Shown here piece by piece: positions 1-64,000 of a stretch of 64,000 nucleotides of DNA; position 1 is the stretch's first letter; each line of letters starts with the position of its first letter. The stretch comes from Streptomyces alboniger (GTDB taxonomy: Bacteria > Actinomycetota > Actinomycetes > Streptomycetales > Streptomycetaceae). The stretch is from the NCBI RefSeq assembly GCF_008704395.1, contig NZ_CP023695.1, forward strand, positions 1,736,001-1,800,000, given 5' to 3'. Made by a program: the position numbers and the translations under genes. A model generated the notes under the pieces. That model was not told the origin of the DNA, ran no database searches, and saw only the letters and a list, made by a program, of their open reading frames with translations.

Positions 1-346
1 CGTGCATCGCCGTGGAGACGTCCTCGAAGGTGGCCTCCAGGAAGTTGAAGGCGCCCTGCGGGGCGAAGCCGATGGAGTGGACCATGCCGTCCAGACCGCC
101 CAGCTCCTCGCGGACGACGCCTTCGAGGCGGTCCAGGTGCTCCTGGTTGGTCACGTCCAGCTCGATGACCTTGGCGGGCTTGGGGAGCTTCTTGGCGATG
201 CGCTCGGTGAGGGTGGGCCGCGGGAAGGCGGTCAGGATGACCTCGGCGCCCTGCTCCTGGGCGACCTTGGCCGCGTGGAAGGCGATGGAGGACTCCGTCA
301 GCACACCGGTGATGAGGATGCGCTTGCCGTCGAGAATTCCGCTCAT
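1..346 (-). CDS. fabI: Enoyl-ACP reductase FabI, N-terminal part (cut by window edge)
   Basis: NADH-dependent enoyl-[acyl-carrier-protein] reductase, the last reduction of each type II fatty acid elongation cycle. About 115 N-terminal residues are visible. The protein opens MSGILDGKRILITGV and continues LTESSIAFHAAKVAQEQGAEV, the nucleotide-binding glycine-poor loop characteristic of FabI rather than of ordinary short-chain dehydrogenases, followed by TNQEHLDRLEGVV and the SIGFAPQGAFNF region. The catalytic tyrosine region lies beyond the window. The ATG start is four bases downstream of the fabG stop, so the two genes form one unit on the minus strand. FabI identity is strong; only the truncation at base 1 limits the call. 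Confidence 0.95.
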   Translation of the reverse strand, partial: MSGILDGKRILITGVLTESSIAFHAAKVAQEQGAEVILTAFPRPTLTERIAKKLPKPAKVIELDVTNQEHLDRLEGVVREELGGLDGMVHSIGFAPQGAFNFLEATFEDVSTAMH

Positions 347-350
347 GTGA

Positions 351-1070
351 TCAGTGACCCATGCCCAATCCGCCGTCAACGGGGATGACGGCTCCAGTGA
401 TGTACGAGGCGTCGTCGGACGCGAGGAACTTGACCGCGGCGGCGATCTCCTCGGGCTGCGCGTAACGGCCGAGCGGCACCTGGGCGACGATGCCCTTGCG
501 CTGCTCGTCCGTCAGCACCTTGGTCATGTCGGTGTCGACAAAACCGGGTGCGACGACGTTGAAGGTGAGGTTGCGCGACCCGAGCTCGCGGGCGAGGGAG
601 CGCGCGAAGCCGACCAGGCCCGCCTTGGAGGCGGCGTAGTTGGCCTGTCCCGGGCCGCCGTACAGACCCACGACGGAGGAGATCAGGACGACCCGGCCCT
701 TCCTGGCGCGCAGCATGCCGCGGTTGGCGCGCTTGACGACGCGGAAGGTGCCGGTGAGGTTGGTGTCGAGGACGGACGTGAAGTCCTCCTCGGACATGCG
801 CATCAGGAGCTGGTCCTTGGTGATGCCGGCGTTGGCGACCAGGACCTCGACGTTCCCGTGCTTGTCCTCGATCTCCTTGTAGGCCTGCTCCACCTGTTCG
901 GCGTCGGTGATGTCGCACTTGACGGCGAGGACCCCGGCGTCGGTGAGGACCTGCGGCGGCTCGCCCGAGCGGTAGGTGATCGCGACCTTGTCGCCGGCGT
1001 CGGCGAAGGCGCGGGCGATGGCGAGGCCGATGCCCCGGTTTCCTCCGGTGACGAGAACCGAGCGGCTCAA
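351..1070 (-). CDS. fabG: 3-oxoacyl-ACP reductase FabG
   Basis: NADPH-dependent 3-oxoacyl-[acyl-carrier-protein] reductase of fatty acid synthesis, 239 residues, the usual SDR length. TGGNRGIG near residue 8 is the cofactor motif, VANAGITKD the structural NAG motif, and YAASK with the upstream ISSVVGLYG serine gives the Ser-Tyr-Lys catalytic set; the C-terminus VIPVDGGLGMGH is typical for FabG. The best start is a TTG at 1070, since the reading frame begins exactly with SRSVLVTGG and a purine-rich stretch lies just before it. It sits immediately upstream of fabI, so consecutive reductions of the cycle are co-transcribed. The divergent tldD gene starts 186 bases away. Confidence 0.95.
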   Translation of the reverse strand: MSRSVLVTGGNRGIGLAIARAFADAGDKVAITYRSGEPPQVLTDAGVLAVKCDITDAEQVEQAYKEIEDKHGNVEVLVANAGITKDQLLMRMSEEDFTSVLDTNLTGTFRVVKRANRGMLRARKGRVVLISSVVGLYGGPGQANYAASKAGLVGFARSLARELGSRNLTFNVVAPGFVDTDMTKVLTDEQRKGIVAQVPLGRYAQPEEIAAAVKFLASDDASYITGAVIPVDGGLGMGH

Positions 1071-1256
1071 CGGATCACCCTTTCGATAGCGGTCTGGTAC
1101 GCCGAAAACCTATCGGTACCTTCCGCGATACGGAGAATCGGCGATCGACAGTGGCGCGGAGGACTCCCTGTCGGGTCCCTACAGAAAGGTCTGGCCGCGC
1201 GGCCGTCGGGCGCGACATGATCGGACCTGACCGGTGCCGACAGCAGGGAGACATCC

Positions 1257-2780
1257 GTGCCTCATTCCATCGATGAAGCCTTCACGGCGTTGCCGCTGCG
1301 GGCTCTCGCCGACGCCGCGCTCGCCCGCGCGCGGGCGCTCGGCGCCGACCACGCGGACTTCCGCCTGGAGCGGGTGCGCAGCGCGTCCTTGCGGTTGCGC
1401 GACGCCAAACCGTCCGGCTCCTCCGACACCACGGATCTGGGGTACGCGGTGCGTGTGGTGCACGGCGGGACCTGGGGGTTCGCCTCGGGCGTCGATCTGA
1501 CGATGGACGCGGCGGCCAAGGTCGCCTCGCGGGCCGTGGCGATGGCGAAGCTTTCGGCGCAGGTCATCAGGGCCGCCGGGTCCGACGAGCGGGTTGAATT
1601 GGCGGACGAGCCCGTGCACGCGGACCGGACGTGGGTCTCCTCGTACGAGATCGATCCGTTCTCCGTGCCGGACGAGGAGAAGGCGGGCCTGCTCGCCGAC
1701 TGGAGCGCGCGGCTCCTCGCCGCGGCGGGGGTCGCGCACGTCGACGCCTCGCTGCTCACCGTGCACGAGAACAAGTTCTACGCGGATACGGCGGGCACGG
1801 TGACCACCCAGCAGCGGGTGCGGCTGCACCCGCAGCTCACCGCGGTCGCCGTCGACGAGTCGAGCGGTGAGTTCGACTCGATGCGCACGCTCGCGCCGCC
1901 GGCCGGGCGCGGCTGGGAGTACCTCACCGGGACCGGCTGGGACTGGCGGGGCGAGCTGGAGCGCATCCCTGAGCAATTGGCGGAAAAGATGCGGGCGCCG
2001 AGCGTGCGGGCCGGCTCGTACGACCTGGTCGTCGATCCGTCGAACCTCTGGCTGACCATCCACGAGTCCATCGGCCACGCCACCGAGCTGGACCGCGCGC
2101 TCGGCTACGAAGCGGCGTACGCGGGGACGTCGTTCGCCACCTTCGACCAGCTGGGCAAGCTCGCCTATGGGTCCTCGCTGATGAACGTGACGGGTGACAG
2201 GACTGCCGAGCACGGGCTCGCCACCATCGGGTACGACGACGAGGGCGTGGCGGCGCAGTCCTGGGACCTGATCAAGGACGGCACGCTGGTCGGCTACCAG
2301 CTGGACCGGCGCATCGCGAGGCTCACCGGCTTCGAGCGCTCGAACGGCTGCGCGTACGCGGACTCGCCCGGCCATGTGCCGGTGCAGCGCATGGCGAACG
2401 TCTCGCTCCAGCCGGATCCCGGCGGGCTCTCCACGGAGGACCTGATCGCGGGCGTCGACCGCGGGATCTACGTGGTCGGCGACCGGTCGTGGTCGATCGA
2501 CATGCAGAGGTACAACTTCCAGTTCACCGGGCAGCGCTTCTACCGCATCGAGAACGGGCGGCTCGCCGGACAGCTGCGCGATGTCGCCTACCAGGCGACG
2601 ACCACCGACTTCTGGGGCTCCATGGCCGCGGTCGGCGGACCGCAGACCTACGTACTCGGTGGCGCCTTCAACTGCGGAAAGGCCCAGCCGGGCCAGGTCG
2701 CCGCGGTCTCGCACGGCTGCCCGTCCGCCCTGTTCCGGGGCGTGAACATTCTGAACACCACGCAGGAGGCCGGTCGATGA
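1257..2780 (+). CDS. tldD: TldD family metalloprotease
   Basis: Catalytic subunit of the TldD/TldE (PmbA) zinc protease, a heterodimer that degrades unfolded peptides and in other bacteria matures modified peptides such as microcin B17. The 507-residue length fits. The zinc site HESIGH is at about residues 269-274, within IHESIGHATELDRALGYEAAY, which is diagnostic. A GTG start at 1257 follows a CAGGGAG-type ribosome site. The stop codon overlaps the ATG of the next gene (ATGA), so both subunits are translationally coupled, as expected for stoichiometric partners. The upstream gap shared with fabG presumably carries divergent promoters; no clear boxes were assigned. Confidence 0.93.
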   Translation: MPHSIDEAFTALPLRALADAALARARALGADHADFRLERVRSASLRLRDAKPSGSSDTTDLGYAVRVVHGGTWGFASGVDLTMDAAAKVASRAVAMAKLSAQVIRAAGSDERVELADEPVHADRTWVSSYEIDPFSVPDEEKAGLLADWSARLLAAAGVAHVDASLLTVHENKFYADTAGTVTTQQRVRLHPQLTAVAVDESSGEFDSMRTLAPPAGRGWEYLTGTGWDWRGELERIPEQLAEKMRAPSVRAGSYDLVVDPSNLWLTIHESIGHATELDRALGYEAAYAGTSFATFDQLGKLAYGSSLMNVTGDRTAEHGLATIGYDDEGVAAQSWDLIKDGTLVGYQLDRRIARLTGFERSNGCAYADSPGHVPVQRMANVSLQPDPGGLSTEDLIAGVDRGIYVVGDRSWSIDMQRYNFQFTGQRFYRIENGRLAGQLRDVAYQATTTDFWGSMAAVGGPQTYVLGGAFNCGKAQPGQVAAVSHGCPSALFRGVNILNTTQEAGR

Positions 2781-4171
2781 GCCGCAGCGTCACCAAGCCG
2801 CACGAGATCGTCGAGCGTGCCCTGGAACTGTCCACCGCCGACGGCTGCGTAGTGATCGCCGACGAGGAGTCGTCGGCGAACCTGCGCTGGGCAGGGAACG
2901 CGCTGACGACCAACGGCGTCACCCGCGGCCGCACCCTGACCGTCATCGCCACCGTCGACGGCAAGGAAGGCACCGCGACCGGTGTCGTCTCCCGCTCGGC
3001 CGTCACGGCGGACGACCTGGAGCCGCTGGTGCGGGCCGCCGAGGAGGCCGCGCGCGGGGCGGGTCCCGCCGAGGACGCGCAGCCGCTGGTGACCGGCACC
3101 GCCGCCTCCCCCCATTTCACGGACGCCCCGGTCGAGACCTCCTCGGCGGTCTTCGCGGACTTCGCCCCCGCGCTCGGCGAGGCCTTCGCACGGGCCCGCG
3201 CGGGCGGGCGGGAGCTGTACGGCTTCGCGAACCACGAGTTCGTATCGAGCTATCTCGGTACGTCGACGGGGCTGCGGCTGCGGCACGACCAGCCCAACGG
3301 CACCCTCGAACTCAACGCCAAGTCCCCGGACCGTACGAAGTCGGCGTGGGCCGGGCGGGCCACGCGTGACTTCAAGGACGTCGACCCGCAGGCGCTCGAC
3401 GCGGAGCTGGCGCAGCGCCTCGGGTGGGCCCGGCGGCGCGTCGACCTGCCGGCCGGGCGGTACGAGACGCTGCTGCCGCCGACCGCCGTGGCGGATCTGC
3501 TGATCTACCAGATCTGGTCGTCCTCGGCCCGGGACGCCGCCGAGGGCCGTACGGTCTTCTCCAAGCCGGGCGGCGCCACGCGGCTCGGCGAGCGGCTGGC
3601 CGAGCTGCCGCTGACGCTGCGCAGCGACCCGCACGAGCCGGGTCTGGAGTCGGCGCCGTTCGTGCTCGCGCACGCCTCTGGCGGTGACGCGTCGGTGTTC
3701 GACAACGGGCTGTCGCTCGGCGCCACCGAGTGGATCCGCGACGGTGCGCTCGCGCACCTCACCACGAGTAGGCACAGCGCCGCCCTCACCGGTCTGCCGG
3801 TGACGCCCGCCATCGACAACCTCGTCCTGGACGGGGGCGGCGACCGCTCCCTGGACGAGATGGTCGCCGCGACCGAGCGCGGACTGCTGCTCACCTGCCT
3901 CTGGTACATCCGCGAGGTCGACCCGGCGACCCTGCTGCTCACGGGCCTGACCAGGGACGGTGTCTATCTCGTCGAGCACGGCGAGGTCGTGGGCGAGGTG
4001 AACAACTTCCGGTTCAACGAGTCACCGGTCGGCCTGCTCGGCCGGGCCTCGGAGGCGGGCCGTACGGAGAAGACGCTGCCGCGCGAGTGGGGCGACTGGT
4101 TCACCCGGGCCGCGATGCCCGCGCTGCGCGTCCCGGATTTCAATATGAGTTCGGTCAGCCAGGGCGTATAA
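2777..4171 (+). CDS. tldE: TldE/PmbA family metallopeptidase partner
   Basis: Partner subunit of TldD (PmbA/TldE family), 464 residues. It lacks the HExxxH zinc motif, as expected for the non-catalytic half, while keeping family landmarks such as [19 protein letters not shown] near the N-terminus, [15 protein letters not shown] and [14 protein letters not shown] in the second half, and a C-terminal [19 protein letters not shown] segment. The start is the ATG at 2777, which overlaps the tldD stop by ATGA; a longer upstream reading frame is only the antisense-free extension through tldD. The two genes form a two-gene operon on the plus strand ending before tyrS. Confidence 0.92.
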
Positions 4172-4241
4172 CCTCGGACCTTGCACGTCCGTGCAGCCCC
4201 TCAGTACATCCAGTCAGTACATCCAAGGAGACGCGAGACCC

Positions 4242-5510
4242 GTGACGGACATCGTCGACGAGCTGAAGTGGCGGGGGCTTTTCTCCCTGTCCACCGATGA
4301 GGACGCACTGCGCAAGGCGCTCGCGGACGGTCCCGTCACGTTCTATTGCGGCTTCGACCCCACCGCGGCGAGCCTGCACGTCGGGCACCTCGTGCAGGTG
4401 CTCACCGTGCGCCGGCTCCAGCAGGCGGGGCACCGCCCGCTGGCGCTGGTGGGTGGCGCCACGGGCCAGATCGGTGACCCTCGGCCGACCGCCGAGCGTA
4501 CCCTGAACGACCCGGAGACGGTCGCGAACTGGGTGGCGCGGCTGCGCTCGCAGATCGAGCCGTTCCTGTCCTTCGAGGGCGAGAACGCCGCCGTGATGGT
4601 CAACAACCTCGACTGGACCGCGGGCCTGTCCGCGATCGAGTTCCTGCGTGACATCGGCAAGCACTTCCGCGTGAACAAGATGCTCACGAAGGACTCGGTC
4701 GCCCGGCGCCTGGAGTCGCAGGAGGGCATCTCCTACACCGAGTTCAGCTACCAGCTCCTCCAGGGCATGGACTTCCTGGAGCTCTACCGGCGCTACGGCT
4801 GCACGCTCCAGCAGGGCGGATCCGACCAGTGGGGCAACCTCACGGCCGGCATCGACCTGATCCACCGCCTGGAGCCGGACGCCAAGGTCCACGCGCTCGC
4901 GACGCCGCTGATGGTCAAGGCGGACGGCACCAAGTTCGGCAAGACCGAGGGCGGCGCCATCTGGCTCGACCCGCAGATGACGACGCCGTACGCGTTCTAC
5001 CAGTTCTGGCTGAACGTGGACGACCGGGACATCTCGACGTACATGCGGATCCTCTCCTTCAAGTCCCGCGAGGAGCTGGAGGAGATCGAGAAGCAGACCG
5101 AGGAGCGGCCGCAGGCGCGCGCCGCGCAGCGCGCTCTCGCCGAGGAGCTGACGACACTGGTGCACGGCGCCGACCAGTGCGCCGCGGTCATCGCCGCGTC
5201 CAAGGCGCTCTTCGGCCAGGGCGAGCTGACCGATCTCGACGAGGCGACGCTGGCGGCGGCGCTCTCCGAGCTGCCGCGCGTCGAGGTCGCCGAGCCGGGG
5301 CCGGTCGTGGACCTGCTCGCCGAGGTCGGCCTGGTGGCGAGCAAGTCGGCCGCCCGGCGCACGGTCAAGGAAGGCGGTGCCTACGTGAACAACGTGAAGG
5401 TCGCCGCCGAGGACGCCGTCCCGGCCCGCGAGGACCTGCTGCACGGTCGCTGGCTGGTGCTGCGGCGCGGCAAGAAGAACCTGGCCGCGGTCGAGGTCAC
5501 GGCGGGCTGA
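4242..5510 (+). CDS. tyrS: Tyrosyl-tRNA synthetase
   Basis: Class I aminoacyl-tRNA synthetase that charges tRNA-Tyr, cytosolic, 422 residues. The ATP-binding HIGH motif is HVGH at about residues 46-49; the KMSKS loop is KFGKT at about 231-235, the normal TyrRS form; GGSDQWGN marks tyrosine/ATP recognition. A C-terminal S4 RNA-binding domain (about 350-415, [18 protein letters not shown]) is present. GTG at 4242 is chosen because AAGGAG lies 11 bases upstream. The short leader holds two direct copies of a ten-base CAGTACATCC repeat at 4202-4211 and 4215-4224; I see no T-box. A strong terminator follows. Confidence 0.96.
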
Positions 5511-5547
5511 TCCCCCGTACACACGCGACGCACGCGAACGCACGCGA

Positions 5548-5577
5548 AGAGGGCCGGTCCGAGTGGACCGGCCCTCT
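5548..5577. terminator. Bidirectional hairpin terminator between tyrS and glsB-type gene
   Basis: A perfect 13-bp inverted repeat (arms 5548-5560 and 5565-5577) with a four-base GAGT loop lies 38 bases after the tyrS stop and just before the convergent stop of the 5586-5861 gene. Streptomyces terminators often lack a U-tract, so this hairpin can serve both convergent units. Confidence 0.85.
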
Positions 5578-5585
5578 CCGTGCGG

Positions 5586-5861
5586 CTAGGCCGTCCGTCT
5601 GTTGCCGCGCACCATCTTGTAGAGCGCATCACCGATCCCGACGACCACGACCGCCGCGGCCAGCTGCAACGCGTGGCGGCCCCAGTCGATGCCCTTGGTC
5701 TCGTTGATGCCGAACTGCGTCGCGAGCCAATTGCCCAGGACGGCTCCGATGATGCCGAACACCGTGGTCAGCCAGATGGGACTGTGCTGCTTACCGGGCA
5801 GGATCGCCTTGGCAATCAGCCCCAGCACGAACCCCACGATGATCGCCCACAACCAGCCCAT
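5586..5861 (-). CDS. GlsB/YeaQ/YmgE family stress-response membrane protein
   Basis: Small integral membrane protein (91 residues) of the transglycosylase-associated/GlsB family, usually linked to envelope or general stress; its molecular activity is not established. Three hydrophobic helices are visible: residues 2-18 (GWLWAIIVGFVLGLIA), about 29-48 with the family-type GxxGAxxGNWLA motif, and 60-80. The C-terminus is basic (MVRGNRRTA). The ATG at 5861 has AGGAGG about seven bases upstream. It is convergent with tyrS and shares the terminator at 5548-5577. Other stress-envelope genes (Asp23/AmaP cluster) occur 22 kb downstream in the window. Confidence 0.85.
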   Translation of the reverse strand: MGWLWAIIVGFVLGLIAKAILPGKQHSPIWLTTVFGIIGAVLGNWLATQFGINETKGIDWGRHALQLAAAVVVVGIGDALYKMVRGNRRTA

Positions 5862-6080
5862 AGCTGCCTCCTTGTGGCTCTACATGAGCATTACCGCCAG
5901 TGTCGGCCCGTGCGCCGTACGGCGCATGTCGGGCGCCCCCATACGTGGCGCGACGCAGCCTGTACACCGAGGTGAGGCCCGCCCCGGTCTCGTAGGCGGC
6001 GCAGCCCCGGCGTAACGTGGAGTGAGCCGGGACGGGCAGGCACCCAGGAGAGTCCGGCGCAGCGGACAGGGTGGTGGAAC

Positions 6081-6470
6081 GTGATGCGGAAGCGACACGA
6101 CGGCCAGGTCTTCCGGATCACGGGGGCCCGCCAGGGACTCGCGGAGGACGTGCGCGGCCGGCAGCGCCGGTATGTGATCTCGATGTCGGTGCGGACCGTC
6201 TCCGTCGTCGCCGCCGCCGTGCTGTGGAACGTCGAACGGCACGTGGCCATCGTGGCCCTGGTGCTCGGTGTGCTCCTCCCGTACGTCTCCGTGGTGATCG
6301 CCAACGCGGGCCGCGAGAGCAACCCCTCGCTTCCGTCGACGTTCGTACCCGCTCCTTCTCGGCCAATGCTCGCGCCGCCCGTCGCGGCCGGTCCCGCGGA
6401 ATCCGTCCCGGAAGATCCCGTGGGTGCCTCGCACGACCAGCGACGCGGCCCCGGGCACGGTCGGAACTGA
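6081..6470 (+). CDS. DUF3099 domain membrane protein
   Basis: Hypothetical protein of the actinobacterial DUF3099 family, about 128 residues. The N-terminal FRITGARQGLAEDVRGRQRRYVISM segment precedes two membrane helices (about 36-52 and 57-78), and the C-terminal half is a Pro/Ala-rich, probably cytoplasmic or disordered tail. No enzymatic motif is seen. Start is either GTG 6081 or the adjacent in-frame ATG 6084; ATG is more likely. It stands alone, 219 bases from the divergent GlsB-type gene; that gap contains no other recognisable gene. Confidence 0.8.
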   Translation: MMRKRHDGQVFRITGARQGLAEDVRGRQRRYVISMSVRTVSVVAAAVLWNVERHVAIVALVLGVLLPYVSVVIANAGRESNPSLPSTFVPAPSRPMLAPPVAAGPAESVPEDPVGASHDQRRGPGHGRN

Positions 6471-6658
6471 CCGTCGACGTTCCGCCAAGCTCAAGAAAAG
6501 CTCAGATCAATCATGTAGTTCCGGTGCCAGCGACCGGGTCCCCCGTGACATACTTCGTACGCGCTCCGCATCCCCCGTCGGAGCGACAGACCGACGCCGG
6601 GCAGCTCCCCCCGTGGCTGCTCGGCGTCGCCTTGTTCGGAACGTTTTTGGACGCGACT

Positions 6659-6874
6659 GTGAGTGACGAAACGCCGATTTGTTCCGCCAAGGGCTGCCGC
6701 GCGGCCGCGGTCTGGGTGCTCGCCTGGAACAACCCGAAGATCCATACGCCGGAGCGGCGCAAGACGTGGCTCGCGTGCGAGGAGCACCGCGAGCACCTCT
6801 CCCAATTCCTGGGCGTACGCGGGATGTTGAAGGATGTCGTGCTGCTGGCGGAGTGGGCGGCCCGCGAGGGTTAG
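6659..6874 (+). CDS. Small Cys/His protein, probable zinc-binding, unknown function
   Basis: Protein of 71 residues starting at GTG 6659 (MSDETPICSAKGCRAAAVW). C8 and C13 in the N-terminal part and C40, H43 and H46 (CEEHREH) are arranged like a small treble-clef/zinc-ribbon site, so metal binding is inferred. The reading frame is open further upstream, but the residues before 6659 are low-quality and the GTG is followed by the first protein-like sequence; no strong ribosome site decides it. It is convergent with moaA, separated by 22 bases that carry a dispersed Streptomyces repeat. Confidence 0.65.
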   Translation: MSDETPICSAKGCRAAAVWVLAWNNPKIHTPERRKTWLACEEHREHLSQFLGVRGMLKDVVLLAEWAAREG

Positions 6875-6879
6875 GGACC

Positions 6880-6895
6880 GATCCGCCGGACAGGC
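6880..6895. repeat. Dispersed short repeat (GATCCGCCGGACAGGC core)
   Basis: A 16-base sequence between the convergent 71-residue gene and moaA is identical to the reverse complement of 60215-60230 in this window, and an 11-base part recurs at 30376-30386. From memory this resembles a very common intergenic palindromic repeat of Streptomyces genomes, typically near gene ends. Confidence 0.6.
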
Positions 6896-6896
6896 A

Positions 6897-7904
6897 CTAG
6901 CCGCCGATCGCCGACATCGGGCGGTCCGGCTGGAGGAACGACGGGTCGTCCAGGCCCGAACCGGCCTTCTTGCCCCACATGGCCTGCTTCCATATGCGGG
7001 CGATCGCCTCGTCCGAGCCTCCCGTGCTGCCTTCGGGAGCCGCGCGCAGCGCTCCGCGCAGGTCCGTCTCCTCGGTGGCGAACAGGCAGGTGCGCACCTG
7101 GCCATCGGCCGTCAGGCGCGTACGGTCGCAGGCCGAGCAGAAGGGGCGGGTCACCGACGCGATGACGCCGACGCGGTGCGGGCCGCCGTCGACGAGCCAG
7201 CGCTCGGCGGGTGCGGAACCGCGCTCCCCGGAGGCCTCTTCCGTCAGCTCGAAGCGGGTGCGCAGGGACTGGAGGATGTCCCCCGCGGTGATCATGCCGT
7301 CGCGCTTCCAGCCGTGCTGGGCGTCCAGGGGCATCTGCTCGATGAAGCGCAGCTCGTAGGCGTTCTCGACGGCCCAGGCGAGGAGGTCGGGGGCCTCGTC
7401 GTCGTTCAGACCCGGCATCAGGACGGTGTTGACCTTGACCGGGGTGAGGCCCGCGTCGCGTGCCGCTTCGAGGCCTTCGAGGACGTCCTTGTGGCGGTCA
7501 CGGCGGGTGAGCGTCTTGAAGACGTCGGGGCGCAGGGTGTCCAGCGAGACGTTGACCCGGTCGAGGCCCGCGGCCTTGAGGGCGCTCGCGGTGCGCTTGA
7601 GGCCGATGCCGTTCGTCGTGAGGGACATCTTGGGGTGGGGCTCCAGCTGGGCGCAGCGCTCGACGATCCCGACGAGGCCGGGGCGCAGCAGGGGCTCGCC
7701 GCCGGTGAAGCGGACCTCGGTGATCCCGAGCCGGGTGACGGCGATCCGCACGAGGCGGACGATCTCGTCGTCAGTGAGCAGGTCCGGCTTGGCCAGCCAT
7801 TGCAGGCCCTCTTCCGGCATGCAGTACGTGCACCGCAGATTGCAGCGGTCGGTCAGCGAAACGCGCAGGTCAGTAGCGACCCGGCCGTAGGTGTCGATGA
7901 GCAC
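6897..7904 (-). CDS. moaA: GTP 3',8-cyclase MoaA
   Basis: Radical SAM enzyme that, with MoaC, turns GTP into cyclic pyranopterin monophosphate, the first step of molybdenum cofactor synthesis; cytosolic, 335 residues. The SAM [4Fe-4S] cluster ligands C21, C25 and C28 (CNLRCTYC) are followed by FTGGEPLLRP. The second cluster is provided by the C-terminal TRPFCSACDRTRL and a third cysteine in VRTCLFA. The chain ends in Gly-Gly, needed for activity in characterised MoaA. The start is GTG 7904, consistent with family N-termini. No other Mo-cofactor gene is adjacent. Confidence 0.95.
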   Translation of the reverse strand: MLIDTYGRVATDLRVSLTDRCNLRCTYCMPEEGLQWLAKPDLLTDDEIVRLVRIAVTRLGITEVRFTGGEPLLRPGLVGIVERCAQLEPHPKMSLTTNGIGLKRTASALKAAGLDRVNVSLDTLRPDVFKTLTRRDRHKDVLEGLEAARDAGLTPVKVNTVLMPGLNDDEAPDLLAWAVENAYELRFIEQMPLDAQHGWKRDGMITAGDILQSLRTRFELTEEASGERGSAPAERWLVDGGPHRVGVIASVTRPFCSACDRTRLTADGQVRTCLFATEETDLRGALRAAPEGSTGGSDEAIARIWKQAMWGKKAGSGLDDPSFLQPDRPMSAIGG

Positions 7905-8026
7905 TGCGGCCTCCTCCCCCGGCGGTTGGTTTGCTCCAGGGGTCCCGCCGGTACGGGGGCCCCACTGCTTTCGACCTTACGCGACACCTCTGACATCACC
8001 ATGGGCCATTTGCCACGAGGAACGGG

Positions 8027-8060
8027 GCGGCCGCGTCGTAGGACTCTACGACGCGGCCGC
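8027..8060. terminator. Hairpin terminator of the actP operon
   Basis: A perfect 15-bp inverted repeat (8027-8041 with 8046-8060) and a four-base GACT loop lies 24 bases past the actP stop on the minus strand. It also shields moaA from read-through. The arms include a NotI-like GCGGCCGC. Confidence 0.85.
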
Positions 8061-8084
8061 TACGAGCGTGTGAACGATTCCTGG

Positions 8085-9722
8085 TCAGTGGGCGCCGACG
8101 CCGGTGAGGGACTTGACCTCCAGCTCGGCGTACTTGCCCTTGTCCGGTTCCTCCTTGGAGAGGATCGAGCCGAGCCAGCCGAGCAGGAAGCCCAGCGGGA
8201 TGGAGATGAGGCCCGGGTTCTCCAGCGGGAAGAAGTCGAAGTTCGCGTCGGGGAACATCGAGCTGGGTTTGCCCGAGACGACCGGTGAGAACAGCACCAG
8301 GCCGACGGCCGCGGCCAGGCCTCCGTAGATGGACCAGAGCGCGCCCTGGGTGGTGAACCTCTTCCAGAACAGGCTGTAGAGGATGGTCGGCAGGTTCGCG
8401 GAGGCGGCGACCGCGAAGGCGAGGGCGACGAGGCCCGCGACGTTCAGGTCGCGGGCCAGGGCGCCGAGCGCGATGGAGACGACTCCGATGAAGACCGTCG
8501 CCCAGCGGGCGGCCTTCATCTCCTCCTTCTCGGTGGCCTTGCCCTTGCGGATGACGTTGGCGTAGATGTCGTGCGCGAAGGACGACGACGAGGCCAGGGT
8601 CAGGCCCGCGACCACCGCGAGGATCGTGGCGAAGGCGACCGCCGAGATCACCGCGAGCAGGATCGCGCCGCCGGTGGAGTCGCCACCGCCGCCGATCTCC
8701 AGTGCGGTGAGCGGCGCCGCCGTGTTGCCCGCCTTGTTGGAGGCGATGATGTCGCCGGGCTTGAGCAGGGCGGCGGCGCCGAAGCCGAGCACGATGGTCA
8801 TCAGGTAGAAGGCGCCGATGATGCCGATCGCCCAGTTCACGGACTTACGGGCGGCCTTGGCCGTGGGCACGGTGTAGAAGCGGATGAGGATGTGGGGCAG
8901 GCCCGCGGTGCCGAGGACCAGGGCGATGCCGAGCGAGATGAAGTCCAGCTTCGAGGTGGCGCTCACGCCGTACTTGAGGCCGGGCTCCAGGAACGCCGAG
9001 CCCTTGCCGCTGTTGGAGGCGGCGGAGCCGAGCAGGTCCGAGATGTTGAAGTTGAACTTCAGCAGGATCAGGAACGTGATGAGCAGCGTGCCCGTGATGA
9101 GCAGGACGGCCTTGACCATCTGCACCCAGGTGGTGCCCTTCATGCCGCCGATGGTGACGTAGACGATCATCAGCACGCCGACGAGGGCGACGATGAGGAT
9201 CTTGCCCGCGTCGGAGGTGATGCCGAGCAGCAGCGAGACCAGGACGCCCGCGCCCGCCATCTGTGCCAGCAGGTAGAAGATCGAGACGACGATGGTGGAG
9301 GTGCCGGCGGCCGTGCGGACCGGACGCTGGCGCATGCGGTACGCGAGGACGTCGCCCATGGTGTAGCGCCCGGAGTTGCGCAGCGGCTCGGCGACCAGGA
9401 GCAGCGCCACCAGCCAGGCGACCAGGAAGCCGATGGAGTAGAGGAAGCCGTCGTACCCGAAGAGGGCGATGGCGCCCGCGATGCCGAGGAAGGACGCGGC
9501 GGACATGTAGTCGCCGGAGATCGCCAGGCCGTTCTGGAAGCCGGTGAACTGGCGGCCGCCCGCGTAGAAGTCGGCGGCGCTCTTGGTCTGCCGGCCCGCC
9601 CAGACGGTGATGAAGAGGGTCGCGACGACGAAGGCGGCGAAGAGGCTGATGATCAGCGGCCGGTGCTGGGAGGCGTCGGACGCCGCCGCGAGGTCGATGA
9701 CGGCGGGGTGCGCGGGGCTCAT
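8085..9722 (-). CDS. actP: ActP-type cation/acetate symporter
   Basis: Sodium:solute symporter family permease in the plasma membrane, 545 residues, most like cation/acetate symporter ActP. At least twelve hydrophobic segments can be counted. Family signatures include GRQFTGFQNGLAISGDYMSAASFLGIAG near residues 55-85, GTAGLPHILIRFYTVPTAKAAR in the middle, and YGGLAAAVGLVLFSP near the end. The ATG at 9722 overlaps the stop of the DUF485 gene (ATGA), the normal yjcH-actP gene order; DUF485 partners accompany ActP in many bacteria. Uptake of acetate or another short monocarboxylate is inferred from family and neighbour. A strong hairpin ends the unit. Confidence 0.9.
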   Translation of the reverse strand: MSPAHPAVIDLAAASDASQHRPLIISLFAAFVVATLFITVWAGRQTKSAADFYAGGRQFTGFQNGLAISGDYMSAASFLGIAGAIALFGYDGFLYSIGFLVAWLVALLLVAEPLRNSGRYTMGDVLAYRMRQRPVRTAAGTSTIVVSIFYLLAQMAGAGVLVSLLLGITSDAGKILIVALVGVLMIVYVTIGGMKGTTWVQMVKAVLLITGTLLITFLILLKFNFNISDLLGSAASNSGKGSAFLEPGLKYGVSATSKLDFISLGIALVLGTAGLPHILIRFYTVPTAKAARKSVNWAIGIIGAFYLMTIVLGFGAAALLKPGDIIASNKAGNTAAPLTALEIGGGGDSTGGAILLAVISAVAFATILAVVAGLTLASSSSFAHDIYANVIRKGKATEKEEMKAARWATVFIGVVSIALGALARDLNVAGLVALAFAVAASANLPTILYSLFWKRFTTQGALWSIYGGLAAAVGLVLFSPVVSGKPSSMFPDANFDFFPLENPGLISIPLGFLLGWLGSILSKEEPDKGKYAELEVKSLTGVGAH

Positions 9723-10183
9723 GCGTCGCCCTCCATGCGGGACTCCATGCGGGACTCCATACGGGACTTGATCGCCTCGGACTTGGGGTCGAGCTTCGCC
9801 GCCGCGTGCCGCGAGTAGAACCAGGCGATGAGGAACGTGGTCAGGAACTGCCCGAGGCCGAGTACCAGGGCGACGTTGATGTTGCCGAACAGCTTGGTGC
9901 CCATGAGGCCGCCCGCGTAGTTGGAGAGCAGGACGTACACGAGGTACCAGGTGATGAAGGCGACGGTGAGCGGGAAGGCGAACGAGCGGTGGGCGCGGCG
10001 CAGTTCACCGAACTCCGCGCTCTGCTGCACCTCGGCGAACTCCTCCGTGGTGGGCGCGTGGGGAGCGGGTTCTTTTCCTGCGCCACCCTTCGAAGGGGGC
10101 GGTGCGTCGGTGGCCACGGAGTCTCCTCGTGGTGCGGGCGGGGTGGGGACGGACAGTTGTTCCATGGAGGTCTGTGCTCTCAC
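9719..10183 (-). CDS. DUF485 membrane protein, ActP partner
   Basis: YjcH-like DUF485 protein, about 154 residues, regularly encoded next to ActP; its function in transport is unclear. It has a Pro-rich cytoplasmic N-terminus, then FAEVQQSAEFGELRRAHRSFAFPL leading into two membrane helices (about 77-98 and 108-130). The extreme C-terminus repeats SRME three times, encoded by a tandem 12-base repeat at 9732-9767. GTG 10183 is a possible start, and ATG 10165 (MEQLSV) is an alternative; neither has a strong ribosome site. Overlaps actP by ATGA. Confidence 0.85.
   Translation of the reverse strand: MRAQTSMEQLSVPTPPAPRGDSVATDAPPPSKGGAGKEPAPHAPTTEEFAEVQQSAEFGELRRAHRSFAFPLTVAFITWYLVYVLLSNYAGGLMGTKLFGNINVALVLGLGQFLTTFLIAWFYSRHAAAKLDPKSEAIKSRMESRMESRMEGDA
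9732..9767. repeat. Three tandem 12-base repeats in the DUF485 gene 3' end
   Basis: TCCATGCGGGAC occurs three times in a row (third copy with one base changed), adding in-frame SRME units to the protein tail just before the overlap with actP. Confidence 0.9.
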
Positions 10184-10398
10184 ATTCCGGCGTGATGCGG
10201 ATCACGTGAGCCACGGTTGGCGATGCTAAGGCCACAGGCCGTGATCCGACAGGGGTTGATGTTGCTTCCGTTGTCTGCTCAACGGCACGGCGGCGCGCAC
10301 GACGCGCCCTGACTCCCCGGTTTCTTCTTTCTTCCGGGAGCCATTGCTGGCCTGGGAGTTCGGGGGATAGCTTCACCCCTGCACCCCCCGTCATGTAC

Positions 10399-10427
10399 CT
10401 GCCCGAGCACCAGCTGTGTTCGGGCAG
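10399..10427. promoter_or_regulatory. Inverted repeat upstream of the first subtilase gene
   Basis: Arms of 12 bases (10399-10410 and 10416-10427, one G-T type mismatch) around CAGCT lie 28 bases before the ATG of the subtilase. It may be an operator or a hairpin in the mRNA leader. The rest of the 272-base divergent gap to the DUF485 gene shows no gene. Confidence 0.5.
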
Positions 10428-10455
10428 TTCCGTATCCGGATGATGTGGAGATCCC

Positions 10456-12000
10456 ATGGCTCATCTGCGTTCAGGACGCCGTACGGCGCTGACCGTGCCG
10501 CTCGGTATCGCGCTCGCCGCCTCGGTCGGCTTCGTGCCCGGTGCCGCGACAGCGGCCCCGAACGAGCCGCCCGCCCCGGTCGCGGCGGCCGCGGAGGACG
10601 CCCCCGTCTTCGCGTACGTCGTCAACACCCGTGCGGACCACCGGACGATCGCGTACGTGAAGCGGGCGATAGCCAGGGCCGGCGGGTCCGTCGTCGTCGC
10701 GCACGAGAAGATAGGCGTCATCGTCGCGCACTCCTCGAACCCGGAGTTCGGCGAGCGGATACGCGACGTCCGCGGCGTGCGGTCCGCCGGTGCGACCCAC
10801 ACCGCGCCCCTGCGGGCGGCGGGCACCACGGACGACGGCAAGGCGAAGCTGCTGTCCGAGGCCGACGCCGAGTCCCTGAAGCGGAGCGCCGCTCCAGGCG
10901 CCGAGCCGATGGAGGCCGACCAGTGGGACCTGCGGGCGATCGGCGCCGACAAGGCGGCGAAGATCAACCCGGGCAGCAGGAAGGTCACCGTCGCCGTGAT
11001 CGACACCGGCGTCGACGACACCCACCCGGACCTCGCACCGAACTTCTCGGCCGCGCAGTCCGCGAGCTGTGTCGGCGGCAAGGCGGACACCTCGGCCGGT
11101 GCCTGGCGCCCGGCGAACAAGGACCACTACCACGGCACGCACGTGGCGGGCGAGATAGGCGCGGCGCGCAACGGCGTCGGTGTCGCGGGTGTCGCGCCCG
11201 GCGTGAGGATAGCGGGCATCAAGGTCGCCGACCCGGTCGATGAGCTGTTCTACCCGGAGAACGTGGTCTGCGCCTTCGTGTTCGCCGCCGAGCACAGCGT
11301 CGAGATCACCAACAACAGCTACTACGTGGACCCGTGGCTGTTCAACTGCAAGGACGACCCGGACCAGAAGGCGATCCTCGACGCGGTCAACCGCGCCCAG
11401 CTGTACGCGCAGCGCAAGGGCATCCTCAACGTCGCCTCCGCGGGCAACTCCAACCACGACCTGGCCTCCGACGCGATCGTCGACAAGTCCAGCCCGGACG
11501 ACTCCACTCCCGTCACCCGCACCATCGACCCGAGCGAGTGCCTCGACGTGCCGACCCAGCTGCCGGGCGTCGTCACCACGAGTGCGACGGGCGTCAAGAA
11601 CCTCAAGTCGTCGTACTCCACCTACGGCAAGGGCGTCGTCGACGTCACGGCCCCGGGCGGCGACAAGTTCCAGCTGCCGGCCGACACCCCGTCGGAGAAC
11701 GGCAACATCCTCTCGACGATGCCGAACGGCGAGTACGGCTGGCTGCGCGGTACGTCGATGGCCGCGCCGCACGCCGCGGGGGTCGCCGCGCTGCTGAAGT
11801 CCACGCACCCCAAGGCGGGCCCCGCCGAGTTGCAGCGCCTCCTCAAGGCGCAGGCCGACCGCATGGAGTGCCCGTCAGGACCGTATGACCCGGACGGCGA
11901 CGGTGATGTCGACGCGGTCTGCGAGGACGGTGGCAGGGGCAAGAACGGCTTCTACGGCAGCGGACTCGTCGACGCGCTCGAAGCGGTGAAGAAGAAGTGA
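10456..12000 (+). CDS. Secreted S8 family serine peptidase (subtilase)
   Basis: Secreted subtilisin-family protease, 514 residues. The N-terminal signal peptide (basic RSGRRTA, hydrophobic core to about residue 30, AATAA) is followed by an inhibitor_I9-like propeptide (FAYVVNTRAD to about 110). Catalytic residues are D183 in VIDTGVDDTHPD, H226 in HGTHVAG and S434 in GTSMAAPHAAG; NNSYYVDPW carries the oxyanion-region asparagines. The C-terminal tail has a calcium-loop-like DPDGDGDVDAVCE stretch. A second paralogue follows directly, with about the same domain order, so the pair arose by tandem duplication. The ATG at 10456 is preceded by GGAG. Confidence 0.92.
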   Translation: MAHLRSGRRTALTVPLGIALAASVGFVPGAATAAPNEPPAPVAAAAEDAPVFAYVVNTRADHRTIAYVKRAIARAGGSVVVAHEKIGVIVAHSSNPEFGERIRDVRGVRSAGATHTAPLRAAGTTDDGKAKLLSEADAESLKRSAAPGAEPMEADQWDLRAIGADKAAKINPGSRKVTVAVIDTGVDDTHPDLAPNFSAAQSASCVGGKADTSAGAWRPANKDHYHGTHVAGEIGAARNGVGVAGVAPGVRIAGIKVADPVDELFYPENVVCAFVFAAEHSVEITNNSYYVDPWLFNCKDDPDQKAILDAVNRAQLYAQRKGILNVASAGNSNHDLASDAIVDKSSPDDSTPVTRTIDPSECLDVPTQLPGVVTTSATGVKNLKSSYSTYGKGVVDVTAPGGDKFQLPADTPSENGNILSTMPNGEYGWLRGTSMAAPHAAGVAALLKSTHPKAGPAELQRLLKAQADRMECPSGPYDPDGDGDVDAVCEDGGRGKNGFYGSGLVDALEAVKKK

Positions 12001-12014
12001 CGGGGGGTACGGAC

Positions 12015-13595
12015 ATGACTGACATGACCAGGCCACAGAGCGGCGCAGCCACCGGCTTCCGGCGCTCGCGCCGCGCGCTGGCCCTTCCCGTCGGCATTGC
12101 GGTGGCCTCGGCCGTCGCGTTCCTGCCGGGTTCGGCGTCGGCACGGCCCGCCACCCTGCCGGACGCTCCGGCGTCGGCCCTCTCCGCGCCCTCGGCGGAC
12201 GCCCCTTCGATGAGCTACGTAGTGAACGTGCGCCCCGGGAAGGGCAGTACGGCCCGCGCCGAGAGAGCCATCGCCAAGGCCGGCGGCGACGTCGTCATCG
12301 CGTACGACAGGATCGGCGTCATCGTCGTCCACTCGACGAACCCGGACTTCGCCAGGACGATCCGGGGGGTGAAGGGCGTCGACTCGGCGGGCGCGACCCG
12401 GACGGCTCCGCTGTCCGCGCAGTCCGACAACGCCCTCGCCGCCGAGCGTCCGCTGACCGCCGCCGAGGCGAGGGCCGCGGCGGGCAGGGCGTCGGCGGGG
12501 CAGGACGAGCTGGAGCCGCTCCAGTGGGACCTGCCCGCCATGAAGGCGGACAAGGCGCACGAGATCTCGCTCGGCAGCCGCGAGGTCACGGTGGCCGTGC
12601 TCGACTCCGGAGTCGACGACACGCACCCCGACATCGCGCCCAACTTCGACCGCCGGGCGTCCGCGAGCTGCCTGGGCGGCGTGCCCGTCCAGAAGGACAA
12701 CGCGTGGCGTCCGGTGGCCAAGGAGAGCGACCACGGCATGCACGTGGCCGGCTCGATCGCCGCCGCGAAGAACGGCACCGGGATCACGGGTGTCGCGCCC
12801 GGCGTGAAGGTGGCGAGCCTGAAGGTGGCGGAGCCCGCGACCGGCCTGTACTACACGGAGGCCGTCGTCTGCGGGTTCGTATGGGCGGCCGACCACGGGG
12901 TGGACGTCACCAACAACAGCTATTACACGGACCCGTGGCTCTTCAACTGCACGACGGACGACGACCAGAAGGCTCTGGTCGACGCGGTGAGCCGGGCCGC
13001 GAGGTACGCGGAGCGCAGGGGCGCGGTGAACGTCGCGGCGGCGGGCAACGCGAAGACCGACCTCGCCCAGGAGGAGATCGTCGACAAGACGAGTCCCAAC
13101 GACACCACTCCGGTGACGCGCACCATCAGGACCGAGGAGTGCTTCGACCTCCCGTCGCAGCTGCCCGGCGTCGTGACGGTCTCCGCCACCGGCGCCAAGA
13201 ACATCAAGGCGTCGTACTCGAACTACGGCAAGGGCGTCATCGACATCACGGCCCCGGGCGGCGACGCCACGAGGTACCAGGCGCCGAACCCGCCCGCCGT
13301 CGACGGCAGGATCCTGTCGACCCTGCCGGGCGGCAAGTTCGGCTACAAGGGCGGTACGTCGATGGCGTCCCCGCACGCCGCGGGCGTTGCCGCACTGCTG
13401 AAGTCCACGCACCCGCACGCCTCACCGGAGCGGATCAAGGCCCTCCTGTACCGCCAGGCGGACGCGATGGCCTGCACCGATCCGTACGACTTCGACGGTG
13501 ACGGCAAGGTCGACGCGGTCTGCGAGGGTGGCAGGAACAAGAACGGCTTCTACGGCGTGGGCATGGCCGACGCGCTGGACGCCGTGCGCAAGTAG
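12015..13595 (+). CDS. Secreted S8 family serine peptidase, tandem paralogue
   Basis: Second subtilase, 526 residues from ATG 12015, which has GGGGGG eight bases before it; a GTG at 11997 overlapping the previous stop is an alternative. Signal peptide (RRSRRALALPVGIAVASAVAF, then ASA), propeptide and catalytic domain match the upstream gene. Catalytic D197 (VLDSGVDDTHPD), H240 and S449 (GTSMASPHAAG) are present, but the His motif reads HGMHVAG instead of HGTHVAG. The tail again ends DFDGDGKVDAVCE, a calcium-loop-like pattern. Close spacing (14 bases) implies co-transcription with the first protease; a hairpin terminator follows. Confidence 0.9.
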   Translation: MTDMTRPQSGAATGFRRSRRALALPVGIAVASAVAFLPGSASARPATLPDAPASALSAPSADAPSMSYVVNVRPGKGSTARAERAIAKAGGDVVIAYDRIGVIVVHSTNPDFARTIRGVKGVDSAGATRTAPLSAQSDNALAAERPLTAAEARAAAGRASAGQDELEPLQWDLPAMKADKAHEISLGSREVTVAVLDSGVDDTHPDIAPNFDRRASASCLGGVPVQKDNAWRPVAKESDHGMHVAGSIAAAKNGTGITGVAPGVKVASLKVAEPATGLYYTEAVVCGFVWAADHGVDVTNNSYYTDPWLFNCTTDDDQKALVDAVSRAARYAERRGAVNVAAAGNAKTDLAQEEIVDKTSPNDTTPVTRTIRTEECFDLPSQLPGVVTVSATGAKNIKASYSNYGKGVIDITAPGGDATRYQAPNPPAVDGRILSTLPGGKFGYKGGTSMASPHAAGVAALLKSTHPHASPERIKALLYRQADAMACTDPYDFDGDGKVDAVCEGGRNKNGFYGVGMADALDAVRK

Positions 13596-13619
13596 CGCGA
13601 CGCGCGAACGGGCGGGGAG

Positions 13620-13648
13620 GGGCCGGGCGGCGACGCGTCGCCCGGCCC
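13620..13648 (+). terminator. Terminator after the subtilase pair
   Basis: Arms GGGCCGGGCG (13620-13629) and CGCCCGGCCC (13639-13648) are perfectly complementary around a nine-base loop, 25 bases past the second subtilase stop. Confidence 0.8.
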
Positions 13649-13718
13649 TTCCGCCGCGTCCGTCCTTCCCCTCCGGACCCTTCCGCCGCGTCGGGGCCGC
13701 GTGCGGCATAGTGCGTGC

Positions 13719-14232
13719 ATGACACAGACATCGTGGGAGAGCACCGGAGAGGCGTGGGCCGCGCTCGGCGGCGATCCCGCCCTGCTCTCCGGCGTCTCGG
13801 CCAACGTACGCGACGGCGCCCTGCCCGCCCGGCTGCCCGTCATCGGGCTCGCCCGCGCGTGCGCGGGCGTCTGCGCCCTGGCCGCCGCGGAGTTGACCGC
13901 GGCGCGGACCGGGCGGCAGGTGCCGCGGGTGCGGGTCGACGACGGGGCCGTGGCGACGGCGTTCACCAGTGAGCGGCATCTCCTCGTCGACGGGCGCGCG
14001 CCGGTCAACTTCGCGCCGCTGTCCCGTTTCTGGCGCACCGCCGACGGCTGGGTGCGCACGCATGCCAACTACCCGCATCATCGCGCGGCGTTGACGGCTG
14101 CCCTGGGGCTCGCCGACGAGCCTTCGGTGGCCGCGGTGGCCGCGTGCCTCGCCGAGCGGTCCGCCGTCGAGGTCGAGGACGCCGTGTACGCCGCCGGGGG
14201 CCTCGCCGTCGCGCTGCGGTCCCCGGCGCCGC
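13719..14232 (+). pseudogene. CoA-transferase (CaiB/BaiF family), N-terminal fragment
   Basis: From ATG 13719 the frame encodes about 170 residues resembling the start of a Streptomyces family III CoA-transferase homologue (TSWESTGEAWAALGGDPALL, later FAPLSRFWRTADGWVRTHANYPHHR, then AVYAAGGLAVALRS). After about 14220 the frame no longer looks like protein and has no stop until 15965, running through unrelated genes, while a different frame takes over with a CopD-like membrane protein. The remaining two-thirds of a typical enzyme is missing. A deletion joining two genes, or an assembly misjoin, is the simplest explanation. No activity is expected. Confidence 0.65.
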
Positions 14233-14325
14233 GTCCCGGGGGCACCGCTGGACCGGGCGCCGCGCGGCTGGGCGGCGTACGCGGCGTGGGCGGGGTGCGC
14301 GGCGGCGCTCGGGCTCGCCACGATC

Positions 14326-14988
14326 GTGGCGAACGGCAACCTCGTCCCCCAGCGGCTCGCGGACCTGGACATCGGGCGGCTCTACGACTCCCGGGACGGA
14401 TGGCTCGCCCTCCTGGAGGTCAACGCCTTCATCGCGGCCGCGCTGTGCGCCCGCTCCCGGCGCCCCTCGGCGGCCGCGCTCCCCCTGGCCGCGGTCATCT
14501 TCGCCGAGGCGCTGCGGGCACACCCTCCGGTGGAGGACTCCGCGCTGGTCGGCAGCGGACTCACCCTCGTGCACCTGACGTGCGGGGCGCTCTGGGCGGG
14601 CGGGCTGCTGTACGTCCTGCGGATGCTGCGCCGGTGGCGGACGACCTCTCCGGAGGAGGGCGTCGCCGTTCTCGGGCTCTACGCGCGCGTGGCGGCCGTT
14701 CTGTTCGCGGCGATCACCGTGACCGGCTGCTTCAGCACGCTGCGCCGGATGCCGCCCGGCACGGTGATGGACCAGCTCACCGAGACGGCGTACGGCCGCA
14801 CACTGCTGGCCAAGGTGCTGGTGGTGGCCGTCGTCGCCGTGCTCGCGCTGCTGGCCCGTCGGCGGTTGCGCGGCACCGGCGACCGTCTGCGCGCCTACGT
14901 GCCCGCGCGCGGGGAGGTGGCCGCGCTGGGCGTCGTCGTGGTGCTGTCGGCGCTGTTGACCTCGGTGCCGGTGCCGATCCGCTGGTGA
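14326..14988 (+). CDS. CopD-like copper-resistance membrane protein, N-terminally truncated
   Basis: Frame starting at GTG 14326 gives 220 residues with five or six hydrophobic segments; the same frame is protein-like back to about 14245 (RGWAAYAAWAGCAAALGLA), adding one more helix but no start codon. HLTCGALWAGGLLYVLRMLRRW and FSTLRRMPPG...YGRTLLAKVLVV are the CopD-domain landmarks. CopD proteins are usually longer and are linked to copper handling. The upstream part appears lost at the junction with the CoA-transferase fragment, so expression and function are doubtful. Its last 94 bases overlap the convergent lysoplasmalogenase gene. Confidence 0.6.
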   Translation: MANGNLVPQRLADLDIGRLYDSRDGWLALLEVNAFIAAALCARSRRPSAAALPLAAVIFAEALRAHPPVEDSALVGSGLTLVHLTCGALWAGGLLYVLRMLRRWRTTSPEEGVAVLGLYARVAAVLFAAITVTGCFSTLRRMPPGTVMDQLTETAYGRTLLAKVLVVAVVAVLALLARRRLRGTGDRLRAYVPARGEVAALGVVVVLSALLTSVPVPIRW

Positions 14989-15637
14989 TCCGCGAGCAGG
15001 AGGGCTCTGGCCAGCAGGTACTGGGCGGCGAGGTACGTGAGCATGATCGCGAAGTCGGGCCGGGGCAGTTGCGGCCACTCGGCGACGCCGGTCGCGATGA
15101 GCGTGTCCGACAGCAGGAACAGCGCCCCTCCGACGCCCGCCGTGAGGCCCAGGGCGGTCGCGCGGAACGCCATGGCGGTGAGCAGCACGCTGTAGCCCGC
15201 GACGGGGCCCCGCATGTCGGCCGGCAGGTCCGGCCAGAGCAGCGCCACGGTGCCGACGAGCGCGAGGGCGTACGCGGCCACGAGTGCCGTCCCGCGCGCG
15301 TGGGGCGGGCCGCCCGCGCGTGCGGACCGCTCGGTGTCGCCGTACCGCTTGAAGAGCACGAGGTAGCAGATGTGCCCGGCGGCGAAGGAGCCCATTCCCG
15401 CGAGGAAGGCCGGCTCGGCGTCGAGGAGCAGGAGGGTGTCGCCGCCCCAGCCGAGGAGGAGGGCGACGATCAGCAGGCGCGGGCCCCGCTCCGCGGCGAC
15501 GTACGCCGCGAGGAGCGGCATGAGCAGCGGCTTGAAGACGGCGTGGCCGAGGCCGGAGTCCGCAAGGAGCGCGACGAGATCCCCGAGCGCGGCGAGGGCG
15601 AAGGCGCCGAGGAGCAGTGTGGGCGCGGGGCGCCCCG

Positions 15638-15641
<4 letters not shown>
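14895..15641 (-). CDS. YhhN family lysoplasmalogenase-like membrane protein
   Basis: Integral membrane protein of 248 residues in the YhhN/TMEM86 family, whose characterised members hydrolyse the vinyl-ether bond of lysoplasmalogens. About eight hydrophobic helices are visible, with family landmarks GHAVFKPLLMPLLAAYVA, GWGGDTLLLL and FLLSDTLIA, each carrying conserved polar residues inside membrane segments. Start is GTG 15641, overlapping the stop of the upstream sterol desaturase gene by GTGA, so the two lipid-related genes are coupled. The polar C-terminal tail of about 30 residues lies opposite the end of the CopD-like gene, an unusual 94-base convergent overlap. Confidence 0.85.
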
Positions 15642-16564
<923 letters not shown>

Positions 16565-16670
16565 GCGTGCACCGTAGAACGGCTCCCCGCCCGCGACTAG
16601 AGGTTGTTACCGACAAGTATTACCGGCGGTACGGGAGGAGTTGTTGGTGATCCTCGCCAAAGGCCCCGCG

Positions 16671-17381
16671 TCAAACCCCGGCCGCTCCCAGCAGCGCGCC
16701 CGCCCCGTAGGTCACCGCCATCGCGAGCGCGCCGCCCGCCACGTTCCGCAGCATGGCGCGGCGCACGTCCGCCGCGCCCAGGCGGGCGCTGCTCCAGCCC
16801 GTGAGGCCGAGGGCGCCGAGGACCGAGACGACGGTGACGCCGAGGCGCCAGTCGGCCGGCGGGAGGACGATCGCGAGGAGCGGCAGCAGCGCGCCCGCGG
16901 TGAAGGCGACGAAGCTGGCCCAGGCCGCGTGCCAGGGGTTGGTGAGGTCGTCGGGGTCGATCCCCAGCTCCACGCGCGCGTGGGCACGCAGCGCGTCCCT
17001 CTCGGTCAGCTGCTCGGCGGCCTCGCGGGCCACGTCACGGCTGAGCCCGCGCTCCTCCAGCAGGTCGGTCAGCTCGGCCAGTTCCGCCTCGGGCCGCTCG
17101 CGCAGTTCCCGCTTCTCCATGGCGAGGGCGGCCTTCTCCGAGTCGCGCTGCGTGGACACGGAGACGTACTCGCCCGCGGCCATGGACATGGACCCGGCGA
17201 GCAGTCCGGCCAGGCCCGCCGTCAGCAGGGTGTCGCGGGCGTCCGTGGCGCCCGCGACGCCGACGACGAGGCCCGCGGTGGACACGATGCCGTCATTGGC
17301 GCCCAGCACGGCGGCCCGCAGCCAGTTGAGCCGTGAGCCGAGGCCGCCGCCGTGCGCTTCCTCGTGCGTTGCTTCCGTCAC
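16671..17381 (-). CDS. VIT1/CCC1 family iron/manganese transporter
   Basis: Membrane transporter of the CCC1/VIT1 family, 236 residues; characterised members export Fe(II) or Mn(II) from the cytosol into a vacuole or across the membrane. RLNWLRAAVLGANDGIVSTAGLVVGVAGA near the N-terminus contains the conserved N/D pair of helix 1, SMSMAAGEYVSVSTQRDSE is the family helix-2 motif, a polar Glu-rich segment (REL...ELAELTDLLEERG) forms the metal-binding cytosolic region, and three further helices follow, ending GALLGAAGV. Start GTG 17381. It stands alone on the minus strand, 25 bases before the amidohydrolase gene stop. Confidence 0.88.
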   Translation of the reverse strand: MTEATHEEAHGGGLGSRLNWLRAAVLGANDGIVSTAGLVVGVAGATDARDTLLTAGLAGLLAGSMSMAAGEYVSVSTQRDSEKAALAMEKRELRERPEAELAELTDLLEERGLSRDVAREAAEQLTERDALRAHARVELGIDPDDLTNPWHAAWASFVAFTAGALLPLLAIVLPPADWRLGVTVVSVLGALGLTGWSSARLGAADVRRAMLRNVAGGALAMAVTYGAGALLGAAGV

Positions 17382-17405
17382 GCAGGGAGCATCGCACCAC
17401 CCGCG

Positions 17406-18659
17406 TCACCAGACCCGTACCGACCCTCCCGGCGCGAACACCGGGCTCGTGGCGCCTGCGGGTGCCTCCTTGAGGGGTTCGTCCAGTTCCTGGACCGTGG
17501 GTCCCACGCGCGCGGCGATGCGGCCGAGCCGCTCCAGGTCGAAGCCGTAGACGCGGGCGGCGTTGCCGCCGACCATCGCCGCGATCTCGTCCCTGGGCAC
17601 ACCGGCGTAGGCCATACGCAGGCCCTCGCGCGAGTGGGGGTGGGTGCCCTCGTCGTGGGGGTAGTCGCTGCCCCACATGATCTTGTCGAGGCCGATGCGG
17701 TCGCGCAGGGCCGCCTCGTGCGGGCGCATGAAGCTGGCGCCGACGAAGCAGTTCTCGCGCCACACCTCGGAGGGGCCCTTGCCCATCGCGTCGGCGAGGC
17801 CCGCGCCGAACTTCGACTCGGCCGTCTCTGCCTTCGTCGCCGCCGCGACCAGGCGCGAGTGGTAGTAGTCCAGCATGTCCAGGACGCCCGGGATCCACCC
17901 GGAGCCCTGCTCGGTGAGGACGAGCCGCAGCCCCGGGTGGCGGCGGAAGGCGCCGCCGAAGACGAGGTGCCACAGCGCCCGGTGCGAGAACCACGTCGTC
18001 TCGACCATGAACACCGCGCGCGCGGCGGGCTCCTCGCCGAGCGGCGGCGACGCCGAGCCCGCATGGTGGTTGACGGGCACACCCAGTTCGGCACAGACCG
18101 CCCAGATCGGGTCGTACGCCGACGAGTACAGCTCCGGCAGGCCCGAGCCCGGCGGGGTGCCGGGCAGCATGAGCCCTCCGGTGAGGCCTGCATCCACCGA
18201 CCTGCGGATCTCCTCCACGGCCCGGCCGACGTCGTTCAGGAGGATCTGGAAGACGCCCGCCCTGCGGCCCGGCGCCGCGGCGCAGAAGTCCGCGAGCCAG
18301 CGGTTGTGGGCGCGCAGGCCCGCCCAGCGCAGCTCGAACTCCTCGCGGGTCGGCGCCGGGGCCATCAGCGAGGCCGAGGGGAAGAACGGCGGGATGGTGT
18401 TCGGGAAGACGACCTCGGCGACGATGCCGTCCTCTTCGAGTTCGGCGATGCGGCGGCCGGAGTTCCAGTTACGGTCGGCGGTGTCCGCGAGCAGGTCCTC
18501 GTACGGATTGACGTAGGTGGCCGCCCAGTCGTCGAACGCCTCGTGGTGGCGGGACTCCAGGTAGGGCCTGTAGTCCAGGAGGTCGGCGCCCGCGTGGCAG
18601 TCCGCGGAGATGACGGTGTAGCGGTCCTGGTGCGTCGGGTCGCTCATGGGCTCGCTCAT
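17406..18659 (-). CDS. Amidohydrolase 2 family protein (second of pair)
   Basis: TIM-barrel amidohydrolase-2 family enzyme of 417 residues, related to metal-dependent decarboxylases and hydrolases such as ACMSD-type enzymes. SADCHAGADLLDYRPYLES near the N-terminus supplies an altered first metal motif (DxH as DCH), PVNHHAGSASPP a central His, and MWGSDYPHDEGTHPHS a late Asp-His. ATG 18659 overlaps the stop of the previous gene (ATGA) and has AGGGGTG before it; the first 24 bases are a duplicated 12-base unit giving MSEPMSDP. It is the last gene of a four-gene operon controlled by a divergent TetR regulator. The substrate is unknown. Confidence 0.82.
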   Translation of the reverse strand: MSEPMSDPTHQDRYTVISADCHAGADLLDYRPYLESRHHEAFDDWAATYVNPYEDLLADTADRNWNSGRRIAELEEDGIVAEVVFPNTIPPFFPSASLMAPAPTREEFELRWAGLRAHNRWLADFCAAAPGRRAGVFQILLNDVGRAVEEIRRSVDAGLTGGLMLPGTPPGSGLPELYSSAYDPIWAVCAELGVPVNHHAGSASPPLGEEPAARAVFMVETTWFSHRALWHLVFGGAFRRHPGLRLVLTEQGSGWIPGVLDMLDYYHSRLVAAATKAETAESKFGAGLADAMGKGPSEVWRENCFVGASFMRPHEAALRDRIGLDKIMWGSDYPHDEGTHPHSREGLRMAYAGVPRDEIAAMVGGNAARVYGFDLERLGRIAARVGPTVQELDEPLKEAPAGATSPVFAPGGSVRVW

Positions 18660-19957
18660 GGGGTCACCCCTAGCGTCGGGAAGTCGTGGTCGGTCAGCCA
18701 GTGGCGGCCCACCTCGCGCGAGCGCGCCCAGGAGGCCTCCACCGCCGACTGGTCGTCGTCCTGGCCGAGTTCGGCCGGTGTGGGGCCGATGCGGCGGGCC
18801 AGCGGCGCGAGGGCGCCGGTGTCGAAGCCGAAGACCTCGGCGGCGGCGAGGCCCAGCATGCGCCGGGTCTCCGCCACGGGGATGTCGTGGAACGTTTTCG
18901 TCAGCCACGCGCGCGTGTCGGGCCAGGTGCCCTCGGGGTGCGGGAAGTCGCTGCCCCAGAGGATGTTGTCGACGCCGATCTCGTAGCGCTGGGCCAGTTC
19001 GCGGCGCTTGGTGTTGGTGGCGCAGACGAAGATCTGCCGGTCGAGGTACTCGTGCGGCGGGCGCTTCAGCTCCGCGAACGGGGAGAGCTTCTTGCCGCCG
19101 TGCGCGCCCAGGTAGAGGCGGTCCATGAACCACAGGAGGTTCGGCAGCCACCAGCAGCCGGACTCCGCGACGCCGAACCTCAGTCCGGGGTGGCGCTCGA
19201 AGACGCCGGACCAGAGCAGGAACCACAGCGGCCGCGCGGGCCACCACGTCACTTCGGAGACGTAGATCCCGAGGTGGTCGCCGTACTCGTGGCGGGGCGC
19301 GGCCCCCGAGTGCGTGACGACGGGCATGGCACACTCGGCCGCCGCCGCCCACACGGGGTCGTAACGCCGGTCGTGGTAGGGCGCCTTGTCGACCCACATG
19401 GAGGGGATCATCAGCGCGCCGAGCCCCGACTCCTTGGCCCGGTGGATCTCGGCGACGACGCGGCCCACCTCACCGGTGACGGGCAGCAGAGCGACCCCGC
19501 AGTGCCGTTCGGGGTGCTCGGAGACGAAGTCGGCGAGCCAGCGGTTGTGCGCCTGCGCGCCGGCCATGCCCAGCTCCGGGTCCTGGTCCCCGGAGAGGCC
19601 GAGGCCCACTCCGAAGGGCGCGGCCGTCCGGCTGTCCACGGCGTCCGCGTCGGGGAAGACGACCTCGGCGGCCACCCCGTCGCCGTCCAGCTCCTTGAGG
19701 CGCTGTGCGGTGTCCCAGCCGCCGCGCAGGCCCTCCTCGTGGTCGTGGAACCACTTGGCGGCGAACGCGTCGTTGCGGATGCCGAGCCGGGTCGCCTCCT
19801 CCCGGCGTGCGTCCCGCTCGCCGAGGAAGTCGTCGAAGGCGCGGTGGAAGCGGCTGTCCAGGTAGGGGCGGTACTCCTCGGTGGGGAGCCCGGCGTGGCA
19901 GTCGGAGGAGATGATCAGGTAGGGGTCGAGGCCGGGATCGTTCTGCTGAGCCGTCAT
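18656..19957 (-). CDS. Amidohydrolase 2 family protein (first of pair)
   Basis: Paralogue of the following gene, 433 residues, also amidohydrolase-2 family. ISSDCHAGLPTEEYRPYLDS at residues 17-36, AEVVFPDADAVDS, PVVTHSGAAPRHEYG and the late LWGSDFPHPEGTWPDT mark metal and active-site regions. ATG 19957 is chosen over longer frames because GAGGGACACC lies just upstream and the sequence before it is not protein-like. The gene follows the SDR by 14 bases. Two related hydrolases side by side suggest either a heteromeric enzyme or successive steps in one degradation route; this is inference. Confidence 0.82.
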   Translation of the reverse strand: MTAQQNDPGLDPYLIISSDCHAGLPTEEYRPYLDSRFHRAFDDFLGERDARREEATRLGIRNDAFAAKWFHDHEEGLRGGWDTAQRLKELDGDGVAAEVVFPDADAVDSRTAAPFGVGLGLSGDQDPELGMAGAQAHNRWLADFVSEHPERHCGVALLPVTGEVGRVVAEIHRAKESGLGALMIPSMWVDKAPYHDRRYDPVWAAAAECAMPVVTHSGAAPRHEYGDHLGIYVSEVTWWPARPLWFLLWSGVFERHPGLRFGVAESGCWWLPNLLWFMDRLYLGAHGGKKLSPFAELKRPPHEYLDRQIFVCATNTKRRELAQRYEIGVDNILWGSDFPHPEGTWPDTRAWLTKTFHDIPVAETRRMLGLAAAEVFGFDTGALAPLARRIGPTPAELGQDDDQSAVEASWARSREVGRHWLTDHDFPTLGVTP

Positions 19958-19971
19958 CAGGTGTCCCTCGG

Positions 19972-20856
19972 TCAGTCCAGGATGAAGCTTTCGAGATACG
20001 CCGGGTCGGAGCGGTCGAGCATCGACCGTGACCTCGCCTTGATCTGCCGGTCGCTGTGCTCGCTCTTCGGAAGCAGCCAGAAGCGGCCCGCCGCGATGCC
20101 GTCGGCGACGAAGTCCGCGACCTGTTCGACGGGCGTGAACTCCACCGCCTGCCCGGCCTCCTTCATCGCCGCCTCCCACTGGTCGAGGCTGCGGTAAGGG
20201 GTCCTGCGGGGGCGGGACTTGGCGTACCGCTCGGGCCGGTTGCGGTGCGACTCCCACAGGCCGGTACGCAGCATGTGGGGGCCGGGGAAGAGGACGGACG
20301 CGCCCACGCGCGCGTGCTCCGCCTTCAGGTGCGCGTACAGGGACTCGGTCATCGTCACCACGGCCGCCTTGGTGACGGCGTAGACGGAGGCGGTGGGCAG
20401 CGGCGCGATGCCGCCGTCGCCGGAGGAGGTGTTGACGACGTGACCGGGCTCGCCGCCCGCGATCATCCGGGGCACGAAGGCCTGGATGCCGTGGAAGACA
20501 CCCCATACGTTGACCTCGAAGGCCCACTTCCAGTCGTTCGGATCGTGCTCCCACATGCGGCCCTCGGCGCCCGATCCGACGCCCGCGTTGTTGCACAGCA
20601 CATGGACGGCGCCGAAGGTCTCGTACACCTCGTCGGCGAGGGCGAGGACCTGCTCGCGGTCTCCGACGTCGACCACGCGCGCGTGCACGCTCGCGCCGTC
20701 CTCGCGCAGCCCCGCGGCTGCCTGCTCCAGGGCGTTCTCCTCGACGTCGGCGAGGACCACCTTCAGGCCGCCCGCCGCGAACCGCCGTACCAGGGCGAGC
20801 CCGATGCCGCTCGCCGCCCCGGTGACCACGGCGACCTGCCCCTCGCGCAGTTCCAT
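19972..20856 (-). CDS. SDR family oxidoreductase
   Basis: NAD(P)-dependent short-chain dehydrogenase of 294 residues, somewhat longer than classical SDRs because of an extended C-terminus. TGAASGIG at residues 12-19 is the cofactor site, LCNNAGVGSG the NNAG motif, and TSSGDGG with SVYAVTKAAV provides Ser, Tyr and Lys. The C-terminal PVEQVADFVADGIAAGRFWLLP resembles SDRs of aromatic or cyclic alcohol metabolism. ATG 20856 begins two bases after the stop of the decarboxylase-like gene (TGAGATG). It belongs to the TetR-linked operon and probably oxidises an alcohol intermediate. Confidence 0.87.
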   Translation of the reverse strand: MELREGQVAVVTGAASGIGLALVRRFAAGGLKVVLADVEENALEQAAAGLREDGASVHARVVDVGDREQVLALADEVYETFGAVHVLCNNAGVGSGAEGRMWEHDPNDWKWAFEVNVWGVFHGIQAFVPRMIAGGEPGHVVNTSSGDGGIAPLPTASVYAVTKAAVVTMTESLYAHLKAEHARVGASVLFPGPHMLRTGLWESHRNRPERYAKSRPRRTPYRSLDQWEAAMKEAGQAVEFTPVEQVADFVADGIAAGRFWLLPKSEHSDRQIKARSRSMLDRSDPAYLESFILD

Positions 20857-20857
20857 C

Positions 20858-21655
20858 TCAGCCGCTCCCCTCGGGCGGGCCGTCGAGGATCTGCGCCGGG
20901 TCGTCGTACCGCTGGTGGATGTAGGGCAGCAGGGCCTGCGCGCTGACGCGCTCCGCGACATGGCCCCGCTGGACGGTGGTCTTCTCGCCGATGGTGATCT
21001 CGACGACCGCGCGCACCGGCAGATCGGCCACCGGGTCGTACATCGACTCGCGCAGGACGACGTCTCCGGTGACGCCCTCCAGCTTGCGCACCTTCTCGTC
21101 GCGTACGCAGTGCACGAGCACCGGGTCGGCGTCGAAGCCCGAACCGTCCACCGCGGGAAGGAACTTGAAGTAGAAGTCCGTCCTGCGGGACGGCTCCGGG
21201 AGCGGCAGCGCGCCGCTGACCGCACCGCGGACCTCCACGAAGGCGATGCCGTGCCGGGCCAGCGCGGCGCGTACGACCAGGCCGTCGCGCTCGACCTCGA
21301 CCTCACCGAGCTTCTTCGGCTCCCCGAAGACCTCGCGCCCGCCGATCAGTGCCCGCTCGTGGGTCATCGGCATCACCAGCGGATACCAGCCGCCCACTCC
21401 CCCGTGCTCGGCGGCGACGGCCACCGAGCCCGCGCCGAGCGGGTAGCCGGGCAGGTCGACCTTGCTGATGTTCACCCGCACCAGGGGCCGCCCGGTGGGC
21501 TTCAGCGGGGGCGGCAGGACCGCCGCGACCGCGTCGGGGTCGCTCTCCCAGACGGCCACGACGCCCGTCGACCAGACTTCGGGGAGCCGGGAACTCGCGG
21601 TGCGCGCGGCGGCGATCTCCGCCTCGGTGCGCGCCCCGTACCGTACGCGTGCCAT
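20858..21655 (-). CDS. Acetoacetate decarboxylase-like protein
   Basis: Protein of 265 residues with the acetoacetate decarboxylase fold. The segment REVFGEPKKLGEVEVERDG contains the lysine pair that in true acetoacetate decarboxylase gives the Schiff-base nucleophile; VNISKVDLPGYPLGAGSVAVAAEHGG and DFYFKFLPAVDGSG are other landmarks. Many bacterial members of the family are not decarboxylases of acetoacetate, so another beta-keto acid or an aldolase-dehydratase role is possible. ATG 21655 is the first gene of the operon; it reads away from the divergent TetR gene, with the palindrome 21714-21728 lying 58 bases upstream. Confidence 0.82.
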   Translation of the reverse strand: MARVRYGARTEAEIAAARTASSRLPEVWSTGVVAVWESDPDAVAAVLPPPLKPTGRPLVRVNISKVDLPGYPLGAGSVAVAAEHGGVGGWYPLVMPMTHERALIGGREVFGEPKKLGEVEVERDGLVVRAALARHGIAFVEVRGAVSGALPLPEPSRRTDFYFKFLPAVDGSGFDADPVLVHCVRDEKVRKLEGVTGDVVLRESMYDPVADLPVRAVVEITIGEKTTVQRGHVAERVSAQALLPYIHQRYDDPAQILDGPPEGSG

Positions 21656-21713
21656 GTCGTACCACCCTTCGTCAGCGCGGACTCGGGCCCGCGGCCGGGA
21701 CTTGCGGGGGTTC

Positions 21714-21728
21714 TGTAACACAGTTACA
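21714..21728. promoter_or_regulatory. Palindromic operator, probable TetR-family binding site
   Basis: TGTAAC and GTTACA form a perfect six-base inverted repeat with a three-base spacer in the 82-base gap between the divergent regulator and the catabolic operon. It lies nine bases before the regulator GTG, where binding would block both directions. Autoregulation and repression of the operon are inferred from position and symmetry. Confidence 0.7.
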
Positions 21729-21737
21729 ACAGGACTC

Positions 21738-22403
21738 GTGAAGGGTAAAGAGACGCGCACGCGGCTGAGCCGCAAGGACGTGCTCGACGCCGCCGCGGAG
21801 CTGGTGAGGCGGCACGGCCCCCGGTCCCTGACGATGCGCGGCCTGGCAGCCGAGCTGGGCACCGCCGTCACCTCGATCTACTGGCACGTGGGCAACCGCG
21901 AGTCGCTCCTGGACGCCCTCGTCGAGCGCACCGTCGCCGACCTCGGCGAGATCCGCCCCGTCGGCCGCACCCCCGCCCAGCGCGTCGTCTCCGTGGCCCG
22001 CGCCCTGCGCCGCCAACTGCTCGACCACCCGCACCTCGTCGCGATGGTCCACGAACGCGGCCTCACCGAACGGATGTTCCTGCCCGCCCAGCGGTCCCTG
22101 GTCCACGAGGTGCACGAGGCGGGCCTGCGCGGCGCCCGGGCCGCCGACGCGGTGCGCTCCGTCCAGGTCCACGTCGTCGGCCATGTCCTCGTCGAGCGCA
22201 ACCGCGAACGCGCTCCCGTGCAGCGCCCCGCCGAGGAGGAGCCGTGGACGAAGGACACGGCGGAGCAGGACGGCGCGCTCGCCCGCGCGCTGGCAGGCCC
22301 CCTCGATCCGGAGGCCTTGTTCACCGTCTCCGTCAAGGCTCTGGTGACGGGGCTTCTCGGACCGGGGGCCATGACTGTCGGTGGCGGCCCGTATCCTCAT
22401 TGA
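21738..22403 (+). CDS. TetR/AcrR family transcriptional regulator
   Basis: One-component repressor of 221 residues. The DNA-binding helix-turn-helix covers about residues 10-57, with LTMRGLAAELGTAVTSIYWHV being the typical TetR recognition region, and the C-terminal part is a TetR_C-like ligand/dimer domain with DPEALFTVSVKALVTGLLG at the end. GTG 21738 is selected because the KGKETRTRLSRKDVLDAAAELV start matches family N-termini, whereas upstream sequence belongs to the control region. It is divergent from the decarboxylase-SDR-amidohydrolase operon and shares the palindrome at 21714-21728, so it is its likely regulator. Confidence 0.9.
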   Translation: MKGKETRTRLSRKDVLDAAAELVRRHGPRSLTMRGLAAELGTAVTSIYWHVGNRESLLDALVERTVADLGEIRPVGRTPAQRVVSVARALRRQLLDHPHLVAMVHERGLTERMFLPAQRSLVHEVHEAGLRGARAADAVRSVQVHVVGHVLVERNRERAPVQRPAEEEPWTKDTAEQDGALARALAGPLDPEALFTVSVKALVTGLLGPGAMTVGGGPYPH

Positions 22404-22405
22404 CC

Positions 22406-23401
22406 ATGCTCGAAGACCGCACGACCGCAGCGTCCGCCGCCCCCTGGCCGGCCGCGTATCCAACGGGGTACGCGGTCGTCGACGTGGAGACCACCGGCCT
22501 GGCCCGCGACGACCGCATAGTGTCGGCCGCCGTCTACCGGGTGGGCGCCCAGGGCGAGATCGAGGACCACTGGTACACGCTGGTGAACCCCCAGCGCGAC
22601 CCGGGGCCCGTGTGGATCCACGGCCTCACCAGCGAGGTGCTCGCGGACGCGCCGCTGTTCAAGGACATCGCCGAGGAGTTCGCGAGCCGCCTCGACGGCC
22701 GCGTCCTGGTCGCGCACAACGCCTTCTTCGACTGGTCGATGATCGCCAGGGAGTACGCGCGCGCGGAGCGCACCGCCCCCGTGCGCCAGCGGCTGTGCAC
22801 CATCGCGCTCTCCAAGGAGCTGGCGCTCCCGCTGCCCAACCACAAGCTGGAGTCCCTGGCCGCGCACTTCGGCGTCGAGCAGCGCCACGCGCACAACGCC
22901 CTCGACGACGCGCGCGTGCTCGCCGAGGCGTTCCGCCCGAGCCTGCACGCGGCGGCCGGCGGCAATGTCCGCCTGCCGCTCCTGGAGTGCCGCCCGCTCA
23001 CCGAGTGGTCCGACGGCGCGCCCCGCGTCGTCCGGCAGTCGACGGGGCCCGCGCCCTCCTCGTCGTACCGGCCCGCCAGTTGGCGCCCCTCGCGCAAGCG
23101 GCCGCCGTGCCCCTACCCGAACCCGGGGCGTTACGAACCGGGCAAACCACTCAAGCAGGGCATGCGGGTCGCGTTCTCCGGAGACACCTCCGTGGAGCGC
23201 GATCTCCTTGAGGACCGGGCGGTCGAGGCGGGCCTGCACATCGCGACGAGCGTGTCCCGCCTCACCAGCCTGCTCGTCACGAACGACCCGGATTCGGGCA
23301 CTTCCAAGACCGTCAAGGCGCGCCAGTTCGGCACGCCGGTGATCGACGAGGCCGCCTTCGGCCAACTGCTCCCGGACGTGGCGCCCGCCACGGACGGGTG
23401 A
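22406..23401 (+). CDS. DEDDh 3'-5' exonuclease with C-terminal BRCT domain
   Basis: Exonuclease of the DnaQ/DEDDh family, 331 residues. Metal-binding residues D26 and E28 (VVDVETTG), the HNAFFDWSMIA motif, and HAHNALDDARVLAEAF supply the DEDDh set. A Pro/Arg-rich linker (about 205-255) leads to a BRCT domain (about 257-328: MRVAFSGDTSVERDLLEDRAVEAGL...TSLLVTNDPDSGTSKTVKARQFG), the arrangement seen in DNA-repair exonucleases of actinomycetes. Not the replicative epsilon subunit as such, but it probably proofreads or trims DNA ends during repair. ATG 22406 follows the TetR stop by two bases. Confidence 0.9.
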   Translation: MLEDRTTAASAAPWPAAYPTGYAVVDVETTGLARDDRIVSAAVYRVGAQGEIEDHWYTLVNPQRDPGPVWIHGLTSEVLADAPLFKDIAEEFASRLDGRVLVAHNAFFDWSMIAREYARAERTAPVRQRLCTIALSKELALPLPNHKLESLAAHFGVEQRHAHNALDDARVLAEAFRPSLHAAAGGNVRLPLLECRPLTEWSDGAPRVVRQSTGPAPSSSYRPASWRPSRKRPPCPYPNPGRYEPGKPLKQGMRVAFSGDTSVERDLLEDRAVEAGLHIATSVSRLTSLLVTNDPDSGTSKTVKARQFGTPVIDEAAFGQLLPDVAPATDG

Positions 23402-23493
23402 TCGAGGGGCGGTGACCGTCAGACGGGTGATTGCGGGCGACTCGCCCGCACACCACTCGCTCCGCACCGCCGCGGCGCCCCACCCTGTGGCGC

Positions 23494-23727
23494 ATGGCAC
23501 GTTGCGAGGTCTGCGGAAACGACTACGGCATGTCCTTTGAGGTGCACGCGCAAGGCTCGGTGCACGTCTTCGACTGCTTCTCCTGCGCCATCCACCGCAT
23601 GGCGCCCATCTGCGAGCACTGCCGGTGCCGCATCATCGGCCAGGGCGTCGAGGTGGAGGGCCACTGGTACTGCGGCGCCCACTGCTCACGCGCGGAGGGG
23701 CGGGTGGGCATCGTCGACAAGGTCTGA
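23494..23727 (+). CDS. Small Cys-rich protein, metallothionein/zinc-ribbon-like
   Basis: Protein of 77 residues with nine cysteines and several histidines: C4-x2-C7, C28-x2-C31, C40-x2-C43-x-C45, C60-x3-C64, plus H34, H42, H57 and H63. The C-terminal half (CEHCRCRIIGQGVEVEGHWYC) recalls prokaryotic metallothionein SmtA, where a C-x2-C-x-C group precedes a YYC-x3-C group; the N-terminal half looks like a separate zinc ribbon. Metal storage or a structural zinc role is inferred. ATG 23494; it sits alone between the exonuclease and SURF1 genes. Confidence 0.7.
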   Translation: MARCEVCGNDYGMSFEVHAQGSVHVFDCFSCAIHRMAPICEHCRCRIIGQGVEVEGHWYCGAHCSRAEGRVGIVDKV

Positions 23728-23774
23728 GCGACCCCACGTCCCGGCACCCCACGACCGAGTTGTACCGTCGTGGG

Positions 23775-24563
23775 GTGTACCGCTTCCTCCTGACCCGGCA
23801 GTGGGTGATCCTCACCCTTATCGCCCTCGTTCTCATCCCCGTGATGGTCGAGCTGGGTTTCTGGCAGCTGCACCGGCACGAGCACCGCGTCGCGCAGAAC
23901 GAGCGGATCTCCAAGGCACTGGCCGCCGACCCGGTCCCCGCCGAGGAGCTGACCTCCCCGGGCCACGAGGTGCCGAAGGCGGATCTGTACCGCCGGGTGA
24001 GCGCCAAGGGGACGTACGACACGAAGCACGAGGTCGTCGTGCGGCGCCGCACCAACTCCGATGACGAGGTCGGCTTCCACGTCCTGACGCCGTTCGTCCT
24101 GGACGACGGCAAGGTCCTGCTCGTCAACCGCGGCTGGATCCCGGCCGACGGCCCGCAGACCGCGTTCCCGGAGATCCCCGCCGCCCCCAGGGGCGAGGTG
24201 ACCATCACCGGGCGTCTGATGGCCGACGAGACGTCCGCGGCCAGCGGCATCAAGGACGTCCGCGGCCTGCCGGACCGTCAGATCATGCTGATCAGCAGCG
24301 GGCAGCAGGCCGACAGTCTCGGCAAGCAGGTCCTCGGCGGCTACATCGAGCAGACCTCGCCCGAGAACCGCGGCAACACCCCCGAGCTGATCGGCGAGCC
24401 CGACCACAGCGGCATCGGCGCGCACATGGCGTACGCGGTCCAGTGGTGGCTGTTCGCCGCGGGCGTCCCGGTCGGCTGGGTGGTCCTGGTCCGCAGGGAG
24501 CGCCGTGACCGCGCCGCCGCCGCGCAAGCACCCACTCCGGAAACCGCGCCCACGACCGCTTGA
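23775..24563 (+). CDS. SURF1 family cytochrome oxidase assembly protein
   Basis: SURF1-like membrane protein, 262 residues, needed for correct heme insertion or maturation of aa3-type cytochrome c oxidase in other bacteria. The topology is one N-terminal helix (residues 9-26) ending with the family signature GFWQLHRHEHR, a large periplasmic-side domain with LLVNRGWIPADG, and a C-terminal helix (about 220-240, HMAYAVQWWLFAAGVPVGWVVLV) that carries the conserved YAxQWW motif. GTG 23775 gives the expected short N-terminus (VYRFLLTRQWV). It lies 45 bases before the GH15 gene and may be co-transcribed with it. Confidence 0.9.
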   Translation: MYRFLLTRQWVILTLIALVLIPVMVELGFWQLHRHEHRVAQNERISKALAADPVPAEELTSPGHEVPKADLYRRVSAKGTYDTKHEVVVRRRTNSDDEVGFHVLTPFVLDDGKVLLVNRGWIPADGPQTAFPEIPAAPRGEVTITGRLMADETSAASGIKDVRGLPDRQIMLISSGQQADSLGKQVLGGYIEQTSPENRGNTPELIGEPDHSGIGAHMAYAVQWWLFAAGVPVGWVVLVRRERRDRAAAAQAPTPETAPTTA

Positions 24564-24608
24564 GGTCCCTTTCGATTGACATGGGCCTCCTCCGGGAACC
24601 CGTTCTGC

Positions 24609-26408
24609 GTGTCCCGTCCAATCGAAGATTACGCACTCATCGGCGACCAACAGACCGCCGCCCTCGTCGCCAGGGACGGCTCGCTGGACTGGCTCTGCCT
24701 GCCCCGATTCGACTCCGCCGCCTGTTTCGCCGCGCTGCTCGGCGACGAGGAGAACGGCCACTGGCGCATCGCCCCCAAGGACGCGGACTCCTGCGCCCGC
24801 CGCGCCTACCGCCCCGACTCCCTCGTCCTCGACACCGAGTGGGACACGGAGGACGGCTCCATCCGTGTCACCGACTTCATGCCCCAGCGTGACCGCGCCC
24901 CCGATGTCGTACGCATTATCGAAGGCCTCAAGGGCAGCGTCACCGTCCGCAGCACGCTCCGACTCCGGTTCGACTACGGCTCCGTCGTGCCGTGGGTGCG
25001 CAAGGTGGACGGCCACCGCGTCGCCGTCGCCGGACCCGACTCCGTGTGGCTGCGCAGCGAACCGCCCGTGCGCACCTGGGGGCGCGACTTCGGCACCCAC
25101 TCCGAGTTCACCGTCGAGGAGGGCGAGAAGGTGGCGTTCGTCCTCACCTGGCACCCCTCGCACGAGCTGCGCCCGCCCCTCGTCGACCCGTACACATCGC
25201 TGCGCGAGAGCCTGGAGGACTGGCGCGCCTGGACCTCCCGCTGCCAGTACGACGGGCCGCACCGCGACGCGGTCATACGCTCCCTGATCACCCTCAAGGC
25301 GCTCACCTACGCCCCGACCGGCGGTGTCGTGGCCGCCCCCACCACTTCCCTGCCCGAGGAGATCGGCGGCGTACGCAACTGGGACTACCGCTTCTGCTGG
25401 CTGCGCGACTCCACCCTCACCCTCGGCGCCCTGCTCCTCGCCGGCTATCTGGAGGAGGCCGAGGCCTGGCGCGACTGGCTGCTGCGCGCGGTCGCGGGCA
25501 ACGCCGCCGACCTCCAGATCGTGTACGGCCTCGCCGGCGAACGGCGCCTTCCGGAGTACGAGATTCCGTGGCTGCCCGGGTATGAGAACTCGGCCCCCGT
25601 GCGCATCGGCAACGAAGCCGTGGAGCAGTTGCAGCTCGACGTGTACGGCGAGGTCGTCGACTCCCTCGCCCTCGCACACCGTTCGGGCCTCGCCCGCCGC
25701 CCGCAGGCCTGGAACCTCCAGCTCTGCCTCCTGGAGTTCCTGCGCGAGAAGTGGCGCGAGCCCGACCAGGGGCTGTGGGAGGTGCGCGGCCCGCGCCGCC
25801 ACTTCGTGTACTCGAAGGTGATGGTGTGGGTAGCCGCCGACCGCGCGGTGCGCGCCCTGGAGGAGGACCCGGAGCTGCCCGGCGACGCGGACCGCTGGCG
25901 GGAACTGCGGGACGAGGTCCACCGCGAGGTGTGCGAGAAGGGCTACGACCCGGAGCGCAACACCTTCACGCAGTCCTACGGCTCCACCGAGCTGGACGCC
26001 TCGCTGCTGCTCATCCCGCACGCCGGTTTCCTGCCACCCGACGACCCGCGGGTCGTCGGCACGATCGACGCGGTCCGCGCCGAGCTGAGCCACCACGGCC
26101 TGCTGCGCCGCTACACCTCCGACCAGAAGGAGATCGACGGCCTGCCCGGCCAGGAGGGCACCTTCCTCGTCTGCACCTTCTGGCTGGTGGACGCCCTGCA
26201 CATGACGGGGCGCACGAAGGAGGCGCACGAACTGTTCGAGCACCTGGTGTCCCTGACCAACGACGTGGGGCTGCTCGCGGAGGAGTACGACCCGGTCTGC
26301 GGCCGCCAGCTGGGCAACTTCCCGCAGGCATTCAGCCACATCGGTCTGGTGAACACCGCCCTCGCCCTCTTCGGCGAGGACACGGAAGGAGAGGACACGG
26401 GAGGATAG
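24609..26408 (+). CDS. Glycoside hydrolase family 15 protein (trehalase-like)
   Basis: GH15 (alpha/alpha)6-barrel enzyme of 599 residues, most like actinobacterial trehalases and glucoamylase-like proteins; it would hydrolyse trehalose or other alpha-glucosides in the cytosol. N-terminal PIEDYALIGDQQTAALV and DGSLDWLCLPRFDS are the standard opening; GGVRNWDYRFCWLRDS (about 254-268) and IGNEAVEQLQLDVYGEV shape the active site; E516 in PGQEGTFLVCTFW is in the position of the second catalytic Glu. No signal peptide. GTG 24609 is chosen because protein similarity begins at SRPIEDY. The next gene follows by five bases. Confidence 0.88.
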   Translation: MSRPIEDYALIGDQQTAALVARDGSLDWLCLPRFDSAACFAALLGDEENGHWRIAPKDADSCARRAYRPDSLVLDTEWDTEDGSIRVTDFMPQRDRAPDVVRIIEGLKGSVTVRSTLRLRFDYGSVVPWVRKVDGHRVAVAGPDSVWLRSEPPVRTWGRDFGTHSEFTVEEGEKVAFVLTWHPSHELRPPLVDPYTSLRESLEDWRAWTSRCQYDGPHRDAVIRSLITLKALTYAPTGGVVAAPTTSLPEEIGGVRNWDYRFCWLRDSTLTLGALLLAGYLEEAEAWRDWLLRAVAGNAADLQIVYGLAGERRLPEYEIPWLPGYENSAPVRIGNEAVEQLQLDVYGEVVDSLALAHRSGLARRPQAWNLQLCLLEFLREKWREPDQGLWEVRGPRRHFVYSKVMVWVAADRAVRALEEDPELPGDADRWRELRDEVHREVCEKGYDPERNTFTQSYGSTELDASLLLIPHAGFLPPDDPRVVGTIDAVRAELSHHGLLRRYTSDQKEIDGLPGQEGTFLVCTFWLVDALHMTGRTKEAHELFEHLVSLTNDVGLLAEEYDPVCGRQLGNFPQAFSHIGLVNTALALFGEDTEGEDTGG

Positions 26409-26413
26409 GGACC

Positions 26414-27169
26414 ATGGATCTTGGACTGAAAGACCGTGTCTACGTAGTCACCGGCGCCACGCGCGGCCTCGGCAACGCCACCGCGCGCGAACTGGTCGCC
26501 GACGGCGCGAAGGTCGTCATCACCGGCCGCGACGAGAAGACCGTCGCCGAGGCGGCCGCCGAACTCGGCCCGAACGCGGTCGGCGTCGCCGCCGACAACG
26601 CCGACCCGGCCGTCGCGGGCCGGCTGGTCGCGGCGGCGCGCGAACACTTCGGCGGCTTCGACGGCGTACTGATCAGCGTGGGCGGGCCCGCGCCCGGCTC
26701 CGCCGCGGACAACACCGACGAGCAGTGGCAGGCCGCCTTCGACACGGTCTTCCTCGGCGCGGTCCGGCTCGCCCGCACCGCCGCCGCGGAGCTGCACGAG
26801 GGGGGCGTCATCGCGTTCGTGCTGTCCAGTTCGGTGTACGAGCCGATCGCGGGCCTGACGATCTCCAACGGCCTGCGGCCCGGGCTCGCCGGGTTCGCCA
26901 AGTCCCTGGCGGACGAGGTCGGGCCGCGCGGCATCCGCGTCCTCGGCGTCCTGCCGGGCCGCATCGGCACCGACCGCCTGCGTCAGCTGGACGGGCTCTC
27001 CCCCGACCCGGAGGCGACCCGCGCCGCCAACGAGGCGAAGATCCCGCTGCGCCGCTACGGCACACCGCAGGAGTTCGGGCGGGCGGCGGCCTTCCTGCTC
27101 TCGCCCGCCGCCTCCTACGTGACAGGGATCATGGTGCCGGTGGACGGCGGGGCGCGCAGCGGCTTCTGA
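26414..27169 (+). CDS. SDR family protein lacking the YxxxK motif
   Basis: Short-chain dehydrogenase-like protein of 251 residues. TGATRGLG (residues 13-20) and a FabG-like C-terminus (VTGIMVPVDGGARSGF) are clear, but where the catalytic Tyr and Lys should be the sequence is TISNGLRPGLAGFAKSL, so the canonical YxxxK is absent; the serine in VLSSSVYEP is present. This matches a subgroup of beta-ketoacyl reductase-like SDRs with altered active sites. It may bind nucleotide without the standard chemistry. ATG 26414 lies five bases after the GH15 stop, suggesting co-transcription. Confidence 0.85.
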   Translation: MDLGLKDRVYVVTGATRGLGNATARELVADGAKVVITGRDEKTVAEAAAELGPNAVGVAADNADPAVAGRLVAAAREHFGGFDGVLISVGGPAPGSAADNTDEQWQAAFDTVFLGAVRLARTAAAELHEGGVIAFVLSSSVYEPIAGLTISNGLRPGLAGFAKSLADEVGPRGIRVLGVLPGRIGTDRLRQLDGLSPDPEATRAANEAKIPLRRYGTPQEFGRAAAFLLSPAASYVTGIMVPVDGGARSGF

Positions 27170-27196
27170 CCGGGGCGGGCACGCGGGACGCGGGGC

Positions 27197-27775
27197 TCAA
27201 CTCACGCGTTCGGCGCGGTGCTTGACTCCGCGCAGCCGCACCGTGGCGGGCAGGCCCGCCAGGCCCGCCGAGTCGCGGGCGCGCGCGAGGACCTCGGAGG
27301 AGAACCGGTGCAGCGCCTCGGAGGGCGTGGCGTCGGGCGTGAGGACGAGGTCCACGCGCGCCCGCGGTGTGCCGCGGCGCCCGGTCAGGGCGGTGTGGGC
27401 GCGCTCGACGCCGTCCAGCACCTCGGCCTCACCGGCCAGCACCTGCTCCAGGGCGCGCCCGCGCAGCAGTGCGCCCTCGCCGTCCCCGGTCTCCACCAGG
27501 ACCTCCGCGAGGCGGCGCCTGCGCAGCTGTGCCGAGAGCCACCACAGGGCGAGCAGCACCACGAGGGCGAGGCCGCCGATGACCGTGGGCCAGAACCATC
27601 CCTCGTCCCGCCGGCTCGTCCGGTCGGCGGCGCTGAGCAGCACGTCGTGCCGCCCGTCGTGGATCCACCAGGAGGGCGGCGAGGCGCCGAGCCCGATGGC
27701 CAGCACCGAGCCGCCGAGGACGAGCAGCACGAGCCCGGCCAGGGCGAGGAGCACGCGGTTGACCGTGCGCGGCAT
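27197..27775 (-). CDS. amaP: AmaP, Asp23 membrane-anchor protein
   Basis: Alkaline-shock membrane anchor protein family, 192 residues: two helices (about 5-27 and 62-82) enclosing a small external loop, then a cytosolic domain (LAEVLVETGDGEGALLRGRALEQVLAGEAEVLDGV...) that in Staphylococcus AmaP holds Asp23 at the membrane. ATG 27775 is preferred over GTG 27784 because AAAGGGG lies eight bases upstream of the ATG. It is the last gene of the five-gene Asp23-type operon; the upstream gene ends four bases inside a GTGA overlap. It is convergent with the SDR, with 27 bases between. Confidence 0.8.
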   Translation of the reverse strand: MPRTVNRVLLALAGLVLLVLGGSVLAIGLGASPPSWWIHDGRHDVLLSAADRTSRRDEGWFWPTVIGGLALVVLLALWWLSAQLRRRRLAEVLVETGDGEGALLRGRALEQVLAGEAEVLDGVERAHTALTGRRGTPRARVDLVLTPDATPSEALHRFSSEVLARARDSAGLAGLPATVRLRGVKHRAERVS

Positions 27776-27780
27776 CGCGC

Positions 27781-28467
27781 TCACCCCTTCTTTCCGGGCC
27801 GGGCGACGTGGACCGAGAGTCCGGGGGCACGCGCGAGGCCGAGGTCGCGGATGCCGTCGGCCAGGGTGGCGTCCAGGTCACCGCGTACGTCGTCGAGTTC
27901 ACGGAAGTGCGAGACGGCCCGCACGTTCACCTTGGAGCGTGTCATGCGCACCCGCACGGACTGCACGCCGGACACGTCCATGGCGCGGTCGCGCAGCACC
28001 GTGGCGGCGGCACCGCGGTCCAGCCCGGCGCGTACGTCGGAGCCGGTGCGCCGCATCGGCAGGAGCGCGCGCTGCCCGGGGGTCGCGGCGAGCACGATGA
28101 GCCAGAGTCCGGCGAGGGCGGCGACGGCGGCCCCGGCGAGCACCGCGGCGTCGTCCAGGGGCCGCTCGCCGAGCTGGTGTGCGAGTTCGCGCCGCCAGCG
28201 CATCGCGGGGTGGCCGGCCCGCACGGCGACGATGTCGTACAGGAGGAGCCCCGCGCCGCCGAAGATCAACAGGGCGAGGAGCGCGGCGGGGACCCGGCGC
28301 GGGGACCAGAACCGGGAGGCCTTGCCGCCGGCGTCCTCGGCCGCGAGCGTGGGCAGTGGGTGAGGGGTGGCGCCGGACGCCGGCCTGCCGGGTTCGTCCT
28401 GGCCCTGCCGCGCCTGTCCGACGACCGGCAGCGGCTGCGTGGCGCCGCTGCCCGGGGGTTCGCTCAT
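27781..28467 (-). CDS. DUF6286-type membrane protein of the Asp23 operon
   Basis: Protein of 228 residues: a Pro/Gly-rich cytoplasmic N-terminus (about 1-55), two membrane helices (about 60-80 and 108-130) and a C-terminal domain (VLRDRAMDVSGVQSVRVRMTRSKVNVRAVSHF) that resembles the Asp23/AmaP-associated fold. Family known only by domain name in actinobacteria. ATG 28467 overlaps the stop of the preceding Asp23-like gene (ATGA). Its location between Asp23-like and AmaP proteins argues for a role in the same membrane-associated complex; the biochemical role is unknown. Confidence 0.78.
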   Translation of the reverse strand: MSEPPGSGATQPLPVVGQARQGQDEPGRPASGATPHPLPTLAAEDAGGKASRFWSPRRVPAALLALLIFGGAGLLLYDIVAVRAGHPAMRWRRELAHQLGERPLDDAAVLAGAAVAALAGLWLIVLAATPGQRALLPMRRTGSDVRAGLDRGAAATVLRDRAMDVSGVQSVRVRMTRSKVNVRAVSHFRELDDVRGDLDATLADGIRDLGLARAPGLSVHVARPGKKG

Positions 28468-28847
28468 CGTGTCCTCCCCTGCGCGGCGACGCGTACCCGC
28501 GCCGAGTGCAGCCGCTCCACCTGGACCACCACCTCGGGCACGTCCATTCCCGCCAACGCCTCGACCCGCTCGGCGACTTGCTGACGCACGGCACCGCACT
28601 GGCGGCCGATGTCGCAGGGGTAGTCCAGTTCGAGGCTGACGCGGACGCGGGCGGTGCCGAACGGGGTCCGCCCCGCTCGCGCGGAGTCGTGCGGGGGCGC
28701 GAGCACGGAGACCGTGGCGTGCGGCGGGGCGCCGTCGGCGGGTACCGACTCCACCGCCTCGCGCGCCGCCCGTGCGGCGATCTTCGCGACGACCCGGTCG
28801 GCGATCCGGGTGGCGCCGCGCTCCCCGGGAGCGACCTGTGCCGCCAC
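28464..28847 (-). CDS. Asp23/Gls24-like protein (short paralogue)
   Basis: Protein of 127 residues related to Asp23/Gls24 envelope-stress proteins: TRIADRVVAKIAARAAREAVESVP is the N-terminal helix, followed by VSLELDYPCDIGRQCGAVRQQVAERVEALAGMDVPEVVVQVERL, the beta/helix core. No signal or membrane helix, so it is probably cytosolic and attached to AmaP-like membrane proteins. GTG 28847 starts a few bases before the upstream stop region, and the 3' end overlaps the next gene by ATGA. It is the second Asp23-type gene in the operon. Confidence 0.8.
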   Translation of the reverse strand: MAAQVAPGERGATRIADRVVAKIAARAAREAVESVPADGAPPHATVSVLAPPHDSARAGRTPFGTARVRVSLELDYPCDIGRQCGAVRQQVAERVEALAGMDVPEVVVQVERLHSARVRVAAQGRTR

Positions 28848-28850
28848 CGC

Positions 28851-29036
28851 TCACCTCCCCCGGTCGCCGCGGGTACGGAAGAACTCGCCGGGCTCCAGGT
28901 CCCCCTCGAGGAACCGGCCGGCCACGAAGCCGATGGCTCCCAGGGCGGCCACCAGCAGGAACGCCCCGAATCCGCCGAAGTATCCGGCGAAGCCGAGCGC
29001 CATTCCCGCCACCATGCCGATCACGGCCATGCTCAT
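28851..29036 (-). CDS. DUF2273-like small membrane protein
   Basis: Protein of 61 residues with one long Gly-rich hydrophobic region (MAVIGMVAGMALGFAGYFGGF and then AFLLVAALGAIGFVAGRFLEG) that would form two closely spaced helices, ending in a charged tail EPGEFFRTRGDRGR. This fits the DUF2273 proteins that accompany Asp23 in Firmicutes and Actinobacteria, for which no biochemical role is established. It lies between the two Asp23-type genes, three bases from the second one, so co-expression is expected. Confidence 0.72.
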   Translation of the reverse strand: MSMAVIGMVAGMALGFAGYFGGFGAFLLVAALGAIGFVAGRFLEGDLEPGEFFRTRGDRGR

Positions 29037-29077
29037 CTCGTGCGCTCCTTAGCGAGACGCGACTGAAGGTTGGGTTG

Positions 29078-29560
29078 CTACTGGAGGCGGCCCGGAGGCT
29101 CCTCGTCGTCCTCGTCGGGCAGCTTCACGTCACTGACCGCGATGTTGACCTCGACGACTTCGAGCCCGGTCATGCGCTCGACGGCCGCGATCACGTTCTC
29201 CCGTACGTCCTGCGCGACATCGTCGATCGGCACGCCGTACTCGACGACGATCTCCAGGTCCAGCGCGGTCTGTACCTCGCCGACCTCGGCCTTCACCCCG
29301 CGCGATACGGATTTCGAGCCGCCGGGGACCCGGTCGCGCACGGCCCCGAAGGTCCGCGCGAGGCCGCCGCCCATCGCGTGCACGCCCTCGACGTCCCGCG
29401 CGGCGAGCCCGGCGATCTTCTCGACGACTCCGTCCGCGATGGTGGTGCGGCCCCGGCTCGCGGCGTCGCCGCCGCCGCGCCTGGTCGCGCCCGTCAGGCC
29501 TTCGTTCGGGGAGTCCTTCTCCAGCGTCTGAGCCGTCTTCCGCTCTCCGGTGTCGGTCAT
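29078..29560 (-). CDS. Asp23/Gls24 family envelope stress response protein
   Basis: Main Asp23-type protein, 160 residues, first gene of the operon. After a polar N-terminus (about 1-37), GRTTIADGVVEKIAGLAARDVEGVHAMGG and EVGEVQTALDLEIVVEYGVPIDDVAQDVRENVIAAVERMTGLEVVEVNIAVSDV form the Asp23 domain, ending with an acidic tail DEDDEEPPGRLQ. In Staphylococcus aureus Asp23 is abundant, membrane-associated through AmaP, and its loss changes the cell-wall stress response. ATG 29560. Divergent from the P10-named gene; the 95-base gap should hold a promoter. Confidence 0.88.
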   Translation of the reverse strand: MTDTGERKTAQTLEKDSPNEGLTGATRRGGGDAASRGRTTIADGVVEKIAGLAARDVEGVHAMGGGLARTFGAVRDRVPGGSKSVSRGVKAEVGEVQTALDLEIVVEYGVPIDDVAQDVRENVIAAVERMTGLEVVEVNIAVSDVKLPDEDDEEPPGRLQ

Positions 29561-29655
29561 CGCCGTGCCGTCCGTTTCGAAAGGGGATCTGCTTTCTTTG
29601 CCCACATTAAGACGGGTTGCGCGGCAGCGCTCCAGGGATGCGGCAGGCTGGAGCC

Positions 29656-30372
29656 ATGACGGGTGACGGTTGGACCGAGGCGGTGCGCCGACAGCTGGGC
29701 CTCGGCCGGGTGCTGCCACTGGGTGGCGCGCGGGACGGCACATGGGTGACGGAGTCGGCGGCGGGCGGCGCGCTGCGGCACGCCGCGCGAGGAGTGACCG
29801 GCGTGCGCCTCGGCACGCTCCGGATCGCCCTGGCCGATCCCGGCGGCGCGTACGTGGCGGCCGTGCCGCCACCGCCGAGCGCGCTGCCGCCGGGGCCGCT
29901 GCGCGTGACGGCGGACTTCGCTGCCGCCACCGGCCGGCCGCTGCCCGCCGCGGCGGACCTGCTGCGCGCCGCGCTCTCCGGGGCCTCGGACCGGCTCGGT
30001 CTGGTGGTCGACGAGGTGGATCTGCGGGTGACGGCGCTGCTGGACGAGAGCGCCGAGCCCGGGGACGTACGCGCTGAAGCGCCCCGGGGCTGCGAGGCAT
30101 GGGCGCCCGAGGGCGACAGCGCCGAGGCGCGCGCCGGGCGGGCCGCCCTGGGGGTGCCCGGGGTGACCCGGCTGACGGGGGCGCTCGGCCCTGCCGTGCA
30201 CATCGAGGAGCGCCCGGCGACGGGCGCGCTGCCGCGCCGCCACGCGCGTGTGGAGGTCGCGACGGACCGGGAGCACCGCGCCCTGGACGTGGCGCTCGCG
30301 GTCCGCGCGGCGGTCGCCGACGCCCTGCCGGATCATCCTTCGGTGGCCGTGCTGGTCACGGCGGTGGACTAG
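29656..30372 (+). CDS. Hypothetical protein linked to Asp23 locus (P10-named family)
   Basis: Protein of 238 residues from ATG 29656, of a family that Streptomyces annotations call nucleopolyhedrovirus P10, a name without functional meaning here. Alternating Ala/Pro/Gly-rich segments (AAVPPPPSALPPGPLRVTA) are followed by stretches such as RLGLVVDEVDLRVTALLDE and HALDVALAVRAAVADALPDH that have the rhythm of Asp23-type beta/helix units. No membrane helix or signal. Its divergent position next to the Asp23 operon suggests a connection; otherwise function is unknown. Confidence 0.7.
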   Translation: MTGDGWTEAVRRQLGLGRVLPLGGARDGTWVTESAAGGALRHAARGVTGVRLGTLRIALADPGGAYVAAVPPPPSALPPGPLRVTADFAAATGRPLPAAADLLRAALSGASDRLGLVVDEVDLRVTALLDESAEPGDVRAEAPRGCEAWAPEGDSAEARAGRAALGVPGVTRLTGALGPAVHIEERPATGALPRRHARVEVATDREHRALDVALAVRAAVADALPDHPSVAVLVTAVD

Positions 30373-30414
30373 GTGTGTCCGGCGGACCGGCCGGGACCCG
30401 GCGCCGGCCGGGTG

Positions 30415-31218
30415 TCAGTCGCCGAGGCCCGCGAGGTCGCGCAGACGGCGGCCCTGGGCGGCGCGCTCGGCGACGCGCTGCTCTTCGTAGGAGCGGCCCG
30501 TGGCGCCCTGGAGCAGCATCTTGGTCTCGATGACCGCGTCACGCGGCGCGGAGATCAGTGCGGCGGCCAGGTCCTTGGCGGCGGCGTCGAGTTGGTCCGC
30601 GGGCACGACGAGGTTGGCGAGGCCCACGCGCTCGGCCTCGTCCGCGTGGACGAAGCGGCCGGTGGCGCAGATCTCAAGGGCGCGGGCATAGCCGACGAGC
30701 CCCACGAGCGGGTGCGTGCCGGTGAGGTCGGGGACCAGGCCCAGGCTGGTCTCGCGCATGGCGAACTGCACGTCGTCCGCCGCGATCCGCAGATCGCAGG
30801 CGAGCGCGAGCTGGAAGCCGGCGCCGATGGCGTGGCCCTGGACGGCGGCGATGGACACGATGTCGCCGCGCCGCCACCAGGTGAACGCTTCTTGGTACTC
30901 GGCGATCGTGGCGTCGAGGACGTCGTCCTCGCCGCGTGCCATATCGATGAAGGACGGCTCGCCGTCGAAGCCCTCGGGCGTGAACGCCTGCCGGTCCAGG
31001 CCCGCGGAGAAGGACTTGCCCTCGCCGCGGAGCACCACGACGCGGACACTGCCGGGCAGCAGCTGACCAGCCTCGGCCAACGCCCTCCACAGCGCGGGAG
31101 ATTGGGCGTTTCGCTTGGCCGGATTGGTCAGCGTCACCGTGGCGACGGCCTCGTCGATGGTGAGGCGTACGCCGTCCTTGTCGAGAACCGGTGCGAGCTC
31201 GCTGTCGGACGAAGCCAT
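30415..31218 (-). CDS. Enoyl-CoA hydratase/isomerase family protein
   Basis: Crotonase-fold enzyme of 267 residues. The oxyanion-hole segments are GKSFSAGLDRQAF and VQGHAIGAGFQLALACDLRIA; the second acidic active-site position reads GLVPDLTGTHPL, with Asp where hydratases often have Glu, so the exact reaction (hydratase, isomerase or another crotonase chemistry) is uncertain. No fatty acid oxidation partner gene is adjacent. ATG 31218. The region between it and gbn (31219-31350) contains a hairpin at 31282-31315. Confidence 0.87.
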   Translation of the reverse strand: MASSDSELAPVLDKDGVRLTIDEAVATVTLTNPAKRNAQSPALWRALAEAGQLLPGSVRVVVLRGEGKSFSAGLDRQAFTPEGFDGEPSFIDMARGEDDVLDATIAEYQEAFTWWRRGDIVSIAAVQGHAIGAGFQLALACDLRIAADDVQFAMRETSLGLVPDLTGTHPLVGLVGYARALEICATGRFVHADEAERVGLANLVVPADQLDAAAKDLAAALISAPRDAVIETKMLLQGATGRSYEEQRVAERAAQGRRLRDLAGLGD

Positions 31219-31281
31219 GGGTGCCTCCGATGGGATGCAGTCGGGCCGGGCGCAGGAGCGCCCGTAAGTGACTGCACAGTA

Positions 31282-31315
31282 ACCACCCGGGCGATCACAC
31301 GATCGACCGGGTGGT
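31282..31315. terminator. Hairpin between gbn and the enoyl-CoA hydratase
   Basis: ACCACCCGG (31282-31290) and CCGGGTGGT (31307-31315) pair perfectly around a 16-base loop, and pairing extends to 12 with one mismatch. It lies 36 bases beyond the gbn stop. The loop contains two GATC sites, which might also make it a Gbn target; terminator is the simpler reading. Confidence 0.6.
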
Positions 31316-31350
31316 CACCATCGGACCACCGGACTGCGTGCCGCCGGCCG

Positions 31351-31572
31351 TCAGGCGGAGGCGACCTTCTTGCCTCGCGTCGCCCCACCGCGTCCCCGCA
31401 GCGTGACGCCGGATTCGCTGAGCATCCGGTGCACGAACCCGTACGAACGGCCGGTCTCTTCGGCCAACGCCCGGATGCTCGCACCGCCGTCGTACTTCTT
31501 CTTCAGGTCTGCCGCGAGCTTTTCGCGCGCGGCGCCGGTTACCCGGCTGCCCTTCTTCAGAGTCTCGGCCAC
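31351..31572 (-). CDS. gbn: Gbn-like GATC-binding nucleoid-associated protein
   Basis: Basic HTH protein of 73 residues, matching in size and sequence character the Streptomyces nucleoid-associated protein Gbn (SCO1839), reported to bind GATC-containing sites and to affect development and antibiotic production. The helix-turn-helix is ASIRALAEETGRSYGFVHRML (two helices, about 31-51); basic tails (TLKKGSRVTGAAREKLAADLKKK and RGRGGATRGKKVASA) flank it and suit minor-groove or backbone contacts. GTG 31572. The intergenic region upstream carries seven GATC sites, five in a 50-base block. Confidence 0.85.
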   Translation of the reverse strand: MAETLKKGSRVTGAAREKLAADLKKKYDGGASIRALAEETGRSYGFVHRMLSESGVTLRGRGGATRGKKVASA

Positions 31573-31957
31573 CCGAATGCCTCCTCATGGGAAGTGCGCT
31601 CTGGACTTCTCATGATCACCCCTTGCGGGCTTCCTGGCCACCCATTCGGCAAGGTCCGTACGACAAGGTTTGCCGCTCAGGAAGGGGACATCACGATCGG
31701 AATGAGTGATTCCGCGTATGGGATTGTGCTCATCCGATTGCGCTGAGCGACGAACGGCCAGGTCAGCGGGGTGCGGGACGGGAGAGCCGTCACTATGCCG
31801 TCGCGGCCCCAAAATCCGTGTATGACACACCTCGGTACGAGGACAGCTCACACAGATGAGGGATCACGGATCGGCCGAATGATCCATACGCAGTGGATCA
31901 GTGGTTCGATCACGCTGTGTGGACGCCCCCGGGAGGCGGCCGGACGGGCGGCGGGGC
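31573..31957. other. Intergenic region upstream of gbn with GATC cluster
   Basis: 385 bases between the start of gbn and the end of the ABC-F gene, less GC-rich than its surroundings. No gene was recognised. It contains GATC at 31614, 31695, 31862, 31869, 31881, 31896 and 31908. It must hold the gbn promoter and the ABC-F 3' end. Confidence 0.7.
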
Positions 31958-33556
31958 TCAGGCGAGCGCGACCAGGTCCGCGTAGTCCTGGCCCCACAGG
32001 TCCTCGACGCCGTCCGGCAGCAGGATGATCCGCTCCGGCTGGAGGGCCTCCACCGCGCCCTCGTCGTGGGTGACGAGGACGACCGCGCCCTTGTAGGTGC
32101 GCAGGGCGCCGAGGATCTCCTCGCGGCTGGCCGGGTCGAGGTTGTTGGTGGGCTCGTCGAGGAGCAGGACGTTGGCCGAGGAGACGACGAGGGTCGCGAG
32201 GGCGAGCCGGGTCTTCTCGCCGCCGGACAGCACACCGGCCGGCTTGTCGACGTCGTCCCCGGAGAAGAGGAACGAGCCGAGCGTCTTGCGCACCTCGACG
32301 AGGTCGAGGTCGGGGGCGGCCGAGCGCATGTTCTCCAGGACCGTGCGCTCGGGGTCCAGGGTCTCGTGCTCCTGCGCGTAGTAGCCGAGCTTGAGGCCGT
32401 GGCCCTCGATGACCTGGCCGGTGTCGGGCTTCTCGGCGCCGCCGAGCAGCCGCAGCAGCGTGGTCTTGCCCGCGCCGTTGAGGCCGAGGATGACGACGCG
32501 CGAGCCCTTGTCGATCGCGAGGTCGACGTCGGTGAAGATCTCCAGCGAGCCGTACGACTTCGACAGGCCCTCGGCCATCAGCGGCGTCTTGCCGCACGGC
32601 GAGGGCTCGGGGAAGCGGAGCTTGGCGACCTTGTCGGACTTCCGCTCGGCCTCCAGGCCGGCCAGCAGTTTGTCCGCGCGGCGGGCCATGTTCTGCGCGG
32701 CGACGGTCTTGGTGGCCTTCGCGCGCATCTTGTCGGCCTGCGAGTGCAGGGCGGAGGCCTTCTTCTCGGCGTTCTGCCGCTCGCGCTTGCGGCGCTTCTC
32801 GTCGGACTCGCGCTGCTGCTGGTAGAGCTTCCAGCCCATGTTGTAGACGTCGATCGCGGAGCGGTTGGCGTCCAGGTAGAAGACCTTGTTGACGACCGTC
32901 TCGACGAGGTCGACGTCGTGGGAGATCACGATGAAGCCGCCGCGGTACGTCTTCAGGTAGTCGCGCAGCCAGACGATCGAGTCGGCGTCGAGGTGGTTGG
33001 TCGGCTCGTCCAGGAGGAGCGTGTCGGCGTCCGAGAAGAGGATGCGGGCCAGCTCGATACGGCGGCGCTGACCACCGGAGAGCGTGTGCAGGGGCTGGCC
33101 GAGCACGCGGTCGGGGAGGTTCAGCGCGGCGGCGATGGTGGCGGCCTCGGCCTCGGCGGCGTACCCGCCCTTGGTGAGGAACTCCGTCTCCTGGCGCTCG
33201 TACTGCTTCAGGGCCTTCTCGCGGGTGGCGCCCGAGCCGCTGGCGATGCGCTGTTCGTTCTCGCGCATCTTGCGGATCAGTACGTCGAGTCCGCGGGCGG
33301 ACAGGATGCGGTCGCGGGCGAGCACGTCGAGGTCGCCGGTGCGGGGGTCCTGGGGGAGGTAGCCGACCTCTCCGGAGCGGGAGATCGTGCCGCCCGCGGG
33401 GATGCCCTCGCCCGCCAGGCACTTGGTGAGGGTGGTCTTGCCCGCCCCATTGCGGCCGACGAGGCCGATGCGGTCGCCCTTCGCGATGCGGAAGCTGGCG
33501 TTCTCGATGAGGATGCGGGCGCCGGCGCGCAGCTCGATGCCGGAAGCGGTGATCAC
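31958..33556 (-). CDS. ABC-F family ATP-binding protein
   Basis: Soluble twin-ATPase of the ABC-F family (EttA/Uup/antibiotic-resistance type), 532 residues, which act on the ribosome rather than transport. Domain 1: Walker A GLVGRNGAGKTTL (about 31-43) and signature LSGGQRRRIELARIL; domain 2: GLNGAGKTTLLRLL (about 350) and LSGGEKTRLALATLV; both Walker B motifs are LLLDEPTNHLD/LLLDEPTNNLD. The interdomain linker (about 235-300) is helical and charged (EKRRKRERQNAEKKASALHS), the P-site-facing element. No membrane helices. Whether housekeeping or drug resistance cannot be decided from sequence. GTG 33556 follows CAGGAG. Confidence 0.9.
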   Translation of the reverse strand: MITASGIELRAGARILIENASFRIAKGDRIGLVGRNGAGKTTLTKCLAGEGIPAGGTISRSGEVGYLPQDPRTGDLDVLARDRILSARGLDVLIRKMRENEQRIASGSGATREKALKQYERQETEFLTKGGYAAEAEAATIAAALNLPDRVLGQPLHTLSGGQRRRIELARILFSDADTLLLDEPTNHLDADSIVWLRDYLKTYRGGFIVISHDVDLVETVVNKVFYLDANRSAIDVYNMGWKLYQQQRESDEKRRKRERQNAEKKASALHSQADKMRAKATKTVAAQNMARRADKLLAGLEAERKSDKVAKLRFPEPSPCGKTPLMAEGLSKSYGSLEIFTDVDLAIDKGSRVVILGLNGAGKTTLLRLLGGAEKPDTGQVIEGHGLKLGYYAQEHETLDPERTVLENMRSAAPDLDLVEVRKTLGSFLFSGDDVDKPAGVLSGGEKTRLALATLVVSSANVLLLDEPTNNLDPASREEILGALRTYKGAVVLVTHDEGAVEALQPERIILLPDGVEDLWGQDYADLVALA

Positions 33557-33642
33557 GGGGGTACTCCTGAACAGGGTGGACGGCGAGAGGGACGACTGGT
33601 TGCTCTAGGCCGGTGTCTACGCCGTCCAACTGAGGAGAGGAG

Positions 33643-33663
33643 CTGCCATGGCAGCCATTCTAA
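33643..33663 (-). promoter_or_regulatory. Candidate promoter and leader-ORF start ahead of the ABC-F gene
   Basis: On the minus strand a TAGAAT -10-like box (33663-33658) is followed seven bases later by an ATG at 33650 that opens a ten-codon ORF (MAAPLLSWTA) ending at 33618. The ATG sits inside the 14-base palindrome 33643-33656. Transcription could begin at or near that ATG. This is a suggestion; no good -35 box is seen. Confidence 0.35.
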
Positions 33664-33676
33664 CGGGCGAACGCAA

Positions 33677-34567
33677 CTAGTTTTCTGGGCTGCTGCCGCC
33701 GCCGCGGCCCCGCTCCAGGTCTCCGTTGCCCAGCGGTGTGCGGCCGGGGACGATCCTTCCGTAGTCGTCCACCGCGATGACCTGCGAGGTCCAGGAGGTC
33801 GTGGTACCCGCGCAGGGCTGGGCGACCAGGAGAGCGCCCTCGCGGCGCAGCGAGCGGGCCGGTTCGAAGGCGCAGCCCCGGCGGGCGGGCAGGACCCAGC
33901 GCAGGTCGCCGTCGGCGGCGCGGTAGGCGGCGATGCGGTGCGGGGTGACGACCGCCAGCATGCGGGCCCCCGCGCTGAGCGGCTGGAGCACTCCGGCGCC
34001 GCCGCGCGCCGCGGCGGTGCGCAGCCAGGGGGCGCTCTCAGGGATGGCCCGGTGCCAGCGCACGGAGCCTCCGCCGGCCCGCTCGGTATCGGTCACGAGC
34101 CCGTCGCTCCAGAGCGTGAAGGCGTGCCCGGGCTCGGCCAGGAGCCTAAGGGGCCGACGCCCTTCACGCGTGTACGTCCAGCGCGGCTCCCCGCTCCCCA
34201 CGTCGTACGCCTCGACGGCCCGCCCCTTCGCGCGCAGGGCGGGTTCGACGGGTTCGGCGCCGGGGTTCTGGTCGTCCACGCGCGCGTGGACGGTGAGGCG
34301 GTCTCCGAAGGGGGCGGGCCGCGAGTGGTGGGCGGCGGTGACGAGCGGCAGGGCGAGCAGCGCGAGGACGAGGGGGATCGCGAGGCGGGTGCCGGTCGGT
34401 TTCCGGGAGGGTTGGGGTGGGATGGGTTTGGTGGTCGGTGGGGGTGGGGTGGGGCTCACGGTCGGCGGGAGTGCGGTGGGGCTGGTGGTCGGCGGGAGTG
34501 CGGTGGGGGTGGTGGTCGGCGGGGGCGCGGTGGGGGTGGTGGTCGGTGCGGGTGGCAGAGCGGTCAT
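33677..34567 (-). CDS. Membrane-anchored PQQ-like beta-propeller protein with Pro-Thr repeat
   Basis: Protein of 296 residues. The first about 55 residues are a tandem Pro/Thr repeat of nine-residue units (TTTPTAPPP, TTTPTALPP, TTSPTALPP, TVSPTPPPP), then one membrane helix (about 60-78, RLAIPLVLALLALPLVTAA), then an exported domain with motifs like AYDVGSGEPRWTYTREG and AYRAADGDLRWVLPARRG that are typical of PQQ-like WD beta-propeller blades. With the repeat on the cytoplasmic side, it is probably a type II membrane protein. ATG 34567 has GAAGGGGGG before it. Function unknown. Confidence 0.7.
   Translation of the reverse strand: MTALPPAPTTTPTAPPPTTTPTALPPTTSPTALPPTVSPTPPPPTTKPIPPQPSRKPTGTRLAIPLVLALLALPLVTAAHHSRPAPFGDRLTVHARVDDQNPGAEPVEPALRAKGRAVEAYDVGSGEPRWTYTREGRRPLRLLAEPGHAFTLWSDGLVTDTERAGGGSVRWHRAIPESAPWLRTAAARGGAGVLQPLSAGARMLAVVTPHRIAAYRAADGDLRWVLPARRGCAFEPARSLRREGALLVAQPCAGTTTSWTSQVIAVDDYGRIVPGRTPLGNGDLERGRGGGSSPEN
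34440..34556. repeat. Tandem 27-base repeats encoding Pro/Thr units
   Basis: About four copies of a GTGGTCGG-containing 27-base unit on the plus strand, which read on the minus strand as nine-residue Pro/Thr units of the membrane protein N-terminus. Confidence 0.8.
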
Positions 34568-34796
34568 GACGCCCCCCTTCGGTACCACTGGCCCACGGAT
34601 CAGGCGCAGAGCGTAGCGGCGGGGACGCGGGCGGGTGGGGCGGCGGCGGTGCGACACGGCGCGGGACGTGGTGCGCGTCCCCCGTTCGGACCTCCGTCCG
34701 GCGCCGCGGGAGAGCGGGCGTACCAGGATGAAGTGGCCGGAGTCCCGGTGCGGGGCGGCGGGTGCCGCCCCGGGTGCGACACAGAGGGGTGCGCCC

Positions 34797-35687
34797 ATGC
34801 AGTTCGACGACGACGCGAACCTGGACACCTCCGAGGTGCAGGACGTGCGCGGCAGCCGGATCCCCGGCGGCCGCGCGACCGTCGGCGGCGGCATCGCCGG
34901 CCTCATCGCGCTGGTGCTCGGCCTCGTCTTCGGAGTGGGCCCCGACCAGCTGGGCCTCTCGTCCGGCGACGAGGAGCCCGAGGCCTCGTCCTCGTCCCTG
35001 GCGCAGGTGCAGCAGAGCTGCCGCACGGGCCGGGACGCGAACACCAAGGACGACTGCCGCATCGTGGCGGTGGTCAACAGCGTCCAGGACTTCTGGCGCC
35101 CGGAGTTCCAGCGCAGGCGCGCCTCGTACTCCCCCGCGCCCACCGTCCTGTTCACCGGCCGCGTGGGCACCGCCTGCGGCACGGCGACCTCGGCGGTCGG
35201 CCCCTTCTACTGCCCCGGCGACCGGAAGGTCTATCTGGACCTGGGCTTCTTCGACGAGCTGCGCACGAAGTTCGGCTCCAACGGCGGCCCCTTCGCACAG
35301 GCATACGTCGTGGCCCACGAGTACGGGCACCACGTCCAGAACCTGACGGGCGTCCTGAGACGCTCCCAGGACGGCCGTACGGGCCGTGACAGCAACGCCG
35401 TGAAGGTCGAGTTGCAGGCGGACTGCTACGCCGGGGTCTGGGCACGGCACGCGACCCGCAGCCCTGACGAGCGTACGGGCAAGCCGCTGATCAGCAGTCT
35501 TGACGAGGCGGACATCCAAGACGGCCTGGACGCGGCGGCTGCGGTCGGCGACGACCGGATCCAGGAGAAGTTCCAGGGGCGGGTCACCCCCGAGTCCTGG
35601 ACGCACGGCTCGGCCGAGCAGCGCCAGCGGTGGTTCTACCAGGGCTACCGCACCGGCGACATGGGGCAGTGCGACACCTTCCGATGA
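34797..35687 (+). CDS. Neutral zinc metallopeptidase (YpfJ family)
   Basis: Membrane-anchored zinc protease of the YpfJ/KPN_02809 family, 296 residues. The N-terminal [17 protein letters not shown] segment precedes a membrane helix (about 28-50) and an external catalytic domain where HEYGHH at H174-H179 is the zinc and catalytic motif, followed by [14 protein letters not shown], which supplies the third ligand. The final residues QCDTFR are part of a 15-base tandem repeat running through the stop codon. ATG 34797 is preceded by AGAGGGG. Divergent from the PQQ-like protein gene; the 229-base gap contains no further gene. Confidence 0.85.
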
Positions 35688-35730
35688 CACACCTTCCGAC
35701 GGCACACCTTCCGGTGAGACACCTTTTGGT
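35671..35730 (+). repeat. Four tandem 15-base repeats spanning a stop codon
   Basis: GCGACACCTTCCGAT, GACACACCTTCCGAC, GGCACACCTTCCGGT and GAGACACCTTTTGGT lie end to end. The first copy carries the final DTFR codons and the TGA of the metallopeptidase, so the last codons of the gene appear to have been duplicated in tandem into the non-coding region. Confidence 0.85.
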
Positions 35731-35763
35731 GAACACGTATCTGAGCTGAGCGGAGTGACCGGC

Positions 35764-36195
35764 ATGACAGGCGACGGCGGCGGTCGGCCGAGCATCTTTC
35801 CCACGTTGCTGTACGCGGACGCGAAAGCCGCGATCCGGCAGCTGACGGAGGCCTTCGGCTTCACCGCGGTGCACGTGTACGAGACCGACGACGGCGGCGT
35901 CGCGCACGCCGAGCTGGCCCAGGGGAACGGCATGGTGATGCTCGGCTCCAAGGGCACGGACAGTGTCTACGACCGGGCGATGCGGGGCGCGGGGCCGTGC
36001 GGGGTGTACGTCGTGGTGGACGACGTCGACGCCCACCACCGGCGTGCCGAGGAACACGGCGCGGAGATCCTGATGCCCCCGACCGACCAGGACTACGGCT
36101 CGCGGGACTACATGGCCCGGGACGCCGAGGGCAACGTATGGAGCTTCGGCACGTACGCCCCCGAGACGGGCGCGGCGCCCGAGGCAGGGGCCTGA
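35764..36195 (+). CDS. VOC family (glyoxalase/bleomycin-resistance fold) protein
   Basis: Protein of 143 residues with the vicinal oxygen chelate fold. PTLLYADAKAAIRQLTEAFGF is the typical first beta-alpha unit, then HAELAQGNGMVMLGS, and in the second half YVVVDDVDAHHRRAEEHGAEILMPPTDQDYGSRDYMARDAEGNVWSFG. His and Glu residues at family positions could bind a metal. Substrate unknown; small-molecule resistance or lyase roles occur in the family. ATG 35764 begins after a CGGAGTGACC ribosome site; it is 77 bases beyond the metallopeptidase. Confidence 0.82.
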   Translation: MTGDGGGRPSIFPTLLYADAKAAIRQLTEAFGFTAVHVYETDDGGVAHAELAQGNGMVMLGSKGTDSVYDRAMRGAGPCGVYVVVDDVDAHHRRAEEHGAEILMPPTDQDYGSRDYMARDAEGNVWSFGTYAPETGAAPEAGA

Positions 36196-36198
36196 GAC

Positions 36199-37677
36199 CT
36201 ACTCCCCGCCGGTGTGCACCTGGAAGGCGGCGCGGCGCACGGCCTTGGCGAGCGCCGGGTCGGGGTGGGCCGCGGCGAGGGCGACCAGGACCTGGACGGT
36301 GCGGGGGTGGCCCGCGCGGCGGACCTCGTCGAGGAGGGCGGGGACGGTTGGTTGGACCGCCGACTCCAGGTGACGGACGAGGAGTTGGGCCTCGCCGTGG
36401 TCGGCGACGGCCGCCGCGGTGTCGATCCACAGCCACGTGGACTCCTCGCGGGTCAGCACGAGGTGGACGTCCTCGGGGTCGGCGCCCTCCTGCTCGGCGA
36501 GCCACAGCAGGGCGTAGGGGCGCAGCGAGGCCTCGTCGAGGACGGCTCTGACCTCCGCCTCGGCCGGGGCGCCGACCACGCGCAGGGCCTCGAAGGCGAG
36601 GCCGCGCAGCAGGGCGTCCTGGCCGCGGGCGGCGGTGAGCAGGTCGGTGACGGCGCTGCCGACGGGGCGGGCGGCGAGCCAGGCGCGGTATTCGGCGCGG
36701 GCCGCGTTGGGGCGCAGGCGGGCGCAGCCGCGCAGCATGTCCTCGGCGGACTGCTCGATGTGCCCGGCGGGGCTCTGCGCGGCGACGCAGATCTGCTCCA
36801 GCTTGACCCAGACCGCCCAGCTGCCGAGCGGGGTGAGCGTGGCCTGCCCCTCGGCGTAGGTGAGCGCGCCGACGGCGGCGAGGCCGTGCAGGGCCCAGTC
36901 GAGGAGGGCCGGGAGCGCTCCCGCCTCCTCCGGACGGTCGGCCGGGGTGGCGGCCTCGGCCTCGGGCTGGGGCTGGGGCTGGGGGCCGTAGGGGATCTCG
37001 CAGCGCTCGGTGCGCAGTTCCGTGACGCGCTGGTCCAGGAGGTCGAGCAGCTGCGGCACCGGGACGGGGCCCGCCGAGAGCTGGAGGAAGGACAGGACCT
37101 GCGGCATGGCCTCGACGACCTCGGCGACCGCGCCGGGGGCGAGGTCGTCCGGCGCCGGGTGGGCCAGTGACCAGGCGTCGAAGAGCGCGACCCAGCCGCG
37201 CAGCACGGCGGTGTCGTCGCGGTCCCAGGCGCGCAGGCGCCAGCCGGGGCGAGCGCTGTCGCCGTGCACCTCGACGAGGCCCGCGAGGCGCGCGGTGTCC
37301 CAGTCGGCGCGGACCTGAGCGGGGGTCAGTCCCAGTTCGGCCGCGGCCCGTTCGGCGGTGGCGTCGGAGAGGGTGCCCTTCCCGCCGGGCTTCGCGCCGG
37401 TGCGGCCGGACCCGGGGCGCAGGGCGGCGTCGGCCCAGCGGGCGACCCGCGCGGCGTCGGCGAGGACGGCGCGCGCCCGCCCTGCCAGCTCCGAGCGCGC
37501 GGGGGTGCCCTCGGGCGGGCGGGGCGCAGGACGGCGCGTGCGGCGGTTGCTCACCGCGCCGGGGGCGGCGGAGAGGGGCCGCGCTGGGTCGCGCTGGGCC
37601 TCTCCTCGCTTCTCTGCCCTCGGGTAGGGGGCGCGGACGAGTCGGAGCCTGGAGTCGCGCGGGGTACGGGACGTCAC
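36199..37677 (-). CDS. Hypothetical protein with helical repeat C-terminus
   Basis: Protein of about 492 residues of no recognised family. The N-terminal third is Arg/Pro-rich; about 70-200 includes ADWDTARLAGLVEVHGDSARPGWRL, which looks like a winged-helix-type unit; an acidic/Pro linker with QPQPQPE follows; the C-terminal half (about 320-490) is a run of Ala/Leu helices such as LLRGLAFEALRVVGAPAEAEVRAVL resembling HEAT/ARM repeats. No catalytic motif. GTG 37677 is preferred to TTG 37713 because AGGAAG lies nine bases before it. It ends three bases from the convergent VOC gene. Confidence 0.65.
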   Translation of the reverse strand: MTSRTPRDSRLRLVRAPYPRAEKRGEAQRDPARPLSAAPGAVSNRRTRRPAPRPPEGTPARSELAGRARAVLADAARVARWADAALRPGSGRTGAKPGGKGTLSDATAERAAAELGLTPAQVRADWDTARLAGLVEVHGDSARPGWRLRAWDRDDTAVLRGWVALFDAWSLAHPAPDDLAPGAVAEVVEAMPQVLSFLQLSAGPVPVPQLLDLLDQRVTELRTERCEIPYGPQPQPQPEAEAATPADRPEEAGALPALLDWALHGLAAVGALTYAEGQATLTPLGSWAVWVKLEQICVAAQSPAGHIEQSAEDMLRGCARLRPNAARAEYRAWLAARPVGSAVTDLLTAARGQDALLRGLAFEALRVVGAPAEAEVRAVLDEASLRPYALLWLAEQEGADPEDVHLVLTREESTWLWIDTAAAVADHGEAQLLVRHLESAVQPTVPALLDEVRRAGHPRTVQVLVALAAAHPDPALAKAVRRAAFQVHTGGE

Positions 37678-37764
37678 GGGAGCAGTCTTCCTGTTGACGG
37701 TCCGAAAACCCAAACGGAATGGCGACAGCTGCCTTCACGAGGCCGTGCCGAGGGGCCCGAGTGG

Positions 37765-38901
37765 TCACATCAAGGGGGTGAGGAAGCGGCGCAGCGCCTC
37801 TTCGTAGCCCGCCGGGTCGGCGTTCCACATGGCGCCGTGGGGCGCGCCGGGGACGACGCGGAGCGTGACCAGCTCCGGACGCCGCCGGGCCAGTTGACGG
37901 GAGAGGGCCCAGGGGGCGATGGCGTCGTCGGGGCCGTGCAGGAGGAGGGTCGGGACCTTCAGCGCGTCGGGGTCCGCGGCCGCCAGGACGCGGTCGCCGC
38001 GCAGCCCCGTGCGCCCCTGCGCTGCGCGCACCGCGAGCGGCAGGAGCGGTCCCGGGGTGCGGCGGGCCACGGCGAGGGCGCGCAGGGTGGTCTCCCAGTT
38101 GAGGACCGGGGAGTCGAGGACGAGGCCGCTGACGCGGTCGCGCAGCGCCGAATGGGCGGCGGCGTGCAGGCACATGGTGGCGCCGGTGGACCAGCCGTGC
38201 AGGATGACGTTGCGGGCGCCGTACCGCACGGCGTAGCGGATCGCGGCGTCCAGGTCGCGCCACTCCGTCTCGCCGAGATGGCCGAGGCCGTCCGCGGAGC
38301 GGGGCGCGCCCGGGTCGCCGCGGTAGGCGAGGTCGAGCACGGGGAGCCGCAGGCGGCGCAGGAAGTCCATGACGACCATGGGGTGTTCGCGGGTGGTGCC
38401 GAGGCCGTGCACGGTGATGACCCAGGTGTCCCGGACGCCGGGTACGAACCAGGCGGGCAGGCCGCCCAGCTCGCCGGGGATGTCGACGTCCGCGTGGTCG
38501 ATGCCGAGCGCGGCGTGCGGGTCGCCGATGTGGACCTGTGGGGTGAGCCAGACCCTCGCGCCGGGTTCCAGGGTGCCGTGGGTGACGGCTTCGAGGCGGC
38601 GTACGACCGTGTCGGCCGCGTGCGGGGCGGACTCCAGGACGGGGCCGACGATCGCGTGGGTGCCGTTGCCGCTCAGGCCGTAGGTGCCGGGGCGCAGGCT
38701 CGCGAGGGCGCGGGTCAGGGAGATCTGGCCGGCGGCCGTGGCGTGCACGGTCAGGCGGGGCTCCGTCGGCAGCGGGCGGCCCGCCGGGGCCTTGAGGGCG
38801 GCGTCGCTGGCGAACCGGCCCGCCGCGATCGCGGCTGCGGCTGTCCCCAGGGCTGCTGTGACTGCGGTGACGGCCGCTGCCGTCGCTTTGGCTGGGCGCA
38901 C
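37765..38901 (-). CDS. Alpha/beta hydrolase, exported or membrane-anchored
   Basis: Hydrolase-fold protein of 378 residues. An N-terminal hydrophobic segment (AAAVTAVTAALGTAAAAIAAG, abbreviated here) could be an uncleaved anchor or signal. The catalytic machinery appears as VITVHGLGTTREHP (oxyanion HG), ILHGWSTGATMCLHAAAH with nucleophile S238, VPTLLLHGPDDAIAP (acid Asp) and VPGAPHGAMW (His). The closest named relatives are dienelactone-hydrolase and lipase-like proteins; the substrate cannot be told. GTG 38901 matches the predicted N-terminus. Confidence 0.82.
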   Translation of the reverse strand: MRPAKATAAAVTAVTAALGTAAAAIAAGRFASDAALKAPAGRPLPTEPRLTVHATAAGQISLTRALASLRPGTYGLSGNGTHAIVGPVLESAPHAADTVVRRLEAVTHGTLEPGARVWLTPQVHIGDPHAALGIDHADVDIPGELGGLPAWFVPGVRDTWVITVHGLGTTREHPMVVMDFLRRLRLPVLDLAYRGDPGAPRSADGLGHLGETEWRDLDAAIRYAVRYGARNVILHGWSTGATMCLHAAAHSALRDRVSGLVLDSPVLNWETTLRALAVARRTPGPLLPLAVRAAQGRTGLRGDRVLAAADPDALKVPTLLLHGPDDAIAPWALSRQLARRRPELVTLRVVPGAPHGAMWNADPAGYEEALRRFLTPLM

Positions 38902-38985
38902 TGTCCCAGTGTCCGGGGCGTGCGGCCCGGGGGCCAGTGGGCGGTGCTCACGGAGTGACCCGACGCAGGCGGCTCAAGGGGCGGC

Positions 38986-39672
38986 TCAAGGGGGCGGCTG
39001 CTGGCCGTAGCCCCTCAGCTTCTCCTCCGCTTCTTTCAGACGCTCGGGAGAGAGAAGCGTCGGAGTGCGGCCCGGCACGGCCGAGGCCGTGAGCCAGAGG
39101 CGGGACATCCATTCCAGTTGCGCCGTGCGGTCGTACGCCTGGGGCAGGGAGTCTCCGTAGGTGACGGTTCCGTGGTTCTGGAGGAGGCACCCCGTCCGGC
39201 CGCGCAGGGCCTGGAGCATGTTCCGCGCCAGCTCCTCGGTGCCGTAGAGGGCGTAGGGGGCGACACGGACCGGGCCGCCGAGGGCGCCTGTCATGTAGTG
39301 GACCCCCGGCAGCTCGGGGACCAGCATGGAGACGGCCGTGGCGTGCACCGCGTGGGTGTGGACGACGGCCCTCGCGTCGGTGGCGCGGTAGATCGCGAGG
39401 TGCATGGGCAGCTCGCTGGTGGGCGCGAGGTCGCCGAGGACCTGCCGCCCTCCGAGGTCGACGCCGACCGCGTCCTCGGGGCCGTCGGGCCGCAGCCGGT
39501 CGTAGGGCACCCCGCTCGGGGTGACGAGGACCGTGTCACCGACCCGCACGGAGACATTGCCCGAGGTGCCGACGACCAGGCCGTCCGTCACCGTCCTGCG
39601 GGCCGTCTCCACCAGCTCGCGCCACGCCCGCCCGACGGCGTCCCGCTCCGCGCCCTGCCGCTGCTCAGTCAT
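38986..39672 (-). CDS. Class II aldolase/adducin family protein (fuculose-phosphate aldolase-like)
   Basis: Zinc-dependent class II aldolase family, 228 residues, related to L-fuculose-1-phosphate aldolase and other sugar-phosphate aldolases. GLVVGTSGNVSVRVGDTVLVTPSG is the phosphate-binding segment, ELPMHLAIYRATDARAVVHTHAVHATAVS supplies the catalytic Glu and two zinc histidines, and LLQNHGTVTYG the third. The substrate is not predictable; class II members also include ribulose-5-phosphate epimerases and methylthioribulose dehydratases. ATG 39672 with AGGATCG upstream. Stands alone on the minus strand. Confidence 0.85.
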   Translation of the reverse strand: MTEQRQGAERDAVGRAWRELVETARRTVTDGLVVGTSGNVSVRVGDTVLVTPSGVPYDRLRPDGPEDAVGVDLGGRQVLGDLAPTSELPMHLAIYRATDARAVVHTHAVHATAVSMLVPELPGVHYMTGALGGPVRVAPYALYGTEELARNMLQALRGRTGCLLQNHGTVTYGDSLPQAYDRTAQLEWMSRLWLTASAVPGRTPTLLSPERLKEAEEKLRGYGQQPPP

Positions 39673-39975
39673 GGGGCGATCCTGCCAGCCGGGCGCGCGG
39701 CCCCGAAGCGGCGTGACAAGGATCTCTTCCGCGGCGCCGGGGACCCCCGGGACCGGGGCGCGAGAAGGGCGCGCGCGAGGGTGGTGGAAGGCGACACTCC
39801 GCCCGGATTCGTGGCCTGGCCGCGCCACTCCGTACGATCGTGATCAGTCACCTGATGGAGACGGAGCGGCGGCGCTCCACTTTGGGTCACCGCGCCGCCC
39901 GACCCAGTTCACTTTCCGTTCACCCAGGTTGCCTACGTTCCACATGCCACTGACGTCCAACAGAAGCCTGGGTAA
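39673..39975. other. Intergenic region between aldolase gene and pit
   Basis: 303 bases with no gene. It carries the promoter region of both divergent genes, including the PHO box at 39907-39928 near pit. Confidence 0.6.
39907..39928 (+). promoter_or_regulatory. PHO box (PhoP binding site) upstream of pit
   Basis: GTTCACTTTCC followed directly by GTTCACCCAGG forms two 11-base direct repeats matching the Streptomyces PhoP consensus (GTTCACC-type). The box lies 48 bases before the pit ATG, so PhoR-PhoP control by phosphate is expected. Confidence 0.75.
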
Positions 39976-41277
39976 ATGGAACACATCACGCTTCTCCTCG
40001 GGATCGTGATCGTCACCGCTCTCGTGTTCGATTTCACGAACGGTTTCCACGACACTGCCAACGCGATGGCGACGACCATCTCGACCGGCGCTCTCAAGCC
40101 CAAGACGGCGGTGGCCATGTCCGCCGTGCTGAACCTCGTCGGAGCCTTCCTCTCCGTCGAAGTCGCCAAGACGATCTCCGGCGGCATCGTCAACGAGGAC
40201 GGCCTCAAGACCGAGGTCATCTTCGCCGCGCTCGTCGGCGCGATCCTCTGGAATCTGCTGACCTGGCTGGTGGGCCTGCCCTCCAGCTCCTCCCACGCCC
40301 TCTTCGGCGGCCTCATCGGCGCCGCGGTCATGTCGATGGGCTGGTCGTCGATCAACGGCGGCACCGTCGTCACCAAGGTGCTGATCCCGGCCCTCGCCGC
40401 GCCGCTCGTGGCGGGTCTCGCCGCGACACTGGCGACGCGCCTGACGTACCGCATCGGCCGCAACACCGACACCAGGGCGACGGCCAAGGGCTACCGCGCG
40501 GGCCAGATCGCCTCCGCGGGCCTCGTCTCGCTGGCGCACGGCACGAACGACGCGCAGAAGACCATGGGCATCATCACGCTCGCCCTGGTCACCGGCGGTG
40601 TCCTGAACCCGGGCGCGAACCCCCCGATGTGGGTCATCGTCTCGGCCGGTGTGGCCATCGCCCTCGGCACCTACCTCGGCGGCTGGCGCATCATCCGCAC
40701 CATGGGCAAGGGCCTCACCGACCTCCAGCCGCAGCAGGGCTTCGCCGCCCAGACCAGCGCCGCGACGGTCATCCTGGCCTCCTCGCACCTGGGCTTCTCG
40801 CTCTCCACCACCCAGTCCTGCTCCGGCGCCGTGATGGGCGCGGGCCTCGGCCGCAAGGGCGGCGTGGTCCGCTGGTCGACCGCGACCCGGATGTTCGTCG
40901 CGTGGGGTCTGACCCTGCCGGCCGCCGGTCTGGTCGGCGCGGGCGCCGAGTTCCTCACCAAGCAGGGCCCCTGGGGCATCGCGGTCACCGCGGCGCTCCT
41001 GATCGCCGGCTCGGCCGTCATCTGGGCGCTCTCGCGGCGCAACTCCGTGGACCACACCAACGTCACCGACGACGAGATCCGCCACGGCCACGACACCGCG
41101 GGCACCGAGCCCGTGGGCGTCGTGACCACCGCGATCGCCGCCGTCCAGCCGCCCCCGGCCGGCCCGCTGGCCGCCGTGGGGGCCCCCTCCGACGACCCGG
41201 TCAAGGCCACCATCGCGGCCCCGACCTCGACCACGACCGGCGCCATGGCGGACCCCGCCCGGCCCGCGACGGTGTAA
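39976..41277 (+). CDS. pit: Inorganic phosphate transporter PitA
   Basis: Low-affinity phosphate (metal-phosphate) symporter of the Pit family, 433 residues, about ten membrane helices. The two family repeats are TNGFHDTANAMATTISTGAL near the N-terminus and SLAHGTNDAQKTMGI in the second half, both containing the phosphate-binding Asn-Asp pairs; GLPSSSSHALFGGL and STTQSCSGAVMGAG are the matching helical hairpins. The cytosolic C-terminus is Ala/Pro-rich. A PHO box upstream suggests PhoP control, and the small gene behind is co-transcribed (12 bases). Confidence 0.95.
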   Translation: MEHITLLLGIVIVTALVFDFTNGFHDTANAMATTISTGALKPKTAVAMSAVLNLVGAFLSVEVAKTISGGIVNEDGLKTEVIFAALVGAILWNLLTWLVGLPSSSSHALFGGLIGAAVMSMGWSSINGGTVVTKVLIPALAAPLVAGLAATLATRLTYRIGRNTDTRATAKGYRAGQIASAGLVSLAHGTNDAQKTMGIITLALVTGGVLNPGANPPMWVIVSAGVAIALGTYLGGWRIIRTMGKGLTDLQPQQGFAAQTSAATVILASSHLGFSLSTTQSCSGAVMGAGLGRKGGVVRWSTATRMFVAWGLTLPAAGLVGAGAEFLTKQGPWGIAVTAALLIAGSAVIWALSRRNSVDHTNVTDDEIRHGHDTAGTEPVGVVTTAIAAVQPPPAGPLAAVGAPSDDPVKATIAAPTSTTTGAMADPARPATV

Positions 41278-41289
41278 GGACACATCAGC

Positions 41290-41514
41290 ATGAACATCGA
41301 CTGGGCAGCTCTCGGCTCCGTCTTCGGAGTCAGCCTCGCCGTGACGGTGGCTCTCGTGGGCCTGTTCACCCTCGGCATCATCGGTCTCTCCAAGCAGGAG
41401 ACGGCGTCCGCGTCGGGCGGCGGCTCCGCGGCCATGGCGCGCACCGGCGCGTACGCCTGCTTCGCGCTCTGCGCGGCGGCCGTGGCGTACGGGATCTATC
41501 TGATCGTCGCCTGA
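41290..41514 (+). CDS. Small membrane protein following pit
   Basis: Protein of 74 residues, two helices (about 8-33 and 50-72) with a polar loop KQETASASGGGSA, and no known family. It begins 12 bases after pit with its own ATG 41290 and would be co-transcribed, so it may be a subunit or regulator of the phosphate transporter. It ends four bases before the 80-base palindrome. Confidence 0.72.
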   Translation: MNIDWAALGSVFGVSLAVTVALVGLFTLGIIGLSKQETASASGGGSAAMARTGAYACFALCAAAVAYGIYLIVA

Positions 41515-41517
41515 GGG

Positions 41518-41597
41518 CAGCGGGGCCCGCATACGACGGTGGGGGTGCGGGACGTGTACACGTCCCGCACCCCCACCGTCGTATGCGGGCCCCGCTG
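41518..41597. repeat. Perfect 80-base palindrome (40-base arms, no spacer)
   Basis: Bases 41518-41557 are the exact reverse complement of 41558-41597; the centre is GTGT/ACAC. The structure directly follows the stop of the pit-linked membrane protein and precedes the cobalamin riboswitch. As RNA it would fold into one very stable hairpin of nearly 40 pairs and could end transcription from either side. Perfect arms of this length with no mismatch are unusual. Confidence 0.9.
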
Positions 41598-41639
41598 TGG
41601 AGCGCCGCTGTGGGGCTCCGCACACTCTCCCGCCGCAGG

Positions 41640-41825
41640 TCAACGGCGAGTTGACGGGCGTTCGCGGGGCGTGGTGGACTGCCGGGGCCAACTACGGCGG
41701 CAGAAGAGGAAGCCGGTGCGAATCCGGCGCGGTCCCGCCACTGTCACCGGGAAGCCACGACGCTCCCCGGAAGCCAGGAACTCTCGCCGCCGATCACGTC
41801 GAACCAGGGCGCGGACACCCTGAGT
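41640..41825 (+). ncRNA. Cobalamin riboswitch
   Basis: Leader RNA with the hallmarks of the adenosylcobalamin riboswitch: GAAGCCGGTGCGAATCCGGC followed by GCGGTCCCGCCACTGT (41715-41744), and the B12-box-type segment GAAGCCAGGAACTCTCGCCGC (41770-41790, abbreviated). It lies about 90 bases ahead of the first cobalamin gene and would repress the operon when cobalamin is abundant. The 5' and 3' limits are approximate. Confidence 0.88.
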
Positions 41826-41839
41826 GAGGACATATCGCC

Positions 41840-41908
41840 ATGCGCGGCCGCCCGTTGCCGGACCAGTTCCCGAGCGTCAGCTCCCTCCTCCGCACGACGA
41901 CGGGCTGA
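41840..41908 (+). CDS. Possible 22-residue leader ORF between riboswitch and cobD
   Basis: ATG 41840 opens a 22-codon frame (MRGRPLPDQFPSVSSLLRTTTG) that stops four bases before the cobD ATG. GAGG lies about 10 bases upstream of its ATG and it starts right after the riboswitch. Translation of this leader could couple the riboswitch to cobD expression. No similarity to a known peptide can be judged here; it may be a chance frame. Confidence 0.4.
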   Translation: MRGRPLPDQFPSVSSLLRTTTG

Positions 41909-41912
41909 GCCC

Positions 41913-42884
41913 ATGAGTGCCGACCGCGACTTCGCGTACGGCGCCGCCGCCGGCCTCCTCGGCGACCTGCTGCTCGGCGATCCCCGCCGGGGCCATCCGG
42001 TCGCCGCGTTCGGGCGTACGGCGGCCGCCGTCGAGCGGGCGCTGTGGCGGGACCACCGCGGGTGGGGCGCGCTGCACGCCGTGGTGTGTGCCGGGGGCGC
42101 GGCGGGTGCCGCCACCCTCGCCGCTCGTCTTGTACGCCGTTCCCCCGCCGCGTCCGTCGCGCTGACCGCCGCCGCGACCTGGGCCGTGGTCGGCGGTACC
42201 TCGCTCGGCCGGGAGGCGCGGGCCATCGGCGGGGCGCTGGCCGCCGGTGACGTGGAGGTGGCCCGGGAGCGGCTGCCCCATCTGTGCGGGCGGGATCCGC
42301 AGGCGCTGGACTCCGACGGGATCGCGCGCGCCGTCGTCGAGTCCGTCGCCGAGAACACCTCCGACGCGGTGGTCGGCGCCCTGGTGTGGGGTGCCGTCGG
42401 CGGGGTGCCGGGGCTCGTCGCCTTCCGCGCCGTGAACACCCTCGACGCCATGGTCGGCCACAAGTCGCCCAAGTACCGCCGCTACGGCTGGGCCTGCGCC
42501 CGGCTCGACGACGTCCTCGGGTGGCCGGGGGCGCGGCTCACCGCCGCCCTGGCCGCTCTCGCGGGGGACGCGCCCGCCGGAGCCGTGCGGGCGTGGCGGG
42601 CCGATGCCGCGAAGCATCCGAGCCCCAACGCCGGGCCCGTCGAGGCGGCCTTCGCCGGGGCGCTGGGCGTGCGGCTGGGCGGGACCCTCTCGTACGCGGG
42701 GCGCGTCGAGCACCGGCCCGTGCTGAACGCGGACGGCCGGGACGTCGGCGTCGAGGACATCGAGCGGGCCGTGAAGCTGTCGCGGCGGGTCAGCTGGCTG
42801 GCGCTGGGAGTCGCGGTGGCGGCCCGCCGGGTGCTGCGCTCGGCGAACACCCCACGGTCGGCGAAGTCAGGGAGAAACTCATGA
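41913..42884 (+). CDS. cobD: Adenosylcobinamide-phosphate synthase CobD/CbiB
   Basis: Integral membrane enzyme that attaches the aminopropanol arm (or aminopropanol phosphate) to adenosylcobyric acid, 323 residues with several membrane helices. Family signatures seen are [21 protein letters not shown] (first 40 residues), [16 protein letters not shown] with the conserved Asn-Thr-Ser-Asp, [23 protein letters not shown], and near the end [24 protein letters not shown] 41913 follows the leader ORF. The stop overlaps the ATG of cobQ (ATGA), so this is the first enzyme gene of a riboswitch-controlled operon. Confidence 0.93.
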
Positions 42885-44389
42885 GTGGTGGACTGCTGGT
42901 CGCCGGGACCACCTCGGACGCGGGCAAGAGCGTCGTCACCGCCGGGATCTGCCGGTGGCTCACCCGCAAGGGCGTGGCCGTCGCGCCGTTCAAGGCACAG
43001 AACATGTCGCTCAACTCCTTCGTCACCCGCGAGGGAGCGGAGATCGGGCGGGCGCAGGCCATGCAGGCGCAGGCCGCCCGCGTCGAGCCGAGCGCGCTGA
43101 TGAACCCCGTACTGCTCAAGCCGGGCAGCGACCGCTCCAGCCAGGTCGTGCTGATGGGCAAGCCGGTGGGCGAGATGAGCGCGCGCGGCTACCACGGGGG
43201 GCGGCAGGCGGCGCTGCTCGACACCGTCGTGGGATGCCTGGAGGAGTTGCGGGGCAGCTATGACGCCGTGATCTGTGAAGGGGCGGGCAGTCCCGCCGAG
43301 ATCAATCTGCGGCGCACCGACATCGTGAACATGGGGATCGCGCGGGCCGCCCGCTTCCCCGTCCTGGTGGTCGGTGACATCGACCGGGGCGGGGTCTTCG
43401 CGTCCTTCTTCGGGACGACGGCACTGCTGAGCGCGGCCGACCAGGAGCTGGTGGCCGGGTATCTCGTCAACAAGTTCCGGGGTGACGTCTCCCTCCTCGA
43501 ACCCGGTCTCGACATGCTGCACGGCCTCACCGGGCGGCGCACGTTCGGCGTGCTGCCGTTCCGGCACGGGCTCGGCATCGACGAGGAGGACGGCCTGCGG
43601 GTCTCCCTGCGGGGCGCCGTGCGGGAGTCGACGGTGGCGCCCCCGGTCGGCGAGGACGTGCTGCGGGTCGCGGTGTGCGCGGTACCGCTGATGTCCAACT
43701 TCACGGACGTGGACGCGCTGGCCGCGGAGCCGGGTGTCGTCGTGCGGTTCGTGGACCGGGCCGAGGAACTGGTCGACGCCGACCTCGTGGTCGTACCGGG
43801 AACGCGCGGCACCGTGCGGGCCCTTGAGTGGCTGCGCGAGCGCGGGCTCGCGGACGCCCTCGCGCGCCGCGCCGCCGAGGGGCGGCCGGTGCTCGGGATC
43901 TGCGGCGGCTTCCAGGTCCTCGGCGAGCACATCGAGGACGAGGTCGAGTCGCGGGCGGGTTCGGTGGACGGCCTCGGGCTGCTGCCGGTGCGGGTGCGGT
44001 TCGCCCGCGAGAAGACCCTGGCGAGACCGGTGGGCGAGGCCCTCGGCGAGCGCGTCGAGGGGTACGAGATCCATCACGGCGTGGCCGAGGTCGCGGGCGG
44101 GGAGGCCTTCCTGGACGGCTGCCGGGTCGGCGAGGTGTGGGGCACGCACTGGCACGGGTCGCTGGAGAGCGACGCGTTCCGGCGCCGGTTCCTCGCCGAG
44201 GTGGCGCGCGCGGCCGGGCGCCGCTTCGTCCCCGCCCCGGACACCTGCTTCGGCGCGCTGCGCGAGGAGCAGCTCGACCTGCTCGGTGACCTGATCGAAG
44301 AACACGCGGACACGGACGCCCTGCTCGGCCTGATCGAGAAGGGGGCGCCGGCCGGGCTGCCGTTCATCGCGCCCGGAGCGCCGTCGTGA
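42881..44389 (+). CDS. cobQ: Cobyric acid synthase CobQ/CbiP
   Basis: ATP-dependent amidotransferase that converts adenosylcobyrinate a,c-diamide to adenosylcobyric acid, amidating b, d, e and g side chains; 502 residues. The N-terminal dethiobiotin-synthetase-like domain has Walker [15 protein letters not shown] (about 9-22) and [20 protein letters not shown]; the C-terminal triad glutaminase has C341 in [11 protein letters not shown] and GYEIHHG with the catalytic His. A cobyrinate synthase of the same superfamily (cobB) is the fifth gene downstream. Starts by ATGA overlap with cobD. Confidence 0.93.
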
Positions 44390-44423
44390 GCGCCGCCCCG
44401 CACTACCGCTTCAAGGAGGCTCT

Positions 44424-46502
44424 GTGAGTACCCCGTACCCGTTCACCGCTCTCGTCGGGCAGGACGACCTGCGGCTCGCGCTCTTGCTGAACGCCGTCTC
44501 GCCCGCCGTCGGAGGCGTACTCGTACGGGGTGAGAAGGGCACCGCCAAGTCCACCGCCGTACGCGCGCTTTCGGCGCTGCTGCCCGAGGTGCCGGTCGTC
44601 GCCGGGTGCCGCTTCTCGTGCGACCCCGTGGCGCCCGACCCGAACTGCCCCGACGGCCCGCACGACAGCGGCGGCGCCACGGCGCGGCCCGCGCGGATGG
44701 TGGAGCTGCCGGTCGGCGCGTCCGAGGACCGGCTCGTCGGCGCCCTCGACATCGAGCGGGCGCTCGCGGAGGGGGTCAAGGCCTTCGAGCCCGGACTGCT
44801 CGCCGACGCGCACCGCGGCATCCTCTACGTCGACGAGGTCAACCTCCTCCACGACCACCTGGTCGACCTTCTCCTGGACGCCGCCGCCATGGGCGCCTCG
44901 TACGTGGAGCGCGAAGGCGTCTCCGTGCGGCACGCCGCCCGCTTCCTGCTCGTCGGCACCATGAACCCCGAAGAGGGCGAGCTGCGGCCGCAGTTGCTCG
45001 ACCGGTTCGGCCTCACCGTCGAGGTGGCGGCGTCCCGCGAGACGGACCAGCGCGTCGAGGTCGTACGGCGTCGGCTCGCGTACGACGACGACCCCGAGGG
45101 ATTCGCCGGGCGCTGGGCCGAGGATGAGGCGGCGTTGCGGGAGCGGGTCGTGGCGGCGCGTGCGCTGCTCCCCCGAGTGACCCTGGGCGACGGCGCGTTG
45201 CGGCAGATCGCGGCGACCTGCGCGGCCTTCGAGGTCGACGGGATGCGCGCGGACATCGTGATGGCCCGCACGGCGACGGCCCTGGCCGCCTGGGCCGGGC
45301 GTACGGACGTGGAGAGCGAGGACGTGCGGCAGGCCGCGCTGCTCGCGCTGCCGCACCGCAGGCGCCGCAACCCCTTCGACGCGCCGGGGCTCGACGAGGA
45401 CAAGCTCGACGAGACGCTGGAGGAGGCGCGCGAGGACGAGGCTCCCGAGCCTGACGGGACTCCCGAGCCGCCCGAGGGCGACGACGACCCCGACGGCGGC
45501 GGTCCCGACGGTGGCGGCCCGGGCGGCGGGCAGCCCCCCGCGGACGGCCCGGACTCCCCCGAACTGCCGTCCCAGAACCAGGGCCCGGAGGCCGAGGAAA
45601 CCTCGGCCCCGCAGGAGCCCGTCCCGGCCCCCGGCGGCGCCTCCGGTGAGCAGCAGGCCGTGCGCGCCGCCGAGCCCTTCCGTACGAAGATGCTGAGCGT
45701 GCCCGGCATCGGCGAGGGCGCGGCCGGGCGGCGCTCCCGCGCCCGTACCGAGCACGGACGTACGACGGGCTCGCGTCGGCCGCGGGGCGCGCTGACCAAG
45801 CTGCACCTGGCGGCGACCGTGCAGGCCGCGGCTCCGCACCAGAAGGCCCGTGGCCGCTCCGGCGCCGGTCTCGTCGTACGCCGTGACGATCTGCGGCAGG
45901 CGACGCGGGAGGGCCGTGAGGGCAACCTCGTGCTGTTCGTCGTGGACGCCTCCGGGTCGATGGCGGCGCGGCAGCGGATGAGCGCCGTGAAGGGTGCCGT
46001 GCTCTCCCTCCTCCTCGACGCCTACCAGCGGCGCGACAAGGTGGGTCTGGTGACGTTCCGCGGCAAGGACGCCGAGGTCGCGCTGCCGCCGACGTCGTCG
46101 GTGGACGCGGCCGCCGCCCGGCTCGAATCGCTGCCGTCCGGCGGACGCACCCCGTTGGCGGCGGGCCTGCTGAAGGCCCACGACGTGCTGCGGATCGAGC
46201 GGCTGCGGGACGCGGCGCGGCGGCCGCTGGTGGTCGTGGTGACGGACGGGCGCGCCACGGGCGGCGTGGAGCCGGTGGCGCGGGCCGGGCGGGCAGCACG
46301 GCTGTTCGCGGCCGAGGGTGTCGCCTGCGTGGTCGTGGACTGCGAGTCGGGTTACGTACGGCTCGGTCTGGCCGGGCAGTTGGCGGGCGAGCTGGGCGGG
46401 ACGGCCGTGACGCTCGACGAGCTGCGGGCGGACTCGATCGCCGGTCTCGTCAAGGACGTACAAGGAACCCGTGGGGGTTCGACTTCGAGGAGGGCCGCTT
46501 AA
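44424..46502 (+). CDS. Cobaltochelatase/magnesium-chelatase subunits I and D fused
   Basis: Fusion of an AAA+ ATPase (ChlI/BchI-like) with a VWA domain (ChlD/BchD-like), 692 residues, as in actinobacterial cobaltochelatases that insert cobalt into the corrin. N-terminal: Walker A VRGEKGTAKST (about 35-45), Walker B GILYVDEVNLL (about 130-140). A Pro/Asp/Gly-rich linker (about 325-415) joins the C-terminal VWA domain with MIDAS motif DASGSM at D508. Its catalytic partner CobN is not visible in this window. GTG 44424 has AAGGAGG upstream. Confidence 0.87.
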   Translation: MSTPYPFTALVGQDDLRLALLLNAVSPAVGGVLVRGEKGTAKSTAVRALSALLPEVPVVAGCRFSCDPVAPDPNCPDGPHDSGGATARPARMVELPVGASEDRLVGALDIERALAEGVKAFEPGLLADAHRGILYVDEVNLLHDHLVDLLLDAAAMGASYVEREGVSVRHAARFLLVGTMNPEEGELRPQLLDRFGLTVEVAASRETDQRVEVVRRRLAYDDDPEGFAGRWAEDEAALRERVVAARALLPRVTLGDGALRQIAATCAAFEVDGMRADIVMARTATALAAWAGRTDVESEDVRQAALLALPHRRRRNPFDAPGLDEDKLDETLEEAREDEAPEPDGTPEPPEGDDDPDGGGPDGGGPGGGQPPADGPDSPELPSQNQGPEAEETSAPQEPVPAPGGASGEQQAVRAAEPFRTKMLSVPGIGEGAAGRRSRARTEHGRTTGSRRPRGALTKLHLAATVQAAAPHQKARGRSGAGLVVRRDDLRQATREGREGNLVLFVVDASGSMAARQRMSAVKGAVLSLLLDAYQRRDKVGLVTFRGKDAEVALPPTSSVDAAAARLESLPSGGRTPLAAGLLKAHDVLRIERLRDAARRPLVVVVTDGRATGGVEPVARAGRAARLFAAEGVACVVVDCESGYVRLGLAGQLAGELGGTAVTLDELRADSIAGLVKDVQGTRGGSTSRRAA

Positions 46503-47110
46503 TGCCGCAGGGACAGCCGAGTGTCGTACCGGACGACGGGCTCACGACGCGCCAACGCCGCAACCGCCCGCTCGTCTTCGTCCACACGGGCATCGGCAAG
46601 GGCAAGTCGACCGCCGCGTTCGGGCTCGCGCTGCGGGCCTGGAATCAGGGGTGGCCGATCGGTGTCTTCCAGTTCGTGAAGTCGGCGAAGTGGAAGGTCG
46701 GCGAGGAGAACGCGCTGAAGGTGCTCGGCGCCTCCGGTGAGGGCGGCACGGTCGCCTGGCACAAGATGGGCGAGGGCTGGTCGTGGATCCAGCGCGCCCC
46801 CGCCGAGGGCGAGTTGACCAACGAGGACAAGGCCCGCGAGGGCTGGGAGCAGGTGAAGCGGGACCTCGCCGCCGAGACGTACAAGCTGTACGTCCTCGAC
46901 GAGTTCGCCTACCCGATGCACTGGGGCTGGATCGACACGGACGAGGTCGTGGAGGTGCTGCGCGACCGGCCCGGTACACAGCACGTCGTCATCACCGGGC
47001 GCAACGCCCCGCAGAAGCTGATCGACTTCGCGGACCTCGTCACCGACATGTCCAAGGTCAAGCACCCCATGGACGCCGGGCAGAAGGGGCAGAGGGGCAT
47101 CGAGTGGTAG
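46502..47110 (+). CDS. cobO: Cob(I)yrinic acid a,c-diamide adenosyltransferase CobO
   Basis: ATP:co(I)rrinoid adenosyltransferase of the CobO/BtuR/CobA family, 202 residues, which installs the 5'-deoxyadenosyl ligand on reduced corrinoids. Walker A-type P-loop VHTGIGKGKSTAAFGLAL near residues 27-44, KSAKWKVGEENALK, LYVLDEFAYPMHWGWID (Walker B/DE region) and ITGRNAPQKLIDFADLVTDM are the family landmarks. TAATG overlap with the chelatase gene and a short overlap with cobB show tight coupling in the cobalamin operon. Confidence 0.94.
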   Translation: MPQGQPSVVPDDGLTTRQRRNRPLVFVHTGIGKGKSTAAFGLALRAWNQGWPIGVFQFVKSAKWKVGEENALKVLGASGEGGTVAWHKMGEGWSWIQRAPAEGELTNEDKAREGWEQVKRDLAAETYKLYVLDEFAYPMHWGWIDTDEVVEVLRDRPGTQHVVITGRNAPQKLIDFADLVTDMSKVKHPMDAGQKGQRGIEW

Positions 47111-48486
47111 CTCGCCTCGTCATCGCGGCGCCGTCGTCGGGCAGCGGCAAGACGACCGTCGCGACGGGCCTGATGGCCGCCTTCGCGGCGGCTGGGCTCG
47201 CCGTGTCCCCGCACAAGGTGGGGCCGGACTACATCGACCCCGGCTACCACGCCCTGGCGACCGGTCGTCCCGGCCGCAACCTCGACGCGTACCTGTGCGG
47301 CCCCGACCTGGTCGCGCCGCTGTTCGCGCACGGCGCCGCCGGGTGCGATCTCGCCGTGATCGAGGGCGTGATGGGGATGTACGACGGGGCCGCGGGCCAG
47401 GGCGAACTGGCCTCCACGGCACATGTCGCCAAGCTGCTGCGGGCGCCGGTGGTGCTGGTCGTCGACGCGTCGTCGCAGTCGCGTTCGGTGGCGGCGCTGG
47501 TGCACGGCTTCGCCTCGTGGGACCCCGAGGTGCGGGTCGCGGGCGTCATCCTCAACAAGGTCGGCTCGGACCGGCACGAAGCGCTGCTGCGGGAGGCCTT
47601 GGAGGCGTCCGGGGTGCCGGTGCTCGGCGCGTTGCGTCGCGCTCCCCAGGTGCGGGCTCCCTCGCGGCATCTGGGGCTCGTGCCGGTCGCCGAGCGGCGG
47701 GCGGAGGCGGTGGAGTCCGTCGCCGCGTTGGCCTCGCAGGTGCGGGAAGGGTGCGACCTGGACGCCCTGTTGGCACTGGCACGCAGTGCGGGGCCCCTGC
47801 CGGGTGTGGCATGGGACCCCGTGTCGGGGCTCGGGTCATCACCGGCTTCGCCGAATTCGTCCTCGACCGCCGGACGGACTGGAGCTGCCCCCCGCGTCGC
47901 TGTCGCCGGTGGGGCCGCCTTTACGTTCTCGTATGCCGAGCACGCCGAGCTGCTGGCCGCCGCCGGGGCCGAGGTCGTACCGTTCGACCCCCTCCATGAC
48001 GAGGAGCTGCCGGAGAGGACCGCCGGGCTGGTCATCGGGGGCGGGTTCCCCGAGGTGTACGCGCCGGAGCTGTCCGCCAATGAGCCGCTGCGCAAGGCCG
48101 TGGCGGAGCTGGCGGCGTCCGGGGCGCCCGTGGCCGCCGAGTGCGCGGGGCTGCTGTACCTCTCCCGTGAGCTGGACGGGAAGCCGATGTGCGGGGTGCT
48201 CGACGCGCAGGCGCGGATGTCGCAGCGGCTGACGCTGGGCTATCGCGAGGCGGTCGCCGTGTCGGACAGCGTGCTCGCGGCGGCCGGGACGCGGATGCGG
48301 GGCCACGAGTTCCACCGCACGGTCGTCGAGCCGGGGGCGGGGGCGGCTCCCGCCTGGGGGCTCCACCAGCCCGAGCGGCGCGTCGAAGGCTTCGTACAGG
48401 CGAATGTGCACGCCAGCTATCTGCATACGCACTGGGCCGCGCGGCCGGACATCGCGCGTCGCTTCGTCGAGAGCTGTACCCCGTGA
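47104..48486 (+). CDS. cobB: Cobyrinic acid a,c-diamide synthase CobB/CbiA
   Basis: Glutamine-dependent enzyme that amidates the a and c side chains of cobyrinate, 460 residues. N-terminal P-loop APSSGSGKTTVATGLMAAF (about 9-27) and GPDYIDPGYHALATGR; C-terminal glutaminase with C347 in AAECAGLLYLS and HEFHRTVVEP. Between them, at about 240-262, sits the low-complexity stretch SGLGSSPASPNSSSTAGRTGAA, encoded by DNA that looks like a common Streptomyces intergenic repeat inserted in frame (47841-47886). GTG 47104 overlaps the cobO stop. Last gene of the operon. Confidence 0.92.
   Translation: MVARLVIAAPSSGSGKTTVATGLMAAFAAAGLAVSPHKVGPDYIDPGYHALATGRPGRNLDAYLCGPDLVAPLFAHGAAGCDLAVIEGVMGMYDGAAGQGELASTAHVAKLLRAPVVLVVDASSQSRSVAALVHGFASWDPEVRVAGVILNKVGSDRHEALLREALEASGVPVLGALRRAPQVRAPSRHLGLVPVAERRAEAVESVAALASQVREGCDLDALLALARSAGPLPGVAWDPVSGLGSSPASPNSSSTAGRTGAAPRVAVAGGAAFTFSYAEHAELLAAAGAEVVPFDPLHDEELPERTAGLVIGGGFPEVYAPELSANEPLRKAVAELAASGAPVAAECAGLLYLSRELDGKPMCGVLDAQARMSQRLTLGYREAVAVSDSVLAAAGTRMRGHEFHRTVVEPGAGAAPAWGLHQPERRVEGFVQANVHASYLHTHWAARPDIARRFVESCTP
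47841..47886. repeat. Streptomyces intergenic-type repeat inserted in frame in cobB
   Basis: The segment around TTCGCCGAATTCGTCCTCGA and CCGCCGGACGGACTGGAGC matches, from memory, the widespread Streptomyces palindromic repeat (TTCGTCCTCAAACGCCGGACGGGC type). It falls in the loop between the two cobB domains and keeps the frame. Confidence 0.55.
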
Positions 48487-48524
48487 ACGCGCGGGGCGGC
48501 TCGCGGGGCAGCGCGCGGGGCGGC

Positions 48525-49256
48525 TCATTCGGCGATGCCCACCACGGCCCAGATGAACGCCGCGCCCGCCACGGTGCACAGCAGCGTCGAGCGGGCCGGG
48601 TGGTCGTGGTGGGCCTCGGGCAGGATCTCGGCGGCCGCGAGGTACAGCAGTGCCCCGCCGAAGAAGCCGAGATAGCCGCCGAGCGGCCCCTCCGGGATGG
48701 TGAGGAGCAGCGTCGACGCGGCGCCCACCACCGGGGCCACCGCGTCCGCGAACAGCATCGCGAGGGCCTTGCGGCGGGCGTTCCCGTACAGGCTCGTGAT
48801 CGTGTACGTGTTGAAGCCGTCCGCGAAGTCGTGGGCGATGACCGCGAGCGCCACGGCCGCGCCCATGCCGCCGCCCACCTGGAAGGCGGCGCCGATGGCG
48901 ACGCCGTCCATGACGCTGTGGCCCACCATCGCGGCGGCCGCCGTGAGCCCCACCTGGGGGACCCGGCCGTTCCCGTGCCCGCCGGCGCCGTGCGCGGCCT
49001 GCCGGACCGCGAGGAGGCGCTCCACCAGGTGGGCGAAGAGGAAACCGGCCACGAAGAAGAGCAGGGCCGCCGGGACGCCGAACACCGGCTCGCCTGCGGC
49101 GTCGAGCGCCTCCGGCAGCAGGTCGAGGCCGACGACACCGAGCATCAGACCGCCCGCGAGCCCCAGGACGAGGTGGCGCCGGTCGGTGACCCGCTGGGCA
49201 GTCCAGCCGCCCACCAGGGTCATGAGGAAGGCGCCGAGCGCCACGAACACCGCCAT
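48525..49256 (-). CDS. ZIP family divalent metal transporter
   Basis: ZIP (ZRT/IRT-like) permease, 243 residues with seven or eight helices. AAAAMVGHSVMDGVAIGAAFQ and VIAHDFADGFNTYTI are the metal-site helices IV and V (His/Asp), followed by LPEAHHDHPARS in the C-terminal loop. ZIP proteins bring Zn(II), Fe(II), Mn(II) or Co(II) into the cytosol. It is convergent with cobB and divergent from the CobE/CobC-like fusion gene, so supply of cobalt to the cobalamin pathway is a reasonable guess; the metal cannot be determined from sequence. Confidence 0.88.
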   Translation of the reverse strand: MAVFVALGAFLMTLVGGWTAQRVTDRRHLVLGLAGGLMLGVVGLDLLPEALDAAGEPVFGVPAALLFFVAGFLFAHLVERLLAVRQAAHGAGGHGNGRVPQVGLTAAAAMVGHSVMDGVAIGAAFQVGGGMGAAVALAVIAHDFADGFNTYTITSLYGNARRKALAMLFADAVAPVVGAASTLLLTIPEGPLGGYLGFFGGALLYLAAAEILPEAHHDHPARSTLLCTVAGAAFIWAVVGIAE

Positions 49257-49337
49257 GGGCCCTTGCTAGCCGATTGACCCCCCGTCGCGCACATCTCTCC
49301 CTCCGTGTCCCCCCACCTGCTGTGAAAGGACCCCTTC

Positions 49338-50834
49338 ATGGACCCCTCCATGGGCCACTCCATGGGCCACTCCATGGCTGACGTCCAGGTGCTCGTCGTG
49401 GGCGTCGGCGCCTGCGAGGACGCTCCGCTGGAGGAGGTGCTCGGGCTCGTACGGGACGCGGTGCGCGAGGCCGGTTTCTCCGAGGGGGCGGTCGCCGAGC
49501 TGGCGACGGTCGACGTGAAGGCCGAGGAGCCGGGGATCGTCGGGGCGGCGGCGCGGCTCGGGGTGCCGCTCGTGGCGTACTCGGCGCGTGAGCTGGCGGC
49601 GGTGCGGGTGCCGAATCCGTCCCTCGCGTCGCGTGCGGCGGTGGGGACGCCGTCCGTGGCGGAGGCGGCGGCGCTGCGGGGCGGCGGCGAACTCCTCGTC
49701 CCCAAACGGAAGTCGGCACCGGTGGGGCGCCCGTCGATGGCGACGTGCGCGGTGGCCCGCCGCGGCGGCGCGGCCGGGGGGCCCGGCCTCGGCCACGACC
49801 TGCGCCACCACGGGGACGCGGAGGTGCGGGACGACGGCGCGGACCTCACCGACCTCGCGGTGAACGTACGGACCGGCACTCCCCCGGCGTGGCTGAAGGA
49901 GGTCGTCGCCTCCTCCCTGGACGGCCTGGCCGCCTATCCGGACGGCAGGCAGGCGCGGGAGGCGGTGGCGGCACGGCACGGCGTGACCCCGGACCGCGTG
50001 CTGCTCACGTCGGGCGCGGCGGAGGCCTTCGTACTCGTCGCGCGCGGCCTGAAGATCCGTCACCCTGTGGTCGTGCACCCGCAGTTCACGGAGCCGGAGG
50101 CGGCGCTGCGGGATGCCGGGTACGAGGTGGGGCGGGTGCTGCTGCGGGAGGAGAGCGGGTTTCGTCTGGACGGGTCGGCGGTGGTTCCGGAGGAGGCCGA
50201 CCTCGTGGTCGTCGGCAACCCGACGAACCCGACGTCCGTCCTCCACCCGGCCGCTTCGATCGCCGCGCTGGCGCGGCCCGGGCGGATCCTGGTGGTGGAC
50301 GAGGCGTTCATGGACGCGGTGCCGGGTGAGCGGGAGGCGCTGGCGGGCCGTACGGACGTGCCCGGCCTGGTCGTGCTGCGCAGCCTCACGAAGACGTGGG
50401 GCCTGGCCGGGCTCCGCATCGGCTACGTCCTCGCCTCCCCCGACGTGATCGCGGCGCTCACCCGGGCGCAGCCGCTGTGGCCGGTGTCCACGCCGGCGCT
50501 GGTGGCGGCGCGGGCGTGTGTCGGCCCGCGGGCCCTGGCGGAGGCCGGCCACGCGGCGCACCGCGTCGCGGCGGACCGGTCGCACCTCCTCGCGGGCCTG
50601 GCGAAGCTGGCCCCGCTCGGGGTCCGCGCGGTGGGCCCCGCGGAGGGGCCTTTCGTACTGGTCCGCGTGCCCGACGCGCTGGGGGTACGGGACCGTCTGC
50701 GGGAGCGGGGCTTCGCCGTGCGGCGGGGCGATACGTTCCCTGGCCTGGGTCCGGACTGGATCCGCCTGGCGGTCAGGGACCGCACCACGTCGGACCGCTT
50801 CCTCGCCGCGCTGGGCGCGGTGCTGGGCTCCTAG
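49338..50834 (+). CDS. CobE-like (CbiG C-terminal) and CobC-like aminotransferase fusion
   Basis: Fusion of two cobalamin-associated domains, 498 residues. Residues about 15-125 ([21 protein letters not shown] and [25 protein letters not shown]) resemble the CobE/CbiG C-terminal family. Residues about 165-498 form a PLP enzyme of the CobC/threonine-phosphate decarboxylase/HisC type: Y-P-D-G-R near 200, [11 protein letters not shown], and K352 in [15 protein letters not shown]. It would make the aminopropanol linker precursor. N-terminus [14 protein letters not shown] comes from a 12-base tandem repeat; GAAAGGA precedes the first ATG. Ends in a four-base convergent overlap with the next gene. 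Confidence 0.85.
49347..49377 (+). repeat. Tandem 12-base repeat at the start of the CobE/CobC fusion
   Basis: TCCATGGGCCAC occurs twice followed by TCCATGG, giving the Met/His-rich peptide [10 protein letters not shown] and three in-frame ATG codons. Confidence 0.85.
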
Positions 50835-52837
50835 CGGCCGTTTCCTCCCGTGTGGATCTCCAGGGCGGTGCGCACGGCGGACTCCACGGCTCCCTCGATC
50901 CATGCGGGTTTGACGGACGTGTGGTCCCCGGCGAAGTGCAACGGCCCTTCGGCCACGGGGATGGCGGGCAGCAGCTCGGTGTGCTGGCCGGGCAGGAGCA
51001 CGGACGCCTCTCCGTAGGCGTAGGGGTCGCGCAGCCAGCTCTGTGTGCGGCCCGCGCCCGTGTAGAAGACCTCGATGCGCTGGCCGTAGACCTGCTGGAG
51101 GCCGCACAGGGCGTACGGGTACCGCGCCTCGTCGTCCAGTGAGTCCCAGCGCTGCGCGTCGCCCGCCCAGCTGTAGGAGGCCAGGACCACGCCTCCCGCA
51201 CTGCCCGGGACCGGATGGGACGGGTGGAACATGAACCGGTTGGCGTTGTCCGACAGCGAGCCGCCTCCCGTGACGTCGACCGCCTCCGGCTGTTCGCGTG
51301 CGATCGCGCGGTGGGCGGCGTAGTGGGTGCGCTGGCCCGCCGTGATGTATCCGGCGGGTACGGAGGGGTGGGCTCCGAGGAGGCTGCCGTCCGCCGCCGC
51401 CCGGCCGGTGCGGTAGGCGTCGTACAGACCGGGGTCGATGGCGCGCAACTCCCTTTTCCATTCGGCCTCGTCCCACTCCCACCAGCGTCGGCTGAACTCC
51501 AGCAGCACCTTGGTCGCGCTGTCGTAGTGCAGTTCGCCGACCGCCCGGCGCTTGGCGTACGACAGGGGCGGGGTCACCTGTACGTGGCGCAGCCCGGAGA
51601 AGGGCACGGTGACCACGGCGACGTCCGCGGTGAACTGCTCGCGTACGACCGGGCGTCCGCGCCCCTCCGACACCGTGTCCACCCACACGTGCGGGCCCCT
51701 GCCGCGGACGTGCTCGGCGTCCGGCGAAGGGCGGTCGGGGTGGTGGTACTGGATGCGGGTGACCCGGCGGTCGAAGCGCACGTTCTTGCGGACGCGCTCC
51801 AGCAGGGCGTCCGGCAGTACGGCCGTGCCGCCCTCCAACTCGTAGAAGGGCGTGCTGGGGCTGATGAGGGAGGAGCCGATGAAGCTGTGGATGAAGGACA
51901 GCGGGAGGCGGGAGGTGAGGTTCTCCAGGGTGCCGATCAGGTCGATGGTCCGTTCGTCGAGACCGGCGTGCTCGGTGAGGAAGCGGAACATCGACCAGTC
52001 GCCGAACCGCCGCACCACCCGGGCCCAGCCCCGCAGCCGCTCGGGCAGCGGCTTGTCGACCCGTGCGCCGTCGTGGTCGAGGTAGCTGAATTCGTCGCGC
52101 ACCGGGTCCAGTGCGGAGCGCAGGATGGCGGCGGCCGGGGTGTCCCAGTGGGCCCGGGGGACGCCGAACGAGCGGTTCACGCGCCGGGGCGCGCGTGCGT
52201 AGTCGGCACGCCGCACGCGGATGCCGTTGACGTGGATCCAGGTGCGGTGGGCGGGACGTCCCTCGCTGTCGACGTCCACGTAGTGGAACCGCCGCTTCTT
52301 CAGGGCGAGCTGGTCGATCAGTTCCATCACCAGGGGGTGGCTGCCCGGGATGCGCATCGCGCCCGCTTCGGCGTACTGGCGGGGGTCGGCGAAGGGCTGT
52401 TCGGCGTTCTCGTGCCCACCGCGGCGGAAGGTCTTGATGCGTCCGCCCGCCCGGTTGCCGTTCGCTTCCAGCACCGTCACGCGGTGGCCGGCCCTCGTCA
52501 GCAGCCAGGCGGCCACAAGACCGGCCGGGCCGGCGCCGATGACCAGGACGTTCTTGGGCCGTGACCGTCGAAGCGCCGGCAGCCCCTTCTGGAGGACGCT
52601 CTGGTAGCGCGGGACGAGGGGACGGTCGTCGGAGTCCAGTACGAGGAGCGCGCGAGCGACGGCCAGACACCGCTCGAAGTCGGCACCAGGGCTTTCCCTC
52701 GGGAGGGCCGGTGCGGGCAGAGCCGCGGCGACGCCGCCGGACAGAGCCATGGCCACAGGGGCCGTGCCCGCCACCGCCGCGAAGCCCCTCCGGGAGAGAC
52801 CGCCGTCCGAACGCGCCACTGCCTGATCTTCAGTCAT
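50831..52837 (-). CDS. Flavin amine oxidase, L-glutamate-oxidase-like, Tat-exported
   Basis: FAD-dependent L-amino acid oxidase of 668 residues. Twin-arginine signal [16 protein letters not shown] near residue 15 indicates Tat export with folded flavin. The FAD site is [17 protein letters not shown] with [21 protein letters not shown]. Long stretches closely resemble Streptomyces L-glutamate oxidase: [29 protein letters not shown] (active-site Arg), [51 protein letters not shown] and [21 protein letters not shown]. It would oxidise an amino acid to a keto acid with release of ammonia and H2O2. ATG 52837; unusual neighbour of cobalamin genes. Confidence 0.85.
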
Positions 52838-53080
52838 GGCCGTCTTTGTACAGGCGGCCGCGCACGGGCGCCCGCCCCCTTCCCGGGCATTGACCCGAAG
52901 GAACCAGGCAACGGCGAACCCTGGCCTCGCCACGCGGACTGCCGGTAGCAAGGACTCGGGACCCGAAAGGGTGAACGCCACGTGATCTCCGTCTGCCGTG
53001 GTGAGTAGCCGCCCGGCGGTGCGATACGACTATCCACGTCCGTCCTGCGAGCGGGCGAGGAGGGAGAGGGAGGGGGAAGG

Positions 53081-54991
53081 ATGGTCCGGCGGCGCACTCT
53101 GTTCGGTGACAGGGCCCGGTACTGGTTCGACAGCACGCTGGCCCGCGGTGCCGCCGTTCTCGTCCTCTGGATGGCGCTGCTGTGCCTGGCCATCGTCCTC
53201 CCGGCGAGCGCGGTGCTCGCATGGACCGACCCCGACGTGCCGGCGTCCCTGGCGGACCGGCTGGCGCAGGTGTGGCGCCACACGGGGAGGACCCTCCGGC
53301 TGGGCGGCGCGACGGGCCCCCCGCTGCGGGTGGCGATGTCGGTACTGCTCGCGCTGGTCACCCTGCTGTACGTCTCGGCCCTCGTCGGCCTGATCACGGC
53401 GGCGCTGACGGAGCGGCTCACCGCGTTGCGCCGAGGCCGTTCCACCGTGCTCGAGGAAGGGCACGCCGTGGTCCTGGGGTGGTCGGAGCAGGTCTTCACG
53501 GTGGTGAGCGAGCTGGTGGCCGCCAACGCCAACCAGCGGCGGGCGGCGGTGGTCGTACTGGCCGACCGGGACAAGACCGTCATGGAGGAGGCCCTGAACA
53601 CGAAGGTGGGTCCCCCCGGCCGTACGCGGCTGATCTGCCGCAGCGGCCCCACCACCGACCCGGCCGTGTTACCCCTGACGAACCCCGCCGGGGCCGGTGT
53701 CGTGCTGGTCATGCCCCGCGACGAGCCCGCTGCCGACGCCGAGGTGGTCAAGACTCTGCTGGCCCTCAGGGCAGCCCTGTCCGAGGTGGCCACCCGTCCG
53801 GCCGTCGTCGCCGCCGTCCGGGACGACAGCTACCGTCTGGCCGCCCAACTCGCCGCCGGACCGGGCAGCGTGATTCTGGAGAGTGACACCGTCACCGCCC
53901 GGTTGATCGTCCAGGCCGCGCGCCACCCCGGGCTCTCCCTCGTCCACCAGGAACTCCTCGACTTCGCCGGCGACGAGTTCTACCTGGTCGCCGAACCGGC
54001 TCTGGCCGGGCGTCCGTTCGGTGACGCGCTGCTGTCCTACGCCACGTCGAGCGCCGTCGGGATGATGCGCGGTGACACCCCCTTGCTCAACCCGGCGCCG
54101 GACACACTCATCGCTCCGGACGACCTGCTCATCGTCATCTCACGTGACGACGACACGGTCTGGCTGGAGGACTGTGCGGAGTTGGCCGAGGAGGCGGCCA
54201 TGGCATCCGGCCCCCCGACGCCCGCGCGAGCGGAGCGCGTTCTTCTCCTTGGCTGGAATCGCCGGGCACCGCTCATGGTCGATCAGTTGCGACGCCGCTC
54301 CCGGCCGGGGTCCGCCGTCGACGTGGTGACGGACCACGGTGAGGCGACGGTCGGGGAGGTGGACGAGGCCGCCGCGAACAGCGCCGGGGAGCTGAGCCTG
54401 ACACTGCACCACGGAGACGTCACCCGCCCGGAAACCCTGCGGCGACTGGACGTCTACTCCTACGACAGCGTGATCGTGCTCGGCCGCGACCCCGCCCCGG
54501 CCCCCACCCCCGGACAGTCACCGGACGACCCCGACAACCGCACGCTCGTCACCCTCCTGCTGCTGCGCCGGCTGGAGGAGACAAGCGGGCGCGAACTGCC
54601 GGTCGTCACCGAGCTGATCGACGACCGCAACCGGGCGCTGGCCCCCATCGGTCCCGGTTCCGATGTGATCATCAGCGGCAAGTTCATCGGTCTGCTCATG
54701 GCGCAGATCTCCCAGAACCGGCACCTGGCAGCCGTGTTCGAGGAACTGTTCTCCGCCGACGGCACCGGGGTCCGGCTGCGGCCCGCCACCGACTATGTGC
54801 TGCCCGGGAGTGAGACGCCCTTCGCCACGGTCGTGGCCGCGGCCCGGCAGCGCCGCGAATGCGCCATCGGCTACCGGATCCACGACGACACGTCGACGGG
54901 CCCCCGCTACGGCGTACGGATCAATCCGCCCAAGGGCGAGCGGCGCCGCTGGTCGGCCGAGGACGAAGTGATCGTCATCGGCGGGGACTGA
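53081..54991 (+). CDS. CASTOR/POLLUX-related ion channel protein
   Basis: Membrane protein of 636 residues in the CASTOR/POLLUX/SYM8 ion channel-like family, also called NAD-binding lipoprotein in actinomycetes. Two membrane helices (about 22-46 and 82-110) bracket an external loop; then a RCK/TrkA-N-like domain begins EEGHAVVLGWSEQVFTVVSELVAAN (about 125) and a second copy RVLLLGWNRRAPLMVDQLRR (about 390). The plant relatives are nuclear cation channels; in bacteria the role is unknown. ATG 53081, preceded by a purine-rich stretch. Divergent from the amine oxidase; 243-base gap has no gene. Confidence 0.82.
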   Translation: MVRRRTLFGDRARYWFDSTLARGAAVLVLWMALLCLAIVLPASAVLAWTDPDVPASLADRLAQVWRHTGRTLRLGGATGPPLRVAMSVLLALVTLLYVSALVGLITAALTERLTALRRGRSTVLEEGHAVVLGWSEQVFTVVSELVAANANQRRAAVVVLADRDKTVMEEALNTKVGPPGRTRLICRSGPTTDPAVLPLTNPAGAGVVLVMPRDEPAADAEVVKTLLALRAALSEVATRPAVVAAVRDDSYRLAAQLAAGPGSVILESDTVTARLIVQAARHPGLSLVHQELLDFAGDEFYLVAEPALAGRPFGDALLSYATSSAVGMMRGDTPLLNPAPDTLIAPDDLLIVISRDDDTVWLEDCAELAEEAAMASGPPTPARAERVLLLGWNRRAPLMVDQLRRRSRPGSAVDVVTDHGEATVGEVDEAAANSAGELSLTLHHGDVTRPETLRRLDVYSYDSVIVLGRDPAPAPTPGQSPDDPDNRTLVTLLLLRRLEETSGRELPVVTELIDDRNRALAPIGPGSDVIISGKFIGLLMAQISQNRHLAAVFEELFSADGTGVRLRPATDYVLPGSETPFATVVAAARQRRECAIGYRIHDDTSTGPRYGVRINPPKGERRRWSAEDEVIVIGGD

Positions 54992-55015
54992 CGGCTTCCG
55001 AGCGCCCCGGGCGGA

Positions 55016-55798
55016 TCACCCGGGCGCGATCGGTCCGAGGTAGGTGCCGCCGGAGACGTCGATGGTCTGCCCGGTCACCCAGCGCCCGCGCGGGCCCGCC
55101 AGGAAGCCCACCACGTCGGCGACGTCCTCGGGCCGGCCGACCCGTCCGAGCGCGGTGATCGACTCCAGCCCGGCCATCGCCTCGGGGACGGCGGCGTAGG
55201 CGGCGATCATGTCGGTCAGTACCACTCCGGGCTCGACCGTGTTGACGGTGATTGCACGGCGGCCCAGTTCGTTGGCGAGGGACGGGCCGAGGGCCGCCAG
55301 TGCCGCCTTGGTGACGGTGTAACCGATCTGGCCGGGGTCCGCGATCCGGGTGGCCGCCGAGCCCATGTTGACGATCCGTCCGCCGTCCCGCAGCAGCGGC
55401 AGCGCCCGCTGGACCACGAAGACCGGCGTACTCACATTGACCGCGAGCAGTCGCTCGAACTCCTCCTCGGTGAGCTGCCCGATCGGGCTGACCGAGTGGA
55501 TGCCCGCGTTGTTGACCAGGATGTCCAGTCCGTCGTCCGCCCCGTGGTCCGCGAGCCCTGCGGCGAGTTCCTTGAACAGCCGGTCCACCGCTCCGCTCTC
55601 GCCGAAGCGGGCCCGGACCGAGAACGCCCGGCCGCCGGCTCCGGCGATCCGCGCCACGGTCTCCGCGGCGGCCGCGTCGTTGCCGCCGTAGTGGACCGCG
55701 ACCAGCGCTCCCTCGGCGGCGAGCCGCAGGGCGACGGCGCGCCCGATCCCGCGTGAGCCGCCCGTCACCAGTGCGGTCCTGCCGTCCAGTTCCCCCAC
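55016..55798 (-). CDS. SDR family oxidoreductase
   Basis: Classical short-chain dehydrogenase of 260 residues. TGGSRGIG (residues 11-18) binds NAD(P); NNAGIHSVSP, the catalytic Ser in NMGSAATRIAD, and YTVTK supply the active site; the C-terminus VTGQTIDVSGGTYLG is FabG-like. GTG 55798 is preferred over GTG 55804 because GGGGAG lies eight bases upstream of the first. Convergent with the channel gene; a short imperfect GC-rich inverted repeat near 55000-55025 may be the terminator. Substrate unknown. Confidence 0.87.
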   Translation of the reverse strand: MGELDGRTALVTGGSRGIGRAVALRLAAEGALVAVHYGGNDAAAAETVARIAGAGGRAFSVRARFGESGAVDRLFKELAAGLADHGADDGLDILVNNAGIHSVSPIGQLTEEEFERLLAVNVSTPVFVVQRALPLLRDGGRIVNMGSAATRIADPGQIGYTVTKAALAALGPSLANELGRRAITVNTVEPGVVLTDMIAAYAAVPEAMAGLESITALGRVGRPEDVADVVGFLAGPRGRWVTGQTIDVSGGTYLGPIAPG

Positions 55799-55930
55799 GA
55801 TCACTTCTCCCCTCGCGATGCCCCGGGCGTCCCGGGGGTCCCGGAAGTCCCGGACACCCCGGACGCCCCGTGAACGACCCAGCCTAAGCGGCCAGTCGCA
55901 CGGCTGAGCTAGAATCATCAAATACGTGAT

Positions 55931-55972
55931 GCCTCCCCGGGCCGGTCAAGTGCCCACCCGGGGAGGCTTTTT
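55931..55972 (+). terminator. Intrinsic terminator or attenuator upstream of the GNAT gene
   Basis: GCCTCCCCGGG (55931-55941) pairs perfectly with CCCGGGGAGGC (55957-55967) and is followed directly by TTTTT (55968-55972), a rare U-tract in this genome. A TAGAAT box lies 15 bases upstream. It sits 41 bases before the GNAT ATG, so it could attenuate that gene. Confidence 0.75.
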
Positions 55973-56013
55973 CATGCCCTGCGCCTCCATCTCCACCTCT
56001 ACGAAGGAGTTCC

Positions 56014-56508
56014 ATGTCCGACGTCGTGCGCCTCGCGAGCACCGCCGACCAGCTCACCCTGGAGCGACTGTGGCTGATGTTCCGTCATGACCTTTCGGGG
56101 TTCCAGGAAACGCTCCCCGGTCGGGATGGGAGCTTCCGCGACGACTGGCTCCGGAGCGCCTTCGCCGACGCCGGCTGGGCGCCGTATCTGCTGATGAGCG
56201 GCGACCGCCCCGCGGGTCTTGCGCTGGTGCGCGGTGTGGGCGGTCCGACGCGTGTGCTGAACAGTTTCTTCGTCGTCCGCGGGGCCCGCAGGAGAGGGAT
56301 CGGACTACAGGCCGTTCGAGAGATCGTGGCCAAGCATCCGGGGCGGTGGGAAGTCGCCTTCCAGGACGCCAACCTGGCCGCGGTCCGCTTCTGGCGCCGG
56401 GTCGCCGGCGAGGTCGCGGGCGAGGAGTGGACGGAGGAGCGCAGGGCTGTGCCGCGTCGGCCGGATCTGCCGCCGGACACCTGGATCTCTTTCAGCACGC
56501 TCGCTTGA
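56014..56508 (+). CDS. GNAT family N-acetyltransferase
   Basis: Acetyl-CoA-dependent N-acetyltransferase of 164 residues. The core GNAT acetyl-CoA loop is VVRGARRRGIGLQAVREIV (about 89-107), preceded by VLNSFF (beta 4) and followed by AFQDANLAAVRFWRRV (helix alpha 4). N-terminal LWLMFRHDLSGFQETLPGRDG varies with substrate. Acceptor unknown. ATG 56014 has AAGGAG upstream. The attenuator-like hairpin just upstream suggests conditional expression. Downstream (56509-56581) there are short direct repeats CGTGCCCTACGC. Confidence 0.85.
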   Translation: MSDVVRLASTADQLTLERLWLMFRHDLSGFQETLPGRDGSFRDDWLRSAFADAGWAPYLLMSGDRPAGLALVRGVGGPTRVLNSFFVVRGARRRGIGLQAVREIVAKHPGRWEVAFQDANLAAVRFWRRVAGEVAGEEWTEERRAVPRRPDLPPDTWISFSTLA

Positions 56509-56581
56509 CCGTGCCCTACGCGCCCCCCGTGCCCTCCACGCCCCGTGCCCTACGCCGTCGACGGTCGGCCCGGCCGGGCGG

Positions 56582-57517
56582 TCAGCCTCGGCTTCGGCGG
56601 GTCATCGCCACCGCCCCGCCGCCCGCGATCAGTAACACCACCGCCCCGCCTGCGACGTACGGCGTCGTCGAGCTCCCGCCGGTCTCCGCGAGGTTCGCCT
56701 CCGTGGCCTTCTGGCCGACCGGCTTCGCCGGCTTGCCCTGGGGCTTCGTGCCGCCGCCCTCGCGTTCCCGCTCCGCCCTCGGCGCCTCACAACCGGCTCC
56801 CGCCAACGTCACCGTCCCCTCCACCTCGGCCACGTTCAGCTTCAAGGGGTTCACCGAGACCTTCAGCTCCAGTGCCGCCGCCACAGCCGTACGCGATGTC
56901 GTACGCCTCTTCGAGAGGGCGAGCGTCACCTCCCCGACGCCCGGGACCTTCACCTCGGACGTCCCCCCGGCGGTCAGCGTCACCTTCTTGCCGAGCACGG
57001 TCACGCCGCCCAGCAGGTTCGCCTCGGCGACGGGGCGCTTACCGGCCTCGCAGACGGCTTTCGAGGTGACCTTCTCGACCTCGATGAGGGAGAGCAGCGG
57101 CAGCCCGGGCACATGCACCTCTGCCCGTGCGATGTTGCTGTATCCCTCCGCCCTGCCGCCCTTCACCGTCGCTCTGGCGGTCGCCACGTCCGCGCGCAGC
57201 ACGCTGAACGGCCGTCCGCCGTCGACCCCGTCCAGCCGGGCGGTCAGCGCGGTCTTCCCGGCGCTCGCGGGTGCCTGCACTTCGTTGAGGGAGACCTTGA
57301 GCGGGACGTTCACGGTCTTGTTGAGCAGGGAGACGTCGAGCCCGGTCCGCAGGACGACGGCGTCGGCACGGCCGCCGCGGTCGTGGTCGCCGCCCGTGGC
57401 CCGCGCGGATCCGGCACCGGCGAGCGCCGCGGGACCGGCGGCGAGGGCGGTGGCGGTGGCCACGGCGACGAGACGACGGCGGCGGCAGGCGGGCATGCGG
57501 AAGGTGTTGCTGTTCAA
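56582..57517 (-). CDS. SCO1860-family LAETG-anchored surface protein
   Basis: Sortase-anchored cell surface protein of about 311 residues. A signal peptide (RMPACRRRRLVAVATATALA, then AGPAALAGAGSARA) leads to an all-beta-type exported region rich in Val/Thr/Lys (about 45-230); the C-terminus has the sorting signal LAETG (after KATEAN), a hydrophobic helix (YVAGGAVVLLIAGGGAVAM) and a basic tail TRRSRG, suited to Streptomyces class E sortase. TTG 57517 is chosen because GGGGG lies upstream and the opening LNSNTFRMP is shared with related proteins, from memory; ATG 57496 is the alternative. Function unknown. Confidence 0.82.
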   Translation of the reverse strand: MNSNTFRMPACRRRRLVAVATATALAAGPAALAGAGSARATGGDHDRGGRADAVVLRTGLDVSLLNKTVNVPLKVSLNEVQAPASAGKTALTARLDGVDGGRPFSVLRADVATARATVKGGRAEGYSNIARAEVHVPGLPLLSLIEVEKVTSKAVCEAGKRPVAEANLLGGVTVLGKKVTLTAGGTSEVKVPGVGEVTLALSKRRTTSRTAVAAALELKVSVNPLKLNVAEVEGTVTLAGAGCEAPRAEREREGGGTKPQGKPAKPVGQKATEANLAETGGSSTTPYVAGGAVVLLIAGGGAVAMTRRSRG

Positions 57518-57846
57518 GGTGGTGGAACCCCCACGGGAGAAACGGGCCTTCGGCGGCGTACGCCACATGGGGACATCGCGTACGCACCGAGGGCGTCGTC
57601 CTCCGTCGATGAAGGACGACGCGGGAATCTTTACGCACTTAGAGTGAACAGTCAGCAACCATCCGTGAGTTCACTCCAAAGGGAGGTTTCCGACCTTGCT
57701 TTCGAATCTCCCGGCACGTACGTTCCCTCGCTTCACCCGAACAACTTCCGTATCCGGCACAGTGGTTGCCGCACCGCACCAAACCGGCCAAGAGAAACGA
57801 CGCACCCCGCCTTCACGTAACGCCTGGTCAACCCCCGACCCCGGCG
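57518..57846. other. Intergenic region upstream of the LAETG protein
   Basis: 329 bases, relatively AT-rich in part. Contains an inverted repeat GAGTGAAC/GTTCACTC (57642-57649 and 57669-57676) and AAGGGAGG at 57679-57686 on the plus strand nine bases before a TTG (57696) that opens an unassigned frame. No convincing gene; regulatory function likely. Confidence 0.5.
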
Positions 57847-58941
57847 CTACCCCACCACCCTCCCCGCCAGCACCACCCTCCGCGGCGCGGCCAGCACCCG
57901 TACGTCCTCTCGGGGGTCCGCCTCGTACACCACGAGGTCCGCCGGGGCGCCCTCGGTCAGGCCCGGGCGGCCGAGCCACTCGCGGGCACCCCAGGTCGTC
58001 GCGGAGAGCGCGGCCACCGGCGGGATGCCCGCGCGGGTCAGTTCGGCGACCTCGGCGGCGACCAGGCCGTGCGGCAGGGAGCCTCCCGCGTCGGTGCCCG
58101 CGAAGACCGGGACGCCCGCGTCGTACGCAGCACGCACCGTGTCGTAGCGGCGGTCGTAGAGCCTGCGCATGTGCGCCGACCAGCGGGGGAACTTCTTCTC
58201 ACCGCCCGCGGCGAGGTCCGGGAACGTGGCGATGTTCACCAGGGTCGGGACGATGGCGACGCCCCGCTCGGCGAAGAGCGGGATCGTGTCCTCGGTCAGG
58301 CCCGTGGCGTGTTCGATGCAGTCGATGCCCGCCTCCACCAGGTCCCGCAGGGAGTCCTCGGCGAAGCAGTGGGCCGTGACGCGGGCGCCCAGGCGGTGCG
58401 CCTCGGCGATCGCCGCCCGGGCCGCGTCCCGGGGCCAGCAGGCCGTCAGGTCACCGGCCTCGCGGTCGATCCAGTCGCCGACGAGCTTGACCCAGCCGTC
58501 GCCGCGCCGGGCCTCCTGGGCGACGTACGCCACCAGGTCCTCCGGCTCGATCTCATGGGCGTAGTTGCGGATGTAGCGGCGCGTGCGCGCGATGTGGCGG
58601 CCCGCCCTGATGATCTTCGGCAGGTCCTCGCGGTCGTCGATCCAGCGGGTGTCGGAGGGGGAGCCCGCGTCGCGGATGAGGAGGGCGCCGATCTCGCGGT
58701 CGGTCAGGGCCTGCTTCTCGGCCGTGTCGGCGTCCACGGGGCCGTGCGCGTCGAGGCCCACATGGCAGTGCGCGTCGACCAGGCCGGGCAACGCCCATCC
58801 CTCGACGGCGACGGTCTCCGTCGCCGGGGTCACCGGACGTTCGTAGGTCACCCTCCCCCCGACGACCCACAGTTCGTCCCGTACGTCATCGGGCCCGACG
58901 AGCACCCGCCCCTTCACGTGCAGCACCGCGTGATCGCTCAT
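57847..58941 (-). CDS. Amidohydrolase family protein (imidazolonepropionase-like)
   Basis: Metal-dependent amidohydrolase of 364 residues, TIM-barrel type. The first metal motif is LPGLVDAHCHVGLD (HxH at about 59-61); then GDGWVKLVGDWID with a Lys candidate for carbamylation, ARVTAHCFAEDSL (third His), GIDCIEHATGL (fourth His) and VPVFAGTDAGGSLPHG (Asp). The composite beta-sandwich flanking strands VLHVKGRVLVGPDD and APADLVVYEADP are seen. Reaction not predictable; could be a dipeptidase, imidazolonase or similar. ATG 58941; divergent from the aminotransferase-like gene. Confidence 0.86.
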   Translation of the reverse strand: MSDHAVLHVKGRVLVGPDDVRDELWVVGGRVTYERPVTPATETVAVEGWALPGLVDAHCHVGLDAHGPVDADTAEKQALTDREIGALLIRDAGSPSDTRWIDDREDLPKIIRAGRHIARTRRYIRNYAHEIEPEDLVAYVAQEARRGDGWVKLVGDWIDREAGDLTACWPRDAARAAIAEAHRLGARVTAHCFAEDSLRDLVEAGIDCIEHATGLTEDTIPLFAERGVAIVPTLVNIATFPDLAAGGEKKFPRWSAHMRRLYDRRYDTVRAAYDAGVPVFAGTDAGGSLPHGLVAAEVAELTRAGIPPVAALSATTWGAREWLGRPGLTEGAPADLVVYEADPREDVRVLAAPRRVVLAGRVVG

Positions 58942-59073
58942 GGCAGCAGCTTAGGAGGCGCTCCGGGCGTGCGGTACGGGGCGCCGGGGCGCCCGTGGCG
59001 GGGCACTGAGCACGCTCGCCGCGGGGGCGCTCGGTAGGCTCGGTACGCTCGGTGCCGCAGCCCGGCCGAACTC

Positions 59074-60207
59074 GTGAGCGAAGTGAGCAGTGACGTGAGC
59101 AGTACTGTGACGCACCCCTTTCTGGACCTGGCGCCGCTGAGCGCCCAGCACTTCGCCGCCATCGAGGCGCGGGTGGCCCGTCTGCTCGGCACCGAGCAGG
59201 ACGTCGTGATCATGCAGGGTGAGGCCCTGCTGCCCCTGGAGGGGTGCATCCGGGGCGCCGCGCGGCCCGGCACGACCGCGCTGAACGTGATCACCGGGCC
59301 GTACGGCCAGACCTTCGGCAACTGGCTGCGGGACTGCGGTGCCGCCGTCATCGACCTCGCCGTGCCCTTCCACACGGCCGTCACCGCCGAGCAGGTGCGC
59401 CAGGCGTTCGCCGAGCACCCGGAGATCGACTTCGTCTCGCTGGTGCACGCCGAGGCCGCCACCGGCAACACCAACCCGGTCGCCGAGATCGGCGCGGTCG
59501 TGCGGGAGCACGGCGCCCTTTTCATGCTGGACGCGGTCGCCTCGGTGGGCGCCGAGCCGCTGCTGCCCGACGCGTGGGGCGTGGACCTGTGCGTGATCGG
59601 CGCGCAGAAGGCGATGGGCGGCCCGGCGGGCGTCTCCGCGGTGTCGGTGAGCGAGCGGGCCTGGCAGCGGATCGCCGCCAACCCGCAGGCGCCCCGCCGC
59701 TCCTACCTCTCCCTCCTGGACTGGAAGGAGCGCTGGATCGACGCCGGCCGCAAGGCGCTGCTGCACGCGCCCGCGCAGCTGGAGATGCTGGCGCTGGAAG
59801 CGTGCGTGGAGCGCATCGACGCGGAGGGCCTCGACGCCCTGATGGCGCGCCACGCCACCGCTGCCGCCGCCACGCGCGCGGGGGCGCTCGCGCTGGGCGG
59901 GGGCCTGGAGCCGTACGTGTACGAGGCCCAGGACGCGGCCCCGGTCGCCACCACCCTGCGCGTGCCCGCGGGCACGGACGCCTCGGAGCTGGTCGCCAGG
60001 GCGCTCGCCGCCGACCCGGTGCTTCCGCTGGTCGCCGGTGGCGGGGCGCTGGCCAAGGAGATGATCCGGGTCAACCACTACGGCCCGGACGCGACCCGCG
60101 GCGTCGTACACGCCTGCCTCGCGGCCCTCGGCGCCGCGCTGGGCGAGGCGGGCCACCCGGCCGACCTGGAAGCGGCACGCCGCGCGGTGACGTCCGCCTG
60201 GCGCTAG
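59074..60207 (+). CDS. Class V aminotransferase-like PLP enzyme
   Basis: Fold-type I PLP protein of 377 residues related to alanine-glyoxylate/serine-pyruvate aminotransferases. TALNVITGPYGQTFGNWL, FVSLVHAEAATGNTNPVAEIG and LDAVASVGAEPLLPDAWGVDLCVIGAQKAMGG with PLP Lys K179 are the landmarks. Three in-frame GTG codons (59074, 59095, 59107) in a repeated GTGAGC context make the exact start uncertain; the first is reported. Substrate unknown; the divergent amidohydrolase next door may belong to the same pathway. Confidence 0.82.
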   Translation: MSEVSSDVSSTVTHPFLDLAPLSAQHFAAIEARVARLLGTEQDVVIMQGEALLPLEGCIRGAARPGTTALNVITGPYGQTFGNWLRDCGAAVIDLAVPFHTAVTAEQVRQAFAEHPEIDFVSLVHAEAATGNTNPVAEIGAVVREHGALFMLDAVASVGAEPLLPDAWGVDLCVIGAQKAMGGPAGVSAVSVSERAWQRIAANPQAPRRSYLSLLDWKERWIDAGRKALLHAPAQLEMLALEACVERIDAEGLDALMARHATAAAATRAGALALGGGLEPYVYEAQDAAPVATTLRVPAGTDASELVARALAADPVLPLVAGGGALAKEMIRVNHYGPDATRGVVHACLAALGAALGEAGHPADLEAARRAVTSAWR

Positions 60208-60569
60208 GGCTGGCGCCTGTCCGGCGGATCACGCCGGGGGCCGCGGCGCCTGCTGCGGGCCGCAGGGCCCGGCCCGCAGCGATGGGCGGCGGCCGCCCGA
60301 ACACGCCCCGATCCGCCGGACGGACCCCGGGACACGCCCGACGGTCCACGCCGCGACCCTCGGGACCCGCCACCCCGACCCGCGAAAGCCAGCCGACCGT
60401 CACGACACCGGGCACGCCCTACGCCTGCCCGGCGAGTCGGCGCCCGCCGGGGGCCACCTCTCGACGCGCGAGTGGACTCACACCCGCCGGGCCCGCGACG
60501 ACCTGCCCAGCCGGCCGCAGGCCCCCGCGCCCTTCCCCCAAGACTCCCCGCCATGGCACCGTGCCCAGC
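60208..60569. other. Repeat-rich gap between aminotransferase and DinB genes
   Basis: 362 bases, very GC-rich. It contains a 12-base inverted repeat (GTCCGGCGGATC at 60219-60230 and GATCCGCCGGAC at 60310-60321), the same dispersed repeat as at 6880-6895, spaced 79 bases apart. No gene recognised. Confidence 0.6.
60215..60323. repeat. Dispersed palindromic repeat pair
   Basis: GCCTGTCCGGCGGATC at 60215-60230 and its near mirror GATCCGCCGGACGG at 60310-60323. Shared 16-base core with 6880-6895. Likely mobile or regulatory intergenic repeat family of Streptomyces. Confidence 0.6.
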
Positions 60570-61100
60570 ATGACCACTCTTCCCGACGGCCGCCGCATCC
60601 CCTCCCTCACCGCCGACGAGCCCACCATGCTGGCGAGTTGGCTCGACATGCACCGGGCCACGCTGGCCGTCAAGTGCTCGGGGCTCGACGACGAGCAGGC
60701 TCTGCGGACGTCCGTCGAGCCGTCCTCGCTCTCGCTGTTCGGGCTCGTGCAGCACCTCGCCGAGGTCGAACGGAACTGGATACAGCGGGTGTTCGCCCAG
60801 CGGGACGTTCCGCTGCTCTTCCCGGCGTCGCCGGGCGGCGGGTTCACGCCGGACCGCGGCCGGACGTTCGCCGAGGTGCTCGCGCTGTGGGAGAGCGAGG
60901 TCGCCGTCAACCGGGAGATCTGCGCGGGGCGTTCGCTGGATGAGACGGGGCGGCTCGGGTCCGAGGAAGCAGCCGTCGTAGGCGGCGACGGCGTGGTCAG
61001 CCTCCGCTGGGTCCTGGTCCACCTCATCGAGGAGTACGCGCGCCACAACGGCCACGCGGATCTCCTACGGGAACGCATCGACGGCGTGACGGGATCATGA
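60570..61100 (+). CDS. DinB family protein
   Basis: Protein of 176 residues with the DinB/DUF664 four-helix bundle. SLFGLVQHLAEVERNWIQRV gives a metal-site His (about 66), the long loop VFAQRDVPLLFPASPGGGFTPDRGRTFAEV is variable, and SLRWVLVHLIEEYARHNGHADLLRERIDG near the C-terminus gives the two other histidines. The family includes metal-dependent thiol transferases such as mycothiol-dependent enzymes, typical for actinomycetes. ATG 60570. Confidence 0.85.
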   Translation: MTTLPDGRRIPSLTADEPTMLASWLDMHRATLAVKCSGLDDEQALRTSVEPSSLSLFGLVQHLAEVERNWIQRVFAQRDVPLLFPASPGGGFTPDRGRTFAEVLALWESEVAVNREICAGRSLDETGRLGSEEAAVVGGDGVVSLRWVLVHLIEEYARHNGHADLLRERIDGVTGS

Positions 61101-61497
61101 ATTGGGCGAGAACAGGAGCAAGCCCATGAGCACGGGTGGGACATGCGGACGTGGTTATAACAGCACGCTCCGCGCATCATCCGCCTTTTCATCCGCGCAT
61201 TCTCACGAATTCTTTATCAGCCCAGCTTCCCGTATTCTTCTGCCCGCTTTCCGGGGACCTAAACACTAAGATTTCATCAGCGTCAATCACCGTAATTCGG
61301 GCGCGTCTCGCGCGGGTTACATCGCTGTGACGTACTCCACATTGCGTCCGCTTTGCTGGCATATGACCCGGTCAAATCGTCACAAACTTCCGCCATCTCA
61401 TGCGGGCGCGCACCCTCGCGCGATAACACATGAAGCGCGCTTACGTAACCCCTTCCCCCGATGCAATTCAAGAAATTGCTCGGTAAATTCACTCCGC
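61101..61497. promoter_or_regulatory. AT-rich regulatory region upstream of ectABCD
   Basis: 397 bases, markedly lower in GC than the rest of the window, with no gene. It must carry the osmoregulated promoter(s) of the ectoine operon. Local features include ATAACAC-type AT-rich tracts near 61420-61445 and several short GCGCGC-type repeats; no promoter boxes are assigned with confidence. Confidence 0.5.
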
Positions 61498-62049
61498 ATG
61501 ACCGCTGCACAAGCCGATCTACCGACCGACCTGCAAGCGCAATTCCTGGAAATGCCCGTGGGACTGCGCCTCGACAGTCCCGCTGTCGCCGACGGCGCCG
61601 CGATCTGGCGGATCGCCCGCGACTCCAAGGTGCTGGACCTCAACTCCTCGTACAGCTATCTGCTGTGGTGCCGCGACTTCGCGGCCACGTCCGTCGTGGC
61701 CCGCGACGCCGGCGGCGAGGCGGTCGGGTTCATCACCGGTTACATCCGGCCCGAGCGCCCCGACACCCTGATGGTCTGGCAGGTCGCCGTCGACCACGAT
61801 CAGCGCGGCCGCGGTCTGGCCGGCGCCCTGCTCGACGGGCTGACCTCGAAGGTCGCCGCGGGCCGTGCGCTGAGCACGATCGAGACGACGATCGCGCCCT
61901 CGAACACGGCGTCCGAGCGGCTCTTCCTCTCCTACGCGCGTCGACACGGCGCGTCGGTGGAGCGCAGGGTCCTGTTCGACGCCGGGCTCTTCCCCGACGA
62001 CGGCCACGAGCCCGAGGTGCTGTACCGCATCGGTCCACTCGGCTCCTGA
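61498..62049 (+). CDS. ectA: L-2,4-diaminobutyrate acetyltransferase EctA
   Basis: GNAT-family acetyltransferase producing N-gamma-acetyl-2,4-diaminobutyrate, second step of ectoine synthesis; 183 residues. LRLDSPAVADGAAIWRIARDSKVLDLNSSYSYLLWCRDFAATSVVA is the EctA substrate-side region, and QVAVDHDQRGRGLAGALLDGL the acetyl-CoA loop. ATG 61498. It is the first gene of ectABCD and follows a 397-base AT-rich control region. Ectoine protects cells from salt and heat. Confidence 0.95.
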   Translation: MTAAQADLPTDLQAQFLEMPVGLRLDSPAVADGAAIWRIARDSKVLDLNSSYSYLLWCRDFAATSVVARDAGGEAVGFITGYIRPERPDTLMVWQVAVDHDQRGRGLAGALLDGLTSKVAAGRALSTIETTIAPSNTASERLFLSYARRHGASVERRVLFDAGLFPDDGHEPEVLYRIGPLGS

Positions 62050-62131
62050 CCCGGCCTCGCTCCCCCAGCGACACCCGTCACTTCCCTCACTTCTCACCTC
62101 CCACGACTTTCCATCTCCCAGGAGATCTGCT

Positions 62132-63403
62132 GTGACCATCACCCAGCCCGACCTGAGCGTCTTCGAGACCCTGGAGTCGGAGGTGCGCAGCTACTGCCGC
62201 GGTTGGCCTACGGTCTTCGACCGCGCGCAGGGCAGCCGCATGTTCGACGAGGACGGCCACGAGTACCTCGACTTCTTCGCCGGGGCCGGCTCACTCAACT
62301 ACGGCCACAACAACCCGGTCCTCAAACGCGCGCTCATCGACTACCTGGAGCGCGACGGCGTCGTGCACGGCCTGGACATGTCGACGAGCGCGAAGCGCGC
62401 CTTCCTCGAGGCGTTCCAGAACATCATCCTGCGCCCCCGCGACCTGCCGTACAAGGTCATGTTCCCGGGCCCGACGGGCACCAACGCCGTGGAGTCGGCG
62501 CTGAAGCTGGCCCGCAAGGTCAAGGGCCGCGAGTCGATCGTGTCGTTCACGAACGCCTTCCACGGCATGTCGCTCGGCTCGCTCGCGGTGACCGGCAACG
62601 CCTTCAAGCGGGCGGGCGCCGGCATACCGCTGGTGCACGGCACGCCGATGCCGTTCGACAACTACCTCGACGGCCAGACCCCGGACTTCATCTGGTTCGA
62701 GCGGCTTCTTCAGGACCAGGGCTCCGGCCTCAACCAGCCGGCCGCCGTGATCGTCGAGACGGTGCAGGGCGAGGGCGGCATCAACGTCGCCCGCGCCGAG
62801 TGGCTGCGCAAGCTCGCCGACGTGTGCGAGCGCTGGGACATGCTCCTGATCGTCGACGACATCCAGATGGGCTGCGGCCGCACCGGCGCCTTCTTCTCCT
62901 TCGAGGAGGCGGGCATCACGCCGGACATCGTGACGGTGTCGAAGTCCATCAGCGGTTACGGCATGCCCATGTCGCTCTGCCTGTTCAAGCCGGAGCTGGA
63001 CGTGTGGGAGCCGGGCGAGCACAACGGCACGTTCCGCGGCAACAACCCGGCGTTCGTCACGGCCGCCGCCGCCCTGGAGACCTACTGGTCCGACGGTTCG
63101 GCGATGGAGAAGCAGACCCGCGCCCGCGGCGAGCAGGTCGAGCAGGCGCTGACCGCGATCGTCGACGAGAACCGCGCCGAGATCAAGGAGTTCCGCGGCC
63201 GCGGCCTGGTCTGGGGCATCGAGTTCCTGGACAAGGACCGGGCGAGCGCCGTGGCGAAGCGGGCCTTCGAACTGGGCCTGCTGATCGAGACCTCCGGCCC
63301 CGAGGGCGAGGTCGTCAAGCTCCTTCCGGCGCTGACGATCACCCCCGACGAGCTGGACGAGGGGCTGCGCACGCTGGCCCGCGCGGTACGCGAGACCGCC
63401 TGA
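62132..63403 (+). CDS. ectB: Diaminobutyrate--2-oxoglutarate transaminase EctB
   Basis: PLP-dependent class III aminotransferase that forms L-2,4-diaminobutyrate from aspartate-semialdehyde with glutamate, first committed step of ectoine synthesis; 423 residues. FPGPTGTNAVESALKLARKV, IVDDIQMGCGRTGAFFSFEEAGI and K271 in VTVSKSISGYGMP (Schiff-base lysine) are diagnostic. GTG 62132 with an AGGAG ribosome site. 82 bases after ectA and 53 bases before ectC. Confidence 0.95.
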   Translation: MTITQPDLSVFETLESEVRSYCRGWPTVFDRAQGSRMFDEDGHEYLDFFAGAGSLNYGHNNPVLKRALIDYLERDGVVHGLDMSTSAKRAFLEAFQNIILRPRDLPYKVMFPGPTGTNAVESALKLARKVKGRESIVSFTNAFHGMSLGSLAVTGNAFKRAGAGIPLVHGTPMPFDNYLDGQTPDFIWFERLLQDQGSGLNQPAAVIVETVQGEGGINVARAEWLRKLADVCERWDMLLIVDDIQMGCGRTGAFFSFEEAGITPDIVTVSKSISGYGMPMSLCLFKPELDVWEPGEHNGTFRGNNPAFVTAAAALETYWSDGSAMEKQTRARGEQVEQALTAIVDENRAEIKEFRGRGLVWGIEFLDKDRASAVAKRAFELGLLIETSGPEGEVVKLLPALTITPDELDEGLRTLARAVRETA

Positions 63404-63456
63404 GCCGGCGACTGTCCGAGCCCCCGGCAACGTAAGAGAAAAGGAACCAACCCACC

Positions 63457-63861
63457 GTGATCGTCCGTTCGTTCAAGGACATTGAAGGCACCGACCGGCA
63501 TGTGAAGGCCAAGTCGGGTACCTGGGAGAGCAAGCGCATCGTCCTCGCCAAGGAGCGCGTGGGGTTCTCCCTGCACGAGACCATCCTGTACGCGGGGACG
63601 GAGACGTCGATGTGGTACGCCAACCACATCGAGGCCGTCGTCTGCACCAAGGGCGAGGCCGAGCTGACCGACGACACGACCGGCGAGAAGTACACGATCA
63701 CTCCGGGCACCATGTACCTGCTCGACGGGCATGAGAAGCACACCATGCGGATCAAGGAGGACTTCCACTGCCTGTGTGTCTTCAACCCGCCCGTCACCGG
63801 ACGTGAGGACCACGACGAGAACGGCGTGTACCCGCTGCTCACCGAGGACGACGAGGGCTGA
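63457..63861 (+). CDS. ectC: L-ectoine synthase EctC
   Basis: Cupin-fold enzyme that cyclises N-gamma-acetyl-2,4-diaminobutyrate to ectoine by loss of water; 134 residues, the standard length. [27 protein letters not shown] at the N-terminus and [39 protein letters not shown] with metal-binding Glu/Tyr/His are characteristic. GTG 63457 preceded by GAAAAGGA. Third gene of the ectoine operon. Confidence 0.95.
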
Positions 63862-63934
63862 GAGCGCGCGCCGGTCGGCTGAGGTCGGCTGACATCCCGC
63901 ACAGGGCCGTACGAGAGGAGAGGCAGGCAACACC

Positions 63935-64000
63935 ATGACCACCGCACCCGAACGCACCATTGACCTGTACCCGACCCGAGGCGCCGAAGAGGTGCTCATC
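63935..64000 (+). CDS. ectD: Ectoine hydroxylase EctD, N-terminus only (cut by window edge)
   Basis: ATG 63935 with GAGGAGAGG upstream opens MTTAPERTIDLYPTRGAEEV, consistent with the first residues of Streptomyces EctD, the iron/2-oxoglutarate-dependent hydroxylase that makes 5-hydroxyectoine. Only 22 codons are inside the window; the call rests mostly on its place 73 bases after ectC, the usual ectABCD order. Confidence 0.75.
   Translation, partial: MTTAPERTIDLYPTRGAEEVLI

Follow-up and report, generated by a model that had tools for sequence, protein, structure and literature searches.

The palindrome described here lies in a 64-kb window, by which we mean the whole stretch of DNA that was analysed, and is placed between a phosphate-transport (pit) operon and a cobalamin unit (Table 1). 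This is the position that the first-pass annotation had given it. The transporter of the pit unit is probably of the PitH2 type, a label inferred from its length of 433 aa, compared with 423 aa for S. coelicolor PitH2 in the accessible part of PMC7866108. The ORF that closes the unit encodes 74 aa, matched no Pfam family, and has matches beside pit in 238 of the 246 genomes sampled from the genus; the palindrome starts 3 nt past its stop codon (41512-41514). On the other side, ahead of the riboswitch, a GTCAAC-N5-GTTGAC repeat overlaps a -35-like TTGAC and is followed by GTGGTGGACT. The 141 pit loci collected gave 130 distinct downstream sequences, and in 105 of these the repeat was found ahead of the riboswitch when up to 2 errors were allowed. 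It is likely to be a promoter or operator of the cobalamin unit, and we treat it as a candidate for that role. Between the hairpin and this promoter region, a TGTG...CACA inverted repeat was noticed by eye in the majority of the orthologous sequences inspected, often with CTCTCCC after it.

Table 1. Features of the pit-cobalamin interval, in window coordinates.
Feature	Position	Strand	Evidence
Low-affinity phosphate transporter, PHO4/Pit family, probably PitH2-type	39976..41277	+	Pfam PF01384, E 1.2e-86
Conserved 74-aa ORF, final gene of the pit unit	41290..41514	+	genus-wide matches
Palindrome left arm (5′ side of stem)	41518..41557	+	inverted-repeat search
Left-arm segment GGCCCGCATACGA, putative inverted copy of the right flank	41524..41536	+	sequence comparison
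Inner stem, 21-bp arms, matching the G163/G093 hairpin	41537..41578	+	sequence comparison
Palindrome right arm (3′ side of stem)	41558..41597	+	inverted-repeat search
Right-arm segment TCGTATGCGGGCC, similar to the post-hairpin flank of several relatives	41579..41591	+	sequence comparison
TGTG...CACA short inverted repeat, after the hairpin and ahead of the promoter region	41609..41624	+	by eye
GTCAAC-N5-GTTGAC repeat, candidate promoter/operator	41639..41655	+	pattern search
Cobalamin riboswitch	41666..41785	+	RF00174, 46.6 bits vs gathering score 31.5
CobD/CbiB gene, behind the riboswitch	41913..42884	+	PF03186, E 1.7e-89

An inverted-repeat search confirmed what had been claimed from inspection of the letters, an exact palindrome of 80 bases: the two arms are 40 nt each, 100% complementary, without mismatch and with a 0-nt spacer. 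No inverted repeat listed for the window is longer, and the next perfect one among 25 of the 26 pairs has 15-bp arms. As RNA, a 121-nt stretch that includes it is predicted to fold at -111.2 kcal/mol, compared with a shuffle mean of -60.3 (z = -12.95). Within the palindrome the predicted fold consists of 38 continuous pairs and a 4-nt loop. A chance origin is excluded, since a first-order Markov simulation of 2.064 Mb, run once, reached a perfect arm of only 13 bp. The palindrome is single-copy in the genome; the one other match is weak (37-38 nt at 84%), lies near 875.6 kb, is found on both strands and looks coding-like by eye. There was no match in plasmid and phage collections, and a repeat or mobile element of the REP or MITE kind was rejected on these grounds. 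At the right-hand edge, CCGCTGTGG is present twice within 41592-41613, once as the end of the right arm and again 13 nt further on, an arrangement that resembles a small tandem duplication.

In the terms used for bacterial transcription ends, the palindrome is a stable, GC-rich stem-loop downstream of a stop codon, as judged from its position, the repeat search and the predicted fold. It is not a canonical Rho-independent terminator, in which a stem is followed by a U-tract: there is no T run after the full stem, and the tail, TGGAGCGC, has one T in 8 nt. A terminator scan of 41000-42000 did not call the palindrome and returned one site only, at 41712-41728 on the minus strand. The count of one T does place it in the U-poor class, defined by a stem with fewer than 3 U in the 8 nt that follow, which has been compared with I-shaped terminators in the accessible text of PMC8269248. 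Term-seq data, as described in the part of PMC12207403 available to us, indicate that Streptomyces terminators are long and U-poor and show covariation, and the corresponding part of PMC4681348 reports that short abundant RNAs of S. coelicolor map to palindromes, many of them in 3′ UTRs.

Conservation of the hairpin was assessed at the orthologous site, using pit loci from named genomes (the best 80 of 582 relatives). The 25 of 130 unique sequences that lack the promoter repeat were left out, several of them being low-identity and probably paralogous pit loci, as were two of the remaining 105 with a region shorter than 40 nt, which gave a set of 103 with the window included. Twelve further loci, L245-L256, did not enter the comparison. 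A stem score of at least 12 was reached in 77 of the 103 sequences, as opposed to 4 of 515 dinucleotide shuffles (medians 15 vs 6); the other 26 fell below the threshold. Of the 77 stems, 51 are perfect (median 18 bp), and a 4-nt loop closes 33 of the 77. Their pairs comprise 1420 Watson-Crick, 14 G-U-type and 16 others, an excess that is partly built in because the stem score penalises pairs other than Watson-Crick. The position of the stem after the stop codon is kept in the orthologues while its letters change, and at least 3 T occur in the 8 nt after the stem in 35 of the 77, compared with 11.7% of positions further downstream. The idea of a hairpin at the end of the pit operon, which would act as an insulator, is supported by its position and by the recurrence of a stem at the same place.

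Perfect stems of 31 bp (L039) and 24 bp (L007) are present at this site in other assemblies. G163 and G093, the two nearest relatives among the loci compared, have pit DNA 95.9% and 95.8% identical to that of the window; their stems are 19 bp and 15 bp long, respectively, both with a 4-nt loop. The inner stem of the window lies at the same place and has one more G/C on each arm. This comparison shows that the inner 21 bp of the palindrome correspond to the hairpin that relatives keep at the pit site with changing letters.

The length of the palindrome was set against other hairpins of the same genome, using 100 stretches of 20 kb together with the window (2.064 Mb, 26% of the genome) and loops of at most 10 nt. 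Perfect-hairpin arms form a declining series of 40, 31, 27, 26, 25, 24, 23, 22 (2), 21 (4) and 20 (2) bp, and onward. On the basis of hairpin midpoints and a crude gene prediction (60 aa, GC3 rule), the 15 hairpins with arms of at least 20 bp all have their centres outside predicted genes, 7 of them between genes that converge and 8 between genes in tandem. An exponential fit made without the 40-bp case gives 0.14 hairpins of at least 40 bp expected per genome, and it underestimates the tail, with 0.70 of at least 30 bp expected vs 2 seen. Perfect arms reach no more than 31 bp in 80 loci of relatives with named records (559,861 bases; the best 80 of 582). From the declining series, the gene-end placement, the fit of the tail and the maximum in relatives, we regard the palindrome as a length outlier within a population of gene-end hairpins. 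The uniqueness implied in the first-pass annotation does not hold, since long perfect hairpins recur at gene ends of the same genome; its statement that ordinary terminators have arms of 9-15 bp is correct for the perfect repeats of the window and fails for the genome, where arms of 31, 27, 26, 25, 24 and 23 bp were found in the 26% sampled. An accumulation of perfect inverted repeats at gene ends is also reported in the accessible part of a survey of 118,019 genomes (PMC13155455).

The sites of the 31-, 27-, 26- and 25-bp hairpins were examined by comparing the neighbouring gene in ten related genomes each. An arm of at least 12 positions with at most one mismatch followed the related gene in 8, 8, 5 and 9 of the 10 (30 of 40 loci; this count has no shuffle control and scores as misses a few loci, L266, L275 and L284, that seem truncated, mis-framed or paralogous). 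Letters often differ among the related arms. Long stems are found here as well: L288 has 32 bp with one mismatch, and L295 has 29 bp, perfect and with no spacer (site of the 25-bp hairpin of L170).

The two sides of the outer stem compare differently with relatives. On the left, GGCCCGCATACGA has no counterpart in the left flanks of relatives, and only the outermost CAGCGG (41518-41523) does have one, in G093. On the right, TCGTATGCGGGCC is similar to sequence at the hairpin base or behind it, TCGTATGTGGGCC and variants of it, in G279 (L123), L117, L118, L026 and L041. In alignments to the flanks of 76 relatives, the mean score was above that of 300 shuffles for right flanks (p 0.03) and not for left flanks (p 0.62), with kinship ignored. 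The account that best fits these observations is a template switch during replication, by which the old right flank would have been copied in inverted form into the outer left arm.

This explanation was put to a switch test in which the G093 left flank served as the earlier state and 8 relatives, hand-chosen out of 76, served as donors, with 60 shuffles each. A single inverted copy reduced the distance to the window from 13 edits to 3 (L123, L117), 4 (L026, L041) or 5 (L009). Shuffled donors matched those gains in 0 of 60 cases for L123, L117, L026 and L041 and in 1 of 60 for L009. The remaining donors, L008, L126 and L144, brought 13 edits to 6 and gave no gain over shuffles (35, 35 and 18 of 60); L008 stands for G163, which together with G093 is nearest to the window. 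The window's own right arm, tried as donor, takes 13 edits to 1 (G093) and 14 to 2 (G163); as this is circular, it was set aside for donors from other species. Copying in the reverse direction, from left to right on the G163 right flank, did no better than shuffles for any of the 8 donors. When edit costs on the left and right were summed, right-to-left copying was cheaper for 5 of 10 relatives and left-to-right copying for the other 5. A pattern of right flank kept and left flank changed could also arise from constraint on the right flank.

A second case was found at the same site in Streptomyces sp. adm13(2018), the source of the 31-bp stem of L039. L028 (genome G162) is 96.5% identical to L039 over 1193 nt of the pit region; the two have a 19-bp core, the loop and the right flank in common, and they differ in the left flank. 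Replacing 11 nt of the L028 left flank with 12 nt of its inverted right flank yields L039 exactly, taking 6 edits to 0, and none of 300 shuffled donors did so. There is no circularity in this test, since L028 itself supplies the donor. One event would have added 12 bp of stem between L028 and L039. From the more distant L020, one switch gains little on the way to L039 (12 edits to 10).

Taken together, these comparisons make a good case for a recent copy from arm to arm, in a palindrome that appears real, ordinary in kind and extreme in length. The very recent origin or maintenance by gene conversion suggested at first finds support in one specific form, that of an arm-to-arm template switch, as seen with five of the eight window donors and in the step from L028 to L039.

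Since stems recur at the orthologous site and Term-seq papers describe ends of this kind, we read the palindrome as the 3′-end hairpin of the pit operon. In our judgement it is probably a U-poor, I-shaped terminator and mRNA end protector whose outer 19 bp came from a template switch. The plus-strand transcript would fold into the 38-bp stem and 4-nt loop right after the last stop codon, and the stem would stall and release RNA polymerase, block 3′ exonucleases, or both. Transcription would terminate here, and the hairpin would then keep pit transcripts out of the cobalamin leader. As for its origin, the replicating strand may have folded back along the earlier hairpin and used the right flank as template for an inverted copy in the left flank, before it resumed on its correct template at a short shared sequence; the outer 19 bp would be the new stem that this left behind. 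dnaA is at 3.97 Mb and the palindrome at 1.78 Mb; with an origin beside dnaA, the fork would run to lower coordinates and the nascent leading strand would be the minus strand, so that copying from right to left would point, on the basis of one or two events, to the nascent leading strand.

Other roles for the structure were weighed against that of a terminator. RNase III targets among Streptomyces mRNAs are treated in the literature, and a perfect duplex of about 38 bp is a typical substrate of the enzyme; both points count for an AbsB-type RNase III that cleaves the duplex and sets the stability of pit mRNA rather than ending transcription. However, 39 of the 51 perfect stems at the pit site are shorter than 20 bp, which makes processing unlikely as the ancestral role, and as an account of the palindrome we likewise consider it unlikely. 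Perfect palindromes can extrude as cruciforms, and the element might act purely in DNA, as a cruciform, a protein-binding site or the target of a mobile element, with no part played by RNA. The lone weak match in the genome, the lack of any in the plasmid and phage collections, and the retention of position after the stop codon while letters change all argue against such an element, and we hold it to be extremely unlikely.

Two further alternatives concern how the arms came to be perfect. An assembly fold-back or consensus artefact, over a true locus with a hairpin of 15-20 bp like that of relatives, would yield zero spacer and perfect arms, and the stems of only 19 and 15 bp in the two nearest relatives are in its favour. 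Against this, the genome is one contig in which both flanks run on into orthologous sequence as expected, other assemblies have the inner stem too, and long perfect stems occur in other assemblies at this site (L039, L007) and elsewhere (L295 and, with one mismatch, L288). The fold-back raised by the first-pass annotation is in our estimation very unlikely. Alternatively, stepwise compensatory selection for an ever more stable RNA end could have lengthened the stem in place of a single mutation. That orthologous stems are kept with other letters speaks for this, as does the covariation published for Streptomyces terminators (PMC12207403, accessible part). In L039, on the other hand, the extra pairs make up a single block that matches the inverted L028 right flank exactly, and stepwise growth seems to us distinctly unlikely.

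The arm-to-arm template switch suggests how stems at bacterial gene ends could become very long and perfect and then remain so, and L028 and L039 provide a concrete, checkable species pair for stem growth by one inferred event. More tentatively, and with slightly less than even confidence, we propose that mRNA-end hairpins of Streptomyces are kept long and perfect mainly by leading-strand template switching, which would repeatedly rewrite one arm from the other and could absorb the old terminator tail into the stem. Stems would then lengthen in sudden steps, of which the 40-bp palindrome would be a recent one. If the process is general, apparent covariation in Streptomyces terminators may be due partly to mutation rather than selection, with consequences for the inference of RNA structure. 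Among the titles listed in a literature search, which covered few subscription journals, none concerned template switching in bacterial terminator hairpins.

Among known systems, the palindrome is most readily compared with the U-poor "HS-U-lack" or I-shaped terminators of Streptomyces (PMC8269248, PMC12207403, PMC6742748, each as far as its accessible text goes), with which it has in common a GC-rich hairpin after the stop codon, a short loop and few U. It differs from them in its 80 nt, compared with a hairpin median of 32-35 nt in Streptomyces (20-28 in most other species, 33 in E. faecalis; PMC12207403, same part), in having no spacer at the DNA level, and in that its 3′ end is a predicted one. 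In its proposed origin it resembles the RNA hairpins attributed to template switching in the available part of PMC8794818, where a perfect stem is created or lengthened in a single event by inverted copying of a segment close by; the cases described there are rRNA genes, bacteria included, and a microRNA, whereas the present one is a hairpin at the end of a bacterial mRNA. It is also similar to quasipalindrome-associated mutation in E. coli, in which copying of the nascent strand makes an imperfect inverted repeat more perfect, with a strand bias reported (PMC7202029, in the portion accessible). That work used laboratory reporters, while the event proposed here would have taken place between species and extended the stem beyond its old end. 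An origin of this kind fits what the accessible parts of both studies lead one to expect of template switching, namely that a nascent strand, folded back on a hairpin already present, goes on copying beyond the end of that hairpin (PMC8794818, PMC7202029).
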